Assembly: GCA_022841465.1 (NCBI GenBank)
Contig: JALHRL010000011.1
Location: forward strand, 1 to 64,000
Source of the DNA: Bacteroidia bacterium
GTDB taxonomy: Bacteria > Bacteroidota > Bacteroidia > B-17B0 > Aurantibacillaceae
DNA length: 64,000 nucleotides
Direction of reading: 5' to 3'
Part shown: one piece after another, positions 1 through 64,000 of the stretch
How positions within the stretch are numbered: the stretch's first letter is position 1
How the letters are laid out: every line of letters begins with the position of its first letter
Translations under genes and position numbers: made by a program
Notes under the pieces: model-generated
Databases searched by the model: none
Told to the model about the DNA's origin: nothing
What the model saw: the letters and a program-made list of their open reading frames with translations, nothing else

Positions 1-2153
1 CCCATACGCTTAGTGCTTTTTGCTTTATAAATTTCTTCAATCTTTTTATTTACTTCTTTTTCTAAACCATTTGCTTTAATATAAATTTCGCATTGTTGAT
101 CAATAGCAGCATTCATAAAAAAGGCGGCAATGGTTGCTGCGGGTCCATTTATGGTCATGGATACAGAGGTTTTAGGATCGGAAAGATTAAAACCACTGTA
201 CAGCTTTTTTGCATCGTCTAAACAACAAACACTTACGCCGGAGTTTCCAATTTTTCCGTAAATATCCGGACGATGATCAGGATCGTTACCATAAAGCGTT
301 ACACTATCAAAAGCAGTTGATAAACGTTTTGCGGGCATTCCTTTACTTACGTAATGAAAACGTTTATTAGTTCTTTCAGGGGCACCTTCACCGGCAAACA
401 TACGTGTTGGGTCTTCACCTTCGCGTTTAAAAGGATAAATACCGGCAGTATAAGGAAATTCTCCAGGAAAATTTTCACGTAAATTCCATATTAAAATATC
501 TGCCCACGATTTAAATTTTGGAACAGCTACTTTAGGAATTTGGGTATGAGATAAAGATTCGTAATGCGTTTTAATTTTTATTTCTTTATCACGAACTTTA
601 AAAACATAAAATTCATTTCTGTAATTGTCTTTTGTTTTCTCCCAATTTTCGAGCGTTTTTAAATTGCGAGGCTCAATGTCCAATGAAATGGTTTGGTATT
701 GCTCTTCTAATGATTTAATTAATCTGTCTCTATCTGCAATTTTAGATTCCTTTAAGGTATTAATGGTATTTCTGATGCTGTATAATTTTTCTGCAATTTC
801 AGCTTGTTCATTTGCTTTCTCATCATAACTGCGGCAGGTTTCAGAGATTTCGCTTAGGTAACGTGTGCGAGCCGGTGGAATAATGTATATCTTTTCACTC
901 ATTTCTCCGGTAACAACAAAGGTTGATTTTAAAGACACGCCTGTTTTTTCAGCAAGCATATCTATTAAAGCTTTGTAAAGGGTGTTTGTTCCGGGGTCGT
1001 TAAATTGAGAAGCAATGGTTCCATAAACAGGAACTTTATCATCTTCTAAATCAAATTTATTGTGATTACGTTTGTATTGTTTTTTAACGTCACGTATTGC
1101 ATCTAATGCACCGCGTTTATCAAACTTATTAATTGCAACTATATCAGCAAACTCAAGCATGTCAATTTTTTCTAATTGTGTAGCAGCTCCAAATTCGGGA
1201 GTCATAACATACATGCTTAAATTACTGTGTTCAACAATCTCCGTATCACTTTGTCCAATGCCTGCAGTTTCTAAAATTACCATATCAAATTCTGCTGCTT
1301 TTAAAACATTCACAGCATCTTGTACATGTTTAGATAAAGCTAAGTTACTTTGACGAGTAGCCAAAGAACGCATATACACTCTATCGTTTTTAATAGAGTT
1401 CATTCTTATTCTGTCTCCTAATAAGGCACCACCTGTTTTTCGTTTAGAAGGGTCAACAGAAATAATTCCGATTTGTTTATCAGGAAAATCTAATAAAAAT
1501 CTTCGTACCAATTCATCTACCAAACTAGACTTACCTGCTCCACCGGTGCCTGTAATTCCAATTACCGGAGTTTTTGATTTTGCTGCATCTGCCCTAACCT
1601 GGTCTAAAATTGCTTTGCTCTCTTCATTAAAATTTTCTGCTGCCGAAATAATTTTAGCAATAGACTTATGATCTTTTGTTTTAATGTATTTTACTTCACC
1701 GTTTAAATTTTTACCGGTTGCATAATCAGATTGTTGAAGCACATCGTTAATCATTCCTTGTAAACCAAGAGACCTTCCATCATCAGGATGGTAAACACGA
1801 GTGATTCCATAGTTATGCAATTCTTTAATTTCTTCAGGAAGAATAGTTCCTCCGCCGCCGCCAAATATTTTTATGTGTCCACATCCTCTTTCCTTTAACA
1901 AATCGTGCATGTATTTAAAGTACTCCATGTGCCCGCCCTGATAACTGGTAATAGCAATAGCATTTGCATCTTCTTGAATGGCGCAATCAACAATTTCCTT
2001 TACGCTTCTATCATGCCCCAAATGAATAACCTCGGCACCGGTACTTTGCATAATACGGCGCATAATATTAATAGCGGCATCGTGCCCATCAAAAAGGGCT
2101 GCAGCAGTTACAATTCTGATTTTGTTTTTTGGTAGGTAGGCAGTAGTTTCCAT
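1..2153 (-). CDS. icmF: Fused acyl-CoA mutase IcmF (isobutyryl-CoA mutase with built-in G-protein chaperone), C-terminus cut by window
   Basis: The gene starts at the ATG at 2153 and runs off the left edge, leaving about 717 residues of a family normally near 1,100. The order is: B12-binding domain (DGHDAA near residue 20), MeaB-like GTPase (P-loop GTGGAGKSS near residue 200, switch region [13 protein letters not shown]), linker, then the start of the mutase TIM barrel. The barrel begins with [12 protein letters not shown], the IcmF form rather than the methylmalonyl-CoA mutase form. Known members rearrange isobutyryl-CoA to n-butyryl-CoA, or related branched acyl-CoAs, with adenosylcobalamin; the GTPase part loads and protects the cofactor. 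The second substrate-pocket residue lies outside the window, so the exact substrate is not settled. Confidence 0.9.
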
Positions 2154-2261
2154 CTCAGTAAATTCAGTTAAATCCTCTCAAATATAGGTTTAACGGGTCA
2201 TTTTATCAAATATTAGATTGGCTAAAAGAGTAAATTTGCCCTTATTATTTAATTAAAATAT

Positions 2262-2290
2262 TTGTTTTTGTAAAAAAATTAGTATTTTTG
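2262..2290 (+). promoter_or_regulatory. Bacteroidota-type promoter of tRNA-Glu
   Basis: TTG at 2262-2264 and TATTTTTG at 2283-2290 are separated by 18 bp and match the -33 TTG / -7 TAnnTTTG consensus. The element ends about 50 bp before the tRNA. Confidence 0.6.
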
Positions 2291-2342
2291 CCCTCCATTA
2301 ATGCAAAGTCTGCTTTACATAAAAGGACTTTGCTAAACAAAT

Positions 2343-2417
2343 GGCCCGTTCGTCTAGGGGTTAGGACGCGTCCCTTTCACGGACGAAACACGGGTTCGAT
2401 TCCCGTACGGGCTACCA
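2343..2417 (+). tRNA. tRNA-Glu (anticodon TTC)
   Basis: The cloverleaf has acceptor strands at 2343-2349 and 2407-2413, anticodon loop CTTTCAC with TTC, a GGTTCGATTCC T-arm, discriminator A and an encoded CCA at 2415-2417. The first acceptor pair is G-U. It stands alone, with its own promoter and terminator. Confidence 0.96.
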
Positions 2418-2447
2418 AAAAAAGCTGCATTACTGCAGCTTTTTTTA
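2418..2447 (+). terminator. Rho-independent terminator of tRNA-Glu
   Basis: The inverted repeat AAAAAGCTGCA / TGCAGCTTTTT with a TTAC loop starts one base after the tRNA CCA end and continues into a T tract. Confidence 0.8.
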
Positions 2448-2464
2448 TTGAAATTAAAGGCATC

Positions 2465-2965
2465 TTACTCAAAGCTCAATTTTTCTTGTTCTTTTTTTAG
2501 TTCTTCAGGATTAAGTTCTTTTTCTGACAGAATGTAATAGGTGTGATTTCCGCCTAAAATTCCTAAATCAACTATAATTTCTCTTTGTTCGCCCTTATTT
2601 ACTTGAAGCTTTTGAATGGTTACTTTATTATACCCGCTACAATAAAATTTTATGGTGTATTTTCCGGGCTTAACCAATATCTTATAAATTCCTTCGCTGT
2701 CGGTAATTGTGCCTAAAGATTTATTTTGGTCATCTAAAAGTGTAATATTAGCAAAAGGCACACTTTCATTTTTACTTAGTACCTCTCCACTAATAGTAAC
2801 CTGTGAAGTATCTAATTTTCCAATCGCTTCGTTTTTAACAACAATTCCCGGAATTGAGGATTTTTGCACATTCACTTCATTTATAAACTCTTTATTGCTT
2901 GCCTTTTGGGCATTTAAAATGGAGCAAAACAGTGTTGCCCCAATTACAAATTTCAGATTTTTCAT
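2465..2965 (-). CDS. Secreted protein with carboxypeptidase-regulatory-like domain
   Basis: The protein has 166 residues and a Sec signal peptide (MKNLKFVIGATLFCSILNA). Residues about 55-130 look like a CarboxypepD_reg-like beta-sandwich: an ISGEVLSKNESVPFANITLL strand pattern, then TDSEGIYKILVKPGKYTIKF, typical of the N-terminal plug extension of TonB-dependent receptors. Here the domain stands alone, with no barrel attached. It is probably periplasmic or surface-exposed. There is no enzymatic motif, and the function is unknown. Confidence 0.75.
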   Translation of the reverse strand: MKNLKFVIGATLFCSILNAQKASNKEFINEVNVQKSSIPGIVVKNEAIGKLDTSQVTISGEVLSKNESVPFANITLLDDQNKSLGTITDSEGIYKILVKPGKYTIKFYCSGYNKVTIQKLQVNKGEQREIIVDLGILGGNHTYYILSEKELNPEELKKEQEKLSFE

Positions 2966-3063
2966 TTTTTATAATTTCAATAATCTGACATCAATGTAGG
3001 AATATTTAATAATATAAAAAATATGATATTTGTTAGTGAAGTTTTAACTGAATAAAAACAAAC

Positions 3064-3372
3064 TTAAATTTTCAGAAACGTCTTTACCTTTTCTTCGGCA
3101 ATTAAAAACTCTTGTTGTACCTGTACTATTTCTGCATTCCAATGATCGGGTTTTTTTTCCTGTTTTTCCTTATCATTTTGAATTCGGTCTAACTTTAAAG
3201 CGGTATCAATTAAGTTTTTAATTAACTGATGTGCTTCCTGGTTTTTCGTTTCTAATACTTCCAACAAAACATTTCTCTTTTTAAAAGACACTGTTTCTGC
3301 ATTTGGAATTTCATTTAATTGAGCCATTAAATGCAAATTTTGCATTAACTGTTTTTTTAATTCTTCTGTCAT
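3064..3372 (-). CDS. Hypothetical cytosolic coiled-coil-like protein
   Basis: This 102-residue protein has no signal peptide or membrane segment. It is rich in Glu, Lys, Gln and Leu, with heptad-like spacing from about residue 30 to the C-terminus (KNQEAHQLIKNLIDTALKLD), which suggests a helical bundle or coiled coil. It lies downstream of the cspA terminator on the same strand and so is probably transcribed separately. I do not recognise the family. Confidence 0.6.
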   Translation of the reverse strand: MTEELKKQLMQNLHLMAQLNEIPNAETVSFKKRNVLLEVLETKNQEAHQLIKNLIDTALKLDRIQNDKEKQEKKPDHWNAEIVQVQQEFLIAEEKVKTFLKI

Positions 3373-3411
3373 ACTTTTATGAATGATTAAATATACAATT
3401 TATCATTTTAA

Positions 3412-3446
3412 ACAAAAAAAAGGCAAACATTGCTGCTTGCCTTTTC
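3412..3446 (-). terminator. Rho-independent terminator of cspA
   Basis: Read on the minus strand, AAAAGGCAA and TTGCCTTTT form a stem and an uninterrupted T tract follows. It lies 19 bp past the cspA stop codon. Confidence 0.75.
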
Positions 3447-3464
3447 CAGATTTATTTCTTTAGT

Positions 3465-3656
3465 TTAGTCAGCAAGTGATACGTTCACTGCGTTTAAACC
3501 TTTCTTACCTTCTTGTATTTCAAATACTACTTGGTCGTTTTCTTGAATTTCTTCTTTTAAACCTGTTGCGTGAACAAATATTTCTTGTCCACCATCTTCT
3601 TTAATAAATCCGAAACCTTTTGCTTCGTTAAAGAATTTTACTGTTCCTCTTTTCAT
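3465..3656 (-). CDS. cspA: Cold-shock domain protein (CspA family)
   Basis: This 63-residue single cold-shock domain carries RNP1 (KGFGFI, residues 13-18) and RNP2 (IFVHAT, residues 26-31). The family binds single-stranded RNA or DNA and melts secondary structure in mRNA. It lies 61 bp downstream of a DEAD-box helicase on the same strand, a pairing often seen in Bacteroidota and consistent with a shared RNA-remodelling role in the cold. Its own terminator closes the unit. Confidence 0.93.
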   Translation of the reverse strand: MKRGTVKFFNEAKGFGFIKEDGGQEIFVHATGLKEEIQENDQVVFEIQEGKKGLNAVNVSLAD

Positions 3657-3717
3657 TGTTTTTGTTTTTTTTCCGGTTACCCGGCATTAGTTATTATTTA
3701 TTTATTTGTTTTATTAG

Positions 3718-4848
3718 TTAAGAGAAGGGATTAGATTTTTCAACCTCAATATTCTTCTTAATTAATTTGTTTATGCCTTTTAAATAGGCTAATTCTTCTT
3801 GTGCGCAAAATGATAGGGCAATTCCCGAGCTACCAGCTCTGCCGGTTCTTCCTATTCTATGAACATACGTTTCTGCCTGTTCGGGCATTTCGTAATTAAT
3901 AACGTGCGATAACTTATCTACATCAATACCACGTGAAGCAATGTCTGTTGCTACTAAAACGCGAATAGTTCTGTTTTTAAATCCTTTCAAAGCGCGTTCT
4001 CTTGCTCCCTGAGATTTATTTCCATGAATTGCTTCGGCTTTAATTCCGTTATTATTTAAATCTTTAGCAACTTTATCTGCCCCATGTTTTGTTCTAGTAA
4101 ACACCAATGCATGTTCTATTTTACCATCTTTCAATACAAACTTTAATAAAGAGCGTTTGTTTTCTTTAGAAACATAATATACACTTTGGTTTACCAAACT
4201 TGCAGTTGATGATACAGGAGTAACAGAAACATGTTCAGGATTAACTAAAATAGTGTTGGCTAACTTCATTATTTCAGGCGCTGCGGTAGCCGAGAAAAAT
4301 AAGGTTTGCTTTTTTTGTGGCAACTTTGCAATTACTTTTCTAATATCATTAATAAAACCCATATCCAACATTCTATCGGCTTCATCTAAAACAAAATGCT
4401 CAATGTTGTTTAATTTTACATATCCTTGATTCATTAAATCAATTAATCTTCCGGGTGTAGCAATTAATACATCTACCCCTCTTTGTAAATCTTTAACTTG
4501 ATTCACTTGCGATACTCCACCAAATATGGTTGTATGTGATATTTGCAATTGATTGCTGTACGATTTAAAGTTTTCGCTTATTTGTAAAGCTAATTCACGC
4601 GTTGGTGCTAAAACCAATGCACGTATGTTTCTTGAATTGTTGTTGTTTTTGTTAAGTGATAATAATTGTAAAATGGGTAATGCAAATGCTGCTGTTTTTC
4701 CGGTTCCTGTTTGCGCGCATCCAAAAATATCTTTTCCGTTTAAAATATGAGGTATTGATTGTTCTTGAATTGGTGTGGGTTGTGTATAACCCATTTTATC
4801 TAAGGCCACAATTAGCGGCTTTATAAGCTTTAAATTTAAAAATGTCAT
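3718..4848 (-). CDS. rhlE: DEAD-box ATP-dependent RNA helicase (RhlE-like)
   Basis: The protein has 376 residues. The visible motifs are Q (GYTQPTPIQ, 20-28), I (AQTGTGKT, 45-52), Ia (PTRELA), Ib (TPGR), II (DEAD, about 155), III (SAT), V (ATDIASRGID) and VI (HRIGRTGRAG). It stops soon after the second RecA-like domain, without the long basic tail of many RhlE proteins. The likely role is ATP-driven remodelling of rRNA or mRNA structure. The downstream gene is cspA, so the two are probably cotranscribed. Confidence 0.93.
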   Translation of the reverse strand: MTFLNLKLIKPLIVALDKMGYTQPTPIQEQSIPHILNGKDIFGCAQTGTGKTAAFALPILQLLSLNKNNNNSRNIRALVLAPTRELALQISENFKSYSNQLQISHTTIFGGVSQVNQVKDLQRGVDVLIATPGRLIDLMNQGYVKLNNIEHFVLDEADRMLDMGFINDIRKVIAKLPQKKQTLFFSATAAPEIMKLANTILVNPEHVSVTPVSSTASLVNQSVYYVSKENKRSLLKFVLKDGKIEHALVFTRTKHGADKVAKDLNNNGIKAEAIHGNKSQGARERALKGFKNRTIRVLVATDIASRGIDVDKLSHVINYEMPEQAETYVHRIGRTGRAGSSGIALSFCAQEELAYLKGINKLIKKNIEVEKSNPFS

Positions 4849-5221
4849 TCTTTGTTTTATTCGTTATAGGCTCTTGCCTTGTGCATAGCCGTCTTTTTCT
4901 TTATAAGAAAAGTGCAAAATTTACCGAATTGTAATTAAGGGATTACTAATTAGATTGAGATACAATCTTCTAATGAAGGATACAAATGTACACCATTAAA
5001 TCCGGCAAACCTAATTATTTTAATAATATATTCAGATTACTGATTTTCTAATTGCCTGAGAAGCTTGCCAACAGGGCATTTATTGCCATTTAGTTTTCTT
5101 CCTAAAAAAAGCTAATTTTGAGATTATTAATTTACTATTTAGGAAATAATCATTTTGTTCTGAGCTTCAAATCACGTAAAAATAAATAAGCTATACTATA
5201 ACAAATATTAAATAAATACAT
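4849..5221. other. Gene-free divergent interval (373 bp)
   Basis: This AT-rich spacer separates the leftward helicase gene from the rightward serine hydrolase gene and must hold both promoters. The helicase leader contains only a weak 4-bp hairpin (GGCT/AGCC near 4869-4890). No open frame of convincing quality, tRNA or clear TAnnTTTG/TTG pair was found. Confidence 0.5.
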
Positions 5222-6784
5222 ATGAAAATTCAGTCAAAATTACTGGCAATTAGTTTCGTTTTTTTAACCTTTTTAATAACTGCACAAACCATTAGCTCAG
5301 CCGAAATTGATGCCTTGGTAGAACAAACTCTTAAAACATTTAATGTTCCGGGTATTGCAGTAGGTGTTGTTAAAGACGGTAAATTAATTCACGCAAAAGG
5401 ATATGGTATTCGTTCTATTAACACCAAAGAAAAAGTAGATGAAAATACTTTGTTTGGCATTGCCTCTAACAGTAAAGCTTTTACTACCGCTGCTTTAGCG
5501 ATGTTGGTTGACGAAAAAAAAATAAAGTGGGATGATAAAGTAACTGACTATATTCCCAATTTTAAATTACACAATTCGTTTGTTACCGAATCATTTACCA
5601 TTCGCGATTTGGTTTGCCACAGAAGCGGATTAGATTTAGGAGCCGGTGATTTAATGATGTGGCCTGATTCAAACACCAATAACAGAAACGATATTATTAA
5701 TAATTTACGTTATTTAAAACCTGTTTCAGAATTCAGAACAAAATTTGAATACAATAACAATTTATTTATTGTTGCCGGAGAAGTTATTGCAAAAGCTTCG
5801 GGCTTAAATTGGGAAGATTTTATTGAACAAAAAATTATGAAACCATTGAGCATGAATAACAGTGCCGCATCTAGAAGCAGGCTAAAAGATAAATCAAACA
5901 TTACAGAACCGCATGCGCCGGTGAATGGAACCCTGCAAATAAGTGATATACATTGGAGTGAAACAGCTAATGCTGCCGGCGGAATTTACAGCAGTATTAA
6001 CGATTTAAGCAAATGGGTTATTATGCAATTGAACAAAGGAAAATACGGAACAAACAATGTACTATTTTCTGAAAAACAACAAATGGAAATGTGGAATTTG
6101 CAAACTCCAACTCCTGTTAATGCACCGGGGCCTTATAACACCCATTTTAACGGCTATGGCTTAGGGTGGTTTGTAAGCGATGTAAAAGGATACAAACAAG
6201 TAACGCATACCGGAGGCCTTGCCGGTATAGTTACACAGGTTGTTTTAATTCCGGAAATTAACTTAGGTATAATTGTATTTACCAATCAACAAGTTGGTGC
6301 TGCTTTTCAAACTATTTCAAACACTATTAAAGATAGTTACTTAGGAATGCCAAAAAAAGATTGGCTAAAAGAATACAGTGATAGAGTTTTAAAAATAAAC
6401 GAACAAGCTAAAAAAATTGAAACAGAAGTGTGGACCAAAGTAGAAGCACAGCAAAAAAACAAAATGGCAAAACCGGATGTAACTAATTTTGCAGGTAATT
6501 ACAAAGATAATTGGTATGGAGAAGTTGAATTAACCCTTTCGCCTGAAGGAAAATTAATTTACAAAAGTAAAAATTCAAAACGCATGAGAGGCGAGTTGTA
6601 TTATTACCAAGCCAACACTTTTGTAATTAAATGGTACAACAGAACGTTTGATGCAGATGCCTTTGTGAATTTTACTTTAGATAAAAATGGTAAAGCAACA
6701 GGGTTTAAAATAGAAGCTTACTCGCCCCTAACCGATTTTAGTTTCGATTTTCAGGATTTAGATTTTTACAAATTGGATAAATAG
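5222..6784 (+). CDS. Serine hydrolase (class C beta-lactamase / penicillin-binding-protein-like) with C-terminal lipocalin-like domain
   Basis: The protein has 520 residues and a signal peptide ending near ITAQ (residue 22). The catalytic SxxK is S82-N-S-K85, the YxN motif is Y177-N-N179, and the third motif is HTGG near residue 330, so all three active-site elements of the family are present. The C-terminal part, from about residue 410, resembles the DUF3471-type beta domain often attached to such hydrolases. It is probably a periplasmic or secreted peptidase or esterase. A true beta-lactamase role cannot be shown from the sequence. Confidence 0.88.
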   Translation: MKIQSKLLAISFVFLTFLITAQTISSAEIDALVEQTLKTFNVPGIAVGVVKDGKLIHAKGYGIRSINTKEKVDENTLFGIASNSKAFTTAALAMLVDEKKIKWDDKVTDYIPNFKLHNSFVTESFTIRDLVCHRSGLDLGAGDLMMWPDSNTNNRNDIINNLRYLKPVSEFRTKFEYNNNLFIVAGEVIAKASGLNWEDFIEQKIMKPLSMNNSAASRSRLKDKSNITEPHAPVNGTLQISDIHWSETANAAGGIYSSINDLSKWVIMQLNKGKYGTNNVLFSEKQQMEMWNLQTPTPVNAPGPYNTHFNGYGLGWFVSDVKGYKQVTHTGGLAGIVTQVVLIPEINLGIIVFTNQQVGAAFQTISNTIKDSYLGMPKKDWLKEYSDRVLKINEQAKKIETEVWTKVEAQQKNKMAKPDVTNFAGNYKDNWYGEVELTLSPEGKLIYKSKNSKRMRGELYYYQANTFVIKWYNRTFDADAFVNFTLDKNGKATGFKIEAYSPLTDFSFDFQDLDFYKLDK

Positions 6785-6944
6785 CCAACGGTATATTAGT
6801 TTGTACTAGCGTCAATACCTAAATTTATTGGTATTGAAACCATGTCTATTGTAAATCACAAAATTCCTTAATTAGCTGTGCATTTACTTTTTTTGTGAAT
6901 TGGTAATGTGGCTAATAATTTATCTTGTATTCAAATTATTAGCC

Positions 6945-7472
6945 ATGAAAAATTTATTAGTATTTGCTTTAATGTTTATTCTTACACAAACAAAAGCACA
7001 AACGGCAAAGGTAGATTACGATGCTTTTGAAAAATTAGTTACTGAAGTAAAAGAACATCGCAAAAAAAGATTAATTACCTTAGAACAGTTTCAGAAAATG
7101 AGCTTAGAAAAAGATGTGGTAATACTAGACACCCGCTCAGATGCCATGTACAAAGCTAAGCATGTGAAAGGAGCCATTCATTTAAATTTTTCTGACTTTA
7201 CACAAAGTAATTTAGAAAGATTAATACCCAACAAAAACACCAAAATTTTAATTTACTGTAATAATAATTTTGAAAGCGATGAACAATTTTTTCCAACAAA
7301 GGCATATATCCCCGCTACTAAAAAAGAGAAAGGATATACTTTGGCTTTAAATATTCCTACCTACATTAATTTATTTGGATATGGTTATAAAGAAGTTTAT
7401 GAATTATCGGAACTTATAAGCGTTTTTGACAGTAAAATACAATTTGAAGGAACATCTATAAAGAAGAAATAA
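6945..7472 (+). CDS. Secreted rhodanese-like domain protein
   Basis: The start is set at the ATG at 6945, because the signal peptide MKNLLVFALMFILTQTKAQ begins there; 15 further codons upstream would spoil it. The rhodanese fold is visible as VVILDTRS and the active-site loop YCNNNFESD, whose Cys is the expected persulfide carrier. The loop is longer and less regular than the usual CxxGxR, so thiosulfate sulfurtransferase activity is uncertain. It is probably a periplasmic protein of 175 residues. Confidence 0.8.
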   Translation: MKNLLVFALMFILTQTKAQTAKVDYDAFEKLVTEVKEHRKKRLITLEQFQKMSLEKDVVILDTRSDAMYKAKHVKGAIHLNFSDFTQSNLERLIPNKNTKILIYCNNNFESDEQFFPTKAYIPATKKEKGYTLALNIPTYINLFGYGYKEVYELSELISVFDSKIQFEGTSIKKK

Positions 7473-7560
7473 CATTGTGTATTCCTTCAGACTGTCAATA
7501 AAATCAGTTCTAATCTAAAATTCATGACAAAAAGTAGTTAATAACTAATTGGATTAGTAT

Positions 7561-7590
7561 TTGCTTAGTAAATTAACAAATGTAATTTTG
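7561..7590 (+). promoter_or_regulatory. Promoter of clpP
   Basis: TTG at 7561-7563, a 19-bp spacer and TAATTTTG at 7583-7590 match the Bacteroidota consensus exactly. The clpP ATG follows 21 nt later. Confidence 0.65.
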
Positions 7591-7611
7591 GTTTAATTTA
7601 AAATACACACT

Positions 7612-8289
7612 ATGTTCGATAACAATGAATTCAGAAAATATGCCACCAAACACGCTGGCATTAACAGTTTAACCTACGATAATTATTCATCAAGAATAAG
7701 TTCTTCGTTAACACCCTATATTATTGAGGAACGTCAATTAAACGTAGCTCAAATGGACGTTTTTTCGCGTTTAATGATGGACAGAATTATTTTTCTTGGC
7801 ACCGGTATTAACGACCAAGTAGCTAACATTGTTCAAGCGCAATTATTATTTTTAGAAAGCGTTGATGCAAAAAAAGACATTCAAATTTACATTAACTCGC
7901 CCGGAGGAAGTGTTTATGCAGGTTTGGGTATTTATGATACCATGCAAATTGTAAAGCCCGATGTAGCCACCATTTGTACAGGTATGGCGGCCAGTATGGG
8001 TGCTGTATTACAATGTGCCGGCGCAAAAGGAAAACGTACCGCTTTAAAACACGCACGAATTATGATTCATCAACCATTGGGCGGTGCTGAAGGGCAAGCA
8101 AGTGATATTGAAATTACTGCGCGTGAAATTCAAAAGTTAAAGAAAGAACTTTATGAAATTATTGCATTGCATAGCGGACAAACCTACGATAAAGTTTGGG
8201 CAGATAGCGACCGTGATTATTGGATGATAGCCGCTGAAGCAAAAGAATATGGAATGATTGATGAAGTTTTAGATAAGAAAACGAAATAA
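7612..8289 (+). CDS. clpP: ATP-dependent Clp protease proteolytic subunit
   Basis: The protein has 225 residues and is a serine peptidase that assembles into a 14-mer and degrades proteins delivered by ClpX or ClpA/C. The nucleophile is Ser128 (GMAASMGA) and the catalytic His153 lies in MIHQPLGG; an acidic cluster near 198-202 can supply the Asp. The oxyanion glycine loop INSPGGSV is intact. The N-terminus is about 25 residues longer than that of E. coli and probably includes a processed propeptide. It stands alone here, with no clpX beside it, and has a good promoter and terminator. Confidence 0.96.
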
Positions 8290-8305
8290 AATACAAACAT
8301 CAATT

Positions 8306-8340
8306 AAAAGCCCCGATAAAATTTATCGGGGCTTTTTTTT
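8306..8340. terminator. Bidirectional rho-independent terminator between clpP and the lipoprotein gene
   Basis: AAAGCCCCGATAAA and TTTATCGGGGCTTT form a long GC-rich stem with T runs on both strands. The stop codon of the opposing gene (8339-8341) sits inside the plus-strand T tract. Confidence 0.85.
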
Positions 8341-8863
8341 ATTTCTTTGTAGTTGGTGTATGAGTCGTTCGTGGAGCATCAATCACCTTTATTTCCTTAT
8401 CTTCTTTATAAACCAATGTTTTTAAAACGTTTCCAAGCGTATCGTAAAATTTCCAAGTGCTATCTCGCTTATCATTTTTATAAAAACCGGAATAACGTAT
8501 TTTACCATTTTCGTAATAAACTATATTAGGTCCAAACTTTTTTCCTTTGTCATAATTATGTTCACTCCATGGCAAACCATTGGCATAAAATGCAATCCAT
8601 TGCCCATGACGTTCGCCAAAACGAAAAAAGCCTTTATATTTAATAATCCCATCCGGATATTTGTCTTCGTACTCTCCTGTATAATTACTATCGGGTGGTA
8701 AAATTAAAAGTGGGTTTAATTTTTTTAATGAATCGGAACTTCTGCGCTGCCTTACCTTACTTAATGAATCGGCAGTAGCTTGTTCTGCTTCGGTTAAGGG
8801 TTTGTCTTCGCTGGTACATGCGTTTAATAAAACAACAAAGGCCAATACAACTATTCTCTTCAT
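8339..8863 (-). CDS. Lipoprotein with MORN/YwqK-type repeats
   Basis: The protein has 174 residues and a lipobox, LLNAC, with Cys16 as the lipidation site. At least three MORN_2-type repeats are visible (YKGFFRFGERHGQWIAFY, then YENGKIRYSGFYKNDKRDSTW), the pattern annotated as toxin-antitoxin YwqK family. No toxin partner is present, and in Bacteroidota such proteins are mostly surface or periplasmic lipoproteins of unknown function. The gene lies 4 bp downstream of the polyprenyl synthase gene and is probably cotranscribed with it. Confidence 0.8.
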   Translation of the reverse strand: MKRIVVLAFVVLLNACTSEDKPLTEAEQATADSLSKVRQRRSSDSLKKLNPLLILPPDSNYTGEYEDKYPDGIIKYKGFFRFGERHGQWIAFYANGLPWSEHNYDKGKKFGPNIVYYENGKIRYSGFYKNDKRDSTWKFYDTLGNVLKTLVYKEDKEIKVIDAPRTTHTPTTKK

Positions 8864-8867
8864 CCTA

Positions 8868-9845
8868 TTACTTTTTTCTGTTTATGGAGTAGTTAATTAA
8901 TGCTTCTAGACTTTCTTTAGAGGGGGAATCGGTTACCTCTTTTAAAATGGCAAGTGCTTTCTCTTTGTATTCATGCATAATTTTTTCGGCATACGTTAAG
9001 CCTCCTTTTGCAATTACAAATTCTATTACTTTTTTTACTTCGTCACTTTCATTATTATGATTTCTAACAATATTAATAATTTTTTTCTTTTCAGAATAGC
9101 TAGAATTATTTAATGCATAAATTAAAGGCAAGGTCATTTTCTTTTCTTTAATATCTATCCCTGTTGGTTTACCAATTAATTCATCTGTTCCAAAATCAAA
9201 TAAATCATCTTTTATTTGAAAAGCGATACCGGTAAGTGTTCCAAATTCTTTAAATTTTTTCACAGTAGCTTCATCCGCCTTTACCGAAACAGCACCACAA
9301 GCACAACACGCTGCCACAAGCGTTGCTGTTTTTTTGGTAATAATATCAAAATAAACTTCTTCTGAAATATCTAATCGACGGGCTTTTTCAATTTGCAACA
9401 ATTCGCCTTCACTCATTTCCTTAACAGCATTACTTACTGTTTTCAAAAGTTCAAAATCGTTGTTATCTAAACTCAGTAATAAACCTTTTGATAATAAAAA
9501 ATCACCAATTAAAACAGCTATTTTATTTTTCCATAAAGCATTTACGCTAAAAAAACCACGGCGTTCATTACTATCATCCACCACATCATCGTGCACTAAA
9601 GTTGCAGTGTGTAATAATTCTATTAACGAAGCTGCTCTATAAGTACTTTCATTAATTTCTCCTAAACACTTTGCGCTTAAAAATACAAACATGGGGCGTA
9701 TTTGCTTTCCCTTACGCTTAACAATATAATTGGTAATCTTGTCAAGTAATGGCACACTGCTTTTCATGGATTCTTTGAATTTATCTTCAAAAATTTCCAT
9801 GTGCTCGGCAATGGGCTGTTTTATTTTATTTACGGTGGTTGACAA
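8868..9845 (-). CDS. ispB: Polyprenyl (octaprenyl-type) diphosphate synthase
   Basis: The protein has 325 residues, is all-alpha, and is a trans-prenyltransferase that adds isopentenyl units to an allylic diphosphate, giving quinone side chains. The first aspartate-rich motif is DDxxD at residues 86-90 (HDDVVDD); the second is KDDLFDF near residue 215. The KGKQIRP substrate loop is present. The only start consistent with the family N-terminus is a TTG at 9845; the next ATG would delete the first helix. Chain length cannot be read with certainty. Confidence 0.92.
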   Translation of the reverse strand: MSTTVNKIKQPIAEHMEIFEDKFKESMKSSVPLLDKITNYIVKRKGKQIRPMFVFLSAKCLGEINESTYRAASLIELLHTATLVHDDVVDDSNERRGFFSVNALWKNKIAVLIGDFLLSKGLLLSLDNNDFELLKTVSNAVKEMSEGELLQIEKARRLDISEEVYFDIITKKTATLVAACCACGAVSVKADEATVKKFKEFGTLTGIAFQIKDDLFDFGTDELIGKPTGIDIKEKKMTLPLIYALNNSSYSEKKKIINIVRNHNNESDEVKKVIEFVIAKGGLTYAEKIMHEYKEKALAILKEVTDSPSKESLEALINYSINRKK

Positions 9846-9900
9846 GTGTGTTAAATCTATTAATAATCTACTAATTTAAATATCCTTATTCAATAAGTGG

Positions 9901-10959
9901 TTATTTATACTCTATAACTGCTAATTTATTTTTATTAGCTAACTGACCGCAGGCAGCATCAATATCCTTACCTCTGCTTCTTCTTACATTTACAATCACT
10001 CCATTTTCTTCTAAAACATTTACAAAATTTTGCAAACGCTCAGGTGTTGTTTGTTTAAATTCGCCGCCATCAATAGGGTTATACTCAATAATATTTACTT
10101 TACTTTTTACTTTTTTACAAAATTGAACAAGTTCTTGTGCATCTTTAGTAGCATCGTTAAAATCCTTAAAAACAATATATTCAAAGGTAGCTCGTGTTCC
10201 TGTTTTATCGTAAAAATAATTTAATGCTTCTTCTAAATTTTCTAAAGAGTTTGTTTCGTTAATAGGCATTAATTGATTTCGTTTTACATCGTTTGCAGCG
10301 TGTAATGAAAGTGCCAAATTAAATTTAACTTCGTCATCGCCCAACTTCTTTATCATTTTTGCAACGCCGGCCGTAGACACGGTAATTCTTTTAGGCGACA
10401 TGCCCAATCCTGCAGGATTGGTGATTTTATCTACCGACAACATCATTTCGTTGTAATTTAAAAGCGGTTCACCCATTCCCATATAAACAATATTGGTGAG
10501 CGGTTTTCCATACTTTTCTAAAGCGGTATTTTTTACTAACACTACCTGATCGTAAATTTCATCAGCCGTTAAATTGCGCATGCGTTTTAATTTTGCCGTT
10601 GCACAAAATTTGCACGTTAAACTACACCCAACTTGCGAAGAAATGCATGCAGTCATTCTTTCACCCTGAGGAATTAAAACACTTTCAACTACATAATTAT
10701 CATGCAGCTTCATGGCGCATTTAATAGTTTTATCGCTGCTTATTTGCAAATCTTGAATTTCTACGGCGTGTATTTCAAAATTTTCGTTTAATTTATCCCG
10801 TAATGTTTTAGGGAAATTGCTCATTTCATCAAAATGTATGGCGCGTTTATTCCACAACCAATCGTACAATTGTTTTGCACGAAAGGCAGGCTCGTTTAGT
10901 TCTTTAAACAAATGGGTTATTTGTTCTAAACTAAGCGTTCTTATGTTTTTTTTGGCCAT
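9901..10959 (-). CDS. rlmN: Dual-specificity 23S rRNA/tRNA adenine C2-methyltransferase RlmN
   Basis: This radical-SAM enzyme methylates C2 of A2503 in 23S rRNA and A37 in tRNAs. With the ATG at 10959 as start the protein has 352 residues. The 4Fe-4S motif is C112-x3-C116-x2-C119 (CSLTCKFC), the SAM motif is GMGEPLLN, and the mechanistic C-terminal Cys is in DIDAACGQL. An upstream in-frame ATG at 10986 would add nine residues (MFGIFTQEI) that look unlike the family. Confidence 0.94.
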   Translation of the reverse strand: MAKKNIRTLSLEQITHLFKELNEPAFRAKQLYDWLWNKRAIHFDEMSNFPKTLRDKLNENFEIHAVEIQDLQISSDKTIKCAMKLHDNYVVESVLIPQGERMTACISSQVGCSLTCKFCATAKLKRMRNLTADEIYDQVVLVKNTALEKYGKPLTNIVYMGMGEPLLNYNEMMLSVDKITNPAGLGMSPKRITVSTAGVAKMIKKLGDDEVKFNLALSLHAANDVKRNQLMPINETNSLENLEEALNYFYDKTGTRATFEYIVFKDFNDATKDAQELVQFCKKVKSKVNIIEYNPIDGGEFKQTTPERLQNFVNVLEENGVIVNVRRSRGKDIDAACGQLANKNKLAVIEYK

Positions 10960-10999
10960 AATTTCTTGCGTAAAGATACCAAACAAGCAGGTAATTAAC

Positions 11000-11007
11000 T
11001 AACTTTG
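11000..11007 (+). promoter_or_regulatory. Candidate -7 element (TAACTTTG) for the amidohydrolase operon
   Basis: TAACTTTG matches TAnnTTTG and ends exactly 4 nt before the GTG at 11012, so transcription would begin at or near the start codon. No TTG lies at the expected -33 distance, which lowers confidence. Confidence 0.4.
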
Positions 11008-11011
11008 TTTG

Positions 11012-12163
11012 GTGAGATATTTAGGGGCTACCCACATATTTAACGGTTCTGATTTTTTACCGGAACATAGCATTCTTATTATAGATGGCTCTAATGTTAT
11101 TAAAGACATTATAAAAATACACGAAGTAGAAAAGAACGAAGTTGAATTTTACGAAGGTATTATAACACCCGGGTTTATTAACGCACACTGCCATTTAGAA
11201 TTAAGTTTCTTAAAAAATGTTATTCCGGAAAAAAAAGGCTTTGTTGATTTTGCCATTAATTTAATTTCCAAAAGAAATAATTTTAAACAAACAGAAATAC
11301 TTGATGCAATTAACTTAGCAGATAACGAAATGTATTTGAATGGAATTGTTGCCGTTGGGGATATTAGTAATAATGATGTTAGCTATCATCAAAAACAAAA
11401 AAGCAAAATACATTACCATACGTTTATAGAGTTATTGGCTTTTAATCCGGCAATGGCAGAAAATATTTTTAATAGCGGTATAACGCAATTAGAGCAACTT
11501 AAATCTATTGGACTTAACGGTAGCTTGGCTGCACATGCTCCTTATAGCACCTCTATTGAGTTAATAGAAAAAATTACGGAATACAATTTCAAGCATCATT
11601 TAACTTTTTCTATACACAATCAAGAAAGTGAGGAGGAAAATAACTTTTTTAAAGGTGAAAAAAGTACTTTTTATGATTTATACGCTTTCTTAAATGCTGA
11701 TATTTCTTGGTTCAAACCTAACTACCAAAGCAGTTTTGCGTTTTATCAACCTGCATTAAAAGGAAATAAAAATATTTTAGTTCATAATACGTATACCAAT
11801 AATTTCGATTATAAATACATTAAGGAGGGTACCTATATTTGCTTTTGTCCAAACGCAAATCTGTATATTGAAAATAGATTGCCCGATTTTTCATCGATTA
11901 TAAAACACACTCATTCCATTTGCTTTGGAACCGATTCTCTGGCAAGTAATCATTCTCTTAATCTATTAAATGAGGCAAATTACTTTTTAAAAGAAACCAA
12001 TAATTTAAATTTAACATTAAAAGGGCTAACATGCAATGGGGCAAAAGCTTTAGGTATTGATGATAAATTTGGTTTTATTAAAAAAGGAAAAAAATGCGCA
12101 TTAAATTTGGTGCATTTAGAAAATAATACATTACAATTACAAAAAATACTAACCCATGCTTAA
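11012..12163 (+). CDS. Amidohydrolase-superfamily deaminase-like enzyme
   Basis: The protein has about 383 residues. The metal-binding residues of the cytosine/adenosine deaminase-like amidohydrolase branch are visible: HCHLEL (HxH), AAHAPYST, SIHNQES and GTDSLASN. Relatives include chlorohydrolases, S-adenosylhomocysteine deaminases and the aminodeoxyfutalosine deaminase of one menaquinone route; the substrate is not identifiable. The start is TTG 11009 or GTG 11012. I prefer GTG because the -7 box lies 4 nt upstream. It is the first gene of a seven-gene operon and overlaps the next gene by 8 bp. Confidence 0.82.
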   Translation: MRYLGATHIFNGSDFLPEHSILIIDGSNVIKDIIKIHEVEKNEVEFYEGIITPGFINAHCHLELSFLKNVIPEKKGFVDFAINLISKRNNFKQTEILDAINLADNEMYLNGIVAVGDISNNDVSYHQKQKSKIHYHTFIELLAFNPAMAENIFNSGITQLEQLKSIGLNGSLAAHAPYSTSIELIEKITEYNFKHHLTFSIHNQESEEENNFFKGEKSTFYDLYAFLNADISWFKPNYQSSFAFYQPALKGNKNILVHNTYTNNFDYKYIKEGTYICFCPNANLYIENRLPDFSSIIKHTHSICFGTDSLASNHSLNLLNEANYFLKETNNLNLTLKGLTCNGAKALGIDDKFGFIKKGKKCALNLVHLENNTLQLQKILTHA

Positions 12164-12797
12164 GTTAAAATCATTTACCGTTAATCCATTTCAGCAAAAC
12201 ACGTACATTGTTTGGAATAGTAGTTCTAACGAGGCAGCTATTATAGATCCGGGAAATTCCAATAATACCGAAAATCAAGCCATAAAAACTTTTATAAACT
12301 CTAATAATTTACTACTAAAACATTTATGGTTAACGCATGCGCATATTGATCATGTAATGGGCAATAAATTTATTTACGATGAATATGGTTTGCTTCCAAT
12401 TATGAACGAAAATGATTTGTTTTTTATTGAAAAAATGACTGCCACCGCAAGCATGTATGGTGTTAACTGCGAACAATCTCCAGAACCGATAAAATTCATA
12501 AATGATACGGATATTTTAAATCTGGGCGACATAAATATTAAATGCATCTTTACCCCTGGTCATAGTCCGGGTAGTATTTCGTTTTATTTCGAAAAAGAAA
12601 GAGTTTTAATTAGTGGCGATGTATTATTTTATGGAAGTATTGGCAGAACAGATTTACCCATGGGTGATTTTGATACACTAATTTCATCCATTAAAAATAA
12701 ATTGTTTCCATTGGGAGATGACGTAAAAGTGTACAGTGGTCATGGTCCCTCTACAAGCATTGGTTTTGAAAAAGCAAACAATCCTTTTCTTATTTAA
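12156..12797 (+). CDS. MBL-fold metallo-hydrolase (glyoxalase II-like)
   Basis: The protein has 213 residues. The metallo-beta-lactamase signature THAHIDH (HxHxDH) lies near residue 60, with further metal ligands in TPGHSPGS, SGDVLF and the C-terminal SGHGP. The length and motifs match the short YcbL-like hydroxyacylglutathione-hydrolase branch, which lacks the C-terminal substrate domain of GloB, so the substrate may be another thioester. It overlaps the upstream amidohydrolase gene by 8 bp, implying translational coupling. Confidence 0.88.
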   Translation: MLKLKSFTVNPFQQNTYIVWNSSSNEAAIIDPGNSNNTENQAIKTFINSNNLLLKHLWLTHAHIDHVMGNKFIYDEYGLLPIMNENDLFFIEKMTATASMYGVNCEQSPEPIKFINDTDILNLGDINIKCIFTPGHSPGSISFYFEKERVLISGDVLFYGSIGRTDLPMGDFDTLISSIKNKLFPLGDDVKVYSGHGPSTSIGFEKANNPFLI

Positions 12798-12824
12798 CAT
12801 TATAAATTTTGTACCTTAGTGAAG

Positions 12825-13436
12825 ATGAAAAATCTTTTTGCCATATTTCTATTTCTGTTTTCCTCCCCTCTCTTTTCTCAAAAAGACACTTCTAAATACG
12901 ACAGAAAAGAAGAAATAATTGACAACAATAAACGATACCGCATACACAACAATTACTTAACAGTGGGTCCCGGATTTGGGTCTTCTAACATTAGAGTTAG
13001 CGAACAATCTATTATTGGTCTTGATTTTAATTTTCACATCAGGAAGCAATATTTTCAAGCAGGCATTTTAATGAGCGGTAATAAATTTCTTTCTAACAAT
13101 AATTTAGCAGCACATTTATGTTATGGTTACCGAAAAGAAACAAACAAATATAATTTTGCGTTTTACGGGGGTGTTTCTTACAACGAAGGTATTATACCTC
13201 CCATGATTGTTGGCGGAGATACCATTTCAGCAAAACTTTTCAGAACCTATGGTTTTTATGCCAACATTCAATATATTTTTAAAATAACATACGATATTGG
13301 TTTTGGCGGGGAAGCTTTTGCAGAATTTAATAAGCACCAAGCGTTTGGTGGCATTAAGTTTATTTTATTTTTCTCCGGCGCTTATCAAGGAAAGGCAAAA
13401 GTATACAATCAACACGTTAAGAAAAAGAAAAGCTAA
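12825..13436 (+). CDS. Secreted beta-barrel-like protein of unknown function
   Basis: The ATG at 12825 starts a good signal peptide (MKNLFAIFLFLFSSPLFSQ); the upstream GTG at 12819 adds only two residues. The mature part has alternating aromatic/hydrophobic strands (YLTVGPGFGSSNIRV, FHIRKQYFQAGILMSGN, YGYRKETNKYNFAFYGGVSY), suggesting a small outer-membrane beta-barrel. Its stop codon overlaps the next start by 1 bp (TAATG), so it belongs to the same operon. No named family is recognised. Confidence 0.7.
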   Translation: MKNLFAIFLFLFSSPLFSQKDTSKYDRKEEIIDNNKRYRIHNNYLTVGPGFGSSNIRVSEQSIIGLDFNFHIRKQYFQAGILMSGNKFLSNNNLAAHLCYGYRKETNKYNFAFYGGVSYNEGIIPPMIVGGDTISAKLFRTYGFYANIQYIFKITYDIGFGGEAFAEFNKHQAFGGIKFILFFSGAYQGKAKVYNQHVKKKKS

Positions 13437-14497
13437 TGCTTGACTATCTTGTAATTGGAAACGGACTTGCAGCAAACATAGTTGCATTAAAGCTTTACGA
13501 GAACAACCTTTCTTTTAATTTAATTGGCAATTCGCAATTAAGCAACTGCTCACAAATTGCTGCAGGAATTTGGAATCCCATTGTTTTTAAGCGAATGACC
13601 AAATCGTGGATGGCAGACGAATTAATTCCTGAACTATTGCTGTTTTACAAAAAATGGGAAAAAGAATTTCAAACTAAATTTTGTAATGAACGCGTTATCA
13701 TAAAACCATTTTTTTCGCAAGAAGAAAAAGATTTTTGGTTGAAAAAAGCAAAAGATGATTTAAGCAATTATTTGGATTCATCTGTTTACAAAAAAAATGA
13801 AAAACAAAACGGCTTAATCATTCCAAGCGAATACGGTATAGTAAAAAATTGCGGAAACATTGATTTACCCGTTTTTTTAAATGAATGCCAAAAATTTTTC
13901 TCGCTTAAAAACCATTTTATACAAGAAGTTTTTGATTACAATTTAGTGGAGGTAAATACAGAAAATGTTTCTTACAAAAACATTGTTGCTAAAAACATTA
14001 TTTTTTGCGAGGGATATCTGGTAAAAAACAATCCTTACTTTAATTGGATTCCCTTAAACCCGGTAAAAGGAGAAGTAGTGGAAATTGAAACAAACAATTT
14101 AGATATTGATAAAGAAATTTATAATAGAAATGGCTTTATTTTTAATTTAACCGGAAATAAATACAAAGTAGGTGCAACTTACAACTGGAAACATTTGAAT
14201 GATGAACTTTCTGATTCGGGTTTAAACGAATTAAAGAACAAATTAAAATTAATGCTAAATAAAAGCTACACATTAGTAAATCATTCAGCCGGAGTTAGGC
14301 CATCGGCAATTGACAGAAGGCCTATCATTGGCGCGCACCCAATGCATTCAAACATGTTTACCTTTAATGGTTTGGGAACAAAAGGGGTTATGCTTGCACC
14401 TTACTTCGCTAAAAATTTTGTAAATTACCTTCTTAAAAAAGAAGAGTTAAACAAAGAAGTTTCAATTAATAGGTTTTACAAATTATTAAATGGTTAA
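13436..14497 (+). CDS. FAD-dependent oxidoreductase (DAO / glycine-oxidase-like family)
   Basis: The protein has 353 residues. The N-terminal Rossmann motif YLVIGNGLAANIVALKL (GxGxxA) binds FAD. The C-terminal HSAGVRPSAIDRRPIIG and NGLGTKGVMLAP are typical of D-amino-acid-oxidase-type flavoproteins. The substrate is unknown, probably a secondary or D-amino acid. It overlaps the next gene by 8 bp and lies just ahead of the rimK group, so it may process a modified amino acid, but that is inference. Confidence 0.85.
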   Translation: MLDYLVIGNGLAANIVALKLYENNLSFNLIGNSQLSNCSQIAAGIWNPIVFKRMTKSWMADELIPELLLFYKKWEKEFQTKFCNERVIIKPFFSQEEKDFWLKKAKDDLSNYLDSSVYKKNEKQNGLIIPSEYGIVKNCGNIDLPVFLNECQKFFSLKNHFIQEVFDYNLVEVNTENVSYKNIVAKNIIFCEGYLVKNNPYFNWIPLNPVKGEVVEIETNNLDIDKEIYNRNGFIFNLTGNKYKVGATYNWKHLNDELSDSGLNELKNKLKLMLNKSYTLVNHSAGVRPSAIDRRPIIGAHPMHSNMFTFNGLGTKGVMLAPYFAKNFVNYLLKKEELNKEVSINRFYKLLNG

Positions 14498-14966
14498 GGC
14501 TAAAAAACAAATAAAAGTAATTGGCAGAAGAGAATTTGTAGATTTTCCAAAACTTGGTATTTTTAATGTAGAAGCTAAAATTGATACAGGAGCCTTTTCA
14601 TCTGCCATTCATTGTGAAGATATTATGGAGATAAAAGAAGGCGGAAACACTATTCTTAGCTTTTCATTACCATCTATTTATTATCCGGGAAACAAAACTC
14701 AACTTATTAAAGTTAAGGACTTTACAAAGAAAAAAATTAAAAACTCCTTTGGTGAAGCCGAAGAACGTTATATCATTAGAACACAAATTCACATAGGGCA
14801 TAAAACCATTTTAGCTGATTTTTCTCTTTCAGATCGTAAAAGCATGCGTTATCCAATATTAATTGGGCGTAAAGCAATTAAAGGAAAATTTATTATTGAC
14901 GTAAAACAAGTGCACTTAAACGGCCAAAAACTTTCTGTATATTTATCGCACCAAACAAATCTCTGA
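14490..14966 (+). CDS. RimB-like retropepsin-fold protease (ATP-dependent zinc protease family)
   Basis: The protein has 158 residues. [14 protein letters not shown] near residue 30 is the DTGA active-site motif of the retropepsin-like family named ATP-dependent zinc protease or RimB (PF05618). The fold suggests an aspartyl-protease dimer rather than a zinc enzyme. Genes of this family are repeatedly found beside rimK, and here the gene ends 1 nt before rimK. A role in removing or trimming the glutamates added by RimK is plausible but not proven. Confidence 0.85.
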
Positions 14967-14967
14967 T

Positions 14968-15864
14968 ATGCGTATCGCAATTTTATCGCGCAACAAAAAC
15001 CTTTATTCAACCAAGCGATTAATAGAAGCTGGTGAACATCGTGGACACGAAATTTTATTATTAGATCACATGAAGTGTGTTCTTGCCATTGAACAAGGTC
15101 GTCCGCATATTTATTACGATGGCAAAGAAATTGGCGATGTACATGCGGTAATTCCTCGTATTGGTGCCTCTGCAACATTTTACGGAACCGCCGTTGTTCG
15201 TCAGTTTGAAATGATGAAAATTTTTACCGCGGTTGAATCACAAGCTTTAGTTCGTTCGCGCGATAAATTAAGAAGCTTGCAAATTTTAGCACGTGCCGGA
15301 TTAGGAATTCCTAAAACAGCTTTTGCTTCGTCGCCTAAAGATAAAGATATTGATAGCGTAATTGATGCCATTGGCGGAGCACCTTGCGTTATTAAATTAT
15401 TAGAAGGCACACAAGGAATTGGCGTTATTTTAGCTGAAAACAGAAAAGCAGCAAAAAGTGTAATTGAAGCCTTTTTAAAATTAGAAGCAAACATGCTTGT
15501 TCAGGAATTTGTGAGTGAAGCGAAAGGAGCTGATATTAGAGCATTTGTGGTAGATGGGCAAGTTGTTGGAGCTATGAAAAGACAAGCGAAAGAAGGTGAG
15601 TTTAGAAGTAACCTGCACCGTGGCGGAACTGCTTCAGTAATTAAATTAACACCCGAAGAAAGAGCGACAGCTATAAAAGCAGCAAAAAAACTGGGTTTAG
15701 GAATTGCAGGTGTAGATTTATTACAATCAAGCAGAGGGCCGTTAATTATGGAAGTAAATTCATCTCCCGGATTAGAAGGAATTGAAGGAGCAACAGGAAT
15801 TGATATAGCCGGAAAAATCATAGAATATGTTGAAAGAAATGAATTTAATAAACCCGGCGATTAA
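14968..15864 (+). CDS. rimK: RimK-type ATP-grasp ligase (ribosomal protein S6 glutamate ligase family)
   Basis: The protein has 298 residues. The ATP-grasp core is visible: [38 protein letters not shown], and the metal-binding [18 protein letters not shown]. In E. coli RimK adds glutamates to the C-terminus of S6; related enzymes form other alpha- or gamma-glutamyl bonds. Whether S6 is the target here cannot be read. It sits between a RimB-like protease and an aspartoacylase-like hydrolase in one operon. Confidence 0.92.
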
Positions 15865-15873
15865 AATTTAATA

Positions 15874-16815
15874 GTGAGCATATTTATAAATAAACAAGAG
15901 ATTAAACCGGGGCACAGTAAAACTGTTATTCTAAACTCATACGAACTACATACCAAAACCCATATTGAAATTCCTGTGCATGTAATTCACTCCGGCGTTG
16001 CAGGGCCAAGCATGTTGCTTTGTGCAGGTATGCATGGAGAAGAAACAAATGGTGTTGAAATAGTAAGGAAAATAATTAACAGAGACGAAGTAAAAAACTT
16101 AAACAGAGGAACCTTAATTGCCATTCCCGTTTTAAATATTGTTTCCTTTTTATATGGAAGCAGAGATTTACCTGATGGCCGAGATTTAAACAGATGTTTT
16201 CCGGGAACAAAAAATGGCTCTCTGGGAAGTAGAATTGCTTACGATATTGTCAATCAAATTTTACCCTTAATTGATTTTGGTGTAGATTTTCATACCGGAG
16301 GTGCAAAAATTAGTAATTACCCGCAAATACGTTGCGTTTTTGATTTTGAAGGTAACCTAGACTTGGCAAGAAAATTTGCGGCGCCTTTAATAATTGACAG
16401 TAATTACAGAGAAGGCACATTTAGACACGAAGCAGCAAAAAGAAAAAAACCGATTTTAGTTTTTGAAGGCGGTGAAAGCATGAGGTTTGATTACCTTGCT
16501 ATTAACGAAGGCGTGAATGGCTGTTTGCGTTTAATGAAATCATTAGAAATGATTCATCTTGATTTACCGGTAATTCCGGGTGTTGAAATTAAACGCGATA
16601 AATGGATAAGAGCAGTAACCAGTGGTTTGTTTCATATGAATAAAAGCAATGGTTCGCATGTAAACAAAGACGAATTATTAGGTGTAATATGTAATCCTTT
16701 TGGTGATGTAGAGCATAAAATTTATTGCCCGGAAGATGGGTATTTAGTTGGTATTAACAACCAACCCGTTGTAAATGAAGGCGACGCGCTTATTCACATT
16801 GGCTTCGAATCTTAA
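15874..16815 (+). CDS. Succinylglutamate desuccinylase / aspartoacylase family hydrolase
   Basis: The protein has 313 residues and begins at the GTG at 15874, 9 nt after rimK. Zinc ligands of the M14-like AstE/AspA family are visible: HGEETNG (H-x2-E) near residue 55 and DFHTGG near residue 140. A C-terminal beta domain follows (GLFHMNKSNGSHVNKDELLG). The family hydrolyses N-acyl amino-acid amide bonds. Its steady pairing with RimK-type ligases suggests it acts on the same modified product. It is the last gene of the operon that begins at the amidohydrolase gene. Confidence 0.88.
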   Translation: MSIFINKQEIKPGHSKTVILNSYELHTKTHIEIPVHVIHSGVAGPSMLLCAGMHGEETNGVEIVRKIINRDEVKNLNRGTLIAIPVLNIVSFLYGSRDLPDGRDLNRCFPGTKNGSLGSRIAYDIVNQILPLIDFGVDFHTGGAKISNYPQIRCVFDFEGNLDLARKFAAPLIIDSNYREGTFRHEAAKRKKPILVFEGGESMRFDYLAINEGVNGCLRLMKSLEMIHLDLPVIPGVEIKRDKWIRAVTSGLFHMNKSNGSHVNKDELLGVICNPFGDVEHKIYCPEDGYLVGINNQPVVNEGDALIHIGFES

Positions 16816-16846
16816 CAATTTCTATTCTTTTTAACTTTCCTGTTTT

Positions 16847-16876
16847 TTGGGTAATTCACAAATTGTACTATCTTTA
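16847..16876 (+). promoter_or_regulatory. Candidate promoter of the T9SS cargo gene
   Basis: TTG at 16847-16849, 19 bp, and TATCTTTA at 16869-16876 (one mismatch to TAnnTTTG) precede the ATG at 16904 by 27 nt. Confidence 0.45.
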
Positions 16877-16903
16877 ACTAGTTATACATTAAACAAATTA
16901 ACC

Positions 16904-18583
16904 ATGAAAAAACTATTACTTTCTTTAATTTTAATTTCTTTTTCCTTACTTCATGCACAAACAACATTTTGGTCGGAAAACTTTGGAACCGATCCGGTTT
17001 GTCAAACTTTAGCAGCAAATAACGCCAGCCCATCTATTAATGGGGTATGGACCATGAGTGTTATTGGAACAAACGATGTGTTTGCTAATGATTGGTATAT
17101 TAGTGCGCGCGAAGCCGGTATGGCAGTTAGCACTTGTGGCGACGGCTGCATGAGCAACCCTACTTTAATAAACCGCACTTTGCACGTTTCCTTAAACCCT
17201 GCTTTAGGTGATGTTGGTGCCGCATATGGTGCAGGTCCCGGTGTTTCTAATACCAATAAACGAATTCAATCCCCAACAATAAATTGTTCAGGTCAATCAG
17301 GCATAACCTTACAATTTTCGTATATAATGTGGGGAATTATTAATCAAGATTTTTGTCAAATTGAGTACTCTGCAGATAATGGTGTAACATGGAGCAGTCT
17401 TGGTATTCCGGCACAAACCCCAACTACCAGTTGCAGCGGGCAGGGATTATGGACCAATTTTTCAACTTCGCTACCTGCATCTGCTAATAATAATGCAACC
17501 GTAAAAATTGGTTTTCGTTGGCAAAATGTTAGTGCAACCGGTGCTGATCCAAGTTTTGCAGTAGACAATATTGCCTTAATTTCAACAACATCAAGTTCAG
17601 TAGTGTTAGTTCCAACCTTTACCTTACCTGCTACTATTTGTCAAGGTGGTTCAACAACAGTAACTGCAAATACAGGAACAACCGCTGCAAGTGGCTATAC
17701 ATGGAGTTCAACTCCTGCAGGTGCAGTTTTTGCAACACCAAATGCTTCTGCTACACAAATTACATTTCCTAATGCAACCACCTACACTATTAATTTAACA
17801 GCTGCTGCAGGAACATTAGTTGCTTCTACTACACAAACCATTTTAGTAAATCCAACACCTGTTGTTACGGCATTTTCAAACACAACGGTTGTTTGCCCTG
17901 GTGGTTCTGCTGTATTAACAGGTTCGGGTACGGCTACTTATACTTGGCAACCGGGTAACGGAAGTGGTTTTAGCTTTACCGCAAATCCAACTGCCAACAC
18001 CGTATATACAGTTAGTGGCTCAAGTGCTGCAGGATGTGTAGGATCAGGTACCATTTCAATTTTAGTTATTCCAAGTCCAACCGTTACTATTAATACGGCT
18101 ACTACCACCATTTGTATTGGCGCAGCAGTAACTTTAACTGCGTCTGGTGCATCAACTTATACTTGGATGCCCGGCAACTCTAGCGGATCAACTCTTGCTA
18201 TTACACCTAGTGTAAATACCACTTATACTGCCACCGGAACTTCATCGGCAGGTTGCACCAACAGTAACACTATTACAATAACAGTTATTACTTGCAGTGC
18301 AACAGGTTTGGCAGATTACAAATCAAATGCAAGTTTGTTTATACTTTATCCGAATCCTGTAAAAGATAAAATTACTTTAAAAGCTGCTGCAACAATAAAT
18401 GAAACCATTTCAATTACTATTGTAGATGCATTAGGAAAAAGTATATTCACCTCAACATTAAACAATATTGTTTCAGGAAATGAAAAAGAAATTGATTTAA
18501 GCAATTTACCACAAGGTGTTTACTTTGTTAAAACATTGGTAAACGGTCAAGAACTATCGCTCAATAAAATTATAAAAGAATAA
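16904..18583 (+). CDS. T9SS type A sorting-domain surface protein with Ig/PKD-like repeats
   Basis: The protein has 559 residues from the ATG at 16904, which opens a signal peptide (MKKLLLSLILISFSLLHAQ); 19 in-frame upstream codons are discounted. The N-terminal part is jellyroll-like (ITLQFSYIMWGIINQDFCQI, ending in FAVDNIALIS). Three Ig-like repeats follow, each ending in a TYT or VYTV strand (for example ASTYTWMPGNSSGSTLAITP). The last 75 residues form the type A sorting domain: ILYPNPVKDKITL and LPQGVYFVKTLVNGQ. It is exported and anchored by T9SS. The binding target is unknown. Confidence 0.9.
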   Translation: MKKLLLSLILISFSLLHAQTTFWSENFGTDPVCQTLAANNASPSINGVWTMSVIGTNDVFANDWYISAREAGMAVSTCGDGCMSNPTLINRTLHVSLNPALGDVGAAYGAGPGVSNTNKRIQSPTINCSGQSGITLQFSYIMWGIINQDFCQIEYSADNGVTWSSLGIPAQTPTTSCSGQGLWTNFSTSLPASANNNATVKIGFRWQNVSATGADPSFAVDNIALISTTSSSVVLVPTFTLPATICQGGSTTVTANTGTTAASGYTWSSTPAGAVFATPNASATQITFPNATTYTINLTAAAGTLVASTTQTILVNPTPVVTAFSNTTVVCPGGSAVLTGSGTATYTWQPGNGSGFSFTANPTANTVYTVSGSSAAGCVGSGTISILVIPSPTVTINTATTTICIGAAVTLTASGASTYTWMPGNSSGSTLAITPSVNTTYTATGTSSAGCTNSNTITITVITCSATGLADYKSNASLFILYPNPVKDKITLKAAATINETISITIVDALGKSIFTSTLNNIVSGNEKEIDLSNLPQGVYFVKTLVNGQELSLNKIIKE

Positions 18584-18588
18584 AATTT

Positions 18589-18624
18589 AAAAAGGCTCTC
18601 AGATTTTGAGAGCCTTTTTATTTT
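18589..18624. terminator. Bidirectional terminator between the cargo gene and hom
   Basis: AAAAAGGCTCTCA and TGAGAGCCTTTTT form a strong stem with T tracts in both directions, placed exactly between two convergent stop codons. Confidence 0.85.
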
Positions 18625-19867
18625 AACTTAAAATTAATTTTTTATTTTCCGCTTTCACATCTTCTCTTATTAAATTTATTTCATCTCCTGCAACTGCAAC
18701 AAATAACTTTTCCGATTTAATTAAATCTTTGTTTTTTATTATTTCGTTTAAATTAATGTTACCAATTACGTAATTATAATCGGTTCCGGAATATTGTTCG
18801 GTAATAGCGTTAAACTTAAACTTCGCTAAACTATCTTTAGTGGTGTATCTTAAATAAACTTTAATTTCAGCATTGTTGGTAAACTTTAAGTTTGGATTTT
18901 GCTTTTGTTTTTTATGTTCGTACTTATAACCATAAGATAAAGCAGAAATATCAGATAAAACAGCTGCCCCGGTAGGATTTCCGCCTGCGCCCCTACCCTG
19001 TAAAAATTGTTCGCCGGAAAACTCACCATCTACAATTACTCCGTTAAATTCATTGTCTACAAAAAACAAATGATTGCTGCTAGCTACAAATTTTGGTAAA
19101 ACAAATATGCTTATCTCATTTTCACTTAAACGCTTAATGGTAGGCACTAATTTAATTTTATAATTTTTTTCGGCCGCATAATTAATATCATTATTACTTA
19201 GGGTAGTAATTCCAATGTTTAAAACTTCATCGGGTTTAGAAATAATTCCGAAAGCGTGCAAAGCAATAATAATGGCTTTAAACTTTGCGTCAAATCCTTC
19301 TACATCATTGGTTGGATCGCTCTCTGCAAATCCTTTTTCCTGTGCCTGTTTTAATGCCGCATCGTACGAAATTTTTTCTGCAATGGTTTTTGTAAGAATG
19401 TAGTTGGTGGTTCCGTTAAAAATGCCACTCACTTTCTCTATTTGTTCATTATCAAAATATTCCTCTAAGGTTCTTATTATGGGTATGCTGCCGCAACTTG
19501 AAGCTTCGTACAATAACGATACGTTATTTTTTAATTGTAAATCATATAACTCTTTTAAATGAGTTGCCACTAGTTTTTTATTGGCGGTTACCACATGTTT
19601 TCCTTTACTTAAGGCATAACTTACAATATTAAACGCTTCATCGGCATCATCAATTAACTCAACAATCACATCAATTTCCGGATTGTCTAATATTTCATAT
19701 TTATCGTAGGTAAATAAACTTTTATCTAAACTTCTTGCTTTTTCTTTATGCTTTACTGCAATTTTTACAATATCTGCTTTAAACCCTTTGCTGTTGCTTA
19801 AAACATGATATAAACCTTGGCCAACACAACCAAAGCCAAACAATCCTATTTTTAATTTCTTAGCCAT
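18623..19867 (-). CDS. hom: Homoserine dehydrogenase
   Basis: The protein has 414 residues and reduces aspartate semialdehyde to homoserine. The NAD(P)-binding motif GLFGFGCVGQG is at residues 8-18; the catalytic-domain hallmarks GIFNGTTNYILT and AESDPTNDVEGFDAKFKA follow. The C-terminus, from about residue 325, is a short extension rather than a clear ACT domain, and no aspartokinase is fused. It is 11 bp downstream of metX and, through it, lies behind the SAM riboswitch leader, so it is tied to methionine rather than threonine demand. Confidence 0.94.
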   Translation of the reverse strand: MAKKLKIGLFGFGCVGQGLYHVLSNSKGFKADIVKIAVKHKEKARSLDKSLFTYDKYEILDNPEIDVIVELIDDADEAFNIVSYALSKGKHVVTANKKLVATHLKELYDLQLKNNVSLLYEASSCGSIPIIRTLEEYFDNEQIEKVSGIFNGTTNYILTKTIAEKISYDAALKQAQEKGFAESDPTNDVEGFDAKFKAIIIALHAFGIISKPDEVLNIGITTLSNNDINYAAEKNYKIKLVPTIKRLSENEISIFVLPKFVASSNHLFFVDNEFNGVIVDGEFSGEQFLQGRGAGGNPTGAAVLSDISALSYGYKYEHKKQKQNPNLKFTNNAEIKVYLRYTTKDSLAKFKFNAITEQYSGTDYNYVIGNINLNEIIKNKDLIKSEKLFVAVAGDEINLIREDVKAENKKLILS

Positions 19868-19878
19868 AATTTTAAATT

Positions 19879-20937
19879 TTACAGAACTTGTAATAAGTTC
19901 TTGGTTACTGATTTTTTTGTTTTTTCGTTATAAAAGTTTGAAATAATTTCTGTTAGTTTTTTTGTTTCAATTAAAAATCCATCGTGCCCATAAAACGAAT
20001 CTATTAATTGAAACTTGGCACCGGGAATATTTTTTGCTAAAAATTCCTGTTCGTGCGGAGGAAACAATAAATCGCTGCTTATTCCAATAACTAAAGTCTT
20101 TGCTTTAATTTTACTTAAAGCTGCCTCTACTGAAACTCTTCCTCTTCCTACATTGTGCGAGTCCATTGCGTTTGACAGCACTACATAAGAATAAGCATTA
20201 AATCGCTTCACCAATTTATCTCCTTGATAACGTTGATAAGAAGCAGAATTATAGTCTCCAATTTTCTCATCGTGCTTTTCAGTTTGCGTTTCGTTATACG
20301 TGTTATAATTGCGATAACTTAACAATGCAATACTTCGTGCCGCAGCCAATCCTTTTTGTCCTCCATCGTATGTATTTCCGTAATACGTTCTGTCGGCTTT
20401 AATCGCTAAACGCTGGCTTTCATTAAAAGCAATTCCCCACGGAGAGTGTTTTGCGTTGCTTGCAATTAAAATGGAGTTTTCAAACAATTCAGGATTTAAA
20501 ATATTCCATTCAACAATTTGCTGCGCGCCTTGCGAACCTCCAATAATTGTATGGATTTTATTTATTCCCAAATACTCACGTAATAAATTATGCGCATTTA
20601 CCATGTCTCTTATGGTAATGGCTGGAAACAAACTATACAAAGGTTGCTTACTGTATTTATTTTCGGTTAATGGGCCGGTGGTACCATAACAAGACCCTAA
20701 ATTATTGGCGCAAATAATAAAATAATCTTTTGGATTGTAAAAATCTTTGGTTCCAAACAAGCCGGGCCACCAATCAAACACATCACTATTTGCGGTTAAT
20801 GCGTGACATACCCAAACAACATTGTTTTTCTCTTTGTTTAACTCGCCATAGGTATGATAGGCAATTTCCAATTCGGGTAACTGTCCGCCATTTTCTAAAG
20901 AAACAGAATAAGGATATTTAAAAGTTTTAATGCTCAT
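19879..20937 (-). CDS. metX: Homoserine O-acetyltransferase
   Basis: This 352-residue alpha/beta hydrolase acylates homoserine with acetyl-CoA, the committed step to methionine. The nucleophile is Ser135 in GGSQGAQQIVEW; the Asp (SSDLLFPP) and the His (GHDGFLIE) complete the triad. YVVLSNAMDSHNVGRGR is the family signature. Acyl preference (acetyl or succinyl) is not proven. The gene is preceded by a 73-codon reading frame, a poly-Cys leader peptide and a SAM-I riboswitch. Confidence 0.94.
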   Translation of the reverse strand: MSIKTFKYPYSVSLENGGQLPELEIAYHTYGELNKEKNNVVWVCHALTANSDVFDWWPGLFGTKDFYNPKDYFIICANNLGSCYGTTGPLTENKYSKQPLYSLFPAITIRDMVNAHNLLREYLGINKIHTIIGGSQGAQQIVEWNILNPELFENSILIASNAKHSPWGIAFNESQRLAIKADRTYYGNTYDGGQKGLAAARSIALLSYRNYNTYNETQTEKHDEKIGDYNSASYQRYQGDKLVKRFNAYSYVVLSNAMDSHNVGRGRVSVEAALSKIKAKTLVIGISSDLLFPPHEQEFLAKNIPGAKFQLIDSFYGHDGFLIETKKLTEIISNFYNEKTKKSVTKNLLQVL

Positions 20938-20942
20938 GATTC

Positions 20943-21164
20943 TTAATTATTACTGTTATAAATTGAATAAATTAAATTTTCCTTTTCGTTGGTAGTTAAA
21001 AGATTGATGTTGCTTACTAATCTTTTGTTTTTTATGTCATTGAATTCAATTGGCAAAGAACCACCTTTATAGGCAAGGCCGTAGTTTGCTTCAAATTGTA
21101 ATACCGAAATAAATTCCTTTGAGTGTATTAAATTTATTTTATTTTGAGTTGATTTATTTTTCAT
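20943..21164 (-). CDS. Small protein of unknown function at the head of the metX operon
   Basis: This 73-residue protein has no signal peptide, membrane segment or Cys, and is rich in Asn, Lys and Leu (NINLLTTNEKENLIYSIY). Its stop codon is 5 bp before the metX ATG, so translation is probably coupled. A perfect 16-bp palindrome lies 14 bp upstream of its ATG. I do not recognise the family. It could be a regulator of the operon or a spacer frame that brings ribosomes to metX. Confidence 0.55.
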   Translation of the reverse strand: MKNKSTQNKINLIHSKEFISVLQFEANYGLAYKGGSLPIEFNDIKNKRLVSNINLLTTNEKENLIYSIYNSNN

Positions 21165-21178
21165 GTTTTCAATTTTTG

Positions 21179-21194
21179 GTCTTTTTAAAAAGAC
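21179..21194. other. Perfect 16-bp palindrome in the metX leader
   Basis: GTCTTTTTAAAAAGAC is fully self-complementary and lies between the poly-Cys reading frame and the 73-codon gene. It could be a protein-binding site or a weak hairpin; it is not a typical GC-rich terminator. Confidence 0.45.
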
Positions 21195-21274
21195 AATTCT
21201 TAAATTATTAATTGCAAAATAATGTAGCGGTTTTTGTGCCGTACATAATTAATCTAAAAAAATAGATGGGATGT

Positions 21275-21397
21275 TTAGCACATACAACAGCAGCAACAAC
21301 ACATGTGCATGCTTTTTTGTGCAAAATGCAAAAATTGAAAATTACCCGTTTGGGTTGCTTTTTTACTGATGTTTTTTTGAATCTGTGTGTTTTCCAT
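21275..21397 (-). CDS. Poly-cysteine/methionine leader peptide of the metX-hom operon
   Basis: A 40-codon reading frame from the ATG at 21397 to the TAA at 21275 ends in MHMCCCCCCMC: six consecutive Cys codons flanked by Met codons, then stop. It begins 34 nt after the SAM-I aptamer and lies ahead of metX. A frame that ends in a run of the amino acids supplied by its own operon is the classic form of an attenuation leader peptide. In mycobacteria, poly-Cys small frames are known cysteine-responsive attenuators. Complementary hexamers GCACAT and ATGTGC bracket the Cys codons, so a stalled ribosome could change RNA folding. No strong intrinsic terminator follows, so the mechanism is open. Confidence 0.75.
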   Translation of the reverse strand: MENTQIQKNISKKATQTGNFQFLHFAQKSMHMCCCCCCMC

Positions 21398-21431
21398 TTT
21401 CTTACTTTTTAATTCATCTTTCCTCTTACTC

Positions 21432-21544
21432 TCAATCAGAGGTAGGAATTAGCACCGGTTTTCCAATACTGACAGTAATCGTCAGCACTTCTAGTTGGTT
21501 GCCTGCGGGTTATAGAGCCTATTCTCTCGCCGCATCTTGATAAA
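21432..21544 (-). promoter_or_regulatory. SAM-I (S-box) riboswitch
   Basis: Read on the minus strand, the conserved core is present: TTTATCAAGA at the P1/P2 junction, a TGCGG/CCGCA P2 stem, GGCAACC after P2, a TGCTGAC/GTCAGTA P3 stem, and the signature GGTGCTAATTCCTAC, closing with GATTGA that pairs back to P1. SAM-I aptamers bind S-adenosylmethionine and switch off methionine genes. No terminator follows directly; the purine-rich GTAAGAGGAAAG just after P1 could be a ribosome-binding site that is masked or exposed, which would make the leader peptide the first target. Confidence 0.92.
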
Positions 21545-21577
21545 TTAAAACACACAAAGGGTGGTTTTAATTCCTGA

Positions 21578-21609
21578 CAAATTTAAGGCTAAAAAACATT
21601 AGCTTCCAA
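21578..21609 (-). promoter_or_regulatory. Promoter of the SAM-riboswitch / metX operon
   Basis: On the minus strand, TTG (21609-21607), 21 bp, and TAAATTTG (21585-21578) match the Bacteroidota promoter. The predicted transcription start is about 30 nt before the riboswitch. Confidence 0.6.
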
Positions 21610-21671
21610 ATTATTTTTAAAATATTTCACTTTTAGCAGTATTTATGGCACTTTTAAGGGCTGTTGGAAAT

Positions 21672-21700
21672 AAAAAAACCCGGCCTTAAACCGGGTTTTA
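21672..21700 (-). terminator. Terminator of the DUF4412 gene
   Basis: On the minus strand, AAAACCCGG and CCGGGTTTT form the stem and a run of seven Ts follows. It lies 20 bp past the stop codon. Confidence 0.8.
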
Positions 21701-21719
21701 TATAATTAGTTAGGGATTA

Positions 21720-22451
21720 TTATTCGCCTTCCATTTGCTTTTTATTCATCTCCTTCATTTCCTTATAAGTCATCATTTTATATCCCTCAGTACTTACGGT
21801 AAATGCTGAGTCTTCTAACTTATCGGTAGTTACTTCCGAAACAGTTTCAATGTACTTTAAATCCATTCCTTGTTGGCTGGTTTGAAACTCAATTTGCATT
21901 GGATATCCAGATATTTCCTTAAAATCAAAATTATTCCCACTCATGCTTCTTTTCTTTGATTTTCCGCCACCAGTAGCTCCTTCCGGTTTCTTAATTTTAT
22001 CGGTATGCCACACACTAATTTTCATTTCAGTTTTATCTTTTCCAATGCCTGATATAGTTACAATGGTTTTTACGCACTCATAACCTGCAACCATTTTTTT
22101 CTCTGAAGTGTTTTCAAATTTTGTTTTTGGCTCTTCTTTTTTTGGTGCATCGTCTTTGGTATTTTCCATTTCTTCCTTTGTTGCCGACCAACCCGACTTG
22201 TTACCCATTGCCTCTGTTATTACAGTCATAACATTACCATCAAAAACTTCTACCGACGACATCATCATACTGGTAGTTTCTGTTTTTGTTTTACTGTCTT
22301 TTATAAATACCGTTTTTTCGCTTTCGGCAAAACCTGCGTACTCTTCAGGTAAACCTTCCATTTTTACGCTGCTTTTAATGGTATAGCAGTTTTGCGACCA
22401 TACAGCAGTAGTTAATAGTAAACCTGCTGATATTAAAAATAATTTTTTCAT
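21720..22451 (-). CDS. DUF4412-type periplasmic protein
   Basis: The protein has 243 residues and a signal peptide (MKKLFLISAGLLLTTAVWSQ). The body has the DUF4412 pattern: an N-terminal VKMEGLPEEYAGF strand, a Met-rich TETTSMMMSSVEV, then a Lys/Glu-rich low-complexity linker (residues about 95-120) before AGYECVKTIVTISG and an isolated W-H-T loop. A LolA-like half-barrel fold is likely. Function is unknown. A TATATTTG box at 22487-22480 upstream may be its -7 element, though the -33 TTG is missing. Confidence 0.75.
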   Translation of the reverse strand: MKKLFLISAGLLLTTAVWSQNCYTIKSSVKMEGLPEEYAGFAESEKTVFIKDSKTKTETTSMMMSSVEVFDGNVMTVITEAMGNKSGWSATKEEMENTKDDAPKKEEPKTKFENTSEKKMVAGYECVKTIVTISGIGKDKTEMKISVWHTDKIKKPEGATGGGKSKKRSMSGNNFDFKEISGYPMQIEFQTSQQGMDLKYIETVSEVTTDKLEDSAFTVSTEGYKMMTYKEMKEMNKKQMEGE

Positions 22452-22544
22452 GATTTTAATTTTTCAATCGTTGATACTTCAAATATAAGGCCAAGATAGC
22501 TATTTGAAGCTGTTAAAATAGATTAAATGGACAAGTGGGTTTAA

Positions 22545-23225
22545 TTATTGAAGGTCGGCAAAAAACTTTGTCATAACCTCTTTACTTACAATGCGCATAT
22601 AGGCAGGTATTTCAAACGAACTTTCAGGTACCTCTGCCTTTTTATAATTTTTAGCTACAAAATGCATTTCCATACCCATTTTTTTTGCTCTGTAATCTAA
22701 AAGAACTCCTTTCACAGATGAATAAGGCGTTAAGGCATTGCAGTTTTCCATTCCTAATTCTTTTGTGTACCATGCATCAAAAGTAACAGAAGGGTTATCC
22801 ACCATGGTAACTTTTAATTTATGTGCCTTAAACTGCAATATTTTCTTTGTTTCTTTTGTTTCCTCAATTTTCAATTTATATCCTTCATTCTCAGCAATAA
22901 TATCTTTTTCTGTTTCAATACAAGCCTGCTTAATATCCATAAATTTAACTGTTTGAGCCATTGTTTTCTCAGTTAAATTTCCAATAATAGAAGTATTAAA
23001 CATTCCCATCGTACTCATTTCCATAACAAACTTATCGTTATTAAATCTTAGTGTTGCACTTCCGGGAGCTAAGCCTGCTAAAGGATAAGTTTGATCTATT
23101 GCTTTGGTATCAAATTCTATAACCCCTTCGTTTGCACCACCTGCTTTTTCGCTACCGCATGAAGCAAAAAACAATAAAGTTGTTGCAACAATTAATTTTT
23201 TAAATATTTGGTAAGAGTGGTTCAA
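22545..23225 (-). CDS. Lipoprotein related in layout to the DUF4412 neighbour
   Basis: The protein has 226 residues and a lipobox, FASCGSE, with Cys23. The only start that preserves the signal peptide is a TTG at 23225. Sequence order resembles the downstream DUF4412 protein: an N-terminal beta strand with small Met-rich segment (FVMEMSTMGMFN), a central KAHKLKVTM strand, then DAWYTKELGM. Both may share a lipid-carrier-like fold. No catalytic motif is visible and the function is unknown. Confidence 0.65.
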   Translation of the reverse strand: MNHSYQIFKKLIVATTLLFFASCGSEKAGGANEGVIEFDTKAIDQTYPLAGLAPGSATLRFNNDKFVMEMSTMGMFNTSIIGNLTEKTMAQTVKFMDIKQACIETEKDIIAENEGYKLKIEETKETKKILQFKAHKLKVTMVDNPSVTFDAWYTKELGMENCNALTPYSSVKGVLLDYRAKKMGMEMHFVAKNYKKAEVPESSFEIPAYMRIVSKEVMTKFFADLQ

Positions 23226-23266
23226 TTATTAAAGGAGTAATATTATCATTAAATTTTATGATTTGC

Positions 23267-23300
23267 AAAAAAAAATCATCCCTTTTGTAAAGAATGATTG
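23267..23300 (-). terminator. Weak terminator-like hairpin
   Basis: On the minus strand, AATCAT and ATGATT pair across a 14-nt loop, followed by a T run. It lies downstream of the small Ig-like lipoprotein gene. The stem is only 6-7 AT-rich pairs. Confidence 0.4.
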
Positions 23301-23321
23301 ATAAAAAACATTGGAGTCAAT

Positions 23322-23711
23322 TTACTTAACAGTTACGGTTTTTTCTACTGTTTTACCTTCTTCTAACTTAATTATACCTACGCCTACCATAGTTGCAGTA
23401 ACCGGGGCTGTACCTGTTGAAGTTGAAACAATTGAGGCTTGAATATCATAAATTGCAGGGAGTTTAAACAAAAACGACACCGTCCCTGCGCCATCGGTAG
23501 TACCATTTGCTTTAATATCAGCGGTTACCGTTGCAATAGCTCCGGTTTTAACAGTTGCGTATAATTTAACGGCAGCTCCATCAACGGGAGACCCATCTGC
23601 ATAAACTACCTTTACCATTGCCTTGCAATCAGTGTTTTTTGTGCACGACATTAAAAAATAGTTCATACTAAGAACAACTAATACAAAAGGAAATATAACT
23701 TTGTTTTTCAT
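23322..23711 (-). CDS. Small lipoprotein with Ig-like / carboxypeptidase-regulatory-like domain
   Basis: From the ATG at 23711 the protein has 129 residues and a lipobox, FLMSC, with Cys23; an in-frame start 25 codons further up would put an unlikely extension before the signal peptide. The mature part is one beta domain (MVKVVYADGSPVDGAAVKLY, then GTTDGAGTVSFLFKLPAIYDI) of the CarboxypepD_reg or Big type. It is presumably attached to the outer membrane. The 5' end lies about 40 bp from the divergent cyclophilin gene. Confidence 0.72.
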   Translation of the reverse strand: MKNKVIFPFVLVVLSMNYFLMSCTKNTDCKAMVKVVYADGSPVDGAAVKLYATVKTGAIATVTADIKANGTTDGAGTVSFLFKLPAIYDIQASIVSTSTGTAPVTATMVGVGIIKLEEGKTVEKTVTVK

Positions 23712-23751
23712 AACCGATAGATTACCAACAAATATAATTAATTTTAAGAAT

Positions 23752-24582
23752 ATGACAAAATTTATTAGGGGCCTGCTTTTACTCATGTTTATTGGTTATA
23801 AGCCCGTTTTTAGTCAAACCTTATCCAAAGAAACTATTCTTATAGAAACCTCTTTAGGTTCTATAAAAATTAAGTTATACGAAGAAACGCCTTTGCATAA
23901 AGCTAATTTTTTAAAGCTGGTGCAGGATAATTTTTACGATAGTACTTTGTTTCATAGGGTAATTAACGGGTTTATGATTCAGGGAGGCGACCCCAAAAGC
24001 AAAATGGCTAAGGCTACTGATACTCTTGGAAACGGCGAAATTGGGTTTACCATTCCGGCTGAAATAAATGAAAAACTAATTCACAAAAAAGGTGCTCTTT
24101 GTGCTGCCCGCGAAGGTGATGATATTAACCCCAATTTTGAATCGAGTGCCTGCCAGTTTTATTTGGTTCAGGGTAAAGTAAGAAGCTTAGAAGAACTTAA
24201 AAAGTATGAAGACCGAATTAATAAAACAAAGTATAACAATGCTGCTCAAGCAGTAATGAAATCTGAAAAAGGTAAAACATTAAAGGCACAATACGACCGT
24301 CTTAAAAAAGAAAACAAAACCGATAGCACGGCCTTGTTAAGTTCAGAACTTGAAAGTTTAATTAAAATTCAAAACGATAAAAAACCTGAATACAAATTCT
24401 CTGAATTTCAACAAAAAACGTACACATCTATTGGTGGAACTCCTCACTTAGATGGAACTTATACCGTTTTTGGTGAAGTAATTGAAGGCTTAGAGGTGAT
24501 TGATAAAATTGCTGCAGTAAAAACAAACACCCTTGACAGGCCGGTTAAAGATGTGAGAATGAAGATGAAGGTGTTAAAGTAA
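23752..24582 (+). CDS. Secreted cyclophilin-type peptidyl-prolyl isomerase
   Basis: The protein has 276 residues from the ATG at 23752, which starts the signal peptide (ending KPVFSQ). The cyclophilin fold is visible in LFHRVINGFMIQGGDP (the catalytic Arg is in FHRVI) and YTVFGEVIEGLEVID. An insertion of about 70 charged residues (roughly 145-215, YDRLKKENKTDSTALLSSEL) interrupts the domain, a known trait of Bacteroidota periplasmic cyclophilins. It probably assists folding of exported proteins. Confidence 0.9.
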   Translation: MTKFIRGLLLLMFIGYKPVFSQTLSKETILIETSLGSIKIKLYEETPLHKANFLKLVQDNFYDSTLFHRVINGFMIQGGDPKSKMAKATDTLGNGEIGFTIPAEINEKLIHKKGALCAAREGDDINPNFESSACQFYLVQGKVRSLEELKKYEDRINKTKYNNAAQAVMKSEKGKTLKAQYDRLKKENKTDSTALLSSELESLIKIQNDKKPEYKFSEFQQKTYTSIGGTPHLDGTYTVFGEVIEGLEVIDKIAAVKTNTLDRPVKDVRMKMKVLK

Positions 24583-24583
24583 A

Positions 24584-24724
24584 CTACTTCCTTCCGGGAC
24601 ACTTTTTGCACCTATCGCCTTTTTTAAATTTACGGCAACAATCCTTTTTCTTTTTGCAACAATCTGCAAAAACTGCTAAAGGGCAATCGTTTATAAAAGG
24701 CTTTTTTGTTACTTCCTGTATCAC
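24584..24724 (-). CDS. Tiny cysteine-rich basic protein
   Basis: This 46-residue protein has a GTG start; an in-frame TGA lies two codons upstream, so no earlier start exists. Seven Cys are spaced C-x7-CC-x5-CC-x8-C-x2-C with many Lys (DCCKKKKDCC, then RCKKCPGRK). A metal- or nucleic-acid-binding mini-protein is possible. It converges on the cyclophilin gene with 1 nt between stops. A consensus promoter ends exactly 4 nt before the GTG, which supports expression from a leaderless mRNA. Confidence 0.55.
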   Translation of the reverse strand: MIQEVTKKPFINDCPLAVFADCCKKKKDCCRKFKKGDRCKKCPGRK

Positions 24725-24728
24725 CCTT

Positions 24729-24759
24729 CAAAAATACCCTAACTGTAATTTTTAACCAA
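24729..24759 (-). promoter_or_regulatory. Promoter of the Cys-rich mini-protein gene
   Basis: On the minus strand, TTG (24759-24757), 20 bp, and TATTTTTG (24736-24729) fit the consensus; the GTG follows after 4 nt. Confidence 0.55.
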
Positions 24760-24777
24760 TACCTTAAATTAGGTATA

Positions 24778-24809
24778 TTGGGTTTATAAACTAATAGTGA
24801 GTATTTTTG
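24778..24809 (+). promoter_or_regulatory. Promoter of the DAHP synthase gene
   Basis: TTG at 24778-24780, 21 bp, and TATTTTTG at 24802-24809; the ATG is 13 nt downstream. It is back-to-back with the Cys-rich gene's promoter. Confidence 0.55.
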
Positions 24810-24822
24810 TTCCTCTTTTTAA

Positions 24823-25896
24823 ATGAATATCAGCACTTTAAATAACTGGCTTAATTCTAAAGAATGCCCCCTTTTAATTTCTGGCCCATGCGGAGCCGAA
24901 AGCCCTGAACAATTAATGGCTACTGCTAAAGAATTAAGCACTTTGCCCCAAATAGCTTTATTTAGAGCGGGTGTTTGGAAGCCCCGAACACGACCAAACT
25001 CTTTTGAAGGAAAGGGAGAAGAAGCCTTAAAGTGGTTACAAGAAGTAAAACAAGCCTATAATTTAAAAACTACTGTTGAAGTTGCCAATGCATCGCATGT
25101 AAACCTTGCGTTAAAATATGGAATAGATGTTTTATGGATTGGAGCACGAACAACTGTTAACCCATTTAGCGTGCAAGAAATAGCCGATGCACTAAAAGGT
25201 GTTGATGTTCCGGTAATGGTGAAAAACCCTATACATGCCGATTTGCAATTGTGGATTGGTGCTTTAGAAAGAATAAACAATGCGGGAATAAAAAAAATTG
25301 CTGCCATACATAGGGGTTTTCATTATTATAAAACCAGAAAGTACAGAAACGAACCCATTTGGAAAATTCCGATAGAGTTAAGAACCATTTTTCCGGAACT
25401 GCCCATTATATGCGACCCCAGCCATATTTCCGGTAAAAGAGAATACATTAAAGAAATTGCACAAAAAGCTTTAAACATTGGTTTTAATGGATTAATGATA
25501 GAATCGCACATTAACCCAGCTAATGCATTAAGCGATGCAGAGCAACAATTAACTCCCAATGCATTAAAAGAATTAATTAACGGTTTAGAAGTTAGAAGCA
25601 ATATAGCAAGTGATGATAATACCGTAAATAAATTAATTGAATTAAGAAAACTAATTGATGAAATTGACGAAGAATTAATTGATTCTATTCAAAAGCGAGA
25701 AGATATTATTAAACAAATTGGTAAATTTAAAAAAGAACATAACATCACCATTTTTCAATTAGAACGCTGGCAAGAAATTTTAAAATCGCGGGCACAATGG
25801 GCAGATAAAAGAAATATTTCACGCAGTCATATTGAAAAACTTTGCCAACTTTTGCACGAAGAAAGTATTAAAATTCAAAACGAAATTGGCGATTAA
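24823..25896 (+). CDS. Bifunctional DAHP synthase / chorismate mutase
   Basis: The protein has 357 residues. Residues 1-260 are a type I-beta 3-deoxy-7-phosphoheptulonate synthase (GPCGAES at 20-26, RAGVWKPRTRPNSFEG, a PEP/E4P-site KNP and IHRGFH, and DPSHISG). Residues about 268-355 are an AroQ-type chorismate mutase (LRKLIDEIDEELIDSIQKR). The fusion joins the first shikimate step to the branch toward Phe and Tyr and probably allows allosteric feedback. Its last 4 bp overlap the convergent PorP/SprF gene. Confidence 0.94.
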   Translation: MNISTLNNWLNSKECPLLISGPCGAESPEQLMATAKELSTLPQIALFRAGVWKPRTRPNSFEGKGEEALKWLQEVKQAYNLKTTVEVANASHVNLALKYGIDVLWIGARTTVNPFSVQEIADALKGVDVPVMVKNPIHADLQLWIGALERINNAGIKKIAAIHRGFHYYKTRKYRNEPIWKIPIELRTIFPELPIICDPSHISGKREYIKEIAQKALNIGFNGLMIESHINPANALSDAEQQLTPNALKELINGLEVRSNIASDDNTVNKLIELRKLIDEIDEELIDSIQKREDIIKQIGKFKKEHNITIFQLERWQEILKSRAQWADKRNISRSHIEKLCQLLHEESIKIQNEIGD

Positions 25897-26852
25897 AAAT
25901 AACAATCGTCAACTATCCTTATTGATTTCTTTTCCATACTATTTCCAAACACAGGAGATAAACCAATCATAATTTCGCCGGTATGTGTTGCGCCTCTAAA
26001 ATATCGGTTAATGGATAAATCATACGCAAAGCCAACAATTAAATTATTTATTATTCTTACTTGAAAAATTCCGCAAACAAAATTTTTTCCGCGTAGACTA
26101 AAACCATAAGCAAATCGGGTGTACCAATAATTCATAAAATTTATTTCAAAATTGGGAAGTGTTTTATAAGAGCTTCTTAAATTAACGGATACTAAAAATT
26201 TATTTTCTAGTGGCAACATAAATTTTCGTCCAAAGCTTAAAATATAATGTGCAGGTAATTTACTTGGAGAACCAATTTGTTTTCCATTAAAATAATTACG
26301 TTGACTAAAAATACTTAACTGCCATAAGCTTAAATCAACAAAAAACTTTTTATTATAAATTCTAATTCCGGGAATAATATCGGGGTAAGCTAAAAAAGAT
26401 TTGGCGCTACCGGAAACAGCAGGGTCTGCCGTGTTTAACAACGAGGTATTTAATTTAAACTGCTTCATTCCGGCAAATACACCAACCGACATTACTGTGC
26501 GCTTGGCAATAAACTGATGAAAAGCATAGGAAAGATACATGCTGTTATCTATAAATACTCCATGTTTATCTTGATCGATATACACACCAACATTGTGCCA
26601 ATTTTTATAGGCACGTTGAGGAATAAAAGTATAATTGGCATTTAAAAAAGCAACTTTTGGATTGTTGTTAATGCCTACCCACTGTGTTCGCGCTCCAAAA
26701 ATAATTTCAAACGGATAATTTAAAGAAGTTCCGGAAGCAGCAGGACTATACCCTACTTTATTAAATAAAAATTGTGTGTATTGAGGTAATTGTTGTGCAT
26801 GAAAATTAAAAGCAACAACTAATAAAAATATTTTAAATATTAATTTCTTCAT
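25893..26852 (-). CDS. PorP/SprF family outer-membrane protein
   Basis: The protein has 319 residues, a signal peptide (ending NFHAQ) and the hallmark QQLPQYTQFLFNKVGYSPAASG. A strand-rich barrel follows, ending in a C-terminal region typical of type IX secretion-associated SprF/PorP proteins. Members work with a partner adhesin carrying a CHU_C domain to place it on the surface. Its start overlaps the upstream CHU_C gene by 4 bp (ATGA), so the two are translationally coupled. Confidence 0.9.
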   Translation of the reverse strand: MKKLIFKIFLLVVAFNFHAQQLPQYTQFLFNKVGYSPAASGTSLNYPFEIIFGARTQWVGINNNPKVAFLNANYTFIPQRAYKNWHNVGVYIDQDKHGVFIDNSMYLSYAFHQFIAKRTVMSVGVFAGMKQFKLNTSLLNTADPAVSGSAKSFLAYPDIIPGIRIYNKKFFVDLSLWQLSIFSQRNYFNGKQIGSPSKLPAHYILSFGRKFMLPLENKFLVSVNLRSSYKTLPNFEINFMNYWYTRFAYGFSLRGKNFVCGIFQVRIINNLIVGFAYDLSINRYFRGATHTGEIMIGLSPVFGNSMEKKSIRIVDDCYF

Positions 26853-27415
26853 CTTAAAATAGACACATCTCCTTTCAAGAAATTATCTTTTTCTGAAGCT
26901 TTAAAATAAAACATATAATAATACGTTCCGTCGGGCAAGGCTACCCCATTCCAACTTCCGTCCCACGGAGTATAGGTATCTTTTTGCCGGTGTACTTGTT
27001 GTCCCCATTTGTTGTAAACAAAAATTTCAAACTCCGGGTAATTTTGTATGTTTCCAATTTGCCAGGTATCGTTAAATGAATCTCCGTTTGGTGTAAAATG
27101 ATTGTTTATAATCACCGGGCACTCTTGTTTGCTAATTTTAAAATTAATTAGTGTATCCTGAGGAATAGAATCTGCTGTTTTGATGGTTACAGAATAATCG
27201 CCTTCTACTAATTCTTTAATAGAAGTAACATTATTTTGCCCGTTACTCCAAGTAATTAAATAGGGTGATTTTCCTCCGTTAACTTCAATTGCAGCGGCAC
27301 CCTTTGTGCAAATAACGTTTGCGAAAGTTAAATTAACTTTTAAAACAGAATCACCTTGAGCAATTGAATTTAGAACACAAAGAGCGAAGGATAAAATATA
27401 TAAAATACGAATCAA
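26849..27415 (-). CDS. Miniature SprB-repeat / gliding motility C-terminal domain (CHU_C) protein
   Basis: The protein has 188 residues: signal peptide, one SprB-type repeat (residues about 28-80, NVICTKGAAAIEVNGGKSPY and ITWSNGQ), then CHU_C (about 98-188: NNHFTPNGDSFNDTWQIGNI, VYNKWGQQV, LPDGTYYYMFYF). CHU_C is the type B signal that needs a PorP/SprF partner, here the very next gene. Typical SprB-like cargo has thousands of residues, so this is an unusually short form. The start is a TTG at 27415, directly after a small TAACTG/CAGTTA hairpin. Confidence 0.85.
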   Translation of the reverse strand: MIRILYILSFALCVLNSIAQGDSVLKVNLTFANVICTKGAAAIEVNGGKSPYLITWSNGQNNVTSIKELVEGDYSVTIKTADSIPQDTLINFKISKQECPVIINNHFTPNGDSFNDTWQIGNIQNYPEFEIFVYNKWGQQVHRQKDTYTPWDGSWNGVALPDGTYYYMFYFKASEKDNFLKGDVSILR

Positions 27416-27447
27416 CTAACTGTTTTACCAGTTAAAGATAAAAAAAT

Positions 27448-29391
27448 CTAATGACTTTTTTCTACCCAATCGCCGTGTTCTTTAATTAAACTAATTAATT
27501 CATCAACAGCCGTTTCGCTGGTTACATTTTTTTTAACCACCTCTTTGCCTTTGTATAAACTAATTTTTCCGGGGCCTGTACCAACATAACCATAATCAGC
27601 ATCGGCCATTTCACCCGGGCCGTTAACAATACAACCCATAATTCCAATTTTTATTCCTTTTAAATGATGGGTTCTTTCTCTAATTTTTTGTGTGGTTTCT
27701 TGTAAATCAAAAAGTGTTCGTCCACAACTTGGGCAACTGATGTATTCCGTTTTACTAATGCGTGTACGTGTGGCTTGCAAAATTCCGAATTGAGTAGAGT
27801 TTAAAACCTGCATGCTCACGCAATTTTTTTCTTTCAACCACAAACCATCGCCCATACCATCTATTAATAACGCTCCCGCATCGGTTCCGGCATAAAGCTG
27901 AAATTCAGATTCACTTAAATCTTTATAATTAAATTTTAAAATGATTGGGTTGTTACAATTCGCGTCTTTTAAATCAATAATCATTCTTCTAATTTCGGGC
28001 ATTGCTGCACCGTTAAAAGAATCTACAATTAAAACAATTGTTTTGTTGGTATTAACTTTTTCAATAAAGGAAGGAGTTAAAACTTTCCAATCAACCGCAA
28101 CAAAATTTAACTTGTCAGATTTTTCATTTGATTTAAAAAACTCTTCGCCGCAAAATAACGGATAGGTTCTATCTTTACTTTTATTTTTCTTCCACAGTTC
28201 AGAATTAAAAATAATTCCAAGCGTTCCCGGAATTTGAAAGTTTACAGTATTATCGCCTGCATAAATAAAATCAACTGCTAAATCGCTTAAATTCCATTTA
28301 TCTAAAGGAACCGAATAATTGTAACCAACAGCAAACAATGATGCAGGAGTAATTTCTGTTTTTAAACTGTAATCGGCAATTACACGTGGTACATTATGAT
28401 TACCAATGTTAATTACTTCCCGAGTTTTATTTCGGTTATACTCAAAAGGATTATAAGGTATTTGTTTTTCTATTGGTTTTATTGGATCGTGATTATTCCT
28501 TTTAATGTATCTGTCTGCTAATGTTTTTGCAACAGGAATTTCAAACTCGGGCTCTTCGGTTAAGGAAACTCGAATGGTATCGCCCAATCCATCTTCTAAC
28601 AAAGTACCAATACCCACTGCTGATTTTATTCTTCCATCTTCACCATCACCCGCTTCTGTTACTCCCAAATGCAAAGGGTAATTTCTATTTGTTTCCATCA
28701 TTTTGCTTACCAGCAAACGGTAAGCCTGCACCATAACTTGTGTGTTACTGGCTTTCATTGAAATTACTAACTCGTGGTAATTATTTTCTTCGCAAATGCG
28801 CACAAACTCTAATGCACTTTCCACCATTCCTAAAGGCGTATCGCCATAACGGCTCATTATTCTATCACTTAAAGAGCCGTGATTGGTTCCAATACGCATT
28901 GCGGTTCCGTATTCTTTACAAATTTTTATGAGTGGAGTAAATCTGTTTCTTATTCTTTCTAACTCCGATTCATAGGCGGCATCGGAATAATCAATGGTTT
29001 CAAATTTCTTTTTATCGGCGTAATTTCCAGGGTTAACACGTACCTTTTCTACCAGGCGCGCAGCCATTTCTGCAGCATTAGGCGTAAAATGAATATCGGC
29101 AACCAATGGCGTACTAAAACCGGCAGCGCGAATTTCTTTCTTAATTTGTTCTAAATTTTTTGCCTCGGTAATGCTGGGGGCAGTAATTCTAACCAACTCG
29201 CAACCTGCTTCAATCATTCTAATGCTTTGCGCAACAGTGGCTTTTGTATCCATGGTGTCTGTAGTAGTCATACTTTGAATACGTATGGGATTATTTCCTC
29301 CTAACAACATATCGCCAATTTTTACCTCGCGGGTAACAAAGCGTGAATATTGAGTTAAACTATTACAGTATTTAAAATTTTCAGTACCCAT
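27448..29391 (-). CDS. ispG: 4-hydroxy-3-methylbut-2-enyl diphosphate synthase, long form
   Basis: This 647-residue enzyme of the MEP isoprenoid pathway converts ME-cPP to HMBPP. The N-terminal TIM barrel (MTTTDTMDTKATVAQSIRMI, LVADIHF) and the C-terminal 4Fe-4S domain (CPSCGRTLFDL, GIMGCIVNGPGE) are separated by an insert domain of about 250 residues, giving the three-domain form of Bacteroidota, Chlamydiae and plants. All three cluster Cys are present. It pairs functionally with the polyprenyl synthase gene near 9 kb. Confidence 0.96.
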   Translation of the reverse strand: MGTENFKYCNSLTQYSRFVTREVKIGDMLLGGNNPIRIQSMTTTDTMDTKATVAQSIRMIEAGCELVRITAPSITEAKNLEQIKKEIRAAGFSTPLVADIHFTPNAAEMAARLVEKVRVNPGNYADKKKFETIDYSDAAYESELERIRNRFTPLIKICKEYGTAMRIGTNHGSLSDRIMSRYGDTPLGMVESALEFVRICEENNYHELVISMKASNTQVMVQAYRLLVSKMMETNRNYPLHLGVTEAGDGEDGRIKSAVGIGTLLEDGLGDTIRVSLTEEPEFEIPVAKTLADRYIKRNNHDPIKPIEKQIPYNPFEYNRNKTREVINIGNHNVPRVIADYSLKTEITPASLFAVGYNYSVPLDKWNLSDLAVDFIYAGDNTVNFQIPGTLGIIFNSELWKKNKSKDRTYPLFCGEEFFKSNEKSDKLNFVAVDWKVLTPSFIEKVNTNKTIVLIVDSFNGAAMPEIRRMIIDLKDANCNNPIILKFNYKDLSESEFQLYAGTDAGALLIDGMGDGLWLKEKNCVSMQVLNSTQFGILQATRTRISKTEYISCPSCGRTLFDLQETTQKIRERTHHLKGIKIGIMGCIVNGPGEMADADYGYVGTGPGKISLYKGKEVVKKNVTSETAVDELISLIKEHGDWVEKSH

Positions 29392-29451
29392 TTTTAATGT
29401 GAAGCAATTAGAGAAACAAAGATAAAGGTAATTTGTTTAATGAAGGCAGGC

Positions 29452-30081
29452 TTATTTTAAATCATTCTTAATTCTTTTAGAAATGGGTACCCATACTCTG
29501 CGGCCAACGTCTTCTGCCAAATCTTTAGCGATGCTTTCTCTCAGTCCTTTTTCGCGATAAACTGTTTTATCTTTATTGGTACCAAACATAATATCAGCTG
29601 CACTGCGATTATTTTTTAATTTTTCGTTTTTTACTTTTGAATTAGTACACGACATGCCCACTTTTTTATTGGTTTTAGCATTTATACAATCTGCATTTAC
29701 TGTAACCTCTACTTTACTTAAATAAACAACTTGCCCGTTCATGGTTGACTTTGAGTTATTTATTGTTTCCGCAAAATCACTTTCAATAATTTCAACTTTA
29801 TTAAATTTAATAATGTAATCGGGGTTAGTGGAAGAATTATCTATGGTAACATTTTTGGTTAGTGCACCTTCATTATTAAATCCTTTCATAAAAGCATTAT
29901 AAAAATCCAATTCAGTAAAATTAGTAACGTATTTGGGATAACCGGCATTACTTGTTATAAAAATTAAATTGGGGGCTTCTTCTATTTTTAAAACAACCGG
30001 TTTTGGTATTTCTTTTTTAAACAGAATACATGCTTGTGCCAGAACTAAAATTAAAACAAAATAATAAATTATTCTTTTCAT
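29452..30081 (-). CDS. Putative lipoprotein behind the GH92 gene
   Basis: The protein has 209 residues; LVLAQACILF looks like a lipobox with Cys18. The body holds two beta/alpha segments (LIFITSNAGYPKYVTNFTEL, YIIKFNKVEIIESDFAE) and a basic C-terminus with DVGRRVWVPI. No known domain is recognised. Its ATG overlaps the GH92 stop codon by 4 bp, so it is the last gene of the MFS-GH92 operon. Confidence 0.68.
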   Translation of the reverse strand: MKRIIYYFVLILVLAQACILFKKEIPKPVVLKIEEAPNLIFITSNAGYPKYVTNFTELDFYNAFMKGFNNEGALTKNVTIDNSSTNPDYIIKFNKVEIIESDFAETINNSKSTMNGQVVYLSKVEVTVNADCINAKTNKKVGMSCTNSKVKNEKLKNNRSAADIMFGTNKDKTVYREKGLRESIAKDLAEDVGRRVWVPISKRIKNDLK

Positions 30082-33005
30082 CTTATTTCAATTTCATCAA
30101 TAAAAATAAATGCATCTCCGCCTTTGCCTTCGTGCCACTCGGGAAGGGTTCCAAAGTTTTTTGCAACAACTTTCAATTTCTTTACTTTAATTGGTTTATC
30201 TAATAATACCGAAAACATTTTTGTTTTTACATCGTAATTATCTGCAGGAATATCATTTTTTACAGTTTCCAACAAAGTAAATTTTACACCATCTGTTGAA
30301 TAGTAAAAACTAACTTCTGAAGGAAATAATATCCACGAACGTGTATCCTGCAAAAAATTTGCCTCTACGGCACAAACACTTTTTGGATTTTTTATTTCAA
30401 CAACCGCTTCAAAATCTTGTTTTTGATACCCTTGCCAATCTCCTTTTCTCCAATCTTTTTCTCCGTAAACACCATCTACTAAAGATTGTGGGCCGCCTGC
30501 GGTGTATTGCGAATTTGGAATTGATTTTGTTTTCACCAAAAACGCAGGGTTAATTCTAAATAAATTTGCAGTAACCATTTCGCTACTGTCTGCCAACGAA
30601 TATACTTTAGCACGAATTTGAGTACTGGTGCTCACTAAAAATGGTTTCTGATAAATGGTATTTATTCTGGTTGGATAAGAACTATTGATTGAATAACCTA
30701 TAGAGTAATTTTTAGTATTAACCGGTATTATACTAACCATTTGAGGAAGATTAAATGTTTTAGATGCATATTTAATAATTGGTGTAGGTACAATTGGATA
30801 TTCCGTTAAAGAAGTATTTGGTCGGTTGTCTTTGGCTTCCCCATACTTATTGGATAAATCGGTTTTTAATTTATATAAATAACTTAACTTATTGCAATTA
30901 ATAAATTCATCGTGGCTTATAAAAGAGTTTTTACTTACAACTCCGTTTACTTCAATTTCTGAAATTACTTTATTAGGATTTATTTCGGTTTGAATCAAAA
31001 TATTTTTTCCGTTTTCTTGTGCAATTTCTATTTCGCGATATTGTGGCTGAAACAAAACGTACTCTGGCTTACCGGGGCAAACCTGATATAAACCCATGGA
31101 GCTTAAAACATACCAGGCGCTCAACTGTCCGCAATCATCATTACCAATTAATCCATCAGGAGCGTTTTTATAAAAATCGGTAAGAATTTTATTTACACGC
31201 AACATGGTTTTTTCAGGCTTGCCAATATAGTGATATAAAAATGCTGCATGGTGACTTGGCTCATTACCATGGGCATATTGGCCAATTAAACCGGTAACAT
31301 CTGCTTGGTCTCTTCCGGTAGTTTTTAATTTTGTGGTAAATAATTCGTCTAGTTTCTTTTCAAACTTTGCATCGCTTCCGTGTAAATTAATTAAACCGGT
31401 AATATCATGAGGAACATAAAACGAGTAATGCCAACTATTTCCTTCGGTATAGTGATTATTTATTTCGTAAGGATTAAATGGTGAATACCAATTTCCATTT
31501 AAACGTGGGCGCATAAATCCGGTACTTACATCAAATAAATTTTTGTACGCCTGAGCCGATTTTAAAAGTTCAGGAATTAGACTGTTGTTGTTTAATAATT
31601 TGCTCATTTGTGCAATGCACCAATTATCGTAAGCATACTCTAATGATTTAGAAACGCTTTCGCTTTCATCATTTACTTCTAAAAACCTTTTTGTATAAAA
31701 CTTTTTAATTCCGAATTTATTATACTGTGCCGCCTCTTTCATTGCTGTTAATGATTTTCGGGCATCGTAGCCTTTAATTCCTTTTGCATAAGCATCTGTA
31801 ATTACCGAAACAGAATGATACCCAATCATACAATCTGTTTCGTTTGAGGATAGTTCCCAAACCGGCAAACGTTTACTTTGTTCGTATTGCACCATAAATG
31901 TATTTATAAAATCGTTGGTGCGTTTAGTTTCAATTATGGTAAACAATGGATGCAATGCTCTGTAAGTGTCCCATAGTGAAAAAACATTGTGATGAGTAAA
32001 ACCTTCTGCGGTATAAATTTTATTATCGCGGCCACGATATCTATTATCAACATCCATATCTAAACTTGGGTGAATAAAACTGTGGTAAAGTGCCGTATAA
32101 AAAATCGTTTTCTTGTCTTTATCGTCCTCTGCAATTTTTATTTTTGAAAGTTGAGTACTCCAATCTTCTATGGCATTTTCTTTATATTTTTCAAAATCCC
32201 AATGCGGAGCTTCCTTATTTAAGTTTTTTGTTGCTCCTTCCTCATCTACATTAGAAATTGAAACTTTAACCATTAAAGGAATAGAATCTGAATTATTAAA
32301 CTCAAACAATGCACCTTCCGGAAACTCCTTTTTTTTGATGCTTAATATTTCCGTTAAATTTCTGCTTGTTGAATACAACATTTTTTTAATTGGTTTACTA
32401 AACTTTATGGTGTAATAACAGTATTGTTCTTTTGCCCAGGCGCTGCTGATTCTAAAGCCAACTACCGTAAAGCTATCTTTTTGTTGCACAAAGCCTTTTA
32501 ATAATTTATCGCGATGTAATAAATCTAAAAATAAAAAAGCTTGTTTACCTGTAAATCTATATTCGTGAATTCCGGTGCGCGGTGTAGTGGTTAATTTTAC
32601 CTGTATGCCATTATTTAACTTAACAGAATAAGTTCCTGCACTTGCTGTTTCGCTTTTATGAGAAAAGGTAGAAGCATATTTTCTAGAATCGCCACCCATT
32701 AATTTATTGGAAGGAGTTAATAAAATATCGCCCCAATCGCTTACTCCTGTTCCGCTTAAATGGGTATGCGAAAATCCATAAATTATAGAATCGCTGTAAT
32801 GATAACCACTACAACCATCCCAACTGCCGTCAATACGGGTATCAGGACTAAGTTGTACCATTCCGAAAGGAGAAACCGGCCCTGGGAAAGTATGACCATG
32901 GCCTCCTGTGCCAATAAAAGGATTTACAAACGAAGCGTATTTTTCTGTTGATTGAGAATATACACTACAAGAAACTAAAATTAAAATATAGAAATAAAAC
33001 TTCAT
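30078..33005 (-). CDS. GH92 family alpha-mannosidase-type glycoside hydrolase
   Basis: The protein has 975 residues and a signal peptide. The family signature begins early (VNPFIGTGGHGHTFPGPVSP, then FGMVQLSPDT), and the catalytic half shows WHYSFYVPHD, GNDDCGQLSAWYVLSSMGLY and PGKPEYVLFQP. Family members are calcium-dependent inverting alpha-1,2-mannosidases acting on N-glycan-type mannans. Two C-terminal add-ons follow: a chitobiase-C-like beta domain (about 760-815) and a discoidin-like domain (about 840-975, FEAVVEIKNP, VSFYYSTDGVKF). It lies 3 bp after the sugar transporter gene. Confidence 0.92.
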   Translation of the reverse strand: MKFYFYILILVSCSVYSQSTEKYASFVNPFIGTGGHGHTFPGPVSPFGMVQLSPDTRIDGSWDGCSGYHYSDSIIYGFSHTHLSGTGVSDWGDILLTPSNKLMGGDSRKYASTFSHKSETASAGTYSVKLNNGIQVKLTTTPRTGIHEYRFTGKQAFLFLDLLHRDKLLKGFVQQKDSFTVVGFRISSAWAKEQYCYYTIKFSKPIKKMLYSTSRNLTEILSIKKKEFPEGALFEFNNSDSIPLMVKVSISNVDEEGATKNLNKEAPHWDFEKYKENAIEDWSTQLSKIKIAEDDKDKKTIFYTALYHSFIHPSLDMDVDNRYRGRDNKIYTAEGFTHHNVFSLWDTYRALHPLFTIIETKRTNDFINTFMVQYEQSKRLPVWELSSNETDCMIGYHSVSVITDAYAKGIKGYDARKSLTAMKEAAQYNKFGIKKFYTKRFLEVNDESESVSKSLEYAYDNWCIAQMSKLLNNNSLIPELLKSAQAYKNLFDVSTGFMRPRLNGNWYSPFNPYEINNHYTEGNSWHYSFYVPHDITGLINLHGSDAKFEKKLDELFTTKLKTTGRDQADVTGLIGQYAHGNEPSHHAAFLYHYIGKPEKTMLRVNKILTDFYKNAPDGLIGNDDCGQLSAWYVLSSMGLYQVCPGKPEYVLFQPQYREIEIAQENGKNILIQTEINPNKVISEIEVNGVVSKNSFISHDEFINCNKLSYLYKLKTDLSNKYGEAKDNRPNTSLTEYPIVPTPIIKYASKTFNLPQMVSIIPVNTKNYSIGYSINSSYPTRINTIYQKPFLVSTSTQIRAKVYSLADSSEMVTANLFRINPAFLVKTKSIPNSQYTAGGPQSLVDGVYGEKDWRKGDWQGYQKQDFEAVVEIKNPKSVCAVEANFLQDTRSWILFPSEVSFYYSTDGVKFTLLETVKNDIPADNYDVKTKMFSVLLDKPIKVKKLKVVAKNFGTLPEWHEGKGGDAFIFIDEIEIR

Positions 33006-33008
33006 TGC

Positions 33009-34421
33009 TTAATGACCTGCCTTTTCACTTATGTTCTTAAAATCGATGCCTTGTTTTTTAAAAATAGATTTTACCTTAAAGGCATACCACGCAAGGTACG
33101 CAAAACAAAATACTGTAACAATATAAGATGAATGTGCATTAAAATTATCTGCCAACAATCCTTGTATTGGAGGAATAATAGCCCCTCCTAAAATCATCAT
33201 TACCAATAAAGCCGACCCTTGATTGGTGTGTTTACCTAAACCATTAATGGCTAATGTAAAAATGCAGGGCCACATTACAGAACAAAACAAACCTCCGCTT
33301 AAAAAAGAATAAAGGGCAAGATTTCCGGTACTAAGTAGTCCCACCACCATCATTAATGCACCGGCAGAAGCAAGGAATAAAAGGGTACGCGAAGGGTTAT
33401 CGCCTGAAATTATAAATAACAGAGCAGCGGCTAATACATAGGGTATGTAATAATAATAATCGCTTACGTTACTTCCTCTCAAATAGTTTATGCCGTAAAT
33501 AACAGCAAAAGCAATAAAAGGTACAATTAGTTGTAGTATTTTTTTAGCAATCGGTTTTAAATTAAATACCACTAAAGATCCTGTCCAACGTCCAATCATT
33601 AAACTGCCCCAATACAAGGAAATAAAATGAGAAATGCGTGTATGATCTATCCCTTTAATTTCGGGCATGGCTAACAAAGCGCCCATGTTACTTTGTATGG
33701 TAACCTCTACACCAACATATACAAAAATGGCAATCATACCCAAAGTAAGTTGCGGATATTTTAAAACAGTTAAATCTTTATTTAATTTATCGGCTGCACC
33801 AACCTGTGGTAATTTAGAAATCCACAAAATACTTGCGCACAACAAAAACAAAGAAAACAAAATAAGTGCCGGAACTTTAACTGCACTTAAATCGCTTGAA
33901 GCGGCATCGGGTGCATTTATATTTCCGAAAAGCGCATAACTTAATAGCACCGGGCCTATAGTTGTTCCAAAAGAATTTATTCCGCCGGCCAAATTTAAAC
34001 GTTGTGCACCGGTTTCTTTATCGCCAAAATTTATTACAAAAGGGTTAGCAACAATTTGTTGTAATGCAAAACCCAAACCGATTACAAACAAGGCAATTAA
34101 TAATAAAGGATAGGAAAACATACTTGCAGCCGGAATAAAAATTAAAGAACCGATTGCAGATAATAGTAAACCTGTAATAAGTGCTTTTTTATATCCTAAT
34201 TTACTTATGGGGTCGCCAACAGCCCTTGATATTAAAAAGTATAGTATAGAACCAATAGCATAAGCTGCATAAAAAGCCAAATCAACCAATTGCGACTGAA
34301 ACTGAGATAAAATAAATTTTTCTTTAAATAAAGGAATTAATATTCCGTTACTGGCGGCCACAAAGCCCCAGAAAAAAAACACAGAGATTAAAGCGATAAA
34401 AGAAGATTGCAAACGTTGCAT
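33009..34421 (-). CDS. Sugar:proton MFS transporter (FucP/NagP/GluP type)
   Basis: The protein has 470 residues and about 12 membrane segments. FFFWGFVAASNGILIPLFKE in helix 1, FVIGLGFALQQIVANPFV, and NLAGGINSFGTTIGPVLLSY are the FucP-family signatures. It probably imports the monosaccharide released by the downstream GH92 enzyme, or an N-acetylhexosamine. It is the first gene of a leftward operon (MFS, GH92, lipoprotein). Confidence 0.9.
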   Translation of the reverse strand: MQRLQSSFIALISVFFFWGFVAASNGILIPLFKEKFILSQFQSQLVDLAFYAAYAIGSILYFLISRAVGDPISKLGYKKALITGLLLSAIGSLIFIPAASMFSYPLLLIALFVIGLGFALQQIVANPFVINFGDKETGAQRLNLAGGINSFGTTIGPVLLSYALFGNINAPDAASSDLSAVKVPALILFSLFLLCASILWISKLPQVGAADKLNKDLTVLKYPQLTLGMIAIFVYVGVEVTIQSNMGALLAMPEIKGIDHTRISHFISLYWGSLMIGRWTGSLVVFNLKPIAKKILQLIVPFIAFAVIYGINYLRGSNVSDYYYYIPYVLAAALLFIISGDNPSRTLLFLASAGALMMVVGLLSTGNLALYSFLSGGLFCSVMWPCIFTLAINGLGKHTNQGSALLVMMILGGAIIPPIQGLLADNFNAHSSYIVTVFCFAYLAWYAFKVKSIFKKQGIDFKNISEKAGH

Positions 34422-34568
34422 AATTATTTTTATCTAAGTTATTGCTTTATGTTGTTCGCGTTTTTACACTCAATGGCAAGTTTTTAACATCGTTTTTGCA
34501 ATATTTAATAGTATTAAGCCTAAATGAATTGCTTTTAAAGTTTAATTTTAAAACTTATTGCATTATAA

Positions 34569-35462
34569 ATGAAACTGCTGTACCCACAAAACTGGAAAGA
34601 TTACGAATTAATTGATTGCGGAAATTTTGAAAAATTAGAACGCTTTGGGAATTACATTACCATTAGACCCGAACCTCAGGCAGTATGGCCCAAAATATAT
34701 TCGGAACAAGAGTGGGAAAAATTAGCGCATGTTAAGTTTATCTCTAAATCATCCAGCAGTGGCAATTGGAAATTTTTAAAGAAAATGCCCGAACAATGGA
34801 CCATTAATTACTCTTTACCAAAAACAGAAGGCGGTAAAGGTGAGGTGGCACAAATAACTTTTAGACTGGGCTTAACCTCGTTTAAACACGTGGGTGTTTT
34901 TCCGGAGCAAGCTGTAAACTGGGATATTATTTACAAACATTTGGTAAAACAAAGCAAACCAAAATTTTTAAATTTATTTGCTTACACGGGAGGCGCATCA
35001 TTAGCGGCTAAAGCGGCCGGTGCCGATGTAACCCATGTAGATAGTATTAAACAGGTAATTACTTGGGCAAATGAAAACATGCAAAAATCAAAATTAGATA
35101 ATATACGATGGTTGGTAGAAGATGCCTTAAAGTTTGCAAAAAAAGAATTGAAACGCGGAAACATTTATCAAGGAATTATATTAGACCCTCCGGCATTTGG
35201 CCACGGACCTAATGGTGAAAAATGGAAACTGGAAGATAATATTTCTGAAATGATGGATAGTGTTTTACAAATATTAGATAAAGAAAATCATTTATTAATT
35301 TTAAATGCATACTCCTTAGGGTTTTCGGCAATTGTTCCTGAGAATTTATTGCAACCATTTGCTCAAAAAAACAAATCGGAACTTAGTATTGGTGAACTTT
35401 ATCTTCCGGCAAAAAGTGGTGTTAAGCTGCCGCTGGGAGTTTTTGGTAGAATTCAAAAATAA
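34569..35462 (+). CDS. Class I SAM-dependent methyltransferase (RlmI/RlmK-like)
   Basis: The protein has 297 residues. Motif I is FLNLFAYTGGASLAA, the acidic SAM-binding residue is in VTHVDSIKQ, and the catalytic motif is DPPAFGHG. The layout matches the PF10672 rRNA m5C-type methyltransferases, but the PUA domain of RlmI is replaced by a different N-terminal region of about 100 residues. The likely substrate is 23S rRNA; the exact base is unknown. Confidence 0.85.
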   Translation: MKLLYPQNWKDYELIDCGNFEKLERFGNYITIRPEPQAVWPKIYSEQEWEKLAHVKFISKSSSSGNWKFLKKMPEQWTINYSLPKTEGGKGEVAQITFRLGLTSFKHVGVFPEQAVNWDIIYKHLVKQSKPKFLNLFAYTGGASLAAKAAGADVTHVDSIKQVITWANENMQKSKLDNIRWLVEDALKFAKKELKRGNIYQGIILDPPAFGHGPNGEKWKLEDNISEMMDSVLQILDKENHLLILNAYSLGFSAIVPENLLQPFAQKNKSELSIGELYLPAKSGVKLPLGVFGRIQK

Positions 35463-35469
35463 ATAGGTT

Positions 35470-35988
35470 ATGAAAAAAACAATTTTACTTTTTCTTTTAT
35501 TTGCCTGGGCTGTTAGCCACAGCCAAATTACCTGCGAAACACTAAAAATAGTTGGGGTAAATTACAGCTTAACCGCGTGTAAAAACGGTAGAGCAAAATT
35601 AATGTACACAGATACTTCTATTGTAAATCATTTTAAACATAAAAATTTTCAGTTAATGTTGGTGAGTAGTTTAAACGATGAGCATAAAGCTGAAATGAAA
35701 AAATATAAAATTAATTTAAACCCAAGTGATACCGTTATTGTTTACGATTGGGATATTTTACAAGATGCTAAAATGGGTTATTTTGGTACAGCAATTGGTA
35801 AAGTAAGATACAGTTGTACCGACAGTATTATTCAAATAAAAAAGTATTTTTTAAAACCGGGAGGTACCGGCAACTACACTCCAACGCGTTTTAAATTATT
35901 TCGAATGAATGCAGATAATTTTATAATGTTTGATTTAGATCACCCCTACCTCAACATTAATTATTATTTTAAAAAAGAAAAGGAGTGA
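35470..35988 (+). CDS. Secreted protein of unknown function
   Basis: The protein has 172 residues and a signal peptide ending near SHSQ (residue 18). Two early Cys (ITCETLKIVGV, SLTACKNG) may form a disulfide. The remainder is beta-rich without a recognised family. It starts 8 nt after the methyltransferase gene and is probably cotranscribed. It abuts the convergent membrane-protein gene with no spacer. Confidence 0.65.
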   Translation: MKKTILLFLLFAWAVSHSQITCETLKIVGVNYSLTACKNGRAKLMYTDTSIVNHFKHKNFQLMLVSSLNDEHKAEMKKYKINLNPSDTVIVYDWDILQDAKMGYFGTAIGKVRYSCTDSIIQIKKYFLKPGGTGNYTPTRFKLFRMNADNFIMFDLDHPYLNINYYFKKEKE

Positions 35989-36666
35989 TTAGCGAAGTTC
36001 TAACTCCGGCTCTTCTGCAGGAATAGTTAGTTCGGTAGTTAAAGGTTTGGTTTCTAAAGCTTCAACTGTTTTCTTTTTCTTCTTAGAATTTATTTTTGTA
36101 GTGTTAGATGCAGTTGTATCCCCCGTATTTTTATTTACCGAATCAGGAATTATTCTGGCGGAGGTTATTTGTTGTGAATTATTTGTTGTGTTAGTATTAA
36201 CCGATGTGTAATTAGTTGTATTTACTGTTGGTGTTGCAACAATAATTGTTTGTGTTGTAGCGGTATTAATAGCCGTTGAATCTGCTGAAACAATTGCAAC
36301 TTTTTGTTCTGCTTCCTTTTTTGGTTCAACAACCTTTTGTAATTCGGTGGTTTTAAAATTATCGGCTTCAGGCACCAAAGCTCTGCTTTTATTTTCGTTT
36401 TTTACTGTTCCACTAAAATCAACAAACTTGGCAATAACAAAAGTGAAACTAAAAATTAAAATTACAAAAGCAACCGTTAAAACCACTCCCTTATTAATGG
36501 CTATTGGAACGGTGGTTTTAATGTTTGGTATTTTATTAACCTTTACAAGTGGTTTTGTTTTTTCTACATACTCACTCCAAACATCCTCCTTATAAGGCAT
36601 GGCATTGCTTTTCAGAAGAAGTTTAATTCTTCTTTCATCTAATTCGTAATTAAAGTGCCTGCTCAT
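35989..36666 (-). CDS. Single-pass membrane protein, putative anti-sigma partner
   Basis: The protein has 225 residues. A cytosolic N-terminus (about 1-55) is followed by one membrane helix (VVLTVAFVILIFSFTFVIAKF, about 58-78) and a Thr/Asn/Lys-rich periplasmic tail of low complexity. The gene overlaps the sigma-factor gene by 17 bp, and the layout of short cytosolic head, helix and periplasmic tail is that of an anti-sigma factor. No canonical zinc anti-sigma (HxxxCxxC) motif is present, so the role is inferred from context. Confidence 0.65.
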   Translation of the reverse strand: MSRHFNYELDERRIKLLLKSNAMPYKEDVWSEYVEKTKPLVKVNKIPNIKTTVPIAINKGVVLTVAFVILIFSFTFVIAKFVDFSGTVKNENKSRALVPEADNFKTTELQKVVEPKKEAEQKVAIVSADSTAINTATTQTIIVATPTVNTTNYTSVNTNTTNNSQQITSARIIPDSVNKNTGDTTASNTTKINSKKKKKTVEALETKPLTTELTIPAEEPELELR

Positions 36667-37234
36667 GTTTTACAAACTTAACGTTTTTTTCAATGTTTTT
36701 TTGCAAGTTATAACGCGCTTTTTCTAAGTTGCTCTTTACAGCTTGCTCGCTTGCTTCCAATAATTCACTAATGGCAAGCAAATCCATTCCTTCTATCACA
36801 AACAAATTAAAAACCAATCGTTGTGATGGTACCAGTTCCTGAAACGATTTAATTAAAACCGGCATCTCTACCGCGTTAAAATCTATTATCTCATTATTAT
36901 CAAACAGGTTGTAATTTTTGTCTTTATCGTTAGGTGCGTATACTGTGCTGGCTACATAATACTCACTTCTTATTGCTTTAATAAATTGCACGGCTTCAAT
37001 TACAAACTGTTTTTCAAAAAAACCATCAAAATCAACCTCACTTTTACTTCGGTTGTTTAAAAATGCTTGAAGGGTATTATCAAAAGCTGCAAATAATAGT
37101 TCTTTCGATTGAGCATCGTTTTTAGAATAACGAACTGCAATACCTGCCATTAGCTGGTAATAATTTTCAAACAAATCCCGTTTTGTTTTTGGGTCGTTTT
37201 TAGAAAGCGCTATTATTAGTTCGTTATCGGCCAT
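36650..37234 (-). CDS. ECF-like RNA polymerase sigma factor
   Basis: The protein has 194 residues. The C-terminal part (about 130-185) shows the sigma region 4 pattern: LVPSQRLVFNLFVIEGM, LLAISELLEASEQAVKSN, LEKARYNLQKNI. Region 2, at the N-terminus, is divergent (ALSKNDPKTKRDLFENYYQL), and region 2.4 is hard to see. It is coupled to a downstream single-pass membrane protein. A 10-bp inverted repeat lies 38 bp upstream of its ATG and may be an operator or attenuator. Confidence 0.82.
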   Translation of the reverse strand: MADNELIIALSKNDPKTKRDLFENYYQLMAGIAVRYSKNDAQSKELLFAAFDNTLQAFLNNRSKSEVDFDGFFEKQFVIEAVQFIKAIRSEYYVASTVYAPNDKDKNYNLFDNNEIIDFNAVEMPVLIKSFQELVPSQRLVFNLFVIEGMDLLAISELLEASEQAVKSNLEKARYNLQKNIEKNVKFVKHEQAL

Positions 37235-37271
37235 AGTTCCCCCACTGTGCTTGTACGTTATATTAAGTTAA

Positions 37272-37305
37272 AAAGTTACAGTTGGCAGGGCTTTTCTGTA
37301 ACTTT
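37272..37305. promoter_or_regulatory. Perfect 10-bp inverted repeat upstream of the sigma factor gene
   Basis: AAAGTTACAG (37272-37281) and CTGTAACTTT (37296-37305) flank a 14-nt loop. On the minus strand the second arm runs into TTAACTT, so it resembles a weak attenuator; it could equally be an operator. The divergent interval 37235-37583 (349 bp) otherwise holds only AT-rich sequence and a CAAATATTTG palindrome (37519-37528) before nrdB. Confidence 0.5.
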
Positions 37306-37583
37306 ATTTGGGAAAAGTCCTAAAAACATAGCTCATTTTACATTCTATTTAATAATTCTACACTCAAATCCTAATTAAACTTACTCGTTTTTTTAAATAT
37401 TTTTTAATGGTTTGTAAATCAGTTCATTTAAGTACATCAACTTTTTTACGCAATTTTTTTGTGTTTAAAACTTCAATCAACTGTTAATTCATTTGTTATT
37501 GGAATGAAATGATTTATGCAAATATTTGTAATCACAACAACCGAGAATACATTTTTTAACCACTATATAATATAAAACACATT

Positions 37584-38555
37584 ATGAATGAACCAATTTT
37601 AGTCGAAAACAAAGACCGATTCGTACTCTTTCCCATTAAATACAAAGATATTTGGGAGATGTATAAAAAGGCAGAAGCCAGCTTTTGGACTGCCGAGGAA
37701 ATTGATCTTGCATCAGATATTACAGACTGGAATAATAAATTAAACGACAACGAACGTCACTTTATTAAACACGTGCTTGCATTTTTTGCAGCCAGTGATG
37801 GTATAGTAAACGAAAACCTGGCGGTAAACTTTTTAAATGAAGTACAATATCCAGAGGCTCGTTGCTTTTATGGTTTTCAAATAATGATGGAGAACATCCA
37901 TTCAGAAACGTACTCTTTATTAATTGATACTTATATAAAAGATCCGGTTGAAAAAGACCGTCTTTTACATGCGGTAGATACCGTGCCTTGTGTTGGCGAA
38001 AAAGCCGAGTGGGCTTTACGCTGGATTAACAACGGTAGCTTTGCCGAAAGATTAATTGCTTTTGCGGCAGTAGAAGGCATTTTCTTCTCAGGCTCATTTT
38101 GCTCTATTTTCTGGCTTAAAAAACGTGGCTTAATGCCGGGTTTAAGCTTCAGTAACGAGTTAATTAGCCGCGACGAAGGATTGCATTGCGATTTTGCCTG
38201 CTTGTTATATGCTACTCATTTAAAAAATCAGTTGCCTAAAGAACAAGTAACCAAAATTATTACAGATGCAGTAAGCATTGAGAAAAAATTTGTGGTAGAT
38301 GCCATACCGGTTAAATTAATTGGTATGAATTCTGACCTGATGTGTCAATACATCGAGTTTGTTGCCGACAGATTATTGGTTTCACTAGGTTGCAGTAAAT
38401 ACTTTAATGCTGCCAACCCATTCGATTTCATGGAAATGATTTCGTTGCAAGGAAAAACCAATTTCTTCGAAAAACGTGTTGCCGAATATCAAAAGGCAGG
38501 CGTTATGGGCAAAAGCGAGGAGAACAATGTGTTTAAGTTAGATGAAGACTTTTAA
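37584..38555 (+). CDS. nrdB: Class Ia ribonucleotide reductase small subunit
   Basis: The protein has 323 residues. The di-iron ligands sit in the ferritin-like core: [35 protein letters not shown] with ENIHSE, and the later EGIFFSG and DEGLHCDF. The subunit generates the tyrosyl radical used by NrdA to reduce ribonucleotides. Unlike the usual nrdA-nrdB order, the small-subunit gene comes first, followed by a structured 232-bp gap and then nrdA. Confidence 0.95.
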
Positions 38556-38603
38556 ACACCTACAATTCATCGGATAGAAATCCAGGATTATCTTTAGATT
38601 GAA

Positions 38604-38656
38604 TTCATTTAACAAGGAAACAACCTTGTAAGGGGAGATTACCCCCTCTAAATGAA
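38604..38656 (+). ncRNA. Predicted three-way-junction RNA in the nrdB-nrdA gap
   Basis: P1 is TTCATTTA (38604-38611) pairing TAAATGAA (38649-38656), 8 perfect pairs. P2 is ACAAGG/CCTTGT (38612-38629) with a 6-nt loop. P3 is AGGGG/CCCCT (38631-38647) with a 7-nt loop. Only A38630 and C38648 are unpaired at the junction. It is 131 nt before the nrdA ATG and could be a cis-regulatory leader, a processing site or a mobile-repeat remnant. It is not a family I can name. Confidence 0.5.
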
Positions 38657-38787
38657 AGAAAATCAGGCAGTAAGAATAAACCGTGAATTGTTAATTAAAT
38701 TAAAAAAAACGAAGATTAAAGGAAAATATTGAAAGTAACTTGTGTAAAGCAAAAAACTCAAAAACTAACTCAAAAAACTAAAGGCGT

Positions 38788-41202
38788 ATGTTTGTAATTA
38801 AAAGAGATGGCACTCAGGAGACGGTAAAGTTCGATAAGATCACCGCTCGCATTCAAAAATTAAGTTATGGTTTAGATCCTAACCATGTAGATTCTATATT
38901 AGTTGCTAAAAAAGTAATTGATGGAGTTTACGATGGTGTTACTACCAGCGAACTTGATAATTTAGCAGCTGAAACTGCTGCAGGTTTAACCTCGCGCCAT
39001 CCAGATTACGCATTGCTTGCTTCACGTATTGCAGTTAGCAACTTACACAAAAACACTATTAAATCTTTTTCTAAAACAATAGAAGAACTTTATAATTACA
39101 TAGATCCTAAAACCGGAACAAGAGCTTCGCTTATTGCCGATGATGTTTATGAAATTGTGATGAAAAACGCGCAATTATTAGATTCATCAATTATATACGA
39201 CAGAGATTTTGGTTACGATTATTTTGGGTTTAAAACATTAGAACGCTCTTACCTTTTAAAAATGCATGGCAAAGTTGCTGAACGCCCGCAACACATGTTA
39301 ATGCGTGTAGCAGTGGGTATTCATAAAAACGAAATTGAATCTGCCGTTGCTACTTATAACATGATGAGTGAACGTTGGTTTACACATGCTACACCAACCT
39401 TATTTAATGCCGGTACGCCTAAACCGCAAATGAGTTCATGCTTTTTATTACAAGTAAAAGATGATAGTATTGATGGTATTTACGATACCTTAAAACAATG
39501 CGCAAAAATTTCGCAAAGTGCAGGTGGTATTGGAATTAGCATTCACAATGTGCGTGCAACAGGTTCATACATTAAAGGAACCAACGGCACCTCTAACGGA
39601 ATTATACCAATGCTTAAAGTGTATAACGAAACTGCACGTTACGTTGATCAAGGCGGAGGAAAACGCAAAGGCTCTATTGCTGTTTATTTAGAGCCATGGC
39701 ATGCTGATATTTATGACTTTTTAGATATTCGTAAAAACCACGGTAAAGAAGAAATGCGCGCACGCGATTTATTTACCGCACTTTGGATACCCGATTTATT
39801 TATGAAGCGTGTAGAAGAAGAAGGTGTTTGGAGTTTAATGTGCCCTAACGAATGCCCGGGATTAAGTGATTGCCACAGCGAAGCATTTGAAAAATTATAT
39901 ACCAAGTACGAAAGCGAAGGAAAATTCCGTAAACAAATTAAAGCACGCGAACTTTGGGCTGCAATAATTGAAGCGCAAATTGAAACCGGTAACCCATACA
40001 TGTTGTTTAAAGATGCTGCTAACTCAAAATCTAACCAACAAAATTTAGGAACCATTAAATCATCTAACCTTTGTACCGAAATTATTGAGTACACCAGTGC
40101 CGATGAAGTAGCGGTTTGTAATTTAGCATCTATTGCATTACCACGTTTTGTAGATGAAAAAACCGGAACCTTTGATCACAACAAATTATTTGAAATTACT
40201 TACGCGGCAACACGTAACTTAAATAAAATTATTGACCGCAATTATTACCCGGTACCGGAAGCACGCAACTCTAACATGCGCCACCGCCCAATTGGTTTAG
40301 GTGTGCAAGGTTTAGCAGATGCATTTATTTTAATGCGTTACCCTTTTGAAAGCGAAGAAGCAAAAAAATTAAATGCCGAAGTATTTGAAACTATTTATTT
40401 TGCTGCATTAACTGCCAGTAAAGATTTAGCAAAATTAGAAGGCCCTTACGAATCGTACGAAGGCTCACCAATAAGCAAAGGTGTTTTCCAACACGATATG
40501 TGGAACGTAAAACCAAGCAGCCGTTGGGAGTGGGATATTTTACGCGACGAAATTAAACAATACGGTGTACGCAACTCTTTATTACTAGCGCCAATGCCTA
40601 CAGCAAGTACCTCGCAAATTTTAGGAAACAACGAGTGTTTTGAACCATACACCAGCAACATTTACACCCGCCGTGTATTAAGCGGAGAGTTTGTAGTAGT
40701 AAACAAACATTTGTTACGCGACTTAGTGAAATTGGGTATTTGGAACGAAGGCTTAAAAAATAAAATTATTGCAGCCAACGGTTCGGTACAAGATATACCG
40801 GAAATACCACAAAACATTAAAGACCTTTACAAAACCGTTTGGGAAATTAAACAACGTACCATAATTGATATGGCGGCTGACCGCGGTGCTTATATTGACC
40901 AATCGCAATCGTTAAACTTGTTTATACAAGATGCTAACTTTGCAAAAATGAGCAGCGCGCATTTTTACGCTTGGAAAAAAGGATTAAAAACCGGTATGTA
41001 TTACTTAAGAACAAAAGCAGCAGCTGATGCTATTAAGTTTACGGTTGACCAAGGCGCTTTAGCTAAAACACCCATATTAGGTAACGAAGATGCCTTATTG
41101 GTGGAAAGAGGACAAACACATATTTTAACCATTGAAGAACAACAAGCACAATTAGCTTGCTCGTTAGATAACCCGGAGGGTTGCGAAGCGTGCGGTAGTT
41201 AA
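38788..41202 (+). CDS. nrdA: Class Ia ribonucleotide reductase large subunit
   Basis: The protein has 804 residues. The N-terminal ATP-cone ([20 protein letters not shown], about 1-90) is the allosteric on/off site for ATP and dATP. The catalytic barrel shows [48 protein letters not shown] and the radical-relay tyrosines near the end. The C-terminal CxxC-type thiol pair is in GCEACGS. The protein makes dNTPs with NrdB. A terminator follows 24 bp after the stop. Confidence 0.96.
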
Positions 41203-41225
41203 TTAATTTAATTAAAACAAATTTT

Positions 41226-41260
41226 AAAAGGCCTCTTTGAAATCAAAGGGGCTTTTTTTT
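41226..41260 (+). terminator. Terminator of nrdA
   Basis: AAAAGGCCTCTTTGA and TCAAAGGGGCTTTT pair with one small irregularity, followed by eight Ts. Confidence 0.75.
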
Positions 41261-41318
41261 GGGAGGGGAAATGATAATCAATAATTATATTGAAAAATAT
41301 TTCGGGAAAAGTCTCCCT

Positions 41319-41357
41319 CCGCTCCCGCGCGAATCCTTTCGCGTGGATTTGTAATTA
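41319..41357 (+). repeat. Intergenic repeat type 1, copy 1
   Basis: CCGCTCCCGCGCGAATCCTT continues as TCGCGTGG, one variable base and TTTGTAATTA. The core CGCGAA-TCCT-TTCGCG is an inverted repeat. It is nearly identical to 41536-41574 and far more G+C-rich than its surroundings. Confidence 0.7.
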
Positions 41358-41398
41358 AATTACGCTTTCACAAAATCAAAATGCATTTTCATCCAAAA

Positions 41399-41427
41399 GT
41401 TATTCTGAACTTGATTCAGAATCTCAG
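41399..41427 (+). repeat. REP-like hairpin, copy A
   Basis: TTCTGAA-CTTGA-TTCAGAA is a perfect hairpin followed by TCTCAG. It matches the inverted copy B (41471-41500) with three compensatory base-pair changes. Confidence 0.65.
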
Positions 41428-41470
41428 CACTATTTGATACAATAAATAAAAGCAATTATAATTATAGAAC

Positions 41471-41500
41471 TGAGACCCTGAGTCAAGCTCAGGGTGACGA
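41471..41500 (-). repeat. REP-like hairpin, copy B (inverted)
   Basis: On the minus strand, CCCTGAG-CTTGA-CTCAGGG is followed by TCTCAG, the same design as copy A with the loop unchanged and stem pairs swapped. Copies A and B face each other, like a BIME of paired REP elements. Confidence 0.65.
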
Positions 41501-41535
41501 GATTGATTTTTAGAAGAACATCTACCTCATTGCCC

Positions 41536-41574
41536 CCGCTCCCGCGCGAATCCTTTCGCGTGGTTTTGTAATTA
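41536..41574 (+). repeat. Intergenic repeat type 1, copy 2
   Basis: This is the second copy of the CCGCTCCCGCGCGAATCCTT element, with TTTTGTAATTA after the hairpin. A further degenerate hairpin (CGTCTCGA..CTCGACG) lies at about 41584-41606. The whole 41261-41654 interval consists of such elements and no gene was found in it. Confidence 0.7.
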
Positions 41575-41654
41575 ATAAATCCCGCGTCTCGACTAACACT
41601 CGACGTGACAGAAGTACGATGCATCAGGACGACGGTACAAAACTACGATTGTAT

Positions 41655-43754
41655 TTACACCCTCAGCCCAATAAGCAATATATCATCCACTTGTTCAATG
41701 TGTCCGCGCCAGTTTTCAAAAGCATTATCAATTTCAGATTTTTGCTCTTGCGCGGTTTTCATAGAATTTTTTAAAAGAATTTCTTGCAATTGTTTGTACT
41801 TGAATTTTTTTCCTTTTGGTCCGCCAAATTGATCTGCATAACCATCGGTTAAAAAATAAACCTGGTCGCCTCTTTGTAAATCAAAGGAGCGAAGCGTAAA
41901 ATCAACATTTTCTTTAGGTGATTTTCCAACAGGAATTTTATCGGGCTTATACAGCTCGCTAATGGTATTATCTCTTATAAGCCAAACGGGGTTATTAGCG
42001 CAGGCAACCTCTAATTTTAATTCTTTTAAATCAAGCGAACAAAAAACAGCGTCCATTCCATCCTGAGATAATTCGGTTGAATCTTCCGGATTAAGTACGG
42101 TAATAATTTCTTTTCTTAGTTTATTAAGTACTTCATCGGGCGAAACAATTCCTTTTTCATTTACAATTTCATTCAGTAAATTCATACCAAGCAAACTCAT
42201 AAAGGCACCCGGAACTCCATGTCCGGTGCAATCTGCAGTCATTAATAAAAATTTTCCTTCTTTGTAAGATGCCCAGTAAAAGTCGCCGCTTACAATGTCT
42301 TTTGGTTTATAAAAAACAAAACACTCGGGAACAAATTTTTTAATAAAATTTTCTGAGGTAAGTAAAGCGCGTTGTATGCGTCGGGCATAAAATAAAGAAT
42401 CGGTTACCTCTTGGTTTTTTACCTCCAACATTTTTCTTTGTTCCTCTACTTTATTTTTTTGTTCGGATATAATAATGTTTGCTTTGTTTTTTTGCCGGTA
42501 TCCTCTGTAAACAAAAACAATAACCAATACTGCTAAAACAAGTGCGCATAAAAAAAGTAGTCGCTGCGAATTATAGCTTTGTATTTCCAGTTGCTGATTT
42601 TTCATTTTTTCGGCATTCAGTTTCAACTCAGCATCCTTTTTTTCTGCTTGATACTTTGCCTCCATTTCATTAATACTATTGGCATTTTGTTCGTTATAAA
42701 TTGAATCGCCAACATTTTTAAGCTTAAAATAATAATCAGCGCTTAATTTATAGTTGCCAGTTTCGTAGTAAGAAGTTGCTAATGCATCGTAAGCATCGTA
42801 ACGGATATCAGACCAATTAAATTTTTCAGCAATAACTTTCGCCTTCAATGCGTAACGAATGGCTTCGCTAAAATTACCTTGCTCTCCATACATACCGGCT
42901 ATTGTAATATAGGTAAAACAAATATCATTGCTATCCGCTAACTCTTCTCTAATTTTCAAACATTCAAAAATAGCCGGCTCTGCGTTTTTATAATCTTTTA
43001 AGTACATATAAGTCTCAGAAAGGTTGCCTAACACTGCGCTTTTTAAATATGGATCGGCAATAGAATCAGAAATGCGTAAGGCTTGTGTAAGAGATTCTAA
43101 AGATTTTTGATACTGCCCTATTCTGTTATAGGACATTGGTAAATTAATTAAACATTTAGTGTAACCTATTACATCATTAATTTCCTTTTTTATATCAGCA
43201 GCCTTTGAAATATACTTTATAGCCGACTCAAAATTATTCAAGGCTTGATAAATAAGGCCAATATTTGCAAGCGTATTAGAACTTCCTTCTTTATCGCCAA
43301 TTTTTTCCTTTATTTTTAATGATTGCTGATAATAATTCAGAGCGCTAGTATTATCGTGTTTTAATAAATAGGTATTTGCAATTTGATTATAGGTTTGCGC
43401 TAAATCTTTTTCTTTTCCCAACTTTTTGTAAATATCTACACATGGAAGTAAATATTTTAAAGACTGTTCACCATCGCCTTGGCTTTGAAAAATCATGGAT
43501 AGGTAATAATAGGAATCGGCTTTATGTTGCTCATCCATTTTTTCACCAAGTTCAACTAATTTTTTAGCTGCAACTATTGCCGCATTTAAGTTTACCTTCT
43601 TTTTCAGTACCATTATTTTCCTCAAACATTCAAACTTAACGGTATCGTGTTGGGGCTTTAATAGCATTGCCTCCAAACTATCGATTTTTCTTTGATTCTG
43701 GGAAAATAAAAGAAAGGTGTTCACTAAAAACAAAAGGAGCAAGCATTTCTTCAT
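41655..43754 (-). CDS. TPR sensor with SpoIIE-type PP2C phosphatase
   Basis: The protein has 699 residues: signal peptide (ending LLFSQ), about seven tetratricopeptide repeats (residues 30-370, e.g. AQTYNQIANTYLLKHDNTSA), a coiled coil, one membrane helix (about 398-418, LLFLCALVLAVLVIVFVYRG), a second coiled coil, then the phosphatase domain (about 470-699). Metal residues are seen in MTADCTGHGVPGAFMSLLG and at the C-terminus VDDILLIGL. It is probably a periplasmic sensor controlling a cytosolic Ser/Thr phosphatase, as in partner-switching pathways. It is divergent to a split paralogue. Confidence 0.9.
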   Translation of the reverse strand: MKKCLLLLFLVNTFLLFSQNQRKIDSLEAMLLKPQHDTVKFECLRKIMVLKKKVNLNAAIVAAKKLVELGEKMDEQHKADSYYYLSMIFQSQGDGEQSLKYLLPCVDIYKKLGKEKDLAQTYNQIANTYLLKHDNTSALNYYQQSLKIKEKIGDKEGSSNTLANIGLIYQALNNFESAIKYISKAADIKKEINDVIGYTKCLINLPMSYNRIGQYQKSLESLTQALRISDSIADPYLKSAVLGNLSETYMYLKDYKNAEPAIFECLKIREELADSNDICFTYITIAGMYGEQGNFSEAIRYALKAKVIAEKFNWSDIRYDAYDALATSYYETGNYKLSADYYFKLKNVGDSIYNEQNANSINEMEAKYQAEKKDAELKLNAEKMKNQQLEIQSYNSQRLLFLCALVLAVLVIVFVYRGYRQKNKANIIISEQKNKVEEQRKMLEVKNQEVTDSLFYARRIQRALLTSENFIKKFVPECFVFYKPKDIVSGDFYWASYKEGKFLLMTADCTGHGVPGAFMSLLGMNLLNEIVNEKGIVSPDEVLNKLRKEIITVLNPEDSTELSQDGMDAVFCSLDLKELKLEVACANNPVWLIRDNTISELYKPDKIPVGKSPKENVDFTLRSFDLQRGDQVYFLTDGYADQFGGPKGKKFKYKQLQEILLKNSMKTAQEQKSEIDNAFENWRGHIEQVDDILLIGLRV

Positions 43755-44026
43755 CTATCAATAATACAAATTTCTATTAGAAATAACAAGAGAACCCTGC
43801 TTAAATGAAAAAACAATGGATATTTATATGCTAAATAAATTAGAATAAGAATGCTTTTTAATTTGAAAATTAGGTTCCGTATTGGCCACCTGCCAAAGTA
43901 TAGGGATTGTTTCAGAACGTTAGAGCTAGATTATTAACCAAACACTTTTGCCGTATCATACTTTAGGCCAAGCAGACATTAATTTTATTCTTATATTTAA
44001 TTCTTGTACCTCATTATTTATTCATT

Positions 44027-45799
44027 ATGAAAAATACTATACGAGAAATACTTTTATTTTTTTCAATTCTTAGTCAGTTTTTTTTCTATACTCCATTAAA
44101 AGCCCAACAAAGTCCACTTGATTCTTTAATAAGATTAGCAAACAATTATAAATCTAAATGTAAAGAAACTTGTATTGAAGATAGTATTAAGGTAAAATTG
44201 TTAGATAATATTTCGTGGGAATTAAAATCATTTAATCTTGATTCAGCATTATTGCTTGCTAATCAATCGTTGGAGTTGGCTCAAAAAATAAAATACAAAA
44301 AAGGAGAAGCCAGAGGATTTACTCAAAAAAGCATTTGCTTAAGATATTTAGGTAAATACGATGAGGCATTAATAGCTTGCCAAAACTCTTTAAAAATTTG
44401 GGATGAATTATTAAGTGAAAATGAAAAATCTTTAGAATACAAACGTGGCAAAATTAAAGCCTTGTTTCAAATAAGCAGTAATTACAGCGGCAAAGGAAAC
44501 TATCTTGAATCAATAAAAGCCGGAGAAATCTCTTTATCACTTGCAAAAGAAATTAACGATAAACGATTAATGGGAGGTCAAATTGGTAATTTAGGTGGTA
44601 CTTATCAAGCCCTTGGCGATTACTCTAAAGCAATTGAATATTACTTTCAATCGCTAAAACTTACCGAAGAAATGGGCGAAAAGCGTTCTGTAGCCATTAA
44701 TTATAATCTTATTGGTTATCTTTTTTCTTTTCAAAAAGAATACGAGAAGGCGTTAGAATACCTTCAAAAAGGACTTAAGGTTTCTATAGAAATTGGCGAC
44801 AAGCAATTGTCAGGCGATATTTATTATTCTATCGCTTCAACATATAATCAATCGCAAAATTTTCAATTAGGAATTGAAAACGCAATGCAGGCTTTAAAAA
44901 TTTCTCAAGAAGTAAATTATAGGCTATTAGAATGCAACAGTTGGATGGAGTTGTGTAATTTATATACTGCAATTGGTGATTATAATAAAGCAATTGAATC
45001 AGGGAATTTGGCATTAAAAATAGCAAGTGAAACTGAAAACCTTGGCCTTAAAGCAGCGGCACTAAATTCCTTGGCAAATTGTAAACGATTAATGAAAAAC
45101 TATAAAGATTCTGAGTTAGATTTATTGCAGGCTATTCAAATAGGAAAAGAAATTCAATCACCCGGATCGGTACAGAATAGTGAAGAGATATTAAGTGTAC
45201 TTTATACCATTTTGGGTAAGCACGATAAAGCGCTCATTCATTATAAGAACTTTATTAAACTTCGCGATTCTTTAGAAAACGAGGAATCTAACCGTAAACA
45301 AATAAGAAGTGAAATAAATTTTGAATTTGATAAAAAAACAGCGGTTTTGCAAGAAGCGCAAGAAAAAGAAAAACAGATTGCTGAAGAGAAGAGTTTTATT
45401 CAAAAAATAATTATTTCAGGTGTTGCCCTTGTTTTGGTTATTGTACTATTCTTTACTTACATGATTTTTAAATCATTGAAAACTACCAAAAAACAAAAAC
45501 AAATAATTGAATTAAAGGAACAAGAAACTAACGAGCAAAACATAATTATAAAACATCAAAAACATTTGGTAGAAGAAAAACAAAAAGAAATTCTTGATTC
45601 TATAAATTACGCCAAGCGTATACAATACACTTTGCTTGCGCATTCCGATTTTTTAAAGGATAATATCCCGAATCACTTTGTATATTTTAATCCAAAAGAT
45701 ATTGTTAGTGGTGATTTTTATTGGGCTACAAAACGAGGAAATAAATTTTATTTAGCAGTTTGCGATAGCACAGGCCATGGTGTTCCGGGTGCTTTATGA
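44027..45799 (+). CDS. TPR sensor with SpoIIE phosphatase, N-terminal part of a split gene
   Basis: The protein has 590 residues: signal peptide (ending LKAQ), TPR array (about 40-410), membrane helix (IIISGVALVLVIVLFFTYMI, about 465-485), coiled coil, and the first part of the SpoIIE domain up to STGHGVPGAL. It then meets a TGA exactly where the paralogue continues as GAFMSLLG. The rest is encoded in the -1 frame from the overlapping ATG (ATGA). One missing T in GCTTTATGAG explains the break, or it is a coupled or recoded gene pair. Confidence 0.82.
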   Translation: MKNTIREILLFFSILSQFFFYTPLKAQQSPLDSLIRLANNYKSKCKETCIEDSIKVKLLDNISWELKSFNLDSALLLANQSLELAQKIKYKKGEARGFTQKSICLRYLGKYDEALIACQNSLKIWDELLSENEKSLEYKRGKIKALFQISSNYSGKGNYLESIKAGEISLSLAKEINDKRLMGGQIGNLGGTYQALGDYSKAIEYYFQSLKLTEEMGEKRSVAINYNLIGYLFSFQKEYEKALEYLQKGLKVSIEIGDKQLSGDIYYSIASTYNQSQNFQLGIENAMQALKISQEVNYRLLECNSWMELCNLYTAIGDYNKAIESGNLALKIASETENLGLKAAALNSLANCKRLMKNYKDSELDLLQAIQIGKEIQSPGSVQNSEEILSVLYTILGKHDKALIHYKNFIKLRDSLENEESNRKQIRSEINFEFDKKTAVLQEAQEKEKQIAEEKSFIQKIIISGVALVLVIVLFFTYMIFKSLKTTKKQKQIIELKEQETNEQNIIIKHQKHLVEEKQKEILDSINYAKRIQYTLLAHSDFLKDNIPNHFVYFNPKDIVSGDFYWATKRGNKFYLAVCDSTGHGVPGAL

Positions 45800-46350
45800 G
45801 TTTATTAAACATAAACTTTTTAAACGAAGCGGTTAACGAAAAAGGAATAGAACAGCCTAATAAAGTTTTTGACTTTGTTCGCAAACGCTTAATTGATAAC
45901 ATCAGTAAAGAAGGTCAGAAAGACGGATTTGATGGAGTTTTAATTTGCATGGAAACAATAACAGCCACGAAAAACAACCCGGAAGGGAGTTTAAAAATTA
46001 GTTACGCTGCTGCCAACAATGCTCCTGTGCTTTTACAAAACAATACTCTATTAGAATTAGATGGTGATAGAATGCCGGTTGGTATGGGCGAGATGAAAGA
46101 AAATTTTAAACTTTATTCAATTGAAGTGAATAAAAATGATTCCCTTTATTTATACACCGATGGATATGCCGATCAGTTTGGAGGCCCTAAGGGGAAAAAA
46201 TTTAAATACAAAGCCTTAAATGAACTTATAGCAGCAGGAGGTTTAAAACCAATGGAAGAACAGCGAGAACAATTAAAACAAACATTTGATAATTGGCGCG
46301 GTAATTTAGAACAAATTGATGATGTTTGTATTTTAGGTGTACGTTTTTAA
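45796..46350 (+). CDS. SpoIIE phosphatase, C-terminal part of the split gene
   Basis: The protein has 184 residues starting MSLLNINFLNEAVNEKG, aligned without gaps to the paralogue's MSLLGMNLLNEIVNEKG. Later motifs are intact: YTDGYADQFGGPKGKKFKYK and the metal-binding LEQIDDVCILGVRF. No sign of decay (no other stop or indel) is visible. On its own it lacks the first metal-binding Asp, so it can be active only if joined to, or associated with, the upstream product. Confidence 0.78.
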   Translation: MSLLNINFLNEAVNEKGIEQPNKVFDFVRKRLIDNISKEGQKDGFDGVLICMETITATKNNPEGSLKISYAAANNAPVLLQNNTLLELDGDRMPVGMGEMKENFKLYSIEVNKNDSLYLYTDGYADQFGGPKGKKFKYKALNELIAAGGLKPMEEQREQLKQTFDNWRGNLEQIDDVCILGVRF

Positions 46351-46558
46351 GCATTGCAAATACCGTATTAGCTCAAATATCTAAAGCACTTCTACAAGTA
46401 ATATAAGTTATAAATGAAAAAGCATTAATGCTTGTTAGAACGAAAAATAAGCCCCTTTATCTAAAAAACTACTTTAAAAGTAAAGTAAATGTTACCAATT
46501 GCCCTCTGTAAAATATCGGAAAACATTATTACTTAAATTAGCGTACAATTTTTGAATT

Positions 46559-46669
46559 ATGAGTAATCACGAGGAAGATGATTTAGAATCAAAAAAAGAG
46601 ATCATACAGGTTTTAATAGCGGCTGCATTTATAATTATTGTAATGACTACTTGGATTATGAGTAGGTAA
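46559..46669 (+). CDS. 36-residue single-helix membrane microprotein
   Basis: The frame encodes an acidic head (MSNHEEDDLESKKEII), one hydrophobic helix (VLIAAAFIIIVMTTWIM) and a basic end (SR): a standard small bitopic protein. AATTTTTG, one mismatch from TAnnTTTG, lies 4 nt before the ATG. It is alone in the 462-bp gap between the phosphatase and esterase genes. No family is recognised. Confidence 0.5.
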   Translation: MSNHEEDDLESKKEIIQVLIAAAFIIIVMTTWIMSR

Positions 46670-46782
46670 TCTTATTCGCTTCAATAAAACACAGGGGCAT
46701 ATTTAATAAAAAAACACTTACCGCTAAGACAGTTTTTAAACCATTCATTAACCTTATAAAACCTGCGGTGCAATAAATACAA

Positions 46783-46808
46783 TTGTTTCTTTTACAATTG
46801 TAATTTTA
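46783..46808 (+). promoter_or_regulatory. Candidate promoter of the T9SS esterase gene
   Basis: TTG at 46783-46785 and TAATTTTA at 46801-46808 are separated by 15 bp, slightly short. The ATG follows after exactly 4 nt. Confidence 0.4.
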
Positions 46809-46812
46809 CCCA

Positions 46813-48057
46813 ATGAAAAAAAGTATTGCATTCATTAGTATATTTCTGCCAATTCTACTATTTAGTCAATCCTATCAAGTAGGCCATGTAAGCATTAATT
46901 TTAAAGACCCTGCCAGAACCGGAGGATTTTCAATTTCAGGAGGCATTCAAATGCCCGGAACAGGACGCGATATTGGCACTGAAATTTATTATCCGGCAAA
47001 CGTAACAGGTAATAATGTTGCTTTAGCTACAGGACAATTTCCGGTTGTTGTTTTTGGTCACGGATTTGTTATGACCTATGATAATTACGACAACATATAC
47101 AATCAACTGGCATCTTTAGGTTATATTGTTGCATTACCCAGAACGGAAGGAAGTTTTTCTCCCAATCATTTAGAATTTGCAAAGGATATTTCTTTATTGG
47201 CAAATTTGGTGAAGCAATTAAGTGCCATTAGTACTCCAACCGATATTACAATTTTTAATGGCAAGGTAAAACAAAGTGTTGCAATTGGAGGGCATTCTAT
47301 GGGTGCAGGTTGCTCAATGGTAGGCGCACAAAATAATTCCACCATAACAGCCTTATTTAACATGGCAACAGCCACTTCTAACTCAACCGGAGTTTCGTCC
47401 TTAGCCGGAGCAAGTTTAGTAACTGTTCCTTCGTTAATACTCTCTGGTGAAAAAGATTGTGTGGCCGATACACTAGTTCAAAACAATCATTATACCAATT
47501 TAGCCTCGGCAAATAAATTTCATGTAATACTAAATTCACTCACCCATTGCGATTTTGGAAATGGAACCAGTACCAATTGTACATTTGGGCAAACGGTTAG
47601 CGGGTGCGGAAATACTTTAAGCAATGCAGCTGCATTTAACAGATATATGAATTATTTAATTCCATTTTTAAACCGCACTTTAAAAGATAGTTGTGCAGAG
47701 GGGCAACGTTTTACGGATAGTATTAATAGTATATCAACTATTAGAGTTGGTTTAAAAAAACAAGGTTCATTAGTTTGTGCCCCTCAAGGAATTTCTAAAA
47801 AAGAAATTTTAACCGGAATAAATATTTACCCTAACCCATCTAACAATGTAATTTACATTGAAGGAAAAAACATTAATAATTCTGAAATAGAAATTACCGA
47901 TGTGCAAGGGAAAAGTATGCTAATTAAAACAGAAATAAATTACGATAGCGATTTAAAAAAATACACCTTAATAACTAAAGATTGGCCGGCAGGAGTTTAT
48001 ATAATTAAAATATTTAGTACCGAAACAAATACCCATTTTAAACTAGTTAAAAATTAA
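46813..48057 (+). CDS. Secreted alpha/beta hydrolase with T9SS type A sorting domain
   Basis: The protein has 414 residues and a signal peptide (ending LLFSQ). The lipase-like core has VVVFGHGFVMTYDNY (oxyanion region), the nucleophile GGHSMGAG near residue 160, an Asp in SGEKDCVAD and a His in LTHCDFG, as in chlorophyllase/PAF-acetylhydrolase-like esterases. The last 80 residues are the sorting domain (INIYPNPSNNVIYIEG, WPAGVYIIKIFS). It is exported by T9SS. The substrate is unknown. Confidence 0.88.
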   Translation: MKKSIAFISIFLPILLFSQSYQVGHVSINFKDPARTGGFSISGGIQMPGTGRDIGTEIYYPANVTGNNVALATGQFPVVVFGHGFVMTYDNYDNIYNQLASLGYIVALPRTEGSFSPNHLEFAKDISLLANLVKQLSAISTPTDITIFNGKVKQSVAIGGHSMGAGCSMVGAQNNSTITALFNMATATSNSTGVSSLAGASLVTVPSLILSGEKDCVADTLVQNNHYTNLASANKFHVILNSLTHCDFGNGTSTNCTFGQTVSGCGNTLSNAAAFNRYMNYLIPFLNRTLKDSCAEGQRFTDSINSISTIRVGLKKQGSLVCAPQGISKKEILTGINIYPNPSNNVIYIEGKNINNSEIEITDVQGKSMLIKTEINYDSDLKKYTLITKDWPAGVYIIKIFSTETNTHFKLVKN

Positions 48058-48206
48058 AGATTTCATTAAGTCTTATTGGCCCAGAGATTTAGGAATTTAA
48101 CAAACGTGAAACATGTAAGTTAAATAGGTAATGGTGCAAACAAATTCTTTAAAAGAGTAGATACCTTTATGTTGTAATAATTCTGTTACAATTAATCTAC
48201 AAGAAA

Positions 48207-48431
48207 ATGGACACAAATCAAAACAAAACACCCGAAGCTTTCAAAATTACCGGTAATTGGGATGCACAGTCAAAACAATTAAAACAAAAATTTTCGCAAT
48301 TAACTGACGCTGATTTAAAGTTTGAAACAGGTAAAGAAAATGAATTGTTAGGAAGAGTTGAAACAAGATTAAATAAAAAGCGTGAGGAAGTGATTAATAT
48401 CATTAACAAAGCACAAACAGAAAAAGTGTAA
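48207..48431 (+). CDS. CsbD family stress protein
   Basis: This 74-residue, highly charged, soluble protein carries the CsbD-like pattern GNWDAQSKQLKQKFSQLTD, then DADLKFETGKENELLGRVE. In other bacteria CsbD is induced by general stress; the molecular role is unknown. It is a single gene with its own terminator. Confidence 0.85.
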   Translation: MDTNQNKTPEAFKITGNWDAQSKQLKQKFSQLTDADLKFETGKENELLGRVETRLNKKREEVINIINKAQTEKV

Positions 48432-48503
48432 AAAAAACCGAGGTAAATATTTTAGTGTTTCTTCATACTTCATTAAAATAATTTTACCCGGTTTTATACA
48501 AAG

Positions 48504-48543
48504 CAACCTACAGGATTATAAATCTCTGTAGGTTGTTGTTTTT
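48504..48543 (+). terminator. Terminator after csbD
   Basis: CAACCTACAG (48504-48513) and CTGTAGGTTG (48526-48535) form a perfect 10-bp stem followed by TTGTTTTT. It lies about 70 bp after the stop codon. Confidence 0.65.
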
Positions 48544-48584
48544 ATATATCTACTTTTATTTTACTTCAAGTAGGCCGTAAAGAT

Positions 48585-49001
48585 TTAATCAGTAAATTCT
48601 TTCTTTTCTTCCATTTCAAAAAGTTGTATGTCTCTTATGTTTTTTTGCACTGCCACTGCGGCAAACAAACTTAAAGTAAAGGCCATACCGTAAAAGCCTT
48701 TTTCACTTCGCAATAAATCAGCATTCCACAAGCCAATTACCAAAAGCAAAATAGAGAGTAAAGTAGAAAACCAACTTATTCCATAGTAAATTGACGTAAC
48801 GCGTAATCCTTCTAACTGGTCGCGCACCGCCTTTTGCAAAGATACTGCCGCATAAAGACCGTACATTAATACTGCAAAATAATACCCTTTTTCACTCAAG
48901 TACATATTTGCATGCCATAAGCCTACACAAAACGAAATGGTACCCGCTAATAAGGCAACCCAAGAGGCGCCAATAAAAGCATTTGATGGTTTCTGTTTCA
49001 T
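48585..49001 (-). CDS. YiaAB-type inner-membrane protein
   Basis: The protein has 138 residues from the ATG at 49001; an upstream in-frame TTG adds nine unlikely residues. Two copies of the YiaA/YiaB two-helix unit are present: [33 protein letters not shown] and [32 protein letters not shown]. There are four membrane helices in all. The physiological role is unknown. Confidence 0.88.
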
Positions 49002-49090
49002 AAATTTAGTTTTAAAATTATGGAACAAAGGTATTGGAGTGTAAAGCTAGAGTTTTTGATAAATGTCAAAAATATGCGCTTTAACGTATT

Positions 49091-49651
49091 TTATATTTCT
49101 GATCTAATGCGGCTTAATGTTTCCTGGCTGATGCCTAAATAAGATGCAATTTGCCCTAATGCCGCACGCTGAATTAAAGACGGTTTAGTTTCTATTAAAT
49201 TCTGATAGCGTTCTTTTGCGGTTTTAAATTGCATGCTTAACAAACGCTCTTCTAGTTTAATGTAATAATTCTCGGTAATAATTCTTCCTATTGTTTCTGT
49301 TTCCGGAAACTTTGCATACAGCTTTTGAAGTGTTGAATGCGAAATGCGAATTAACTCGCAATCTTCTATTGCCTGAATAGTTTCAAAAGAAGGTTTTTGT
49401 GCAATAAAGGAATAAAAGCAAGTAGCAAATTCATCTTGTTGCGCAAACCAATTGGTAACTTCTTTATCTTCTAAAAAATAATACCCGCGAATTAAACCTT
49501 TTTCAATATAAAACAAATCGTTGCAACGGGTATTGATTTCAATTATAGTAGCTCCTTTAGCAAGACTTATCTTTTCGCATACCGCATTAATTTCTTCTCG
49601 TAAAGTTGTGTTAATGCGAATTACTTTTTCCAGGTATTGAAGGAATGTCAT
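49091..49651 (-). CDS. Crp/Fnr family transcriptional regulator
   Basis: The protein has 186 residues. An N-terminal cyclic-nucleotide-binding-like beta-roll (IEINTRCNDLFYIEKGLIRG, NWFAQQDEFATCF) is joined to a short C-terminal helix-turn-helix (RAALGQIASYLGISQETLSR). No Fe-S Cys cluster as in FNR is visible. It is divergent from the DsbA-like gene across 103 bp and is a candidate regulator of it. Confidence 0.88.
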   Translation of the reverse strand: MTFLQYLEKVIRINTTLREEINAVCEKISLAKGATIIEINTRCNDLFYIEKGLIRGYYFLEDKEVTNWFAQQDEFATCFYSFIAQKPSFETIQAIEDCELIRISHSTLQKLYAKFPETETIGRIITENYYIKLEERLLSMQFKTAKERYQNLIETKPSLIQRAALGQIASYLGISQETLSRIRSEI

Positions 49652-49720
49652 AATAATTATAAATTTAAGTATTTTTCAAGTTCATGTATCATTAATTGTT
49701 TAAACTATTGCTAATAATTT

Positions 49721-49750
49721 TTGTTTATAGTTTAATCAAATGTAACTTTG
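49721..49750 (+). promoter_or_regulatory. Promoter of the DsbA/FrnE-like gene
   Basis: TTG at 49721-49723, 19 bp, and TAACTTTG at 49743-49750 fit the consensus exactly; the ATG follows after 4 nt, so the mRNA is probably leaderless. Confidence 0.6.
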
Positions 49751-49754
49751 AAAA

Positions 49755-50519
49755 ATGAATTTTTTAATAAAGATTTTACTTATTCCTTTATTCTTGCCTA
49801 TTGCAATAAAATCGCAAGAAAAAATAAAATCTTATCCTAAAACAAATAAAAACGAGATGAACTCAGGTAAAATGAAAATTGAAATTTGGTCGGATATAAT
49901 GTGTCCGTTTTGCTACATAGGTAAAAGACATTTAGAAGAAGCCCTAAAACAGTTTACTGATTCTAATAGCATTGAAATAGAATGGCACAGTTATCAACTA
50001 GACCCCTCCATGCCAAAGGAAGCTAACGCAAAAACAGTTTATGAGTATTTAGCGGAAAGAAAAGGCATTACCTTAGAACACTCTAAAGCCATGCATCAAA
50101 ATGTAATTGAGATGGCAAAAGAGGCAGGTTTACATTACAATTTTGATATTGCAAAAGTTGCCAACTCCTTTGAAGCACATCGTTTAATTCAATTGGCTAA
50201 AACACAAAATTTGGGAGATGTGGCAGAAGAACGTTTTTTTAAAGCTTATTTTATGGAAGGAAAAAACCTTTGCGATACACTTACCTTAATTGAACTAGCA
50301 AAAGAAATTGGCTTAAACGAAAACCGTATAAAAGAAGTTTTAAATGGAACTGAATTTACTAGTGAAGTGAATCAAGATATTTCAGTGGCTAATCAAATAG
50401 GAGTTCAAGGGGTTCCTTTTTTCGTATTTAATAGGAAGTATGCTGTATCCGGCGCTCAACCTGTTGAAACTTTTTTAAATGTATTGCAAAAATCTTTTAA
50501 AGAATGGAAGAGTAAATAA
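49755..50519 (+). CDS. FrnE-like DsbA family oxidoreductase with a signal peptide
   Basis: The protein has 254 residues. The thioredoxin-like domain starts at MKIEIWSDIMCPFCYIGKRH (CPFC redox pair near residue 50) and ends with the cis-Pro motif GVQGVPFFVF. FrnE-type 2-hydroxychromene-isomerase-like proteins are usually cytosolic and begin at that Met. Here a 35-residue extension with a clear hydrophobic signal (FLIKILLIPLFLPIAIKSQ) precedes it, suggesting a periplasmic form. An internal ATG at 49873 would give the usual cytosolic form. Confidence 0.85.
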   Translation: MNFLIKILLIPLFLPIAIKSQEKIKSYPKTNKNEMNSGKMKIEIWSDIMCPFCYIGKRHLEEALKQFTDSNSIEIEWHSYQLDPSMPKEANAKTVYEYLAERKGITLEHSKAMHQNVIEMAKEAGLHYNFDIAKVANSFEAHRLIQLAKTQNLGDVAEERFFKAYFMEGKNLCDTLTLIELAKEIGLNENRIKEVLNGTEFTSEVNQDISVANQIGVQGVPFFVFNRKYAVSGAQPVETFLNVLQKSFKEWKSK

Positions 50520-50525
50520 CATAAT

Positions 50526-51839
50526 TTAAGTTGAAATATCCATTTTAACTTTTTTGTTTTTAATTTTTTCTTCTTTAACTAATTGTATGGTTTTTAAAAT
50601 TTTATCCGCTTTAACCGCTGCATAGGCAGAATGATCCAGTACTTCAATTTTACCTAGTTCATCTTTTTCTAATTTCCCTTTTTGCATGAGCATACCTACA
50701 ATATCCATTTTATTAATTTTATCTTTCTTGCCTGCTCCAATGTAAAGGGTTTTCCATTCACTTGGTTTTGGTAAAACCAATTTTTTTGGCAACTCTATTT
50801 CTTCAGGTGTTTCTTCTAAAAAAGGTGGTAAATGATCCTCCACATCCAATAAAAAATAAGCAGTTCCTTTTCCACTCATTCTGGCTGTTCTTCCGTTACG
50901 ATGAATCATGGTGTCTGCCGTTGTAGGCAATTGATAATGAATTACTGCTTCAATTTCGGGAATATCAATGCCGCGCGCTGCTAAATCTGTTGATATTAAT
51001 AAATTAATACTTCCGTTTCTCAACTTAATTAGCGTTTTCTCTCTATCAATTTGATCCATCCCACCATGATAATAGCCATGTTGTACTTTGTGAATACTTA
51101 ACTGTTCGGCTATTCGTGCAACAGCGTCACGGTGATTGCAAAACACAATTGTAGACTTTGAATTTATACCGCCTAATAATAACATTAATGCTTCCAATTT
51201 ATCATCACCAAGTACTCTAACAGATTTTATTTCTAAAGCAGATTTTAACTGATGATGATTGGTTGTATAATTTAAAACTTTCTTTTCTTTTAATCCTACA
51301 AAATCAGGAATTTCTTTTAAAGGAGTTGCAGAAGTTAAAATACGTTTTTGCAAATGTTTACATTGTTTTATGATGTATGACATGTCGTCGGTAAATCCCA
51401 TCTCTAAAGATTTGTCAAACTCATCCAATATTATTGTGTGCGTAAGATTTAAGTCTAAATTTTTTCTTCGCAAATGATGACTGATGCGGCCGGGTGTTCC
51501 CACTAATACAGCAGGAGGATGTGCTAAATTATTTTCTTCAATACCTACAGCATGGCCGCCATAACAACAATTAATTTTAAATCCGGTACTCATTTGTTTA
51601 AATACCTTTTCAATTTGAATGGCTAATTCGCGTGTTGGTACCACAATTAAAACTTGTACCCCTTCTTTATGCTCGTCTATTAATTTTACAATAGGTAGTA
51701 AAAAAGCCAAGGTTTTACCAGAACCGGTTGGTGAAATTAAAACAACATCATTATGCTTTGGAATAATTTTTAATGCATTGGTTTGCATTTCATTTAATTC
51801 CTTTATATTAAAATGTGAAAGTATGGTAGCTAAGCTCAT
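50526..51839 (-). CDS. DbpA-like DEAD-box RNA helicase with DEFD motif
   Basis: The protein has 437 residues. Motif I is SPTGSGKT, Ia VPTRELA, Ib GTPGR, V STDLAARGID and VI HRNGRTARMSG. Motif II reads LDEFDKS instead of DEAD. The C-terminal 75 residues (IGAGKKDKINKMDIVGMLMQ, then EVLDHSAYAAV) match the DbpA RNA-binding domain, which in E. coli targets 23S rRNA hairpin 92. It is probably a 50S-assembly helicase. Confidence 0.88.
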   Translation of the reverse strand: MSLATILSHFNIKELNEMQTNALKIIPKHNDVVLISPTGSGKTLAFLLPIVKLIDEHKEGVQVLIVVPTRELAIQIEKVFKQMSTGFKINCCYGGHAVGIEENNLAHPPAVLVGTPGRISHHLRRKNLDLNLTHTIILDEFDKSLEMGFTDDMSYIIKQCKHLQKRILTSATPLKEIPDFVGLKEKKVLNYTTNHHQLKSALEIKSVRVLGDDKLEALMLLLGGINSKSTIVFCNHRDAVARIAEQLSIHKVQHGYYHGGMDQIDREKTLIKLRNGSINLLISTDLAARGIDIPEIEAVIHYQLPTTADTMIHRNGRTARMSGKGTAYFLLDVEDHLPPFLEETPEEIELPKKLVLPKPSEWKTLYIGAGKKDKINKMDIVGMLMQKGKLEKDELGKIEVLDHSAYAAVKADKILKTIQLVKEEKIKNKKVKMDIST

Positions 51840-51909
51840 GAGGTTTTTATAAAATAATAAACCGCTAATATACCATTAATAAAGGGAATTAATAAGCTAA
51901 AGTATGTGC

Positions 51910-52701
51910 TTATTGAAAGCTAAGTTTATAATAAACACCGTTATTAGAAACTAACTCCAGTTCCCCTCCTAGTTGTTCGGCTAACATATAAATAAGTTGC
52001 ATCCCTAAATTAGAATCTTTCTCTTTATCAAATCCATCTTTAAAACCGCATCCATTGTCTTTTATAATTAAAACATATTTGTTGGTTACCGATGTAAAGA
52101 TTAATTCAATTTCTCCCTTTCTGTCAGGAAATGCATGCTTCAGCGAATTACTAATTGTTTCATTTAAAATTAATCCTATCAATATCATTTTATCTACATC
52201 AAACTTTGCACTTTCATCTATTTTGTAAATAAATTCTATTTTAGAATCAGGGAAAGAAAAGGAACGATATATACTGGTACTCAAGGTTTCTATATAATCC
52301 TTTAACTTAATACTACTTAAGTCTTTTGACTTATACAACATCTCATGTACAATTGACATTGAATTAATTCTGTTTCTAATATCATTCAATAATTCAATAA
52401 ACTTAGAGTCGTTAGTAGTATCAGATTGCAAACTCAATAAACTGGAAATAATTTGCATGTTGTTTTTAACACGATGGTGTATCTCCTTTATTAACTGTTC
52501 TTTTTCTTTTAATGAAATAGTGGAGTGTTGCAATTCTTCACCCAGCATGTTAACACCAGAACCAATTCCATCTAAAATATTTCCATCATTTTTTACATCT
52601 ACCTTGCTGCGAAAATCCATTCGAGCGTAGGCCAAAATAACTTCCAGTATTTCATTTGCACGTTCGTTATCAGAAGGAGATGTGTTTCTATTTAAGTTCA
52701 T
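51910..52701 (-). CDS. Soluble HisKA_2-type sensor histidine kinase
   Basis: The protein has 263 residues, with no membrane segment and no PAS domain. The phospho-acceptor box is EIHHRVKNNMQIISSLLSLQ (about 93-112) of the HisKA_2/HWE-like class. The ATPase domain has LILNETISNSLKHAFP (N-box), DNGCGF (G1) and LGMQLI (G2). Input must come from another protein; the gene immediately upstream, coding for a STAS-like protein, ends 3 bp before its ATG. No response regulator lies nearby. Confidence 0.87.
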   Translation of the reverse strand: MNLNRNTSPSDNERANEILEVILAYARMDFRSKVDVKNDGNILDGIGSGVNMLGEELQHSTISLKEKEQLIKEIHHRVKNNMQIISSLLSLQSDTTNDSKFIELLNDIRNRINSMSIVHEMLYKSKDLSSIKLKDYIETLSTSIYRSFSFPDSKIEFIYKIDESAKFDVDKMILIGLILNETISNSLKHAFPDRKGEIELIFTSVTNKYVLIIKDNGCGFKDGFDKEKDSNLGMQLIYMLAEQLGGELELVSNNGVYYKLSFQ

Positions 52702-52704
52702 ACT

Positions 52705-53094
52705 TTAAACAAACTGTTTTAACCATTGTAATGCATCCTCCTCATTATTAAATAATTTTGTAGGTACAGGTGGTTTATTAATTCCCAAATAAAAATTGCC
52801 TAATACTCTGCTTATGGGCGAGCCAATAACAATACCGAAAGCATTTGTTTTAGGATCGCGGCCCTTTGTAGAAAAATGTTCGCGCGCTTCTCTGCTCATT
52901 GATTTTATTCCACGAGAATCTATTAATATCGGGAACTTTTTTCCAGTAAAAAAAGAATTAACTGCTTCGGTGTTTTCTTTTGCCAATTCAAGTGTAATTT
53001 CTGCATTCTCTTTTACGCGTGTGCGTACAATACCATCTTCCCCCATCCAGGTAAAATATCCTCTCACTTCAATCGGTTTTTTAAACGCATTCAT
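52705..53094 (-). CDS. STAS/DUF7793-like protein partnered with the histidine kinase
   Basis: The protein has 129 residues, soluble and alpha/beta. It runs from YFTWMGEDGIVRTRVKENAE through FPILIDSRGIKSMSREAREH to NEEDALQWLKQFV, as in the STAS-like DUF7793 family of Bacteroidota. It is the first gene of a two-gene operon with the soluble histidine kinase and may act as its input or regulatory subunit; that role is inferred from position. Confidence 0.72.
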   Translation of the reverse strand: MNAFKKPIEVRGYFTWMGEDGIVRTRVKENAEITLELAKENTEAVNSFFTGKKFPILIDSRGIKSMSREAREHFSTKGRDPKTNAFGIVIGSPISRVLGNFYLGINKPPVPTKLFNNEEDALQWLKQFV

Positions 53095-53114
53095 GCGTAG
53101 TAAATGTAAGTATT

Positions 53115-53633
53115 TTGTTTAAAATTGGTATATTTATCATAAACAACTTTACCATTAAAAGTAAAATTAAATATATAATTTCCGTAATAATTATTTTGTT
53201 TTCTTTTATTACTAATTCCTGTTCGTGGCAAGAAACCTTTGTAATTAAAAATTTATCAAACGAAGAACTTGTTGTTTATTATGAGTTAAAAAAACCGGAT
53301 AATTTATTTCCCATTTTTAATTATAACCCAAATGTTTATCAATTAAATAGTAGCGGAGATATAGAATGGGGAAATGAAAAAAATATAAGCGATATGGATA
53401 CCTCCATCCTTCAAATAAAAATTATTCTTCCACCCAAACACGCTTTGGTAATGGGACATTTATCAAACGACAAATACAAAAAATACAATCAATATTTTAT
53501 TAATGGAAGAGTATTTAATCTTCAGTTTTTAAAAATTTCAAATAGATCGCATCAAATTAATATTGTACCCGAAACCTTTGATAAGTACTTTAAAAAACAA
53601 TCCGGTAGTATCCATTTAGGTATATCCGATTAG
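53115..53633 (+). CDS. Putative lipoprotein of unknown function
   Basis: The frame starts at a TTG at 53115; no ATG or GTG precedes the hydrophobic signal IIILFSFITNSC, whose Cys could be a lipobox residue. The mature part (VIKNLSNEELVVYYEL, then VMGHLSNDKYKKYNQY) has no recognised domain. It is divergent from the STAS-like gene, with only 20 bp between them. The start codon is uncertain. Confidence 0.55.
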   Translation: MFKIGIFIINNFTIKSKIKYIISVIIILFSFITNSCSWQETFVIKNLSNEELVVYYELKKPDNLFPIFNYNPNVYQLNSSGDIEWGNEKNISDMDTSILQIKIILPPKHALVMGHLSNDKYKKYNQYFINGRVFNLQFLKISNRSHQINIVPETFDKYFKKQSGSIHLGISD

Positions 53634-53917
53634 ATCAATATTAAACACCAAGCTTTCCTCTCCTTCAAAAACAATCCTTAAACGTTTATAGCCTTTTTTT
53701 CGTTTGATAACCAACCTTAATAATTTATTTCTTGCATTTTTAAAGAAATAGAAGATATTATATCTTATAAGAGCTTATATCATCTTCTGCTTTTCAACAT
53801 TCTTATGTTCAAATAAAAAATGCAATTGCACTAAACAGCCCTTACTTCTCAATAACTTTATAATTAATTGATTAATAATTATTTAAAAACCAACACTTCA
53901 TCTAAATTTAGAAAACA

Positions 53918-54337
53918 ATGCGCTTTAATTTATTTATCATAATTCTATTAAGCGGCTTTTTATGTAAAGCAGAAATTATTGAAATACCGGAGGTAATAAA
54001 AAAATCATTTGAAGAAAAATTTCCAAATGCAAGAAATGCAAAATGGGATAGTTCAGCCGAAAAGCAATTTGAAGTTGGATTTGAATTAAACGGAAAAGAA
54101 AATGTTGCCGTTTTTTTAATGGATGGTACATTTAAAGAAATCGAAACAGAAATAAAAATTTCAGAAATTCCAATTCGAATAAAAAAATCTATCAGTAAAA
54201 AGTTTCCGTTATCAAAAATAACGTATGCCATAAAAGTGCACCGCGCTAACGATAAAATAGTTTATGATTTAGAAGTGAACACCGGAATAGAATTGCTTGA
54301 TATTACTTTGGACATAATGGGATTTGAAGTAGATTAA
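53918..54337 (+). CDS. PepSY-like periplasmic protein
   Basis: The protein has 139 residues and a signal peptide (ending LCKA). It has two PepSY-like half-repeats: PEVIKKSFEEKFPNARNAKW..VAVFLMDGTF and PIRIKKSISKKFPLSKITYA..VYDLEVNTG, as in the DUF2874/BLIP-like proteins of Bacteroidota. The function is unknown. It lies 28 bp before the cupin gene and may be cotranscribed. The preceding 284 bp hold no recognisable gene. Confidence 0.82.
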   Translation: MRFNLFIIILLSGFLCKAEIIEIPEVIKKSFEEKFPNARNAKWDSSAEKQFEVGFELNGKENVAVFLMDGTFKEIETEIKISEIPIRIKKSISKKFPLSKITYAIKVHRANDKIVYDLEVNTGIELLDITLDIMGFEVD

Positions 54338-54365
54338 TTATAACAAAGCACTTCCATATTTAACA

Positions 54366-54725
54366 ATGAACAAAGTTAATATAAACGAAAAGCTTTCTTT
54401 GTTTTCTGATTACTGGAACCCCAGAATAGTTGGTGAATTAAACGGCCAACATGTTAAACTTGCAAAGCTAAAAGGAGAATTTGTTTGGCATCATCATGAC
54501 AATGAAGACGAACTATTTTTAGTTTTAAAAGGAGAATTAAAAATTGAGTTTAAAGATAAAACCATCACTATTAATGAAGGAGAATTTATTATTGTACCAA
54601 AAGGAATTGAACACAAACCGGTAGCACTTAATGAAGTTACCGTAATGCTTTTTGAGCCCGGCTCTACTATAAACACCGGTGATGTACAAAATAACTTAAC
54701 AAGAAACAAACTTGATAAAATTTAG
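54366..54725 (+). CDS. Small cupin-domain protein
   Basis: This 119-residue single cupin has motif 1 WHHHDNEDELFLVLKGELKI (metal-binding His and Glu) and motif 2 EGEFIIVPKGIEHKPV (third His). It may be an isomerase, dioxygenase or small-molecule-binding protein. The substrate is not deducible. It abuts the convergent secreted-protein gene with no spacer. Confidence 0.88.
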   Translation: MNKVNINEKLSLFSDYWNPRIVGELNGQHVKLAKLKGEFVWHHHDNEDELFLVLKGELKIEFKDKTITINEGEFIIVPKGIEHKPVALNEVTVMLFEPGSTINTGDVQNNLTRNKLDKI

Positions 54726-55295
54726 TTACGGAGGCAATGGACCACTATAACCAATACAGGGCACATCTGAATTTATAAAACAGGGCCAATGAAAATTAAA
54801 TTTTAAATCAGTTATTTCCTTGTCTTTAATTTCAAATACATACAATGGTTTTTTCCACCATTTTCTTAAACACTCTTCATTTGTGTGCAGATATTTACTA
54901 TTAGGGTAATCCTTTATACTTAATTTATTTGCTTGCTCCTTAACTATTAACGAGTAAATACCATTTGGTAATTCTATCTTAAAATTTCCGCTAGCATCCG
55001 TTGTGAACGTGGCAACAATTGGCTGCGATGTAGTGTTTTCATTTCCCTTCCGTACATAAAAAACCTTACCAACATTTGGTTGTGTTTTGTTATAGTTATC
55101 AAATTCTGTGGGAGTTAATTCAACACCTCCACAATAACTTTCTGTACGAGTTACATTACCTGAAACAACATGTTTTACATCACCTCTAATTAAAACAATT
55201 TTTACTTTCTTAGTTTTTACTTTTTTTAAGGAAGTATTTTGTCCGTAATTTAAAAACGAAAACAAAATACATACCATTAAATTTAAAACTTTCAT
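54726..55295 (-). CDS. Secreted protein with carboxypeptidase-regulatory-like segment
   Basis: The protein has 189 residues and a signal peptide (ending FLNYGQ). The centre (ATFTTDASGNFKIELPNGIY, then SLIVKEQANKL) resembles a CarboxypepD_reg beta domain. Six Cys are present, in SYCGGVEL, NEECLRKWW and the C-terminal WPCFINSDVPCIGYSG, suggesting disulfides. The function is unknown. Confidence 0.68.
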   Translation of the reverse strand: MKVLNLMVCILFSFLNYGQNTSLKKVKTKKVKIVLIRGDVKHVVSGNVTRTESYCGGVELTPTEFDNYNKTQPNVGKVFYVRKGNENTTSQPIVATFTTDASGNFKIELPNGIYSLIVKEQANKLSIKDYPNSKYLHTNEECLRKWWKKPLYVFEIKDKEITDLKFNFHWPCFINSDVPCIGYSGPLPP

Positions 55296-55365
55296 TTCTT
55301 ATTTAAATTAAGATGCAAATATTGTTCGTTTTTCACACACCTTATATTATTTCAATTTTAAACTT

Positions 55366-55989
55366 TTAAAAAGAAATTGAATTGAACTTATAACCCTTAG
55401 TTGAATAATGCTTTAACATATTTGCCAATGCGTACTTTACATTAACTTCGGCTTTTATGTTATCGTGAAACAAAACAATACTGCCATTTTTAAGATGCTT
55501 GGTAACATTGCTATAACACTGTTCGGGAGTAATTTTTTCGTAATCATAACTTATAATGCTCCACATTATAATTTTATAATTTTTACGGAGTAATTCTTTA
55601 TACTGACTTTTTCTTAATTGTCCGTAAGGCGGTCTGAATAACAAAGTGTTCGTTAGCTTTTCGCAACTTTCTACGCTAGTGAAATATTCTTCTTTATTGC
55701 AATGCAGTCCTTTTACGTGGTTTTGTGTATGATTGGCAACAACGTGGCCCTCATTTTTAATTCTGTTAAACACTGTAGGGTTACGTATTATGTTTTCCCC
55801 TACGCAAAAAAAAGTAGCTTTAGCATTGTACTTTTTTAATTCATCTAAAATCCATTCCGTTAATTCGGGTATAGGCCCATCATCAAAAGAAAGATAAATA
55901 ACAGGCTCATTTGTTCTAATTTCCCAAACGGCCTTCGGATAAAACTTTCGTAAAATTTTATTTGGTTGTATTTGAAATATTTTTCTCAG
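55366..55989 (-). CDS. Polysaccharide deacetylase (NodB domain)
   Basis: All NodB motifs are present: YLSFDDGP (motif 1), NHTQNH (motif 2, metal His pair), RPPYGQ (motif 3), WSIISYDY and LFHDN. The reading frame stays open upstream of the first GTG (55773), and motif 1 lies in that upstream part, so the true gene must start further up. No ATG, GTG or TTG exists after the previous gene's stop; CTG at 55989 gives LRKIF and fits the family N-terminus (207 residues). The product would remove acetyl groups from surface glycans or peptidoglycan. Confidence 0.75.
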   Translation of the reverse strand: MRKIFQIQPNKILRKFYPKAVWEIRTNEPVIYLSFDDGPIPELTEWILDELKKYNAKATFFCVGENIIRNPTVFNRIKNEGHVVANHTQNHVKGLHCNKEEYFTSVESCEKLTNTLLFRPPYGQLRKSQYKELLRKNYKIIMWSIISYDYEKITPEQCYSNVTKHLKNGSIVLFHDNIKAEVNVKYALANMLKHYSTKGYKFNSISF

Positions 55990-56004
55990 CTTAACCTTAT
56001 AAAA

Positions 56005-59000
56005 TTACTGCATTTCAGTAGGAAGCACTTGTGTATCGTCATCCGGCATCATTTCCTGAGCCGGTACAATTTTACTTATGCGCGAAATAAATTCCTTTGA
56101 AAGTTCATCTTGCTTAAATTGTTGGGTTAACCCTATCAATCGTTTCATAATTTCTTTGGCCTGTTCTATTTCACGTGAAAATGCGTTTCGTTTTTTCTCT
56201 TTTAAATTATTATATATCATTAAGTCTCCTTCAAAAATATCAAATAATTTTTTAGCCAATTTGTTTCCGCTTTCCTTATCTCCAACCTGGTAGTATGCAG
56301 CGCATAAAGTATAAACCGTACCGTCAAAAGGAACATTTTCTTCCGGTATAACAGTAAAACATTTATCTAAAACTGCTTTTGCTTTACTTGTTTTCCCTTC
56401 ATTAATTAATGCTTGCGCTAAAATGCTCATTTGCATTCTTAAATTTGCCGCCATTCGCATACTTGTTTCATCAAGGTAAACACCCGGCTTATCCATTCCT
56501 CCCCACTTAAATTCTTCCATAATGTTTTTATACATTTTTTCGGTGTTTACCCTGCCACCTTGCGCTTGTTCCATTTCTGTTTGCTTTATAGGAACAAAAC
56601 GATATGCTAAACCTTCTAACTGGAAAAACTTTTCTAAACCAACATAAGCCTCATTACCGGTAGTAACCGCAAAATAAATTGGTCGTTTCCAATCGTTGTG
56701 TGCAATTAAATCCAATACCATTAAATCATTCTTTGTAATGTATCCTCTATTACCCAAATCCCACGAAATTCTTTTTCGTAAGCGAGCTGTATCCTTTACC
56801 GAAATAACTTTGTTTTTCATTACTTTCATTGAATCTACATCCACATAAAAGCTTTTTGACGGAATAAAATCAAGCAGCCTGCCGTTATTATCGTATTTTT
56901 TATCTACATCATCACTTGCAACAAAATCAATGGCGTCTTTTAATCGCATTGCTTTTTCGTCTTTCGCCATTAAATAAACCACCTCGCGTTTAGATGCTTG
57001 TAATTTTTCTTCTTCAATTGTAAATGGTACCGGAGCACTTTCGTATGCGGCTCTTCTCATTTGAGAAATATACCAATCGGTTTGCAATAAACTTAAATTT
57101 ACAACGCGAACATCTGTTCTTATTCCTTCTACTTCCTGCGCATACCAAAGCGGGAAAGTATCATTATCTCCATTGGTAAATAAAATGGCATTAGGCGCAC
57201 ACGACATTAAATAGTTTACTGCACAATCGCGTGATAAAGATCTTAATGAACGATCGTGATCATTCCAACCTTCTTTAGCCATTATACCCGGAACAATCAT
57301 ACTTAAAGCTGTTGCACCAATGGCCATAGAAACATTTGCAATTTTTTTAGAAAACACCTCATACAAAGCAAGCACACCAAAGCCAATCCAAATAGCAAAG
57401 GCATAAAAACTTCCTGCATACGCATAATCACGTTCGCGTGGTTGGTAGGGAGTTTGATTTAAGTATATTACAATAGCTAAACCCGTTAGTAAGAAAAAAG
57501 AAAGTACAATCCATGCATCAAATCCTTTTTTCTTAAAATGGAAAATTGCACCAAACAATCCTAGAATTAATGGCAATGCGTAAAAATGATTTGTTGCCAT
57601 GTTTTTCTTATCGCGATAAACAACTTGTGTTGTATCTGCTCCTAAACGTAAATTATCAACTGCCGGAATTCCGGTAACCCAGTTTCCTTCCATTGAATTT
57701 CTTAACAAGCCTTGTTGATCGTTTTGTCTTCCAACAAAATTCCAAAAGAAATAGCGGAAGTACATATAATTAACCTGGTAAGAGAAGAAATAATTTAAGT
57801 TCGCAAGAAAGGTTGGTATTTCAACCGTTTCGGGCTCACCGGTTCTGTAATTTTCAATCACCTTTTTTTTATGATTTCGTGTTATGTTACCCCAATACTT
57901 GTAAGCCGATTCGTGGTGACTTTGACTACTCCACATACGCGGAAAAATGGTACAAAACTCTTTCTCGTATTTTGGTATAGAATTTTTACGATCGTCAATA
58001 ATAATATATTTTTTATTGTCTTTATTTCCATCACGCGCGTAAATAGGATCTGCACTTCCAAACTCTCTGGAAGAAACAGTAGGTGCGTTGTAATATTGCC
58101 CGTATAAAATTGGCCAATCGCCATATTGTTCGCGTAATAAGTACGACAACATGTTAGGCGCATTCTCCGGATTGTTTTCATCCATAGGGGTATTAGCTTG
58201 TGAACGAATAACCAAAATAAAGAAAGATGAATATCCTATTAACAAGGTTGCTAAACTTAAGAAAACTGTGTTTAACATTACTGTACGCGTTTTAAAATAA
58301 TTTATTGCGTAAATAATTCCGCCCAAACTAACTAATCGCATAAATAAACCGCCGCCACTTTGCGCCGAAAAAATGGCGAAGGCCGAAAAAATAATTGTGG
58401 AATATAATCCAATTTTATACGCTTTTTCGCTTTTGGTAGAGGTGTAATAAATAAAAGCAGATAAAGCTGTAATTAACAATACAAAGAAAATTAAGGTTCC
58501 TGTATTAAAACCCATTCCCAATTTATTTGTAAAAAACACTTCGTAATCACTTACAAATTTTACAACCTTTGGTATTATAATGTTTTGAACTAAACCTAAA
58601 ACTCCTACCGATGCAAAGCCCGCAATAAAAAATCCTTTCCAAGAGAATTTATATTTTTTAAAATAAATAACATAGCCAATTGCCGGGATTACCAATAAGT
58701 TTAGTAAGTGAACGCCTATTGATAAGCCCATCATGTAACTGATAAACACAATCCATCGTAAAGCAGATTTATCGTTAACAGAATCTTCTTCATCCCATTT
58801 TAAAATAGCCCAAAATACCAAGGCGGTAAAAAAGGATGACAAGGCATAAACTTCACCTTCAACAGCGCTAAACCAAAATGAATCTGAAAATGTGTAGGCT
58901 AAACCGCCAATAATTCCTGCACCTAAAACTGCTACCTGTTGGCCCGGAGTTAAATCATTTGCAGTTTTACCATAAACTTTAGTTGCCAAACGGGTAATGC

Positions 59001-59292
59001 TCCAAAACAAAAACAAAATAGTAAACGAACTTGCCAAAGCACTTAAAACGTTAATCATCATAGCCGCAATAGATGGGTCGCCACCACCCATAAGCGCAAA
59101 AAACCTACCCAATAACAAGAAAAAAGGTGCCCCCGGAGGATGGCCAACTTCTAATTTATAGGCACAAGCAATGTACTCTCCGCAATCCCAAAAACTGGCA
59201 GTTGGCTCTATGGTGCGGCAATAAGTAAAGGTTGCTACTGCCCAAACTATCCAGGCTATTATGTTGTTTAAGTTTTTAAAAGAGACTGTCAT
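56005..59292 (-). CDS. DUF2723 membrane protein (putative protein O-glycosyltransferase of the GT-C type)
   Basis: The protein has 1,095 residues. The N-terminal half has about 10-12 membrane helices and the DUF2723 signature (TASFWDCGEYIACAYKLEVG, HPPGAPFF, EGEVYALSSFFTA). Further helices follow to about residue 670, with a large C-terminal soluble part containing NGDNDTFPLWYAQEVEGIR and TPR-like helices. Related GT-C enzymes transfer sugars from polyprenyl carriers, possibly in the O-glycosylation of exported proteins known in Bacteroidota. It lies 15 bp upstream of the deacetylase gene. Confidence 0.88.
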   Translation of the reverse strand: MTVSFKNLNNIIAWIVWAVATFTYCRTIEPTASFWDCGEYIACAYKLEVGHPPGAPFFLLLGRFFALMGGGDPSIAAMMINVLSALASSFTILFLFWSITRLATKVYGKTANDLTPGQQVAVLGAGIIGGLAYTFSDSFWFSAVEGEVYALSSFFTALVFWAILKWDEEDSVNDKSALRWIVFISYMMGLSIGVHLLNLLVIPAIGYVIYFKKYKFSWKGFFIAGFASVGVLGLVQNIIIPKVVKFVSDYEVFFTNKLGMGFNTGTLIFFVLLITALSAFIYYTSTKSEKAYKIGLYSTIIFSAFAIFSAQSGGGLFMRLVSLGGIIYAINYFKTRTVMLNTVFLSLATLLIGYSSFFILVIRSQANTPMDENNPENAPNMLSYLLREQYGDWPILYGQYYNAPTVSSREFGSADPIYARDGNKDNKKYIIIDDRKNSIPKYEKEFCTIFPRMWSSQSHHESAYKYWGNITRNHKKKVIENYRTGEPETVEIPTFLANLNYFFSYQVNYMYFRYFFWNFVGRQNDQQGLLRNSMEGNWVTGIPAVDNLRLGADTTQVVYRDKKNMATNHFYALPLILGLFGAIFHFKKKGFDAWIVLSFFLLTGLAIVIYLNQTPYQPRERDYAYAGSFYAFAIWIGFGVLALYEVFSKKIANVSMAIGATALSMIVPGIMAKEGWNDHDRSLRSLSRDCAVNYLMSCAPNAILFTNGDNDTFPLWYAQEVEGIRTDVRVVNLSLLQTDWYISQMRRAAYESAPVPFTIEEEKLQASKREVVYLMAKDEKAMRLKDAIDFVASDDVDKKYDNNGRLLDFIPSKSFYVDVDSMKVMKNKVISVKDTARLRKRISWDLGNRGYITKNDLMVLDLIAHNDWKRPIYFAVTTGNEAYVGLEKFFQLEGLAYRFVPIKQTEMEQAQGGRVNTEKMYKNIMEEFKWGGMDKPGVYLDETSMRMAANLRMQMSILAQALINEGKTSKAKAVLDKCFTVIPEENVPFDGTVYTLCAAYYQVGDKESGNKLAKKLFDIFEGDLMIYNNLKEKKRNAFSREIEQAKEIMKRLIGLTQQFKQDELSKEFISRISKIVPAQEMMPDDDTQVLPTEMQ

Positions 59293-59370
59293 TGTTTAAT
59301 GCTTAATAAATTAGAATTGCGAATATAGTACTTTAGATGGTTTTAATTAAACCGTTTTTTTATGAATTTA

Positions 59371-59400
59371 TTGTTGATTTATGAATTTTTTATAAATTTG
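59371..59400 (+). promoter_or_regulatory. Promoter of tRNA-Gln
   Basis: TTG at 59371-59373, 19 bp, and TAAATTTG at 59393-59400 match the consensus; the tRNA starts 24 nt later. Confidence 0.65.
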
Positions 59401-59423
59401 CACCCGGTTTAATAAAACCACAA

Positions 59424-59494
59424 TGCCCGATCGTCTAATGGCAGGACTTCAGTTTTTGGTTCTGACTATGTTGGTTCGAATCCAGCTCGGGCAA
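59424..59494 (+). tRNA. tRNA-Gln (anticodon TTG)
   Basis: Acceptor strands TGCCCGA (59424-59430) and TCGGGCA (59487-59493), loop TTTTGGT with TTG, T-arm GGTTCGAATCC and discriminator A. CCA is not encoded (the next bases are CAA), unlike the tRNA-Glu of this window. Position 31-39 is a T-T mismatch. Confidence 0.93.
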
Positions 59495-59499
59495 CAACT

Positions 59500-59532
59500 A
59501 AACCCGCTTAAAAATTTTAAGCGGGTTTTTTG
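59500..59532 (+). terminator. Terminator of tRNA-Gln
   Basis: AAACCCGCTTAAAA and TTTTAAGCGGGTTT form a perfect stem followed by Ts. It starts 6 nt after the tRNA. Confidence 0.85.
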
Positions 59533-59546
59533 TTTATTTTTAGTGC

Positions 59547-60062
59547 ATGCAAAAGTTTAAAGCAATAATAGAAAAATTTGGTTCAATGGGAGAAAAAACC
59601 GGATGGACATATTTGCTAATTGATTCAAAAATTGCAGCAAAAATAAATCCGGGAGTAAAAAAATCGTATAGAATAAAAGGGAATTTAGATAATGTTGTTA
59701 TTGGTAAAGTTGCCATAATACCAATAGGTGAGGGCGATTTTATTTTGCCGTTAAATGCCGATTTAAGAAAAAAATTAAAAAAACAAAAAGGTGAAATTAT
59801 TCATATAGAAATTGAAAAAGATAATTCGGAAATTGACTTAAACCAAGATTTTATTGCTTGCTTAAAAGAAGAAAAGAGAGCCGATGCGTTTTTTAAAACC
59901 CTTAGCCTTTCACATCAACGCTACTTCTCTAAGTGGATTGAAACCGCCAAAACTTCAGAAACTAAAGCCAAGCGAATTGCCCAAGCTTTGGAAGGTTTAA
60001 GTAATAAAATGGGCTTTCCGGAAATGATGCGTTATTTTAAAGAAAAGAAATTACATCATTAA
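59547..60062 (+). CDS. YdeI/OmdA family protein with DUF1905 domain
   Basis: The protein has 171 residues. The N-terminal DUF1905 barrel (FKAIIEKFGSMGEKTGWTYL, then IPIGEGDFILPLNADLRKKL) is joined to a C-terminal YdeI/OmpD-associated helical region (SLSHQRYFSKWIETAKTSET, KAKRIAQALEGL). The biochemical role is unknown; relatives are linked to bacteriocin or antibiotic protection. It converges with the DUF58 gene, overlapping by 12 bp. Confidence 0.87.
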   Translation: MQKFKAIIEKFGSMGEKTGWTYLLIDSKIAAKINPGVKKSYRIKGNLDNVVIGKVAIIPIGEGDFILPLNADLRKKLKKQKGEIIHIEIEKDNSEIDLNQDFIACLKEEKRADAFFKTLSLSHQRYFSKWIETAKTSETKAKRIAQALEGLSNKMGFPEMMRYFKEKKLHH

Positions 60063-60959
60063 ATTTCTCTTCACCAAATAGGCATATAAAACTTTATCAA
60101 ACCCTTCATTAATGTCTGCTTCCACAAAATCAATTTTATATTGCCCACATTTTAATTCTAAGGCTTCTTTAAATTCTGCAATTTTTTTAATGTAAATATC
60201 TTTCACCTGGCTGGGATTTAATTTAATTTCTTCTCCGCTTTCCATATCAATAAAATGATACGGCCTATTTTCAAACTCAAAATTAATTTCTTGTCTTTTG
60301 TCGGTTACATGAAACAATACCACTTCGTGTTTTCTGAATTTAAGATGTTGCAATGCTGAAAATAAATCTTCGTTATTGGCAGCATTCTCAAACATGTCAC
60401 TAAAAATAAACACAAGCGAACGGCGATGGATAACCTCTGCAACCTCATTTAATGCAGATGCTGCAGAGGTTGTGTTGTTTAGCTGCGTTTCCTTTAAAAT
60501 ATTTTCAAGCTGATTAAATAAGATTTTTTTGTGTGTTTCACTTCCTTTTGGAGGTAAATGAAAGTTTAACTTATCACTAAAAACAGATAAACCAAAAGCG
60601 TCTCTTTGTGTTTTTAATAATTCGCATAAAGCAGCTGCGGCATTTACGCTAAAGTCTAATTTGTTATTCTCTTCCCCTTTTGGAAACAACATACTGGAAG
60701 AACTATCAATTACAATTTGGCAACGCAAATTGGTTTCTTCTTCATATCTCTTTACAAACAATTTATCTGTTCTTCCAAACAATTTCCAATCAATATGCTT
60801 TGTGCTCTCACCCCGGTTGTACAAGCGGTGTTCGGCAAACTCAACCGAAAACCCATGAAACGGACTTTTGTGTAAACCGGTAATAAAGCCTTCCACCACT
60901 TTTTTGGCTATTAACTCTAAATTTTTTAAAGGTTCTATCCTATTTTGGTTTATTGGCAT
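60051..60959 (-). CDS. DUF58 (MoxR-partner) von Willebrand-like protein
   Basis: The protein has 302 residues. The DUF58 signature HIDWKLFGRTDKLFVKRYEE is at about 35-54, followed by a vWA-type MIDAS QIVIDSSSSM. Members usually sit beside a MoxR AAA+ ATPase and aerotolerance (BatA/B) proteins and act as chaperone-like factors. No moxR is in the interval upstream, so either it is elsewhere or this gene works alone. Confidence 0.87.
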   Translation of the reverse strand: MPINQNRIEPLKNLELIAKKVVEGFITGLHKSPFHGFSVEFAEHRLYNRGESTKHIDWKLFGRTDKLFVKRYEEETNLRCQIVIDSSSSMLFPKGEENNKLDFSVNAAAALCELLKTQRDAFGLSVFSDKLNFHLPPKGSETHKKILFNQLENILKETQLNNTTSAASALNEVAEVIHRRSLVFIFSDMFENAANNEDLFSALQHLKFRKHEVVLFHVTDKRQEINFEFENRPYHFIDMESGEEIKLNPSQVKDIYIKKIAEFKEALELKCGQYKIDFVEADINEGFDKVLYAYLVKRNLMM

Positions 60960-61123
60960 TTAATTGTTAATTACTTGATAATAAGGGTTGAATATAGCGC
61001 TAATTAGTTGTTAAATTTGGCTAATTTCGATGAAATTTGATTATATTCGTACGAAATTAAATATTGTTTATCGCACAAAATTAAGGCTTTAAACACTAAT
61101 GTAGTAATTTAAAAAGATAACAT

Positions 61124-64000
61124 ATGAGGTATTTATACCTATTGCTGTTTACCGGCATTTTTTTATTTAAAAGCGAAGCTCAAATTGACACTAGTTTTTG
61201 GTTTGTTGCGCCGGATGTTCCCACTGCTTTAACTAATAATCCCATAGAATTGCGTTTGGCTTCCTATACGCAATCGTGTGCCATTAGAGTAAGGCAACCT
61301 GCCAATCCTGCCGGAGTTGATTTAACTTTTACTTTAGCAGCAAATTCTGTTACCAATGTTGTATTAACACCATCTATTGCGGCTGTTTTAAGCGGGCCTG
61401 CTAACACAATAACTGCTAAAGGTGTATACATTAGTTCCAGTAATAAAATTTCTGCGTATTATACTGTAGGTTCCGGAAACAACCGTGAAATGATGAGTTT
61501 AAAAGGCCGAAGAGCTTTAGGTGTTGATTTTTACACACCATTCCCCAACAATTTACAAACCCTAACAACCGGAACGGTAGTTGGCGATATAGCTTTTGAT
61601 GTAGTGGCAACACAAACAGGCGTTACAACTATTTTGATAACACCCAAAGCAAACTGTATTGGAAGAGCTAAAAACGTAACTTTTGCACGAAATTTAAATT
61701 ATGGCGAAACTTTTTCTACGCGAGATTTAGGAACCGTTAACCCATCGGAAATGGCTGGCTCCATTATTTCTGCCGACAAACTAATTGCTGTTACAATTAG
61801 TGGATCTTTAGGAAACAGTACGGTTTGCCCTACTTTTTATGCAGATCAAATTACAAATAGCAGCGAATTAGGTAAAGATTATGTAATTCACCGAGGAAAC
61901 AACACAACAGATATTGCTTATATTCTAGCTCCCGTTAATGCAACAAGTTTAACGGTAACATCAGGTACTACTACTAATTGGCTCATTAATTCAGGAGAAA
62001 CGTTTACTGTAAACACTTCTGCGGCACCTCTTTCTTTTATACAAGCAGATAAACCAATTTATGTTTTACACACCAGTGGCTTTGGCTGTAAACTTGGCGG
62101 TGCTCAGGTTACACCTGCGTATTGCGCCGGATCTTATACCACTGCCTTTACAAGGGTTTCAGCAGATTCTATGTTTTTAAATATTTATATACGCTCCGGT
62201 TTCCAAAACTCTTTTACTTTAACTGCAAACGCAGTGAATGTTCCGGTACCAGCTGCAAGCTTTAGTGCAGTGCCCGGTAGTGCCGGAAACCTGGTTGGAG
62301 CAAGAATATTGTATACCACTGCACAAATTCCTGTAGGCGCTTATTGTGTTTTAAGAAATTCTCAAGATGTATTTGGTTCATCTGTTCATAATGGTTCAAC
62401 TCCCGGCGGAAGCGCTTATGCTTACACAACAGAGTTTGGTACAAGTTCATTTGTTTATGCTAATTCTGTTCCAACCGCAACCATTTGTTCTAATACCACT
62501 TTTACATTAAATGGCCAGGTTGGTGGCGGACCAATAGCTGGTGTTTGGAGTACTAATGGTTATGGTTCATTTGGGTCGGGACCTATTACCCTAACAAATA
62601 ATATTTATACTCCTAGTTTATTAGATACGGTAAATAAACCCATTAATATTATTTTAACTTCAGTTGGATTTTGTCCGAATAAATCAGACACCGTAAAGCT
62701 TTACGTTTTACAAGGTCCAATAGTAAATTCAGGAGTTAATCAAACAAAATGTTCTAACAACGCTACCGTTCAATTAAATGGTTCTGTAATAGGTGCATCT
62801 AGTCAGGGAAGCTGGACAGCAGTAGCGCCTGCCAATGGAAGTTTTGCTAACTCAACATCTTTAACTACAACATATTTTCCTTCTAATACAGATACAGCAT
62901 TATCTGTAATTAACCTAGTACTCACAAGTTTTAATAATGGAATATGTTTAGCCGTAACGGATACAGTTAAAGTCTTTATACAAAAAGCTCCTATTGTTGA
63001 TGCCGCGCCAACTTCATCAATAGTTAGGTGCAGCAACAATTCAACAGTTAACTTATCCGGTTACATTAGTAATAATATTGTATCAGGTATATGGACATCC
63101 AACGGTACAGGAGTGTTTGTTCCAAACAATATTTCATTAACCAATAACTACATACCCAGTTTATTAGATATTTCCAATAGTCCTATTAAATTAAAACTTA
63201 CAACTCCACCTAGCGGCATTTGTTTGGATGTTTCTGATAGTGTTTTGGTTTACTTTACCAGTCCGGCAAGTATTAGCGCAGGAGTAGACTTAAATAGTTG
63301 TAAAAACAATCCTAGTGTAGCCTTAAATGCAATCATTACAGGCACCTCTTCTTCTACCGGATTATGGAGTGGCGGTACCGGAACATTTGTTCCTAATAAC
63401 GCTGCGTTAAACACAACATATATTGCAACCCCCGCAGAAACAGCTGCCGGTTTTGTTGTGTTAACAGTAGTAACAACTAGTAATGGCTTATGCGCTTCTT
63501 CCCAAGATCAAATTAGAATAGACTTTAGAGATAAACCCACAGCAAATTTTTCCTCGAATACAGTTTGTTTAAACCAAGCTACACAATACACCGATTTATC
63601 TATTAATACCTCGGGCTTAGGTTCTTTAAACAGTTGGAACTGGGCATTTGGAAATGGAAATACCTCTTCTAATACCAATCCGGCAACTACATTTACCGCA
63701 CCCGGCACCTACACAACAACCTTAATTGTTGGAAATACTTTTAATTGTTACGATTCAATTGCCAGAGCGGTTACCGTTTATCCTTTACCGGAAGTTAAAT
63801 TTGGATTTAGCCGATCTTGTGTTGGTTCTGCACAAAACATTTGTTTTGTTGATAGTTCTACTGTTATTGCACCTTCAAACATACCTTCAACCGGTTATTA
63901 TTGGGATTTTGGTGGTGTAGGATTTAGTATTACCAAAGACACTTGTTACGGATTTCCAACAGAAGGATTATACACCATTACTCATCAGGTAACAACAATT
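61124..64000 (+). CDS. Giant secreted PKD/Ig-repeat surface protein, cut by window end
   Basis: The ATG at 61124 opens a signal peptide (MRYLYLLLFTGIFLFKSEAQ), and the frame stays open to the right edge (at least 959 residues). The first 430 residues resemble the IgGFc-binding-protein-like N-terminal region (DTSFWFVAPDV, KGVYISSSNKISAYYTVGSG). From about residue 448 come four repeats of roughly 90 residues, each with C-[SK]-N near the start and an S-G-x-W turn. A PKD-type domain (LNSWNWAFGNGN) and a second one (GYYWDFGG) follow. It is probably a T9SS-exported adhesin or matrix protein ending in a sorting domain beyond the window. Confidence 0.85.
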   Translation, partial: MRYLYLLLFTGIFLFKSEAQIDTSFWFVAPDVPTALTNNPIELRLASYTQSCAIRVRQPANPAGVDLTFTLAANSVTNVVLTPSIAAVLSGPANTITAKGVYISSSNKISAYYTVGSGNNREMMSLKGRRALGVDFYTPFPNNLQTLTTGTVVGDIAFDVVATQTGVTTILITPKANCIGRAKNVTFARNLNYGETFSTRDLGTVNPSEMAGSIISADKLIAVTISGSLGNSTVCPTFYADQITNSSELGKDYVIHRGNNTTDIAYILAPVNATSLTVTSGTTTNWLINSGETFTVNTSAAPLSFIQADKPIYVLHTSGFGCKLGGAQVTPAYCAGSYTTAFTRVSADSMFLNIYIRSGFQNSFTLTANAVNVPVPAASFSAVPGSAGNLVGARILYTTAQIPVGAYCVLRNSQDVFGSSVHNGSTPGGSAYAYTTEFGTSSFVYANSVPTATICSNTTFTLNGQVGGGPIAGVWSTNGYGSFGSGPITLTNNIYTPSLLDTVNKPINIILTSVGFCPNKSDTVKLYVLQGPIVNSGVNQTKCSNNATVQLNGSVIGASSQGSWTAVAPANGSFANSTSLTTTYFPSNTDTALSVINLVLTSFNNGICLAVTDTVKVFIQKAPIVDAAPTSSIVRCSNNSTVNLSGYISNNIVSGIWTSNGTGVFVPNNISLTNNYIPSLLDISNSPIKLKLTTPPSGICLDVSDSVLVYFTSPASISAGVDLNSCKNNPSVALNAIITGTSSSTGLWSGGTGTFVPNNAALNTTYIATPAETAAGFVVLTVVTTSNGLCASSQDQIRIDFRDKPTANFSSNTVCLNQATQYTDLSINTSGLGSLNSWNWAFGNGNTSSNTNPATTFTAPGTYTTTLIVGNTFNCYDSIARAVTVYPLPEVKFGFSRSCVGSAQNICFVDSSTVIAPSNIPSTGYYWDFGGVGFSITKDTCYGFPTEGLYTITHQVTTI

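Follow-up and report, generated by a model that had tools for sequence, protein, structure and literature searches.

SAM-I riboswitches usually have an intrinsic terminator as their expression platform, although this arrangement is not obligatory. The genes of interest here, metX and metY, take part in the pathway by which sulfide is incorporated into homocysteine. In Actinobacteria, leaders with a run of Cys codons occur upstream of sulfur genes; the accessible text of the source describes them as lacking conserved terminators and suggests the involvement of Rho (PMC1262725). The Bacteroidota leaders examined in this work share with the mycobacterial ones a short open reading frame (ORF), a Cys run near the stop codon, and the lack of a terminator. 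The actinobacterial poly-Cys ORFs are reportedly called leaderless in the title of Canestrari et al. 2020, whereas here the ATG follows a 136-nt aptamer, with a predicted promoter upstream of that aptamer. Further differences are that Met joins the run, that the genes are metX and metY, and that the phylum is another one. In addition, the ORF starts just past a SAM-I aptamer, while the accessible text on the mycobacterial leaders describes no aptamer (PMC1262725).

Two other systems combine a riboswitch with a further element of control. In Mycobacterium tuberculosis, according to the accessible part of PMC11260477, an upstream ORF before ppe2 is controlled by a B12 riboswitch and is coupled through an AUGA overlap and reinitiation. 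The likeness is that a riboswitch acts first on an upstream ORF that is needed downstream; here, the ATG lies within reach of the aptamer, and its translation is predicted. The ppe2 system differs in its ligand, and the same part of that paper describes no amino-acid codon run; in the loci considered here, stop and start codons do not overlap, and the gap between them is at least ~85 nt. The SAM-II riboswitch of Sinorhizobium metA also brings together a SAM aptamer, a methionine gene and more than one level of control, but it belongs to another aptamer class, and the accessible sections of the source describe no sensing codon run (PMC9373788).

Attenuators of the trp/his type have in common with the present leaders a terminal run of codons for the amino acids of the pathway; the present leaders differ in that a terminator is found at only one of 70 loci, in that no antiterminator was found, and in having a riboswitch as second input. 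For Flavobacterium psychrophilum, signs of leader attenuation have been reported at amino-acid operons, with Cys and SAM unnamed in the part of the paper available; the paper also gives TAnnTTTG as the −7 element of the sigma-A consensus (PMC9723704). Finally, SAM-I riboswitches before metH and metB-like genes use the same aptamer family, but have a different 3′ strand in the P1 helix and a terminator where the leader ORF stands here.

The components are therefore of known kinds; their serial combination as a SAM-I platform appears to be unreported in the literature searched. That search covered titles and abstract openings, with subscription papers and preprints mostly outside it, and found no report of a SAM riboswitch joined to a Cys leader; the accessible parts of PMC4833913 and PMC2965389 hold nothing on a design of this kind. 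This article describes such a leader in a 64,000-nt stretch of Bacteroidota DNA (the window) and its relatives in other genomes. The poly-Cys leader after SAM-I is real and conserved, and within the sample studied it is linked to metX/metY. Judged from sequence, it is probably a SAM-gated Cys/Met leader peptide, that is, a two-input sulfur sensor within one mRNA leader.

Architecture of the locus

On the minus strand of the window, a candidate promoter is followed by the SAM-I aptamer, the 40-codon frame, 110 untranslated nucleotides between the leader stop codon and the next ORF, a 73-residue ORF, metX and hom (Table 1). A first-pass annotation, made without database searches, had recognised a SAM-I aptamer followed by a short frame ending in MHMCCCCCCMC-stop. 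Both features are borne out: the aptamer matches RF00162 with 63.0 bits (gathering score 44.4) over its full length of 136 nt (model positions 1–108), and the frame is a 40-codon ORF that opens with ATG. The distance between the two had been given as 34 nt; from the 3′ end of the aptamer to the ATG it is in fact 13 nt. The leader had also been placed ahead of metX-hom, and this order is correct, but the two are not directly adjacent, since the 73-residue ORF intervenes.

Table 1. Features of the leader region and neighbouring genes in the window.
Feature	Position	Strand	Basis or remark
Upstream protein	22545..23225	−	weak GLPGLI-family match, below cut-off
Upstream protein	21720..22451	−	weak GLPGLI-family match, below cut-off
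TTTG, which we take to be the −33 promoter element (candidate)	21607..21610	−	read from sequence; 21 nt before TAAATTTG
Candidate −7 promoter element TAAATTTG	21578..21585	−	fits TAnnTTTG
SAM-I riboswitch aptamer	21411..21546	−	RF00162, 63.0 bits
Leader peptide ORF, ATG start, 40 codons, MENTQIQKNISKKATQTGNFQFLHFAQKSMHMCCCCCCMC-stop	21275..21397	−	ORF translation
Putative Met/Cys sensor tail MHMCCCCCCMC	21278..21310	−	sequence; tail kept in relatives; Cys/Met enrichment
Six Cys codons in a row within the tail	21284..21301	−	sequence
Post-leader untranslated stretch, 110 nt, small hairpins, no intrinsic terminator by the scan rule	21165..21274	−	
Conserved small ORF, 73 aa, first gene past the leader	20943..21164	−	no Pfam or NCBIfam match
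metX, homoserine O-acetyltransferase	19879..20937	−	best NCBIfam match TIGR01392
hom, homoserine dehydrogenase	18623..19867	−	PF00742; NF004976 above cut-off

The match of the metX product to TIGR01392 has an E-value of 1.1e-102 and a score of 343.7 bits, which is under the curated cut-off of 500. Counterparts of the 73-residue ORF, 34–45% identical, occupy the same position in most metX loci of the family to which the window belongs (labelled f1); three f1 loci (L024, L090, L098) have one ahead of metY.

The same genome harbours a second SAM-I match, with 37.6 bits and hence below the gathering score, before a metH gene located by tblastn; there is no Cys leader frame at this site. Five consecutive TGY codons occur at six distinct places in the genome (seven listed matches, two of which overlap in the window), and at the other five places no in-frame ATG precedes the run, with ATG starts only considered. 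No MetY match is found in this genome at E 1e-120, only relatives at 36–42% identity on two contigs.

Conservation and gene specificity of the leader

Conservation was studied in three samples. The f1 family sample comes from RF00162 searches of 41 relatives and, subsequently, of 40 genomes belonging to the window's genus; the SAM-I loci so obtained were scanned. For the class sample, 295 drawn genomes were searched for MetY at E 1e-120; 64 matched, and all 64 loci were taken. Sixty of these were scanned with Rfam, yielding 29 with a SAM-I match, while the remaining four (L122, L123, L124, L126) are f1 loci whose aptamers had already been placed. The named-genome sample is the top 80 of a longer list of metY loci; 60 of these 80 have SAM-I. 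A frame was counted as a Cys leader if its ATG lay −8 to +20 from the aptamer end, if it comprised 8–70 codons, and if at least three Cys were found among the last 12. From the sets used for this rule, for tail composition and P1 class, and for frames with any tail, eight loci with identical 150-nt downstream stretches were removed; near relatives (e.g. L119/L120) were kept.

The rule is passed by 74/114 SAM-I loci before metX or metY, but by 0/68 before metH and 0/5 before metB-like genes, with 1/15 among the others; shuffled post-aptamer DNA passes in 45 of 11,400 cases (0.4%). The Fisher P is 9e-22, a value that ignores kinship and thus overstates independence because the loci are related. 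In the leader loci, the ATG is offset from the aptamer end by −1 to +15 nt (median 9). A short ATG frame at the aptamer end, whatever its tail, is present in 99/114 metX/metY loci versus 9/68 metH loci. A chance ORF without function might also be short and match no known feature, as this one does; the difference between 74/114 and 0/68, the 0.4% of shuffles and the spread over 11 family labels leave that reading with a negligible probability.

Within f1, tblastn identified metX or metY at 23 SAM-I loci. Every one of them has three or more Cys among the final 12 codons, and the frames start 3–14 nt past the aptamer. The N-terminal halves of these leaders vary, while the tail is kept, usually with a final MC; examples are ACCMCCCCCMC, MRMRCCCCMC, MYMCCWCCMC and MYMWCCSMC. 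Cys-rich leaders are found in 53/89 SAM-I metY loci, with L240 and L244 among them doubtful; the class part contributes 19/29 and the named part, drawn from the best 80 of a longer list, 34/60. Those of the class part span 10 family labels besides f1 (11 in all). Tails in named genomes include ...MRMCCCRPCCC in Hymenobacter, ...CICMCCCC in Mucilaginibacter, ...CMCCCIQ in Pedobacter and ...MIMCCCCCCCMQLS in Saprospiraceae. The search for a conserved Cys run and frame downstream of SAM-I, which the first-pass annotation had put forward as a check, shows that both are kept in many Bacteroidota families, before metX/metY and not before metH.

Composition of the tail

In the 74 leaders, Cys accounts for 47.9% of tail residues and 0.9% of those in the body, and Met for 14.9% versus 2.0%; Met is present in 64/74 tails. 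At least six Met plus Cys residues are found in the tail at 65/114 metX/metY loci versus 0/68 metH loci, and four other residue pairs put to the same test gave 0 in every locus set. Sensing of Cys/Met tRNA fits these tails because Met codons are enriched as well. The Cys codons in the 23 f1 tails are almost evenly divided (78 TGT, 75 TGC). Trp (TGG) makes up only 1.1% of tail residues, so the tail is not a UGN repeat; with TGT about as frequent as TGC and TGG rare, decoding of the Cys/Met tail appears to be under selection.

A different view is that what is conserved is the UGY tract as RNA, a hairpin or repeat that serves as a protein target or in folding, and that the frame is incidental. 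In the subgroup of L012, the Cys codons do form a strong hairpin of about −18 kcal/mol, which is also predicted in an 8-sequence consensus. Elsewhere the picture differs. The hairpin that the hexamers GCACAT/ATGTGC had been proposed to form around the Cys codons of the window reaches −7.8 kcal/mol with a z of +0.29, and 122/200 shuffles fold as well or better; in an alignment of 16 sequences from another genus, the Cys-codon helix has no two-sided changes. The low share of Trp beside that of Cys, the enrichment of Met and the narrow range of frame starts likewise argue for the frame rather than the tract, and make an RNA element in the UGY tract highly improbable as the conserved feature.

Two platforms for one aptamer

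Terminators and promoters were counted over 70 distinct leader loci, with the pairs L032/L137, L040/L146, L082/L128 and L117/L165 each counted once. The doubtful leaders L240 and L244 and the two-module loci L201, L211, L220 and L226 were left out of the terminator, skew and promoter counts, and the two doubtful ones also out of the post-leader folding and pairing tests.

Before metH, an intrinsic terminator follows SAM-I in 53/66 distinct loci, and before metB-like genes in 5/5. A terminator lying wholly past the leader stop is found in just 1/70 distinct leader loci (L153), or in 2/70 when the GC limit is lifted (L040 in addition); terminator-like hairpins that start within the leader coding region occur in 9/70, several of them built from Cys codons. 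The P1 helix differs in parallel. Its 3′ strand reads TAAG[TC] in 76% of metH loci versus 3% of the leader class, and TAAATT/TGAATT in 3% versus 69%; the window's strand is AU-rich (GATGAATT), as is usual for the leader class. Loci of this class also have a less stable 8-nt P1 duplex, with a median of −2.6 kcal/mol versus −4.2 for metH. Because both platform and P1 3′ strand differ from those at metH, the metX/metY leader frame occupies the terminator's place. One aptamer family can thus carry two platforms, depending on the gene downstream.

In 60/70 distinct leader loci, the 130 nt preceding the aptamer contain the element TAnnTTTG, always at −85 to −32; of shuffled upstream sequences, 7.9% contain it. 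An internal promoter past the leader was also considered; the element is present in the 110 nt after the stop codon in only 4/70. Because it lies upstream of the aptamer and rarely after the leader, aptamer and leader are probably part of the operon transcript.

It could be argued that the leader is a Cys/Met attenuator and that the aptamer acts on a platform of its own, the two modules being mere neighbours. Four loci have this layout: in L201, L211, L220 and L226, a terminator at +36..+42 belongs to SAM-I itself, and a separate poly-Cys leader lies 310–383 nt downstream, ~110 nt before metY. Two of the four are titled Chitinophagaceae, and the titles of the other two say no more than Bacteroidota or Bacteroidetes. 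Moreover, Cys/Met leaders occur without SAM-I. The main class looks different: a post-leader terminator is confined to one locus, no other aptamer platform is seen, the ATG lies −1 to +15 nt from the aptamer, and the P1 3′ strand is not the TAAG[TC] of terminator-type loci. Separate modules are thus an unlikely description of the main class, for which we favour a leader gated by SAM.

In several families, Cys/Met leaders stand before metY without a SAM-I match. Eight such leaders were picked by hand, and five have a terminator, four of these at 20–26 nt past the stop codon (L131, L133, L136 and L178, with family labels f3, f11 and f20). From their sequences, these four are apparently classic attenuators. 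The SAM-I-less leaders with terminators therefore lend support to the sensing of Cys/Met charging by leaders of this type.

RNA beyond the leader stop codon

From the leader stop codon to the first gene, the distance is 86–390 nt in loci with the gene placed, and 610 nt in L132. Across 74 loci, the first 70 nt past the stop are more strongly structured than shuffled sequences (mean z −1.56). For the window, leader and post-leader RNA together (278 nt) have a z of −1.16, with 27/200 shuffles folding as well or better. In one genus (16 sequences), post-leader hairpins show two-sided changes at 8 pairs (20 cells), and at most 3/500 shuffles score as high on any measure; this alignment had been adjusted to the structure and is biased in its favour.

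The first-pass annotation had further proposed that stalling alters folding through pairing of the Cys codons with RNA downstream. Over 74 loci, such pairing is no stronger than in shuffled sequences (mean z −0.23). The same value applies to a candidate switch in which the Cys codons pair with a post-stop segment that otherwise forms hairpin 1, and which looks plausible by eye in Mucilaginibacter-like loci; it is not supported as a general mechanism. Of the dual-sensing attenuator originally envisaged, the conserved Cys/Met leader remains, and the folding switch finds no support; a post-leader terminator is confined to 1/70 loci.

The output could instead be translational: stalling at the tail would open a structure that otherwise conceals where the first gene begins, and transcription would not end prematurely. 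The post-leader hairpins are conserved, as this would predict, and mycobacterial poly-Cys leaders, too, are described as lacking terminators in the accessible text of PMC1262725. In 48 loci, however, the region around the first gene's start is less paired than the post-leader RNA (unpaired 0.60 versus 0.45); this comparison is confined to loci that have a clear start codon and a gap within the set range. Nor does the Cys tract pair with RNA further on more than it does in shuffles. Masking of the start codon is thus a weak candidate, and a purely translational output is conceivable though rather doubtful. Since the start region is open, premature end of transcription through Rho or an effect on RNA fate is weakly favoured as the more likely output. 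Two signs bear on Rho, the lack of a terminator and a C>G skew of 0.21. The skew is significant versus metH; it is not diagnostic of Rho because it is equal in the eight hand-picked Cys leaders without SAM-I.

Proposed mode of action

The spacing between aptamer and ATG and the class of P1 suggest that SAM gates translation of the leader. Binding of SAM would stabilise the weak, AU-rich P1 helix and thereby cover the initiation region, and the leader would be translated mainly at low SAM. Because P1 is 13 nt away from the ATG in the window, occlusion at this locus would depend on the footprint of the ribosome and not on base pairing of the start codon. The codon content of the tail points to the second step, in which the ribosome would slow or stall at the terminal Cys/Met codons when charging of Cys- or Met-tRNA is low. 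A ribosome held there would keep the following structured RNA permissive, allowing transcription and translation to proceed into metX-hom (or metY). Without a ribosome, the message would be cut short or left unexpressed, most likely because Rho acts on the untranslated RNA past the leader; this is the weakest step of the scheme. High expression would be expected only under a simultaneous shortage of SAM and of charged Cys/Met tRNA. The balance tilts modestly towards a phylum-wide version of this scheme, a serial RNA logic gate before metX/metY in which a SAM sensor decides whether a sensor of tRNA charging is translated.

If this is true, a metabolite aptamer and ribosome stalling are joined in series in a single leader, and the end product (SAM) is read separately from the sulfur supply (Cys/Met charging). 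The phylum is large and has cultured members, with Pedobacter, Mucilaginibacter, Hymenobacter and Pontibacter among the matches listed, and these leaders allow one to ask by what means Bacteroidota might stop transcription prematurely where intrinsic terminators are lacking.

Variations on the design

The Cys rule is missed by 40/114 metX/metY loci; some of these have Met-rich tails, some have frames without a sulfur codon run, and some have no short ATG frame. Among 29 of the metY loci that fail the rule, five have a terminator. Met-rich instead of Cys-rich tails occur at the same position in L263 (Ancylomarina), L244 (Sphingobacterium) and L111/L160, with VMRMQMMMRML and AMSMRMRMHMHLPTC as examples. 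Six loci (L134, L141, L145, L189, L193, L200) combine an ATG frame with a leader-type P1 (TATAAATT; TATAAGTT in L193) and lack a sulfur codon run. At loci of this kind, there may be SAM gating without a codon sensor. Two loci, L174 and L176, match SAM-II with scores close to the gathering score; in both, the match is on the other strand from metY.

The only rule-passing locus among the others is L113 (genome G230), which has SAM-I followed by a leader ending in ...CCCCCCC-stop. The gene after this leader, judged by eye from its sequence, is presumably a CysH-type sulfate-assimilation reductase; the same design is thus seen at what looks like a sulfate-assimilation gene.
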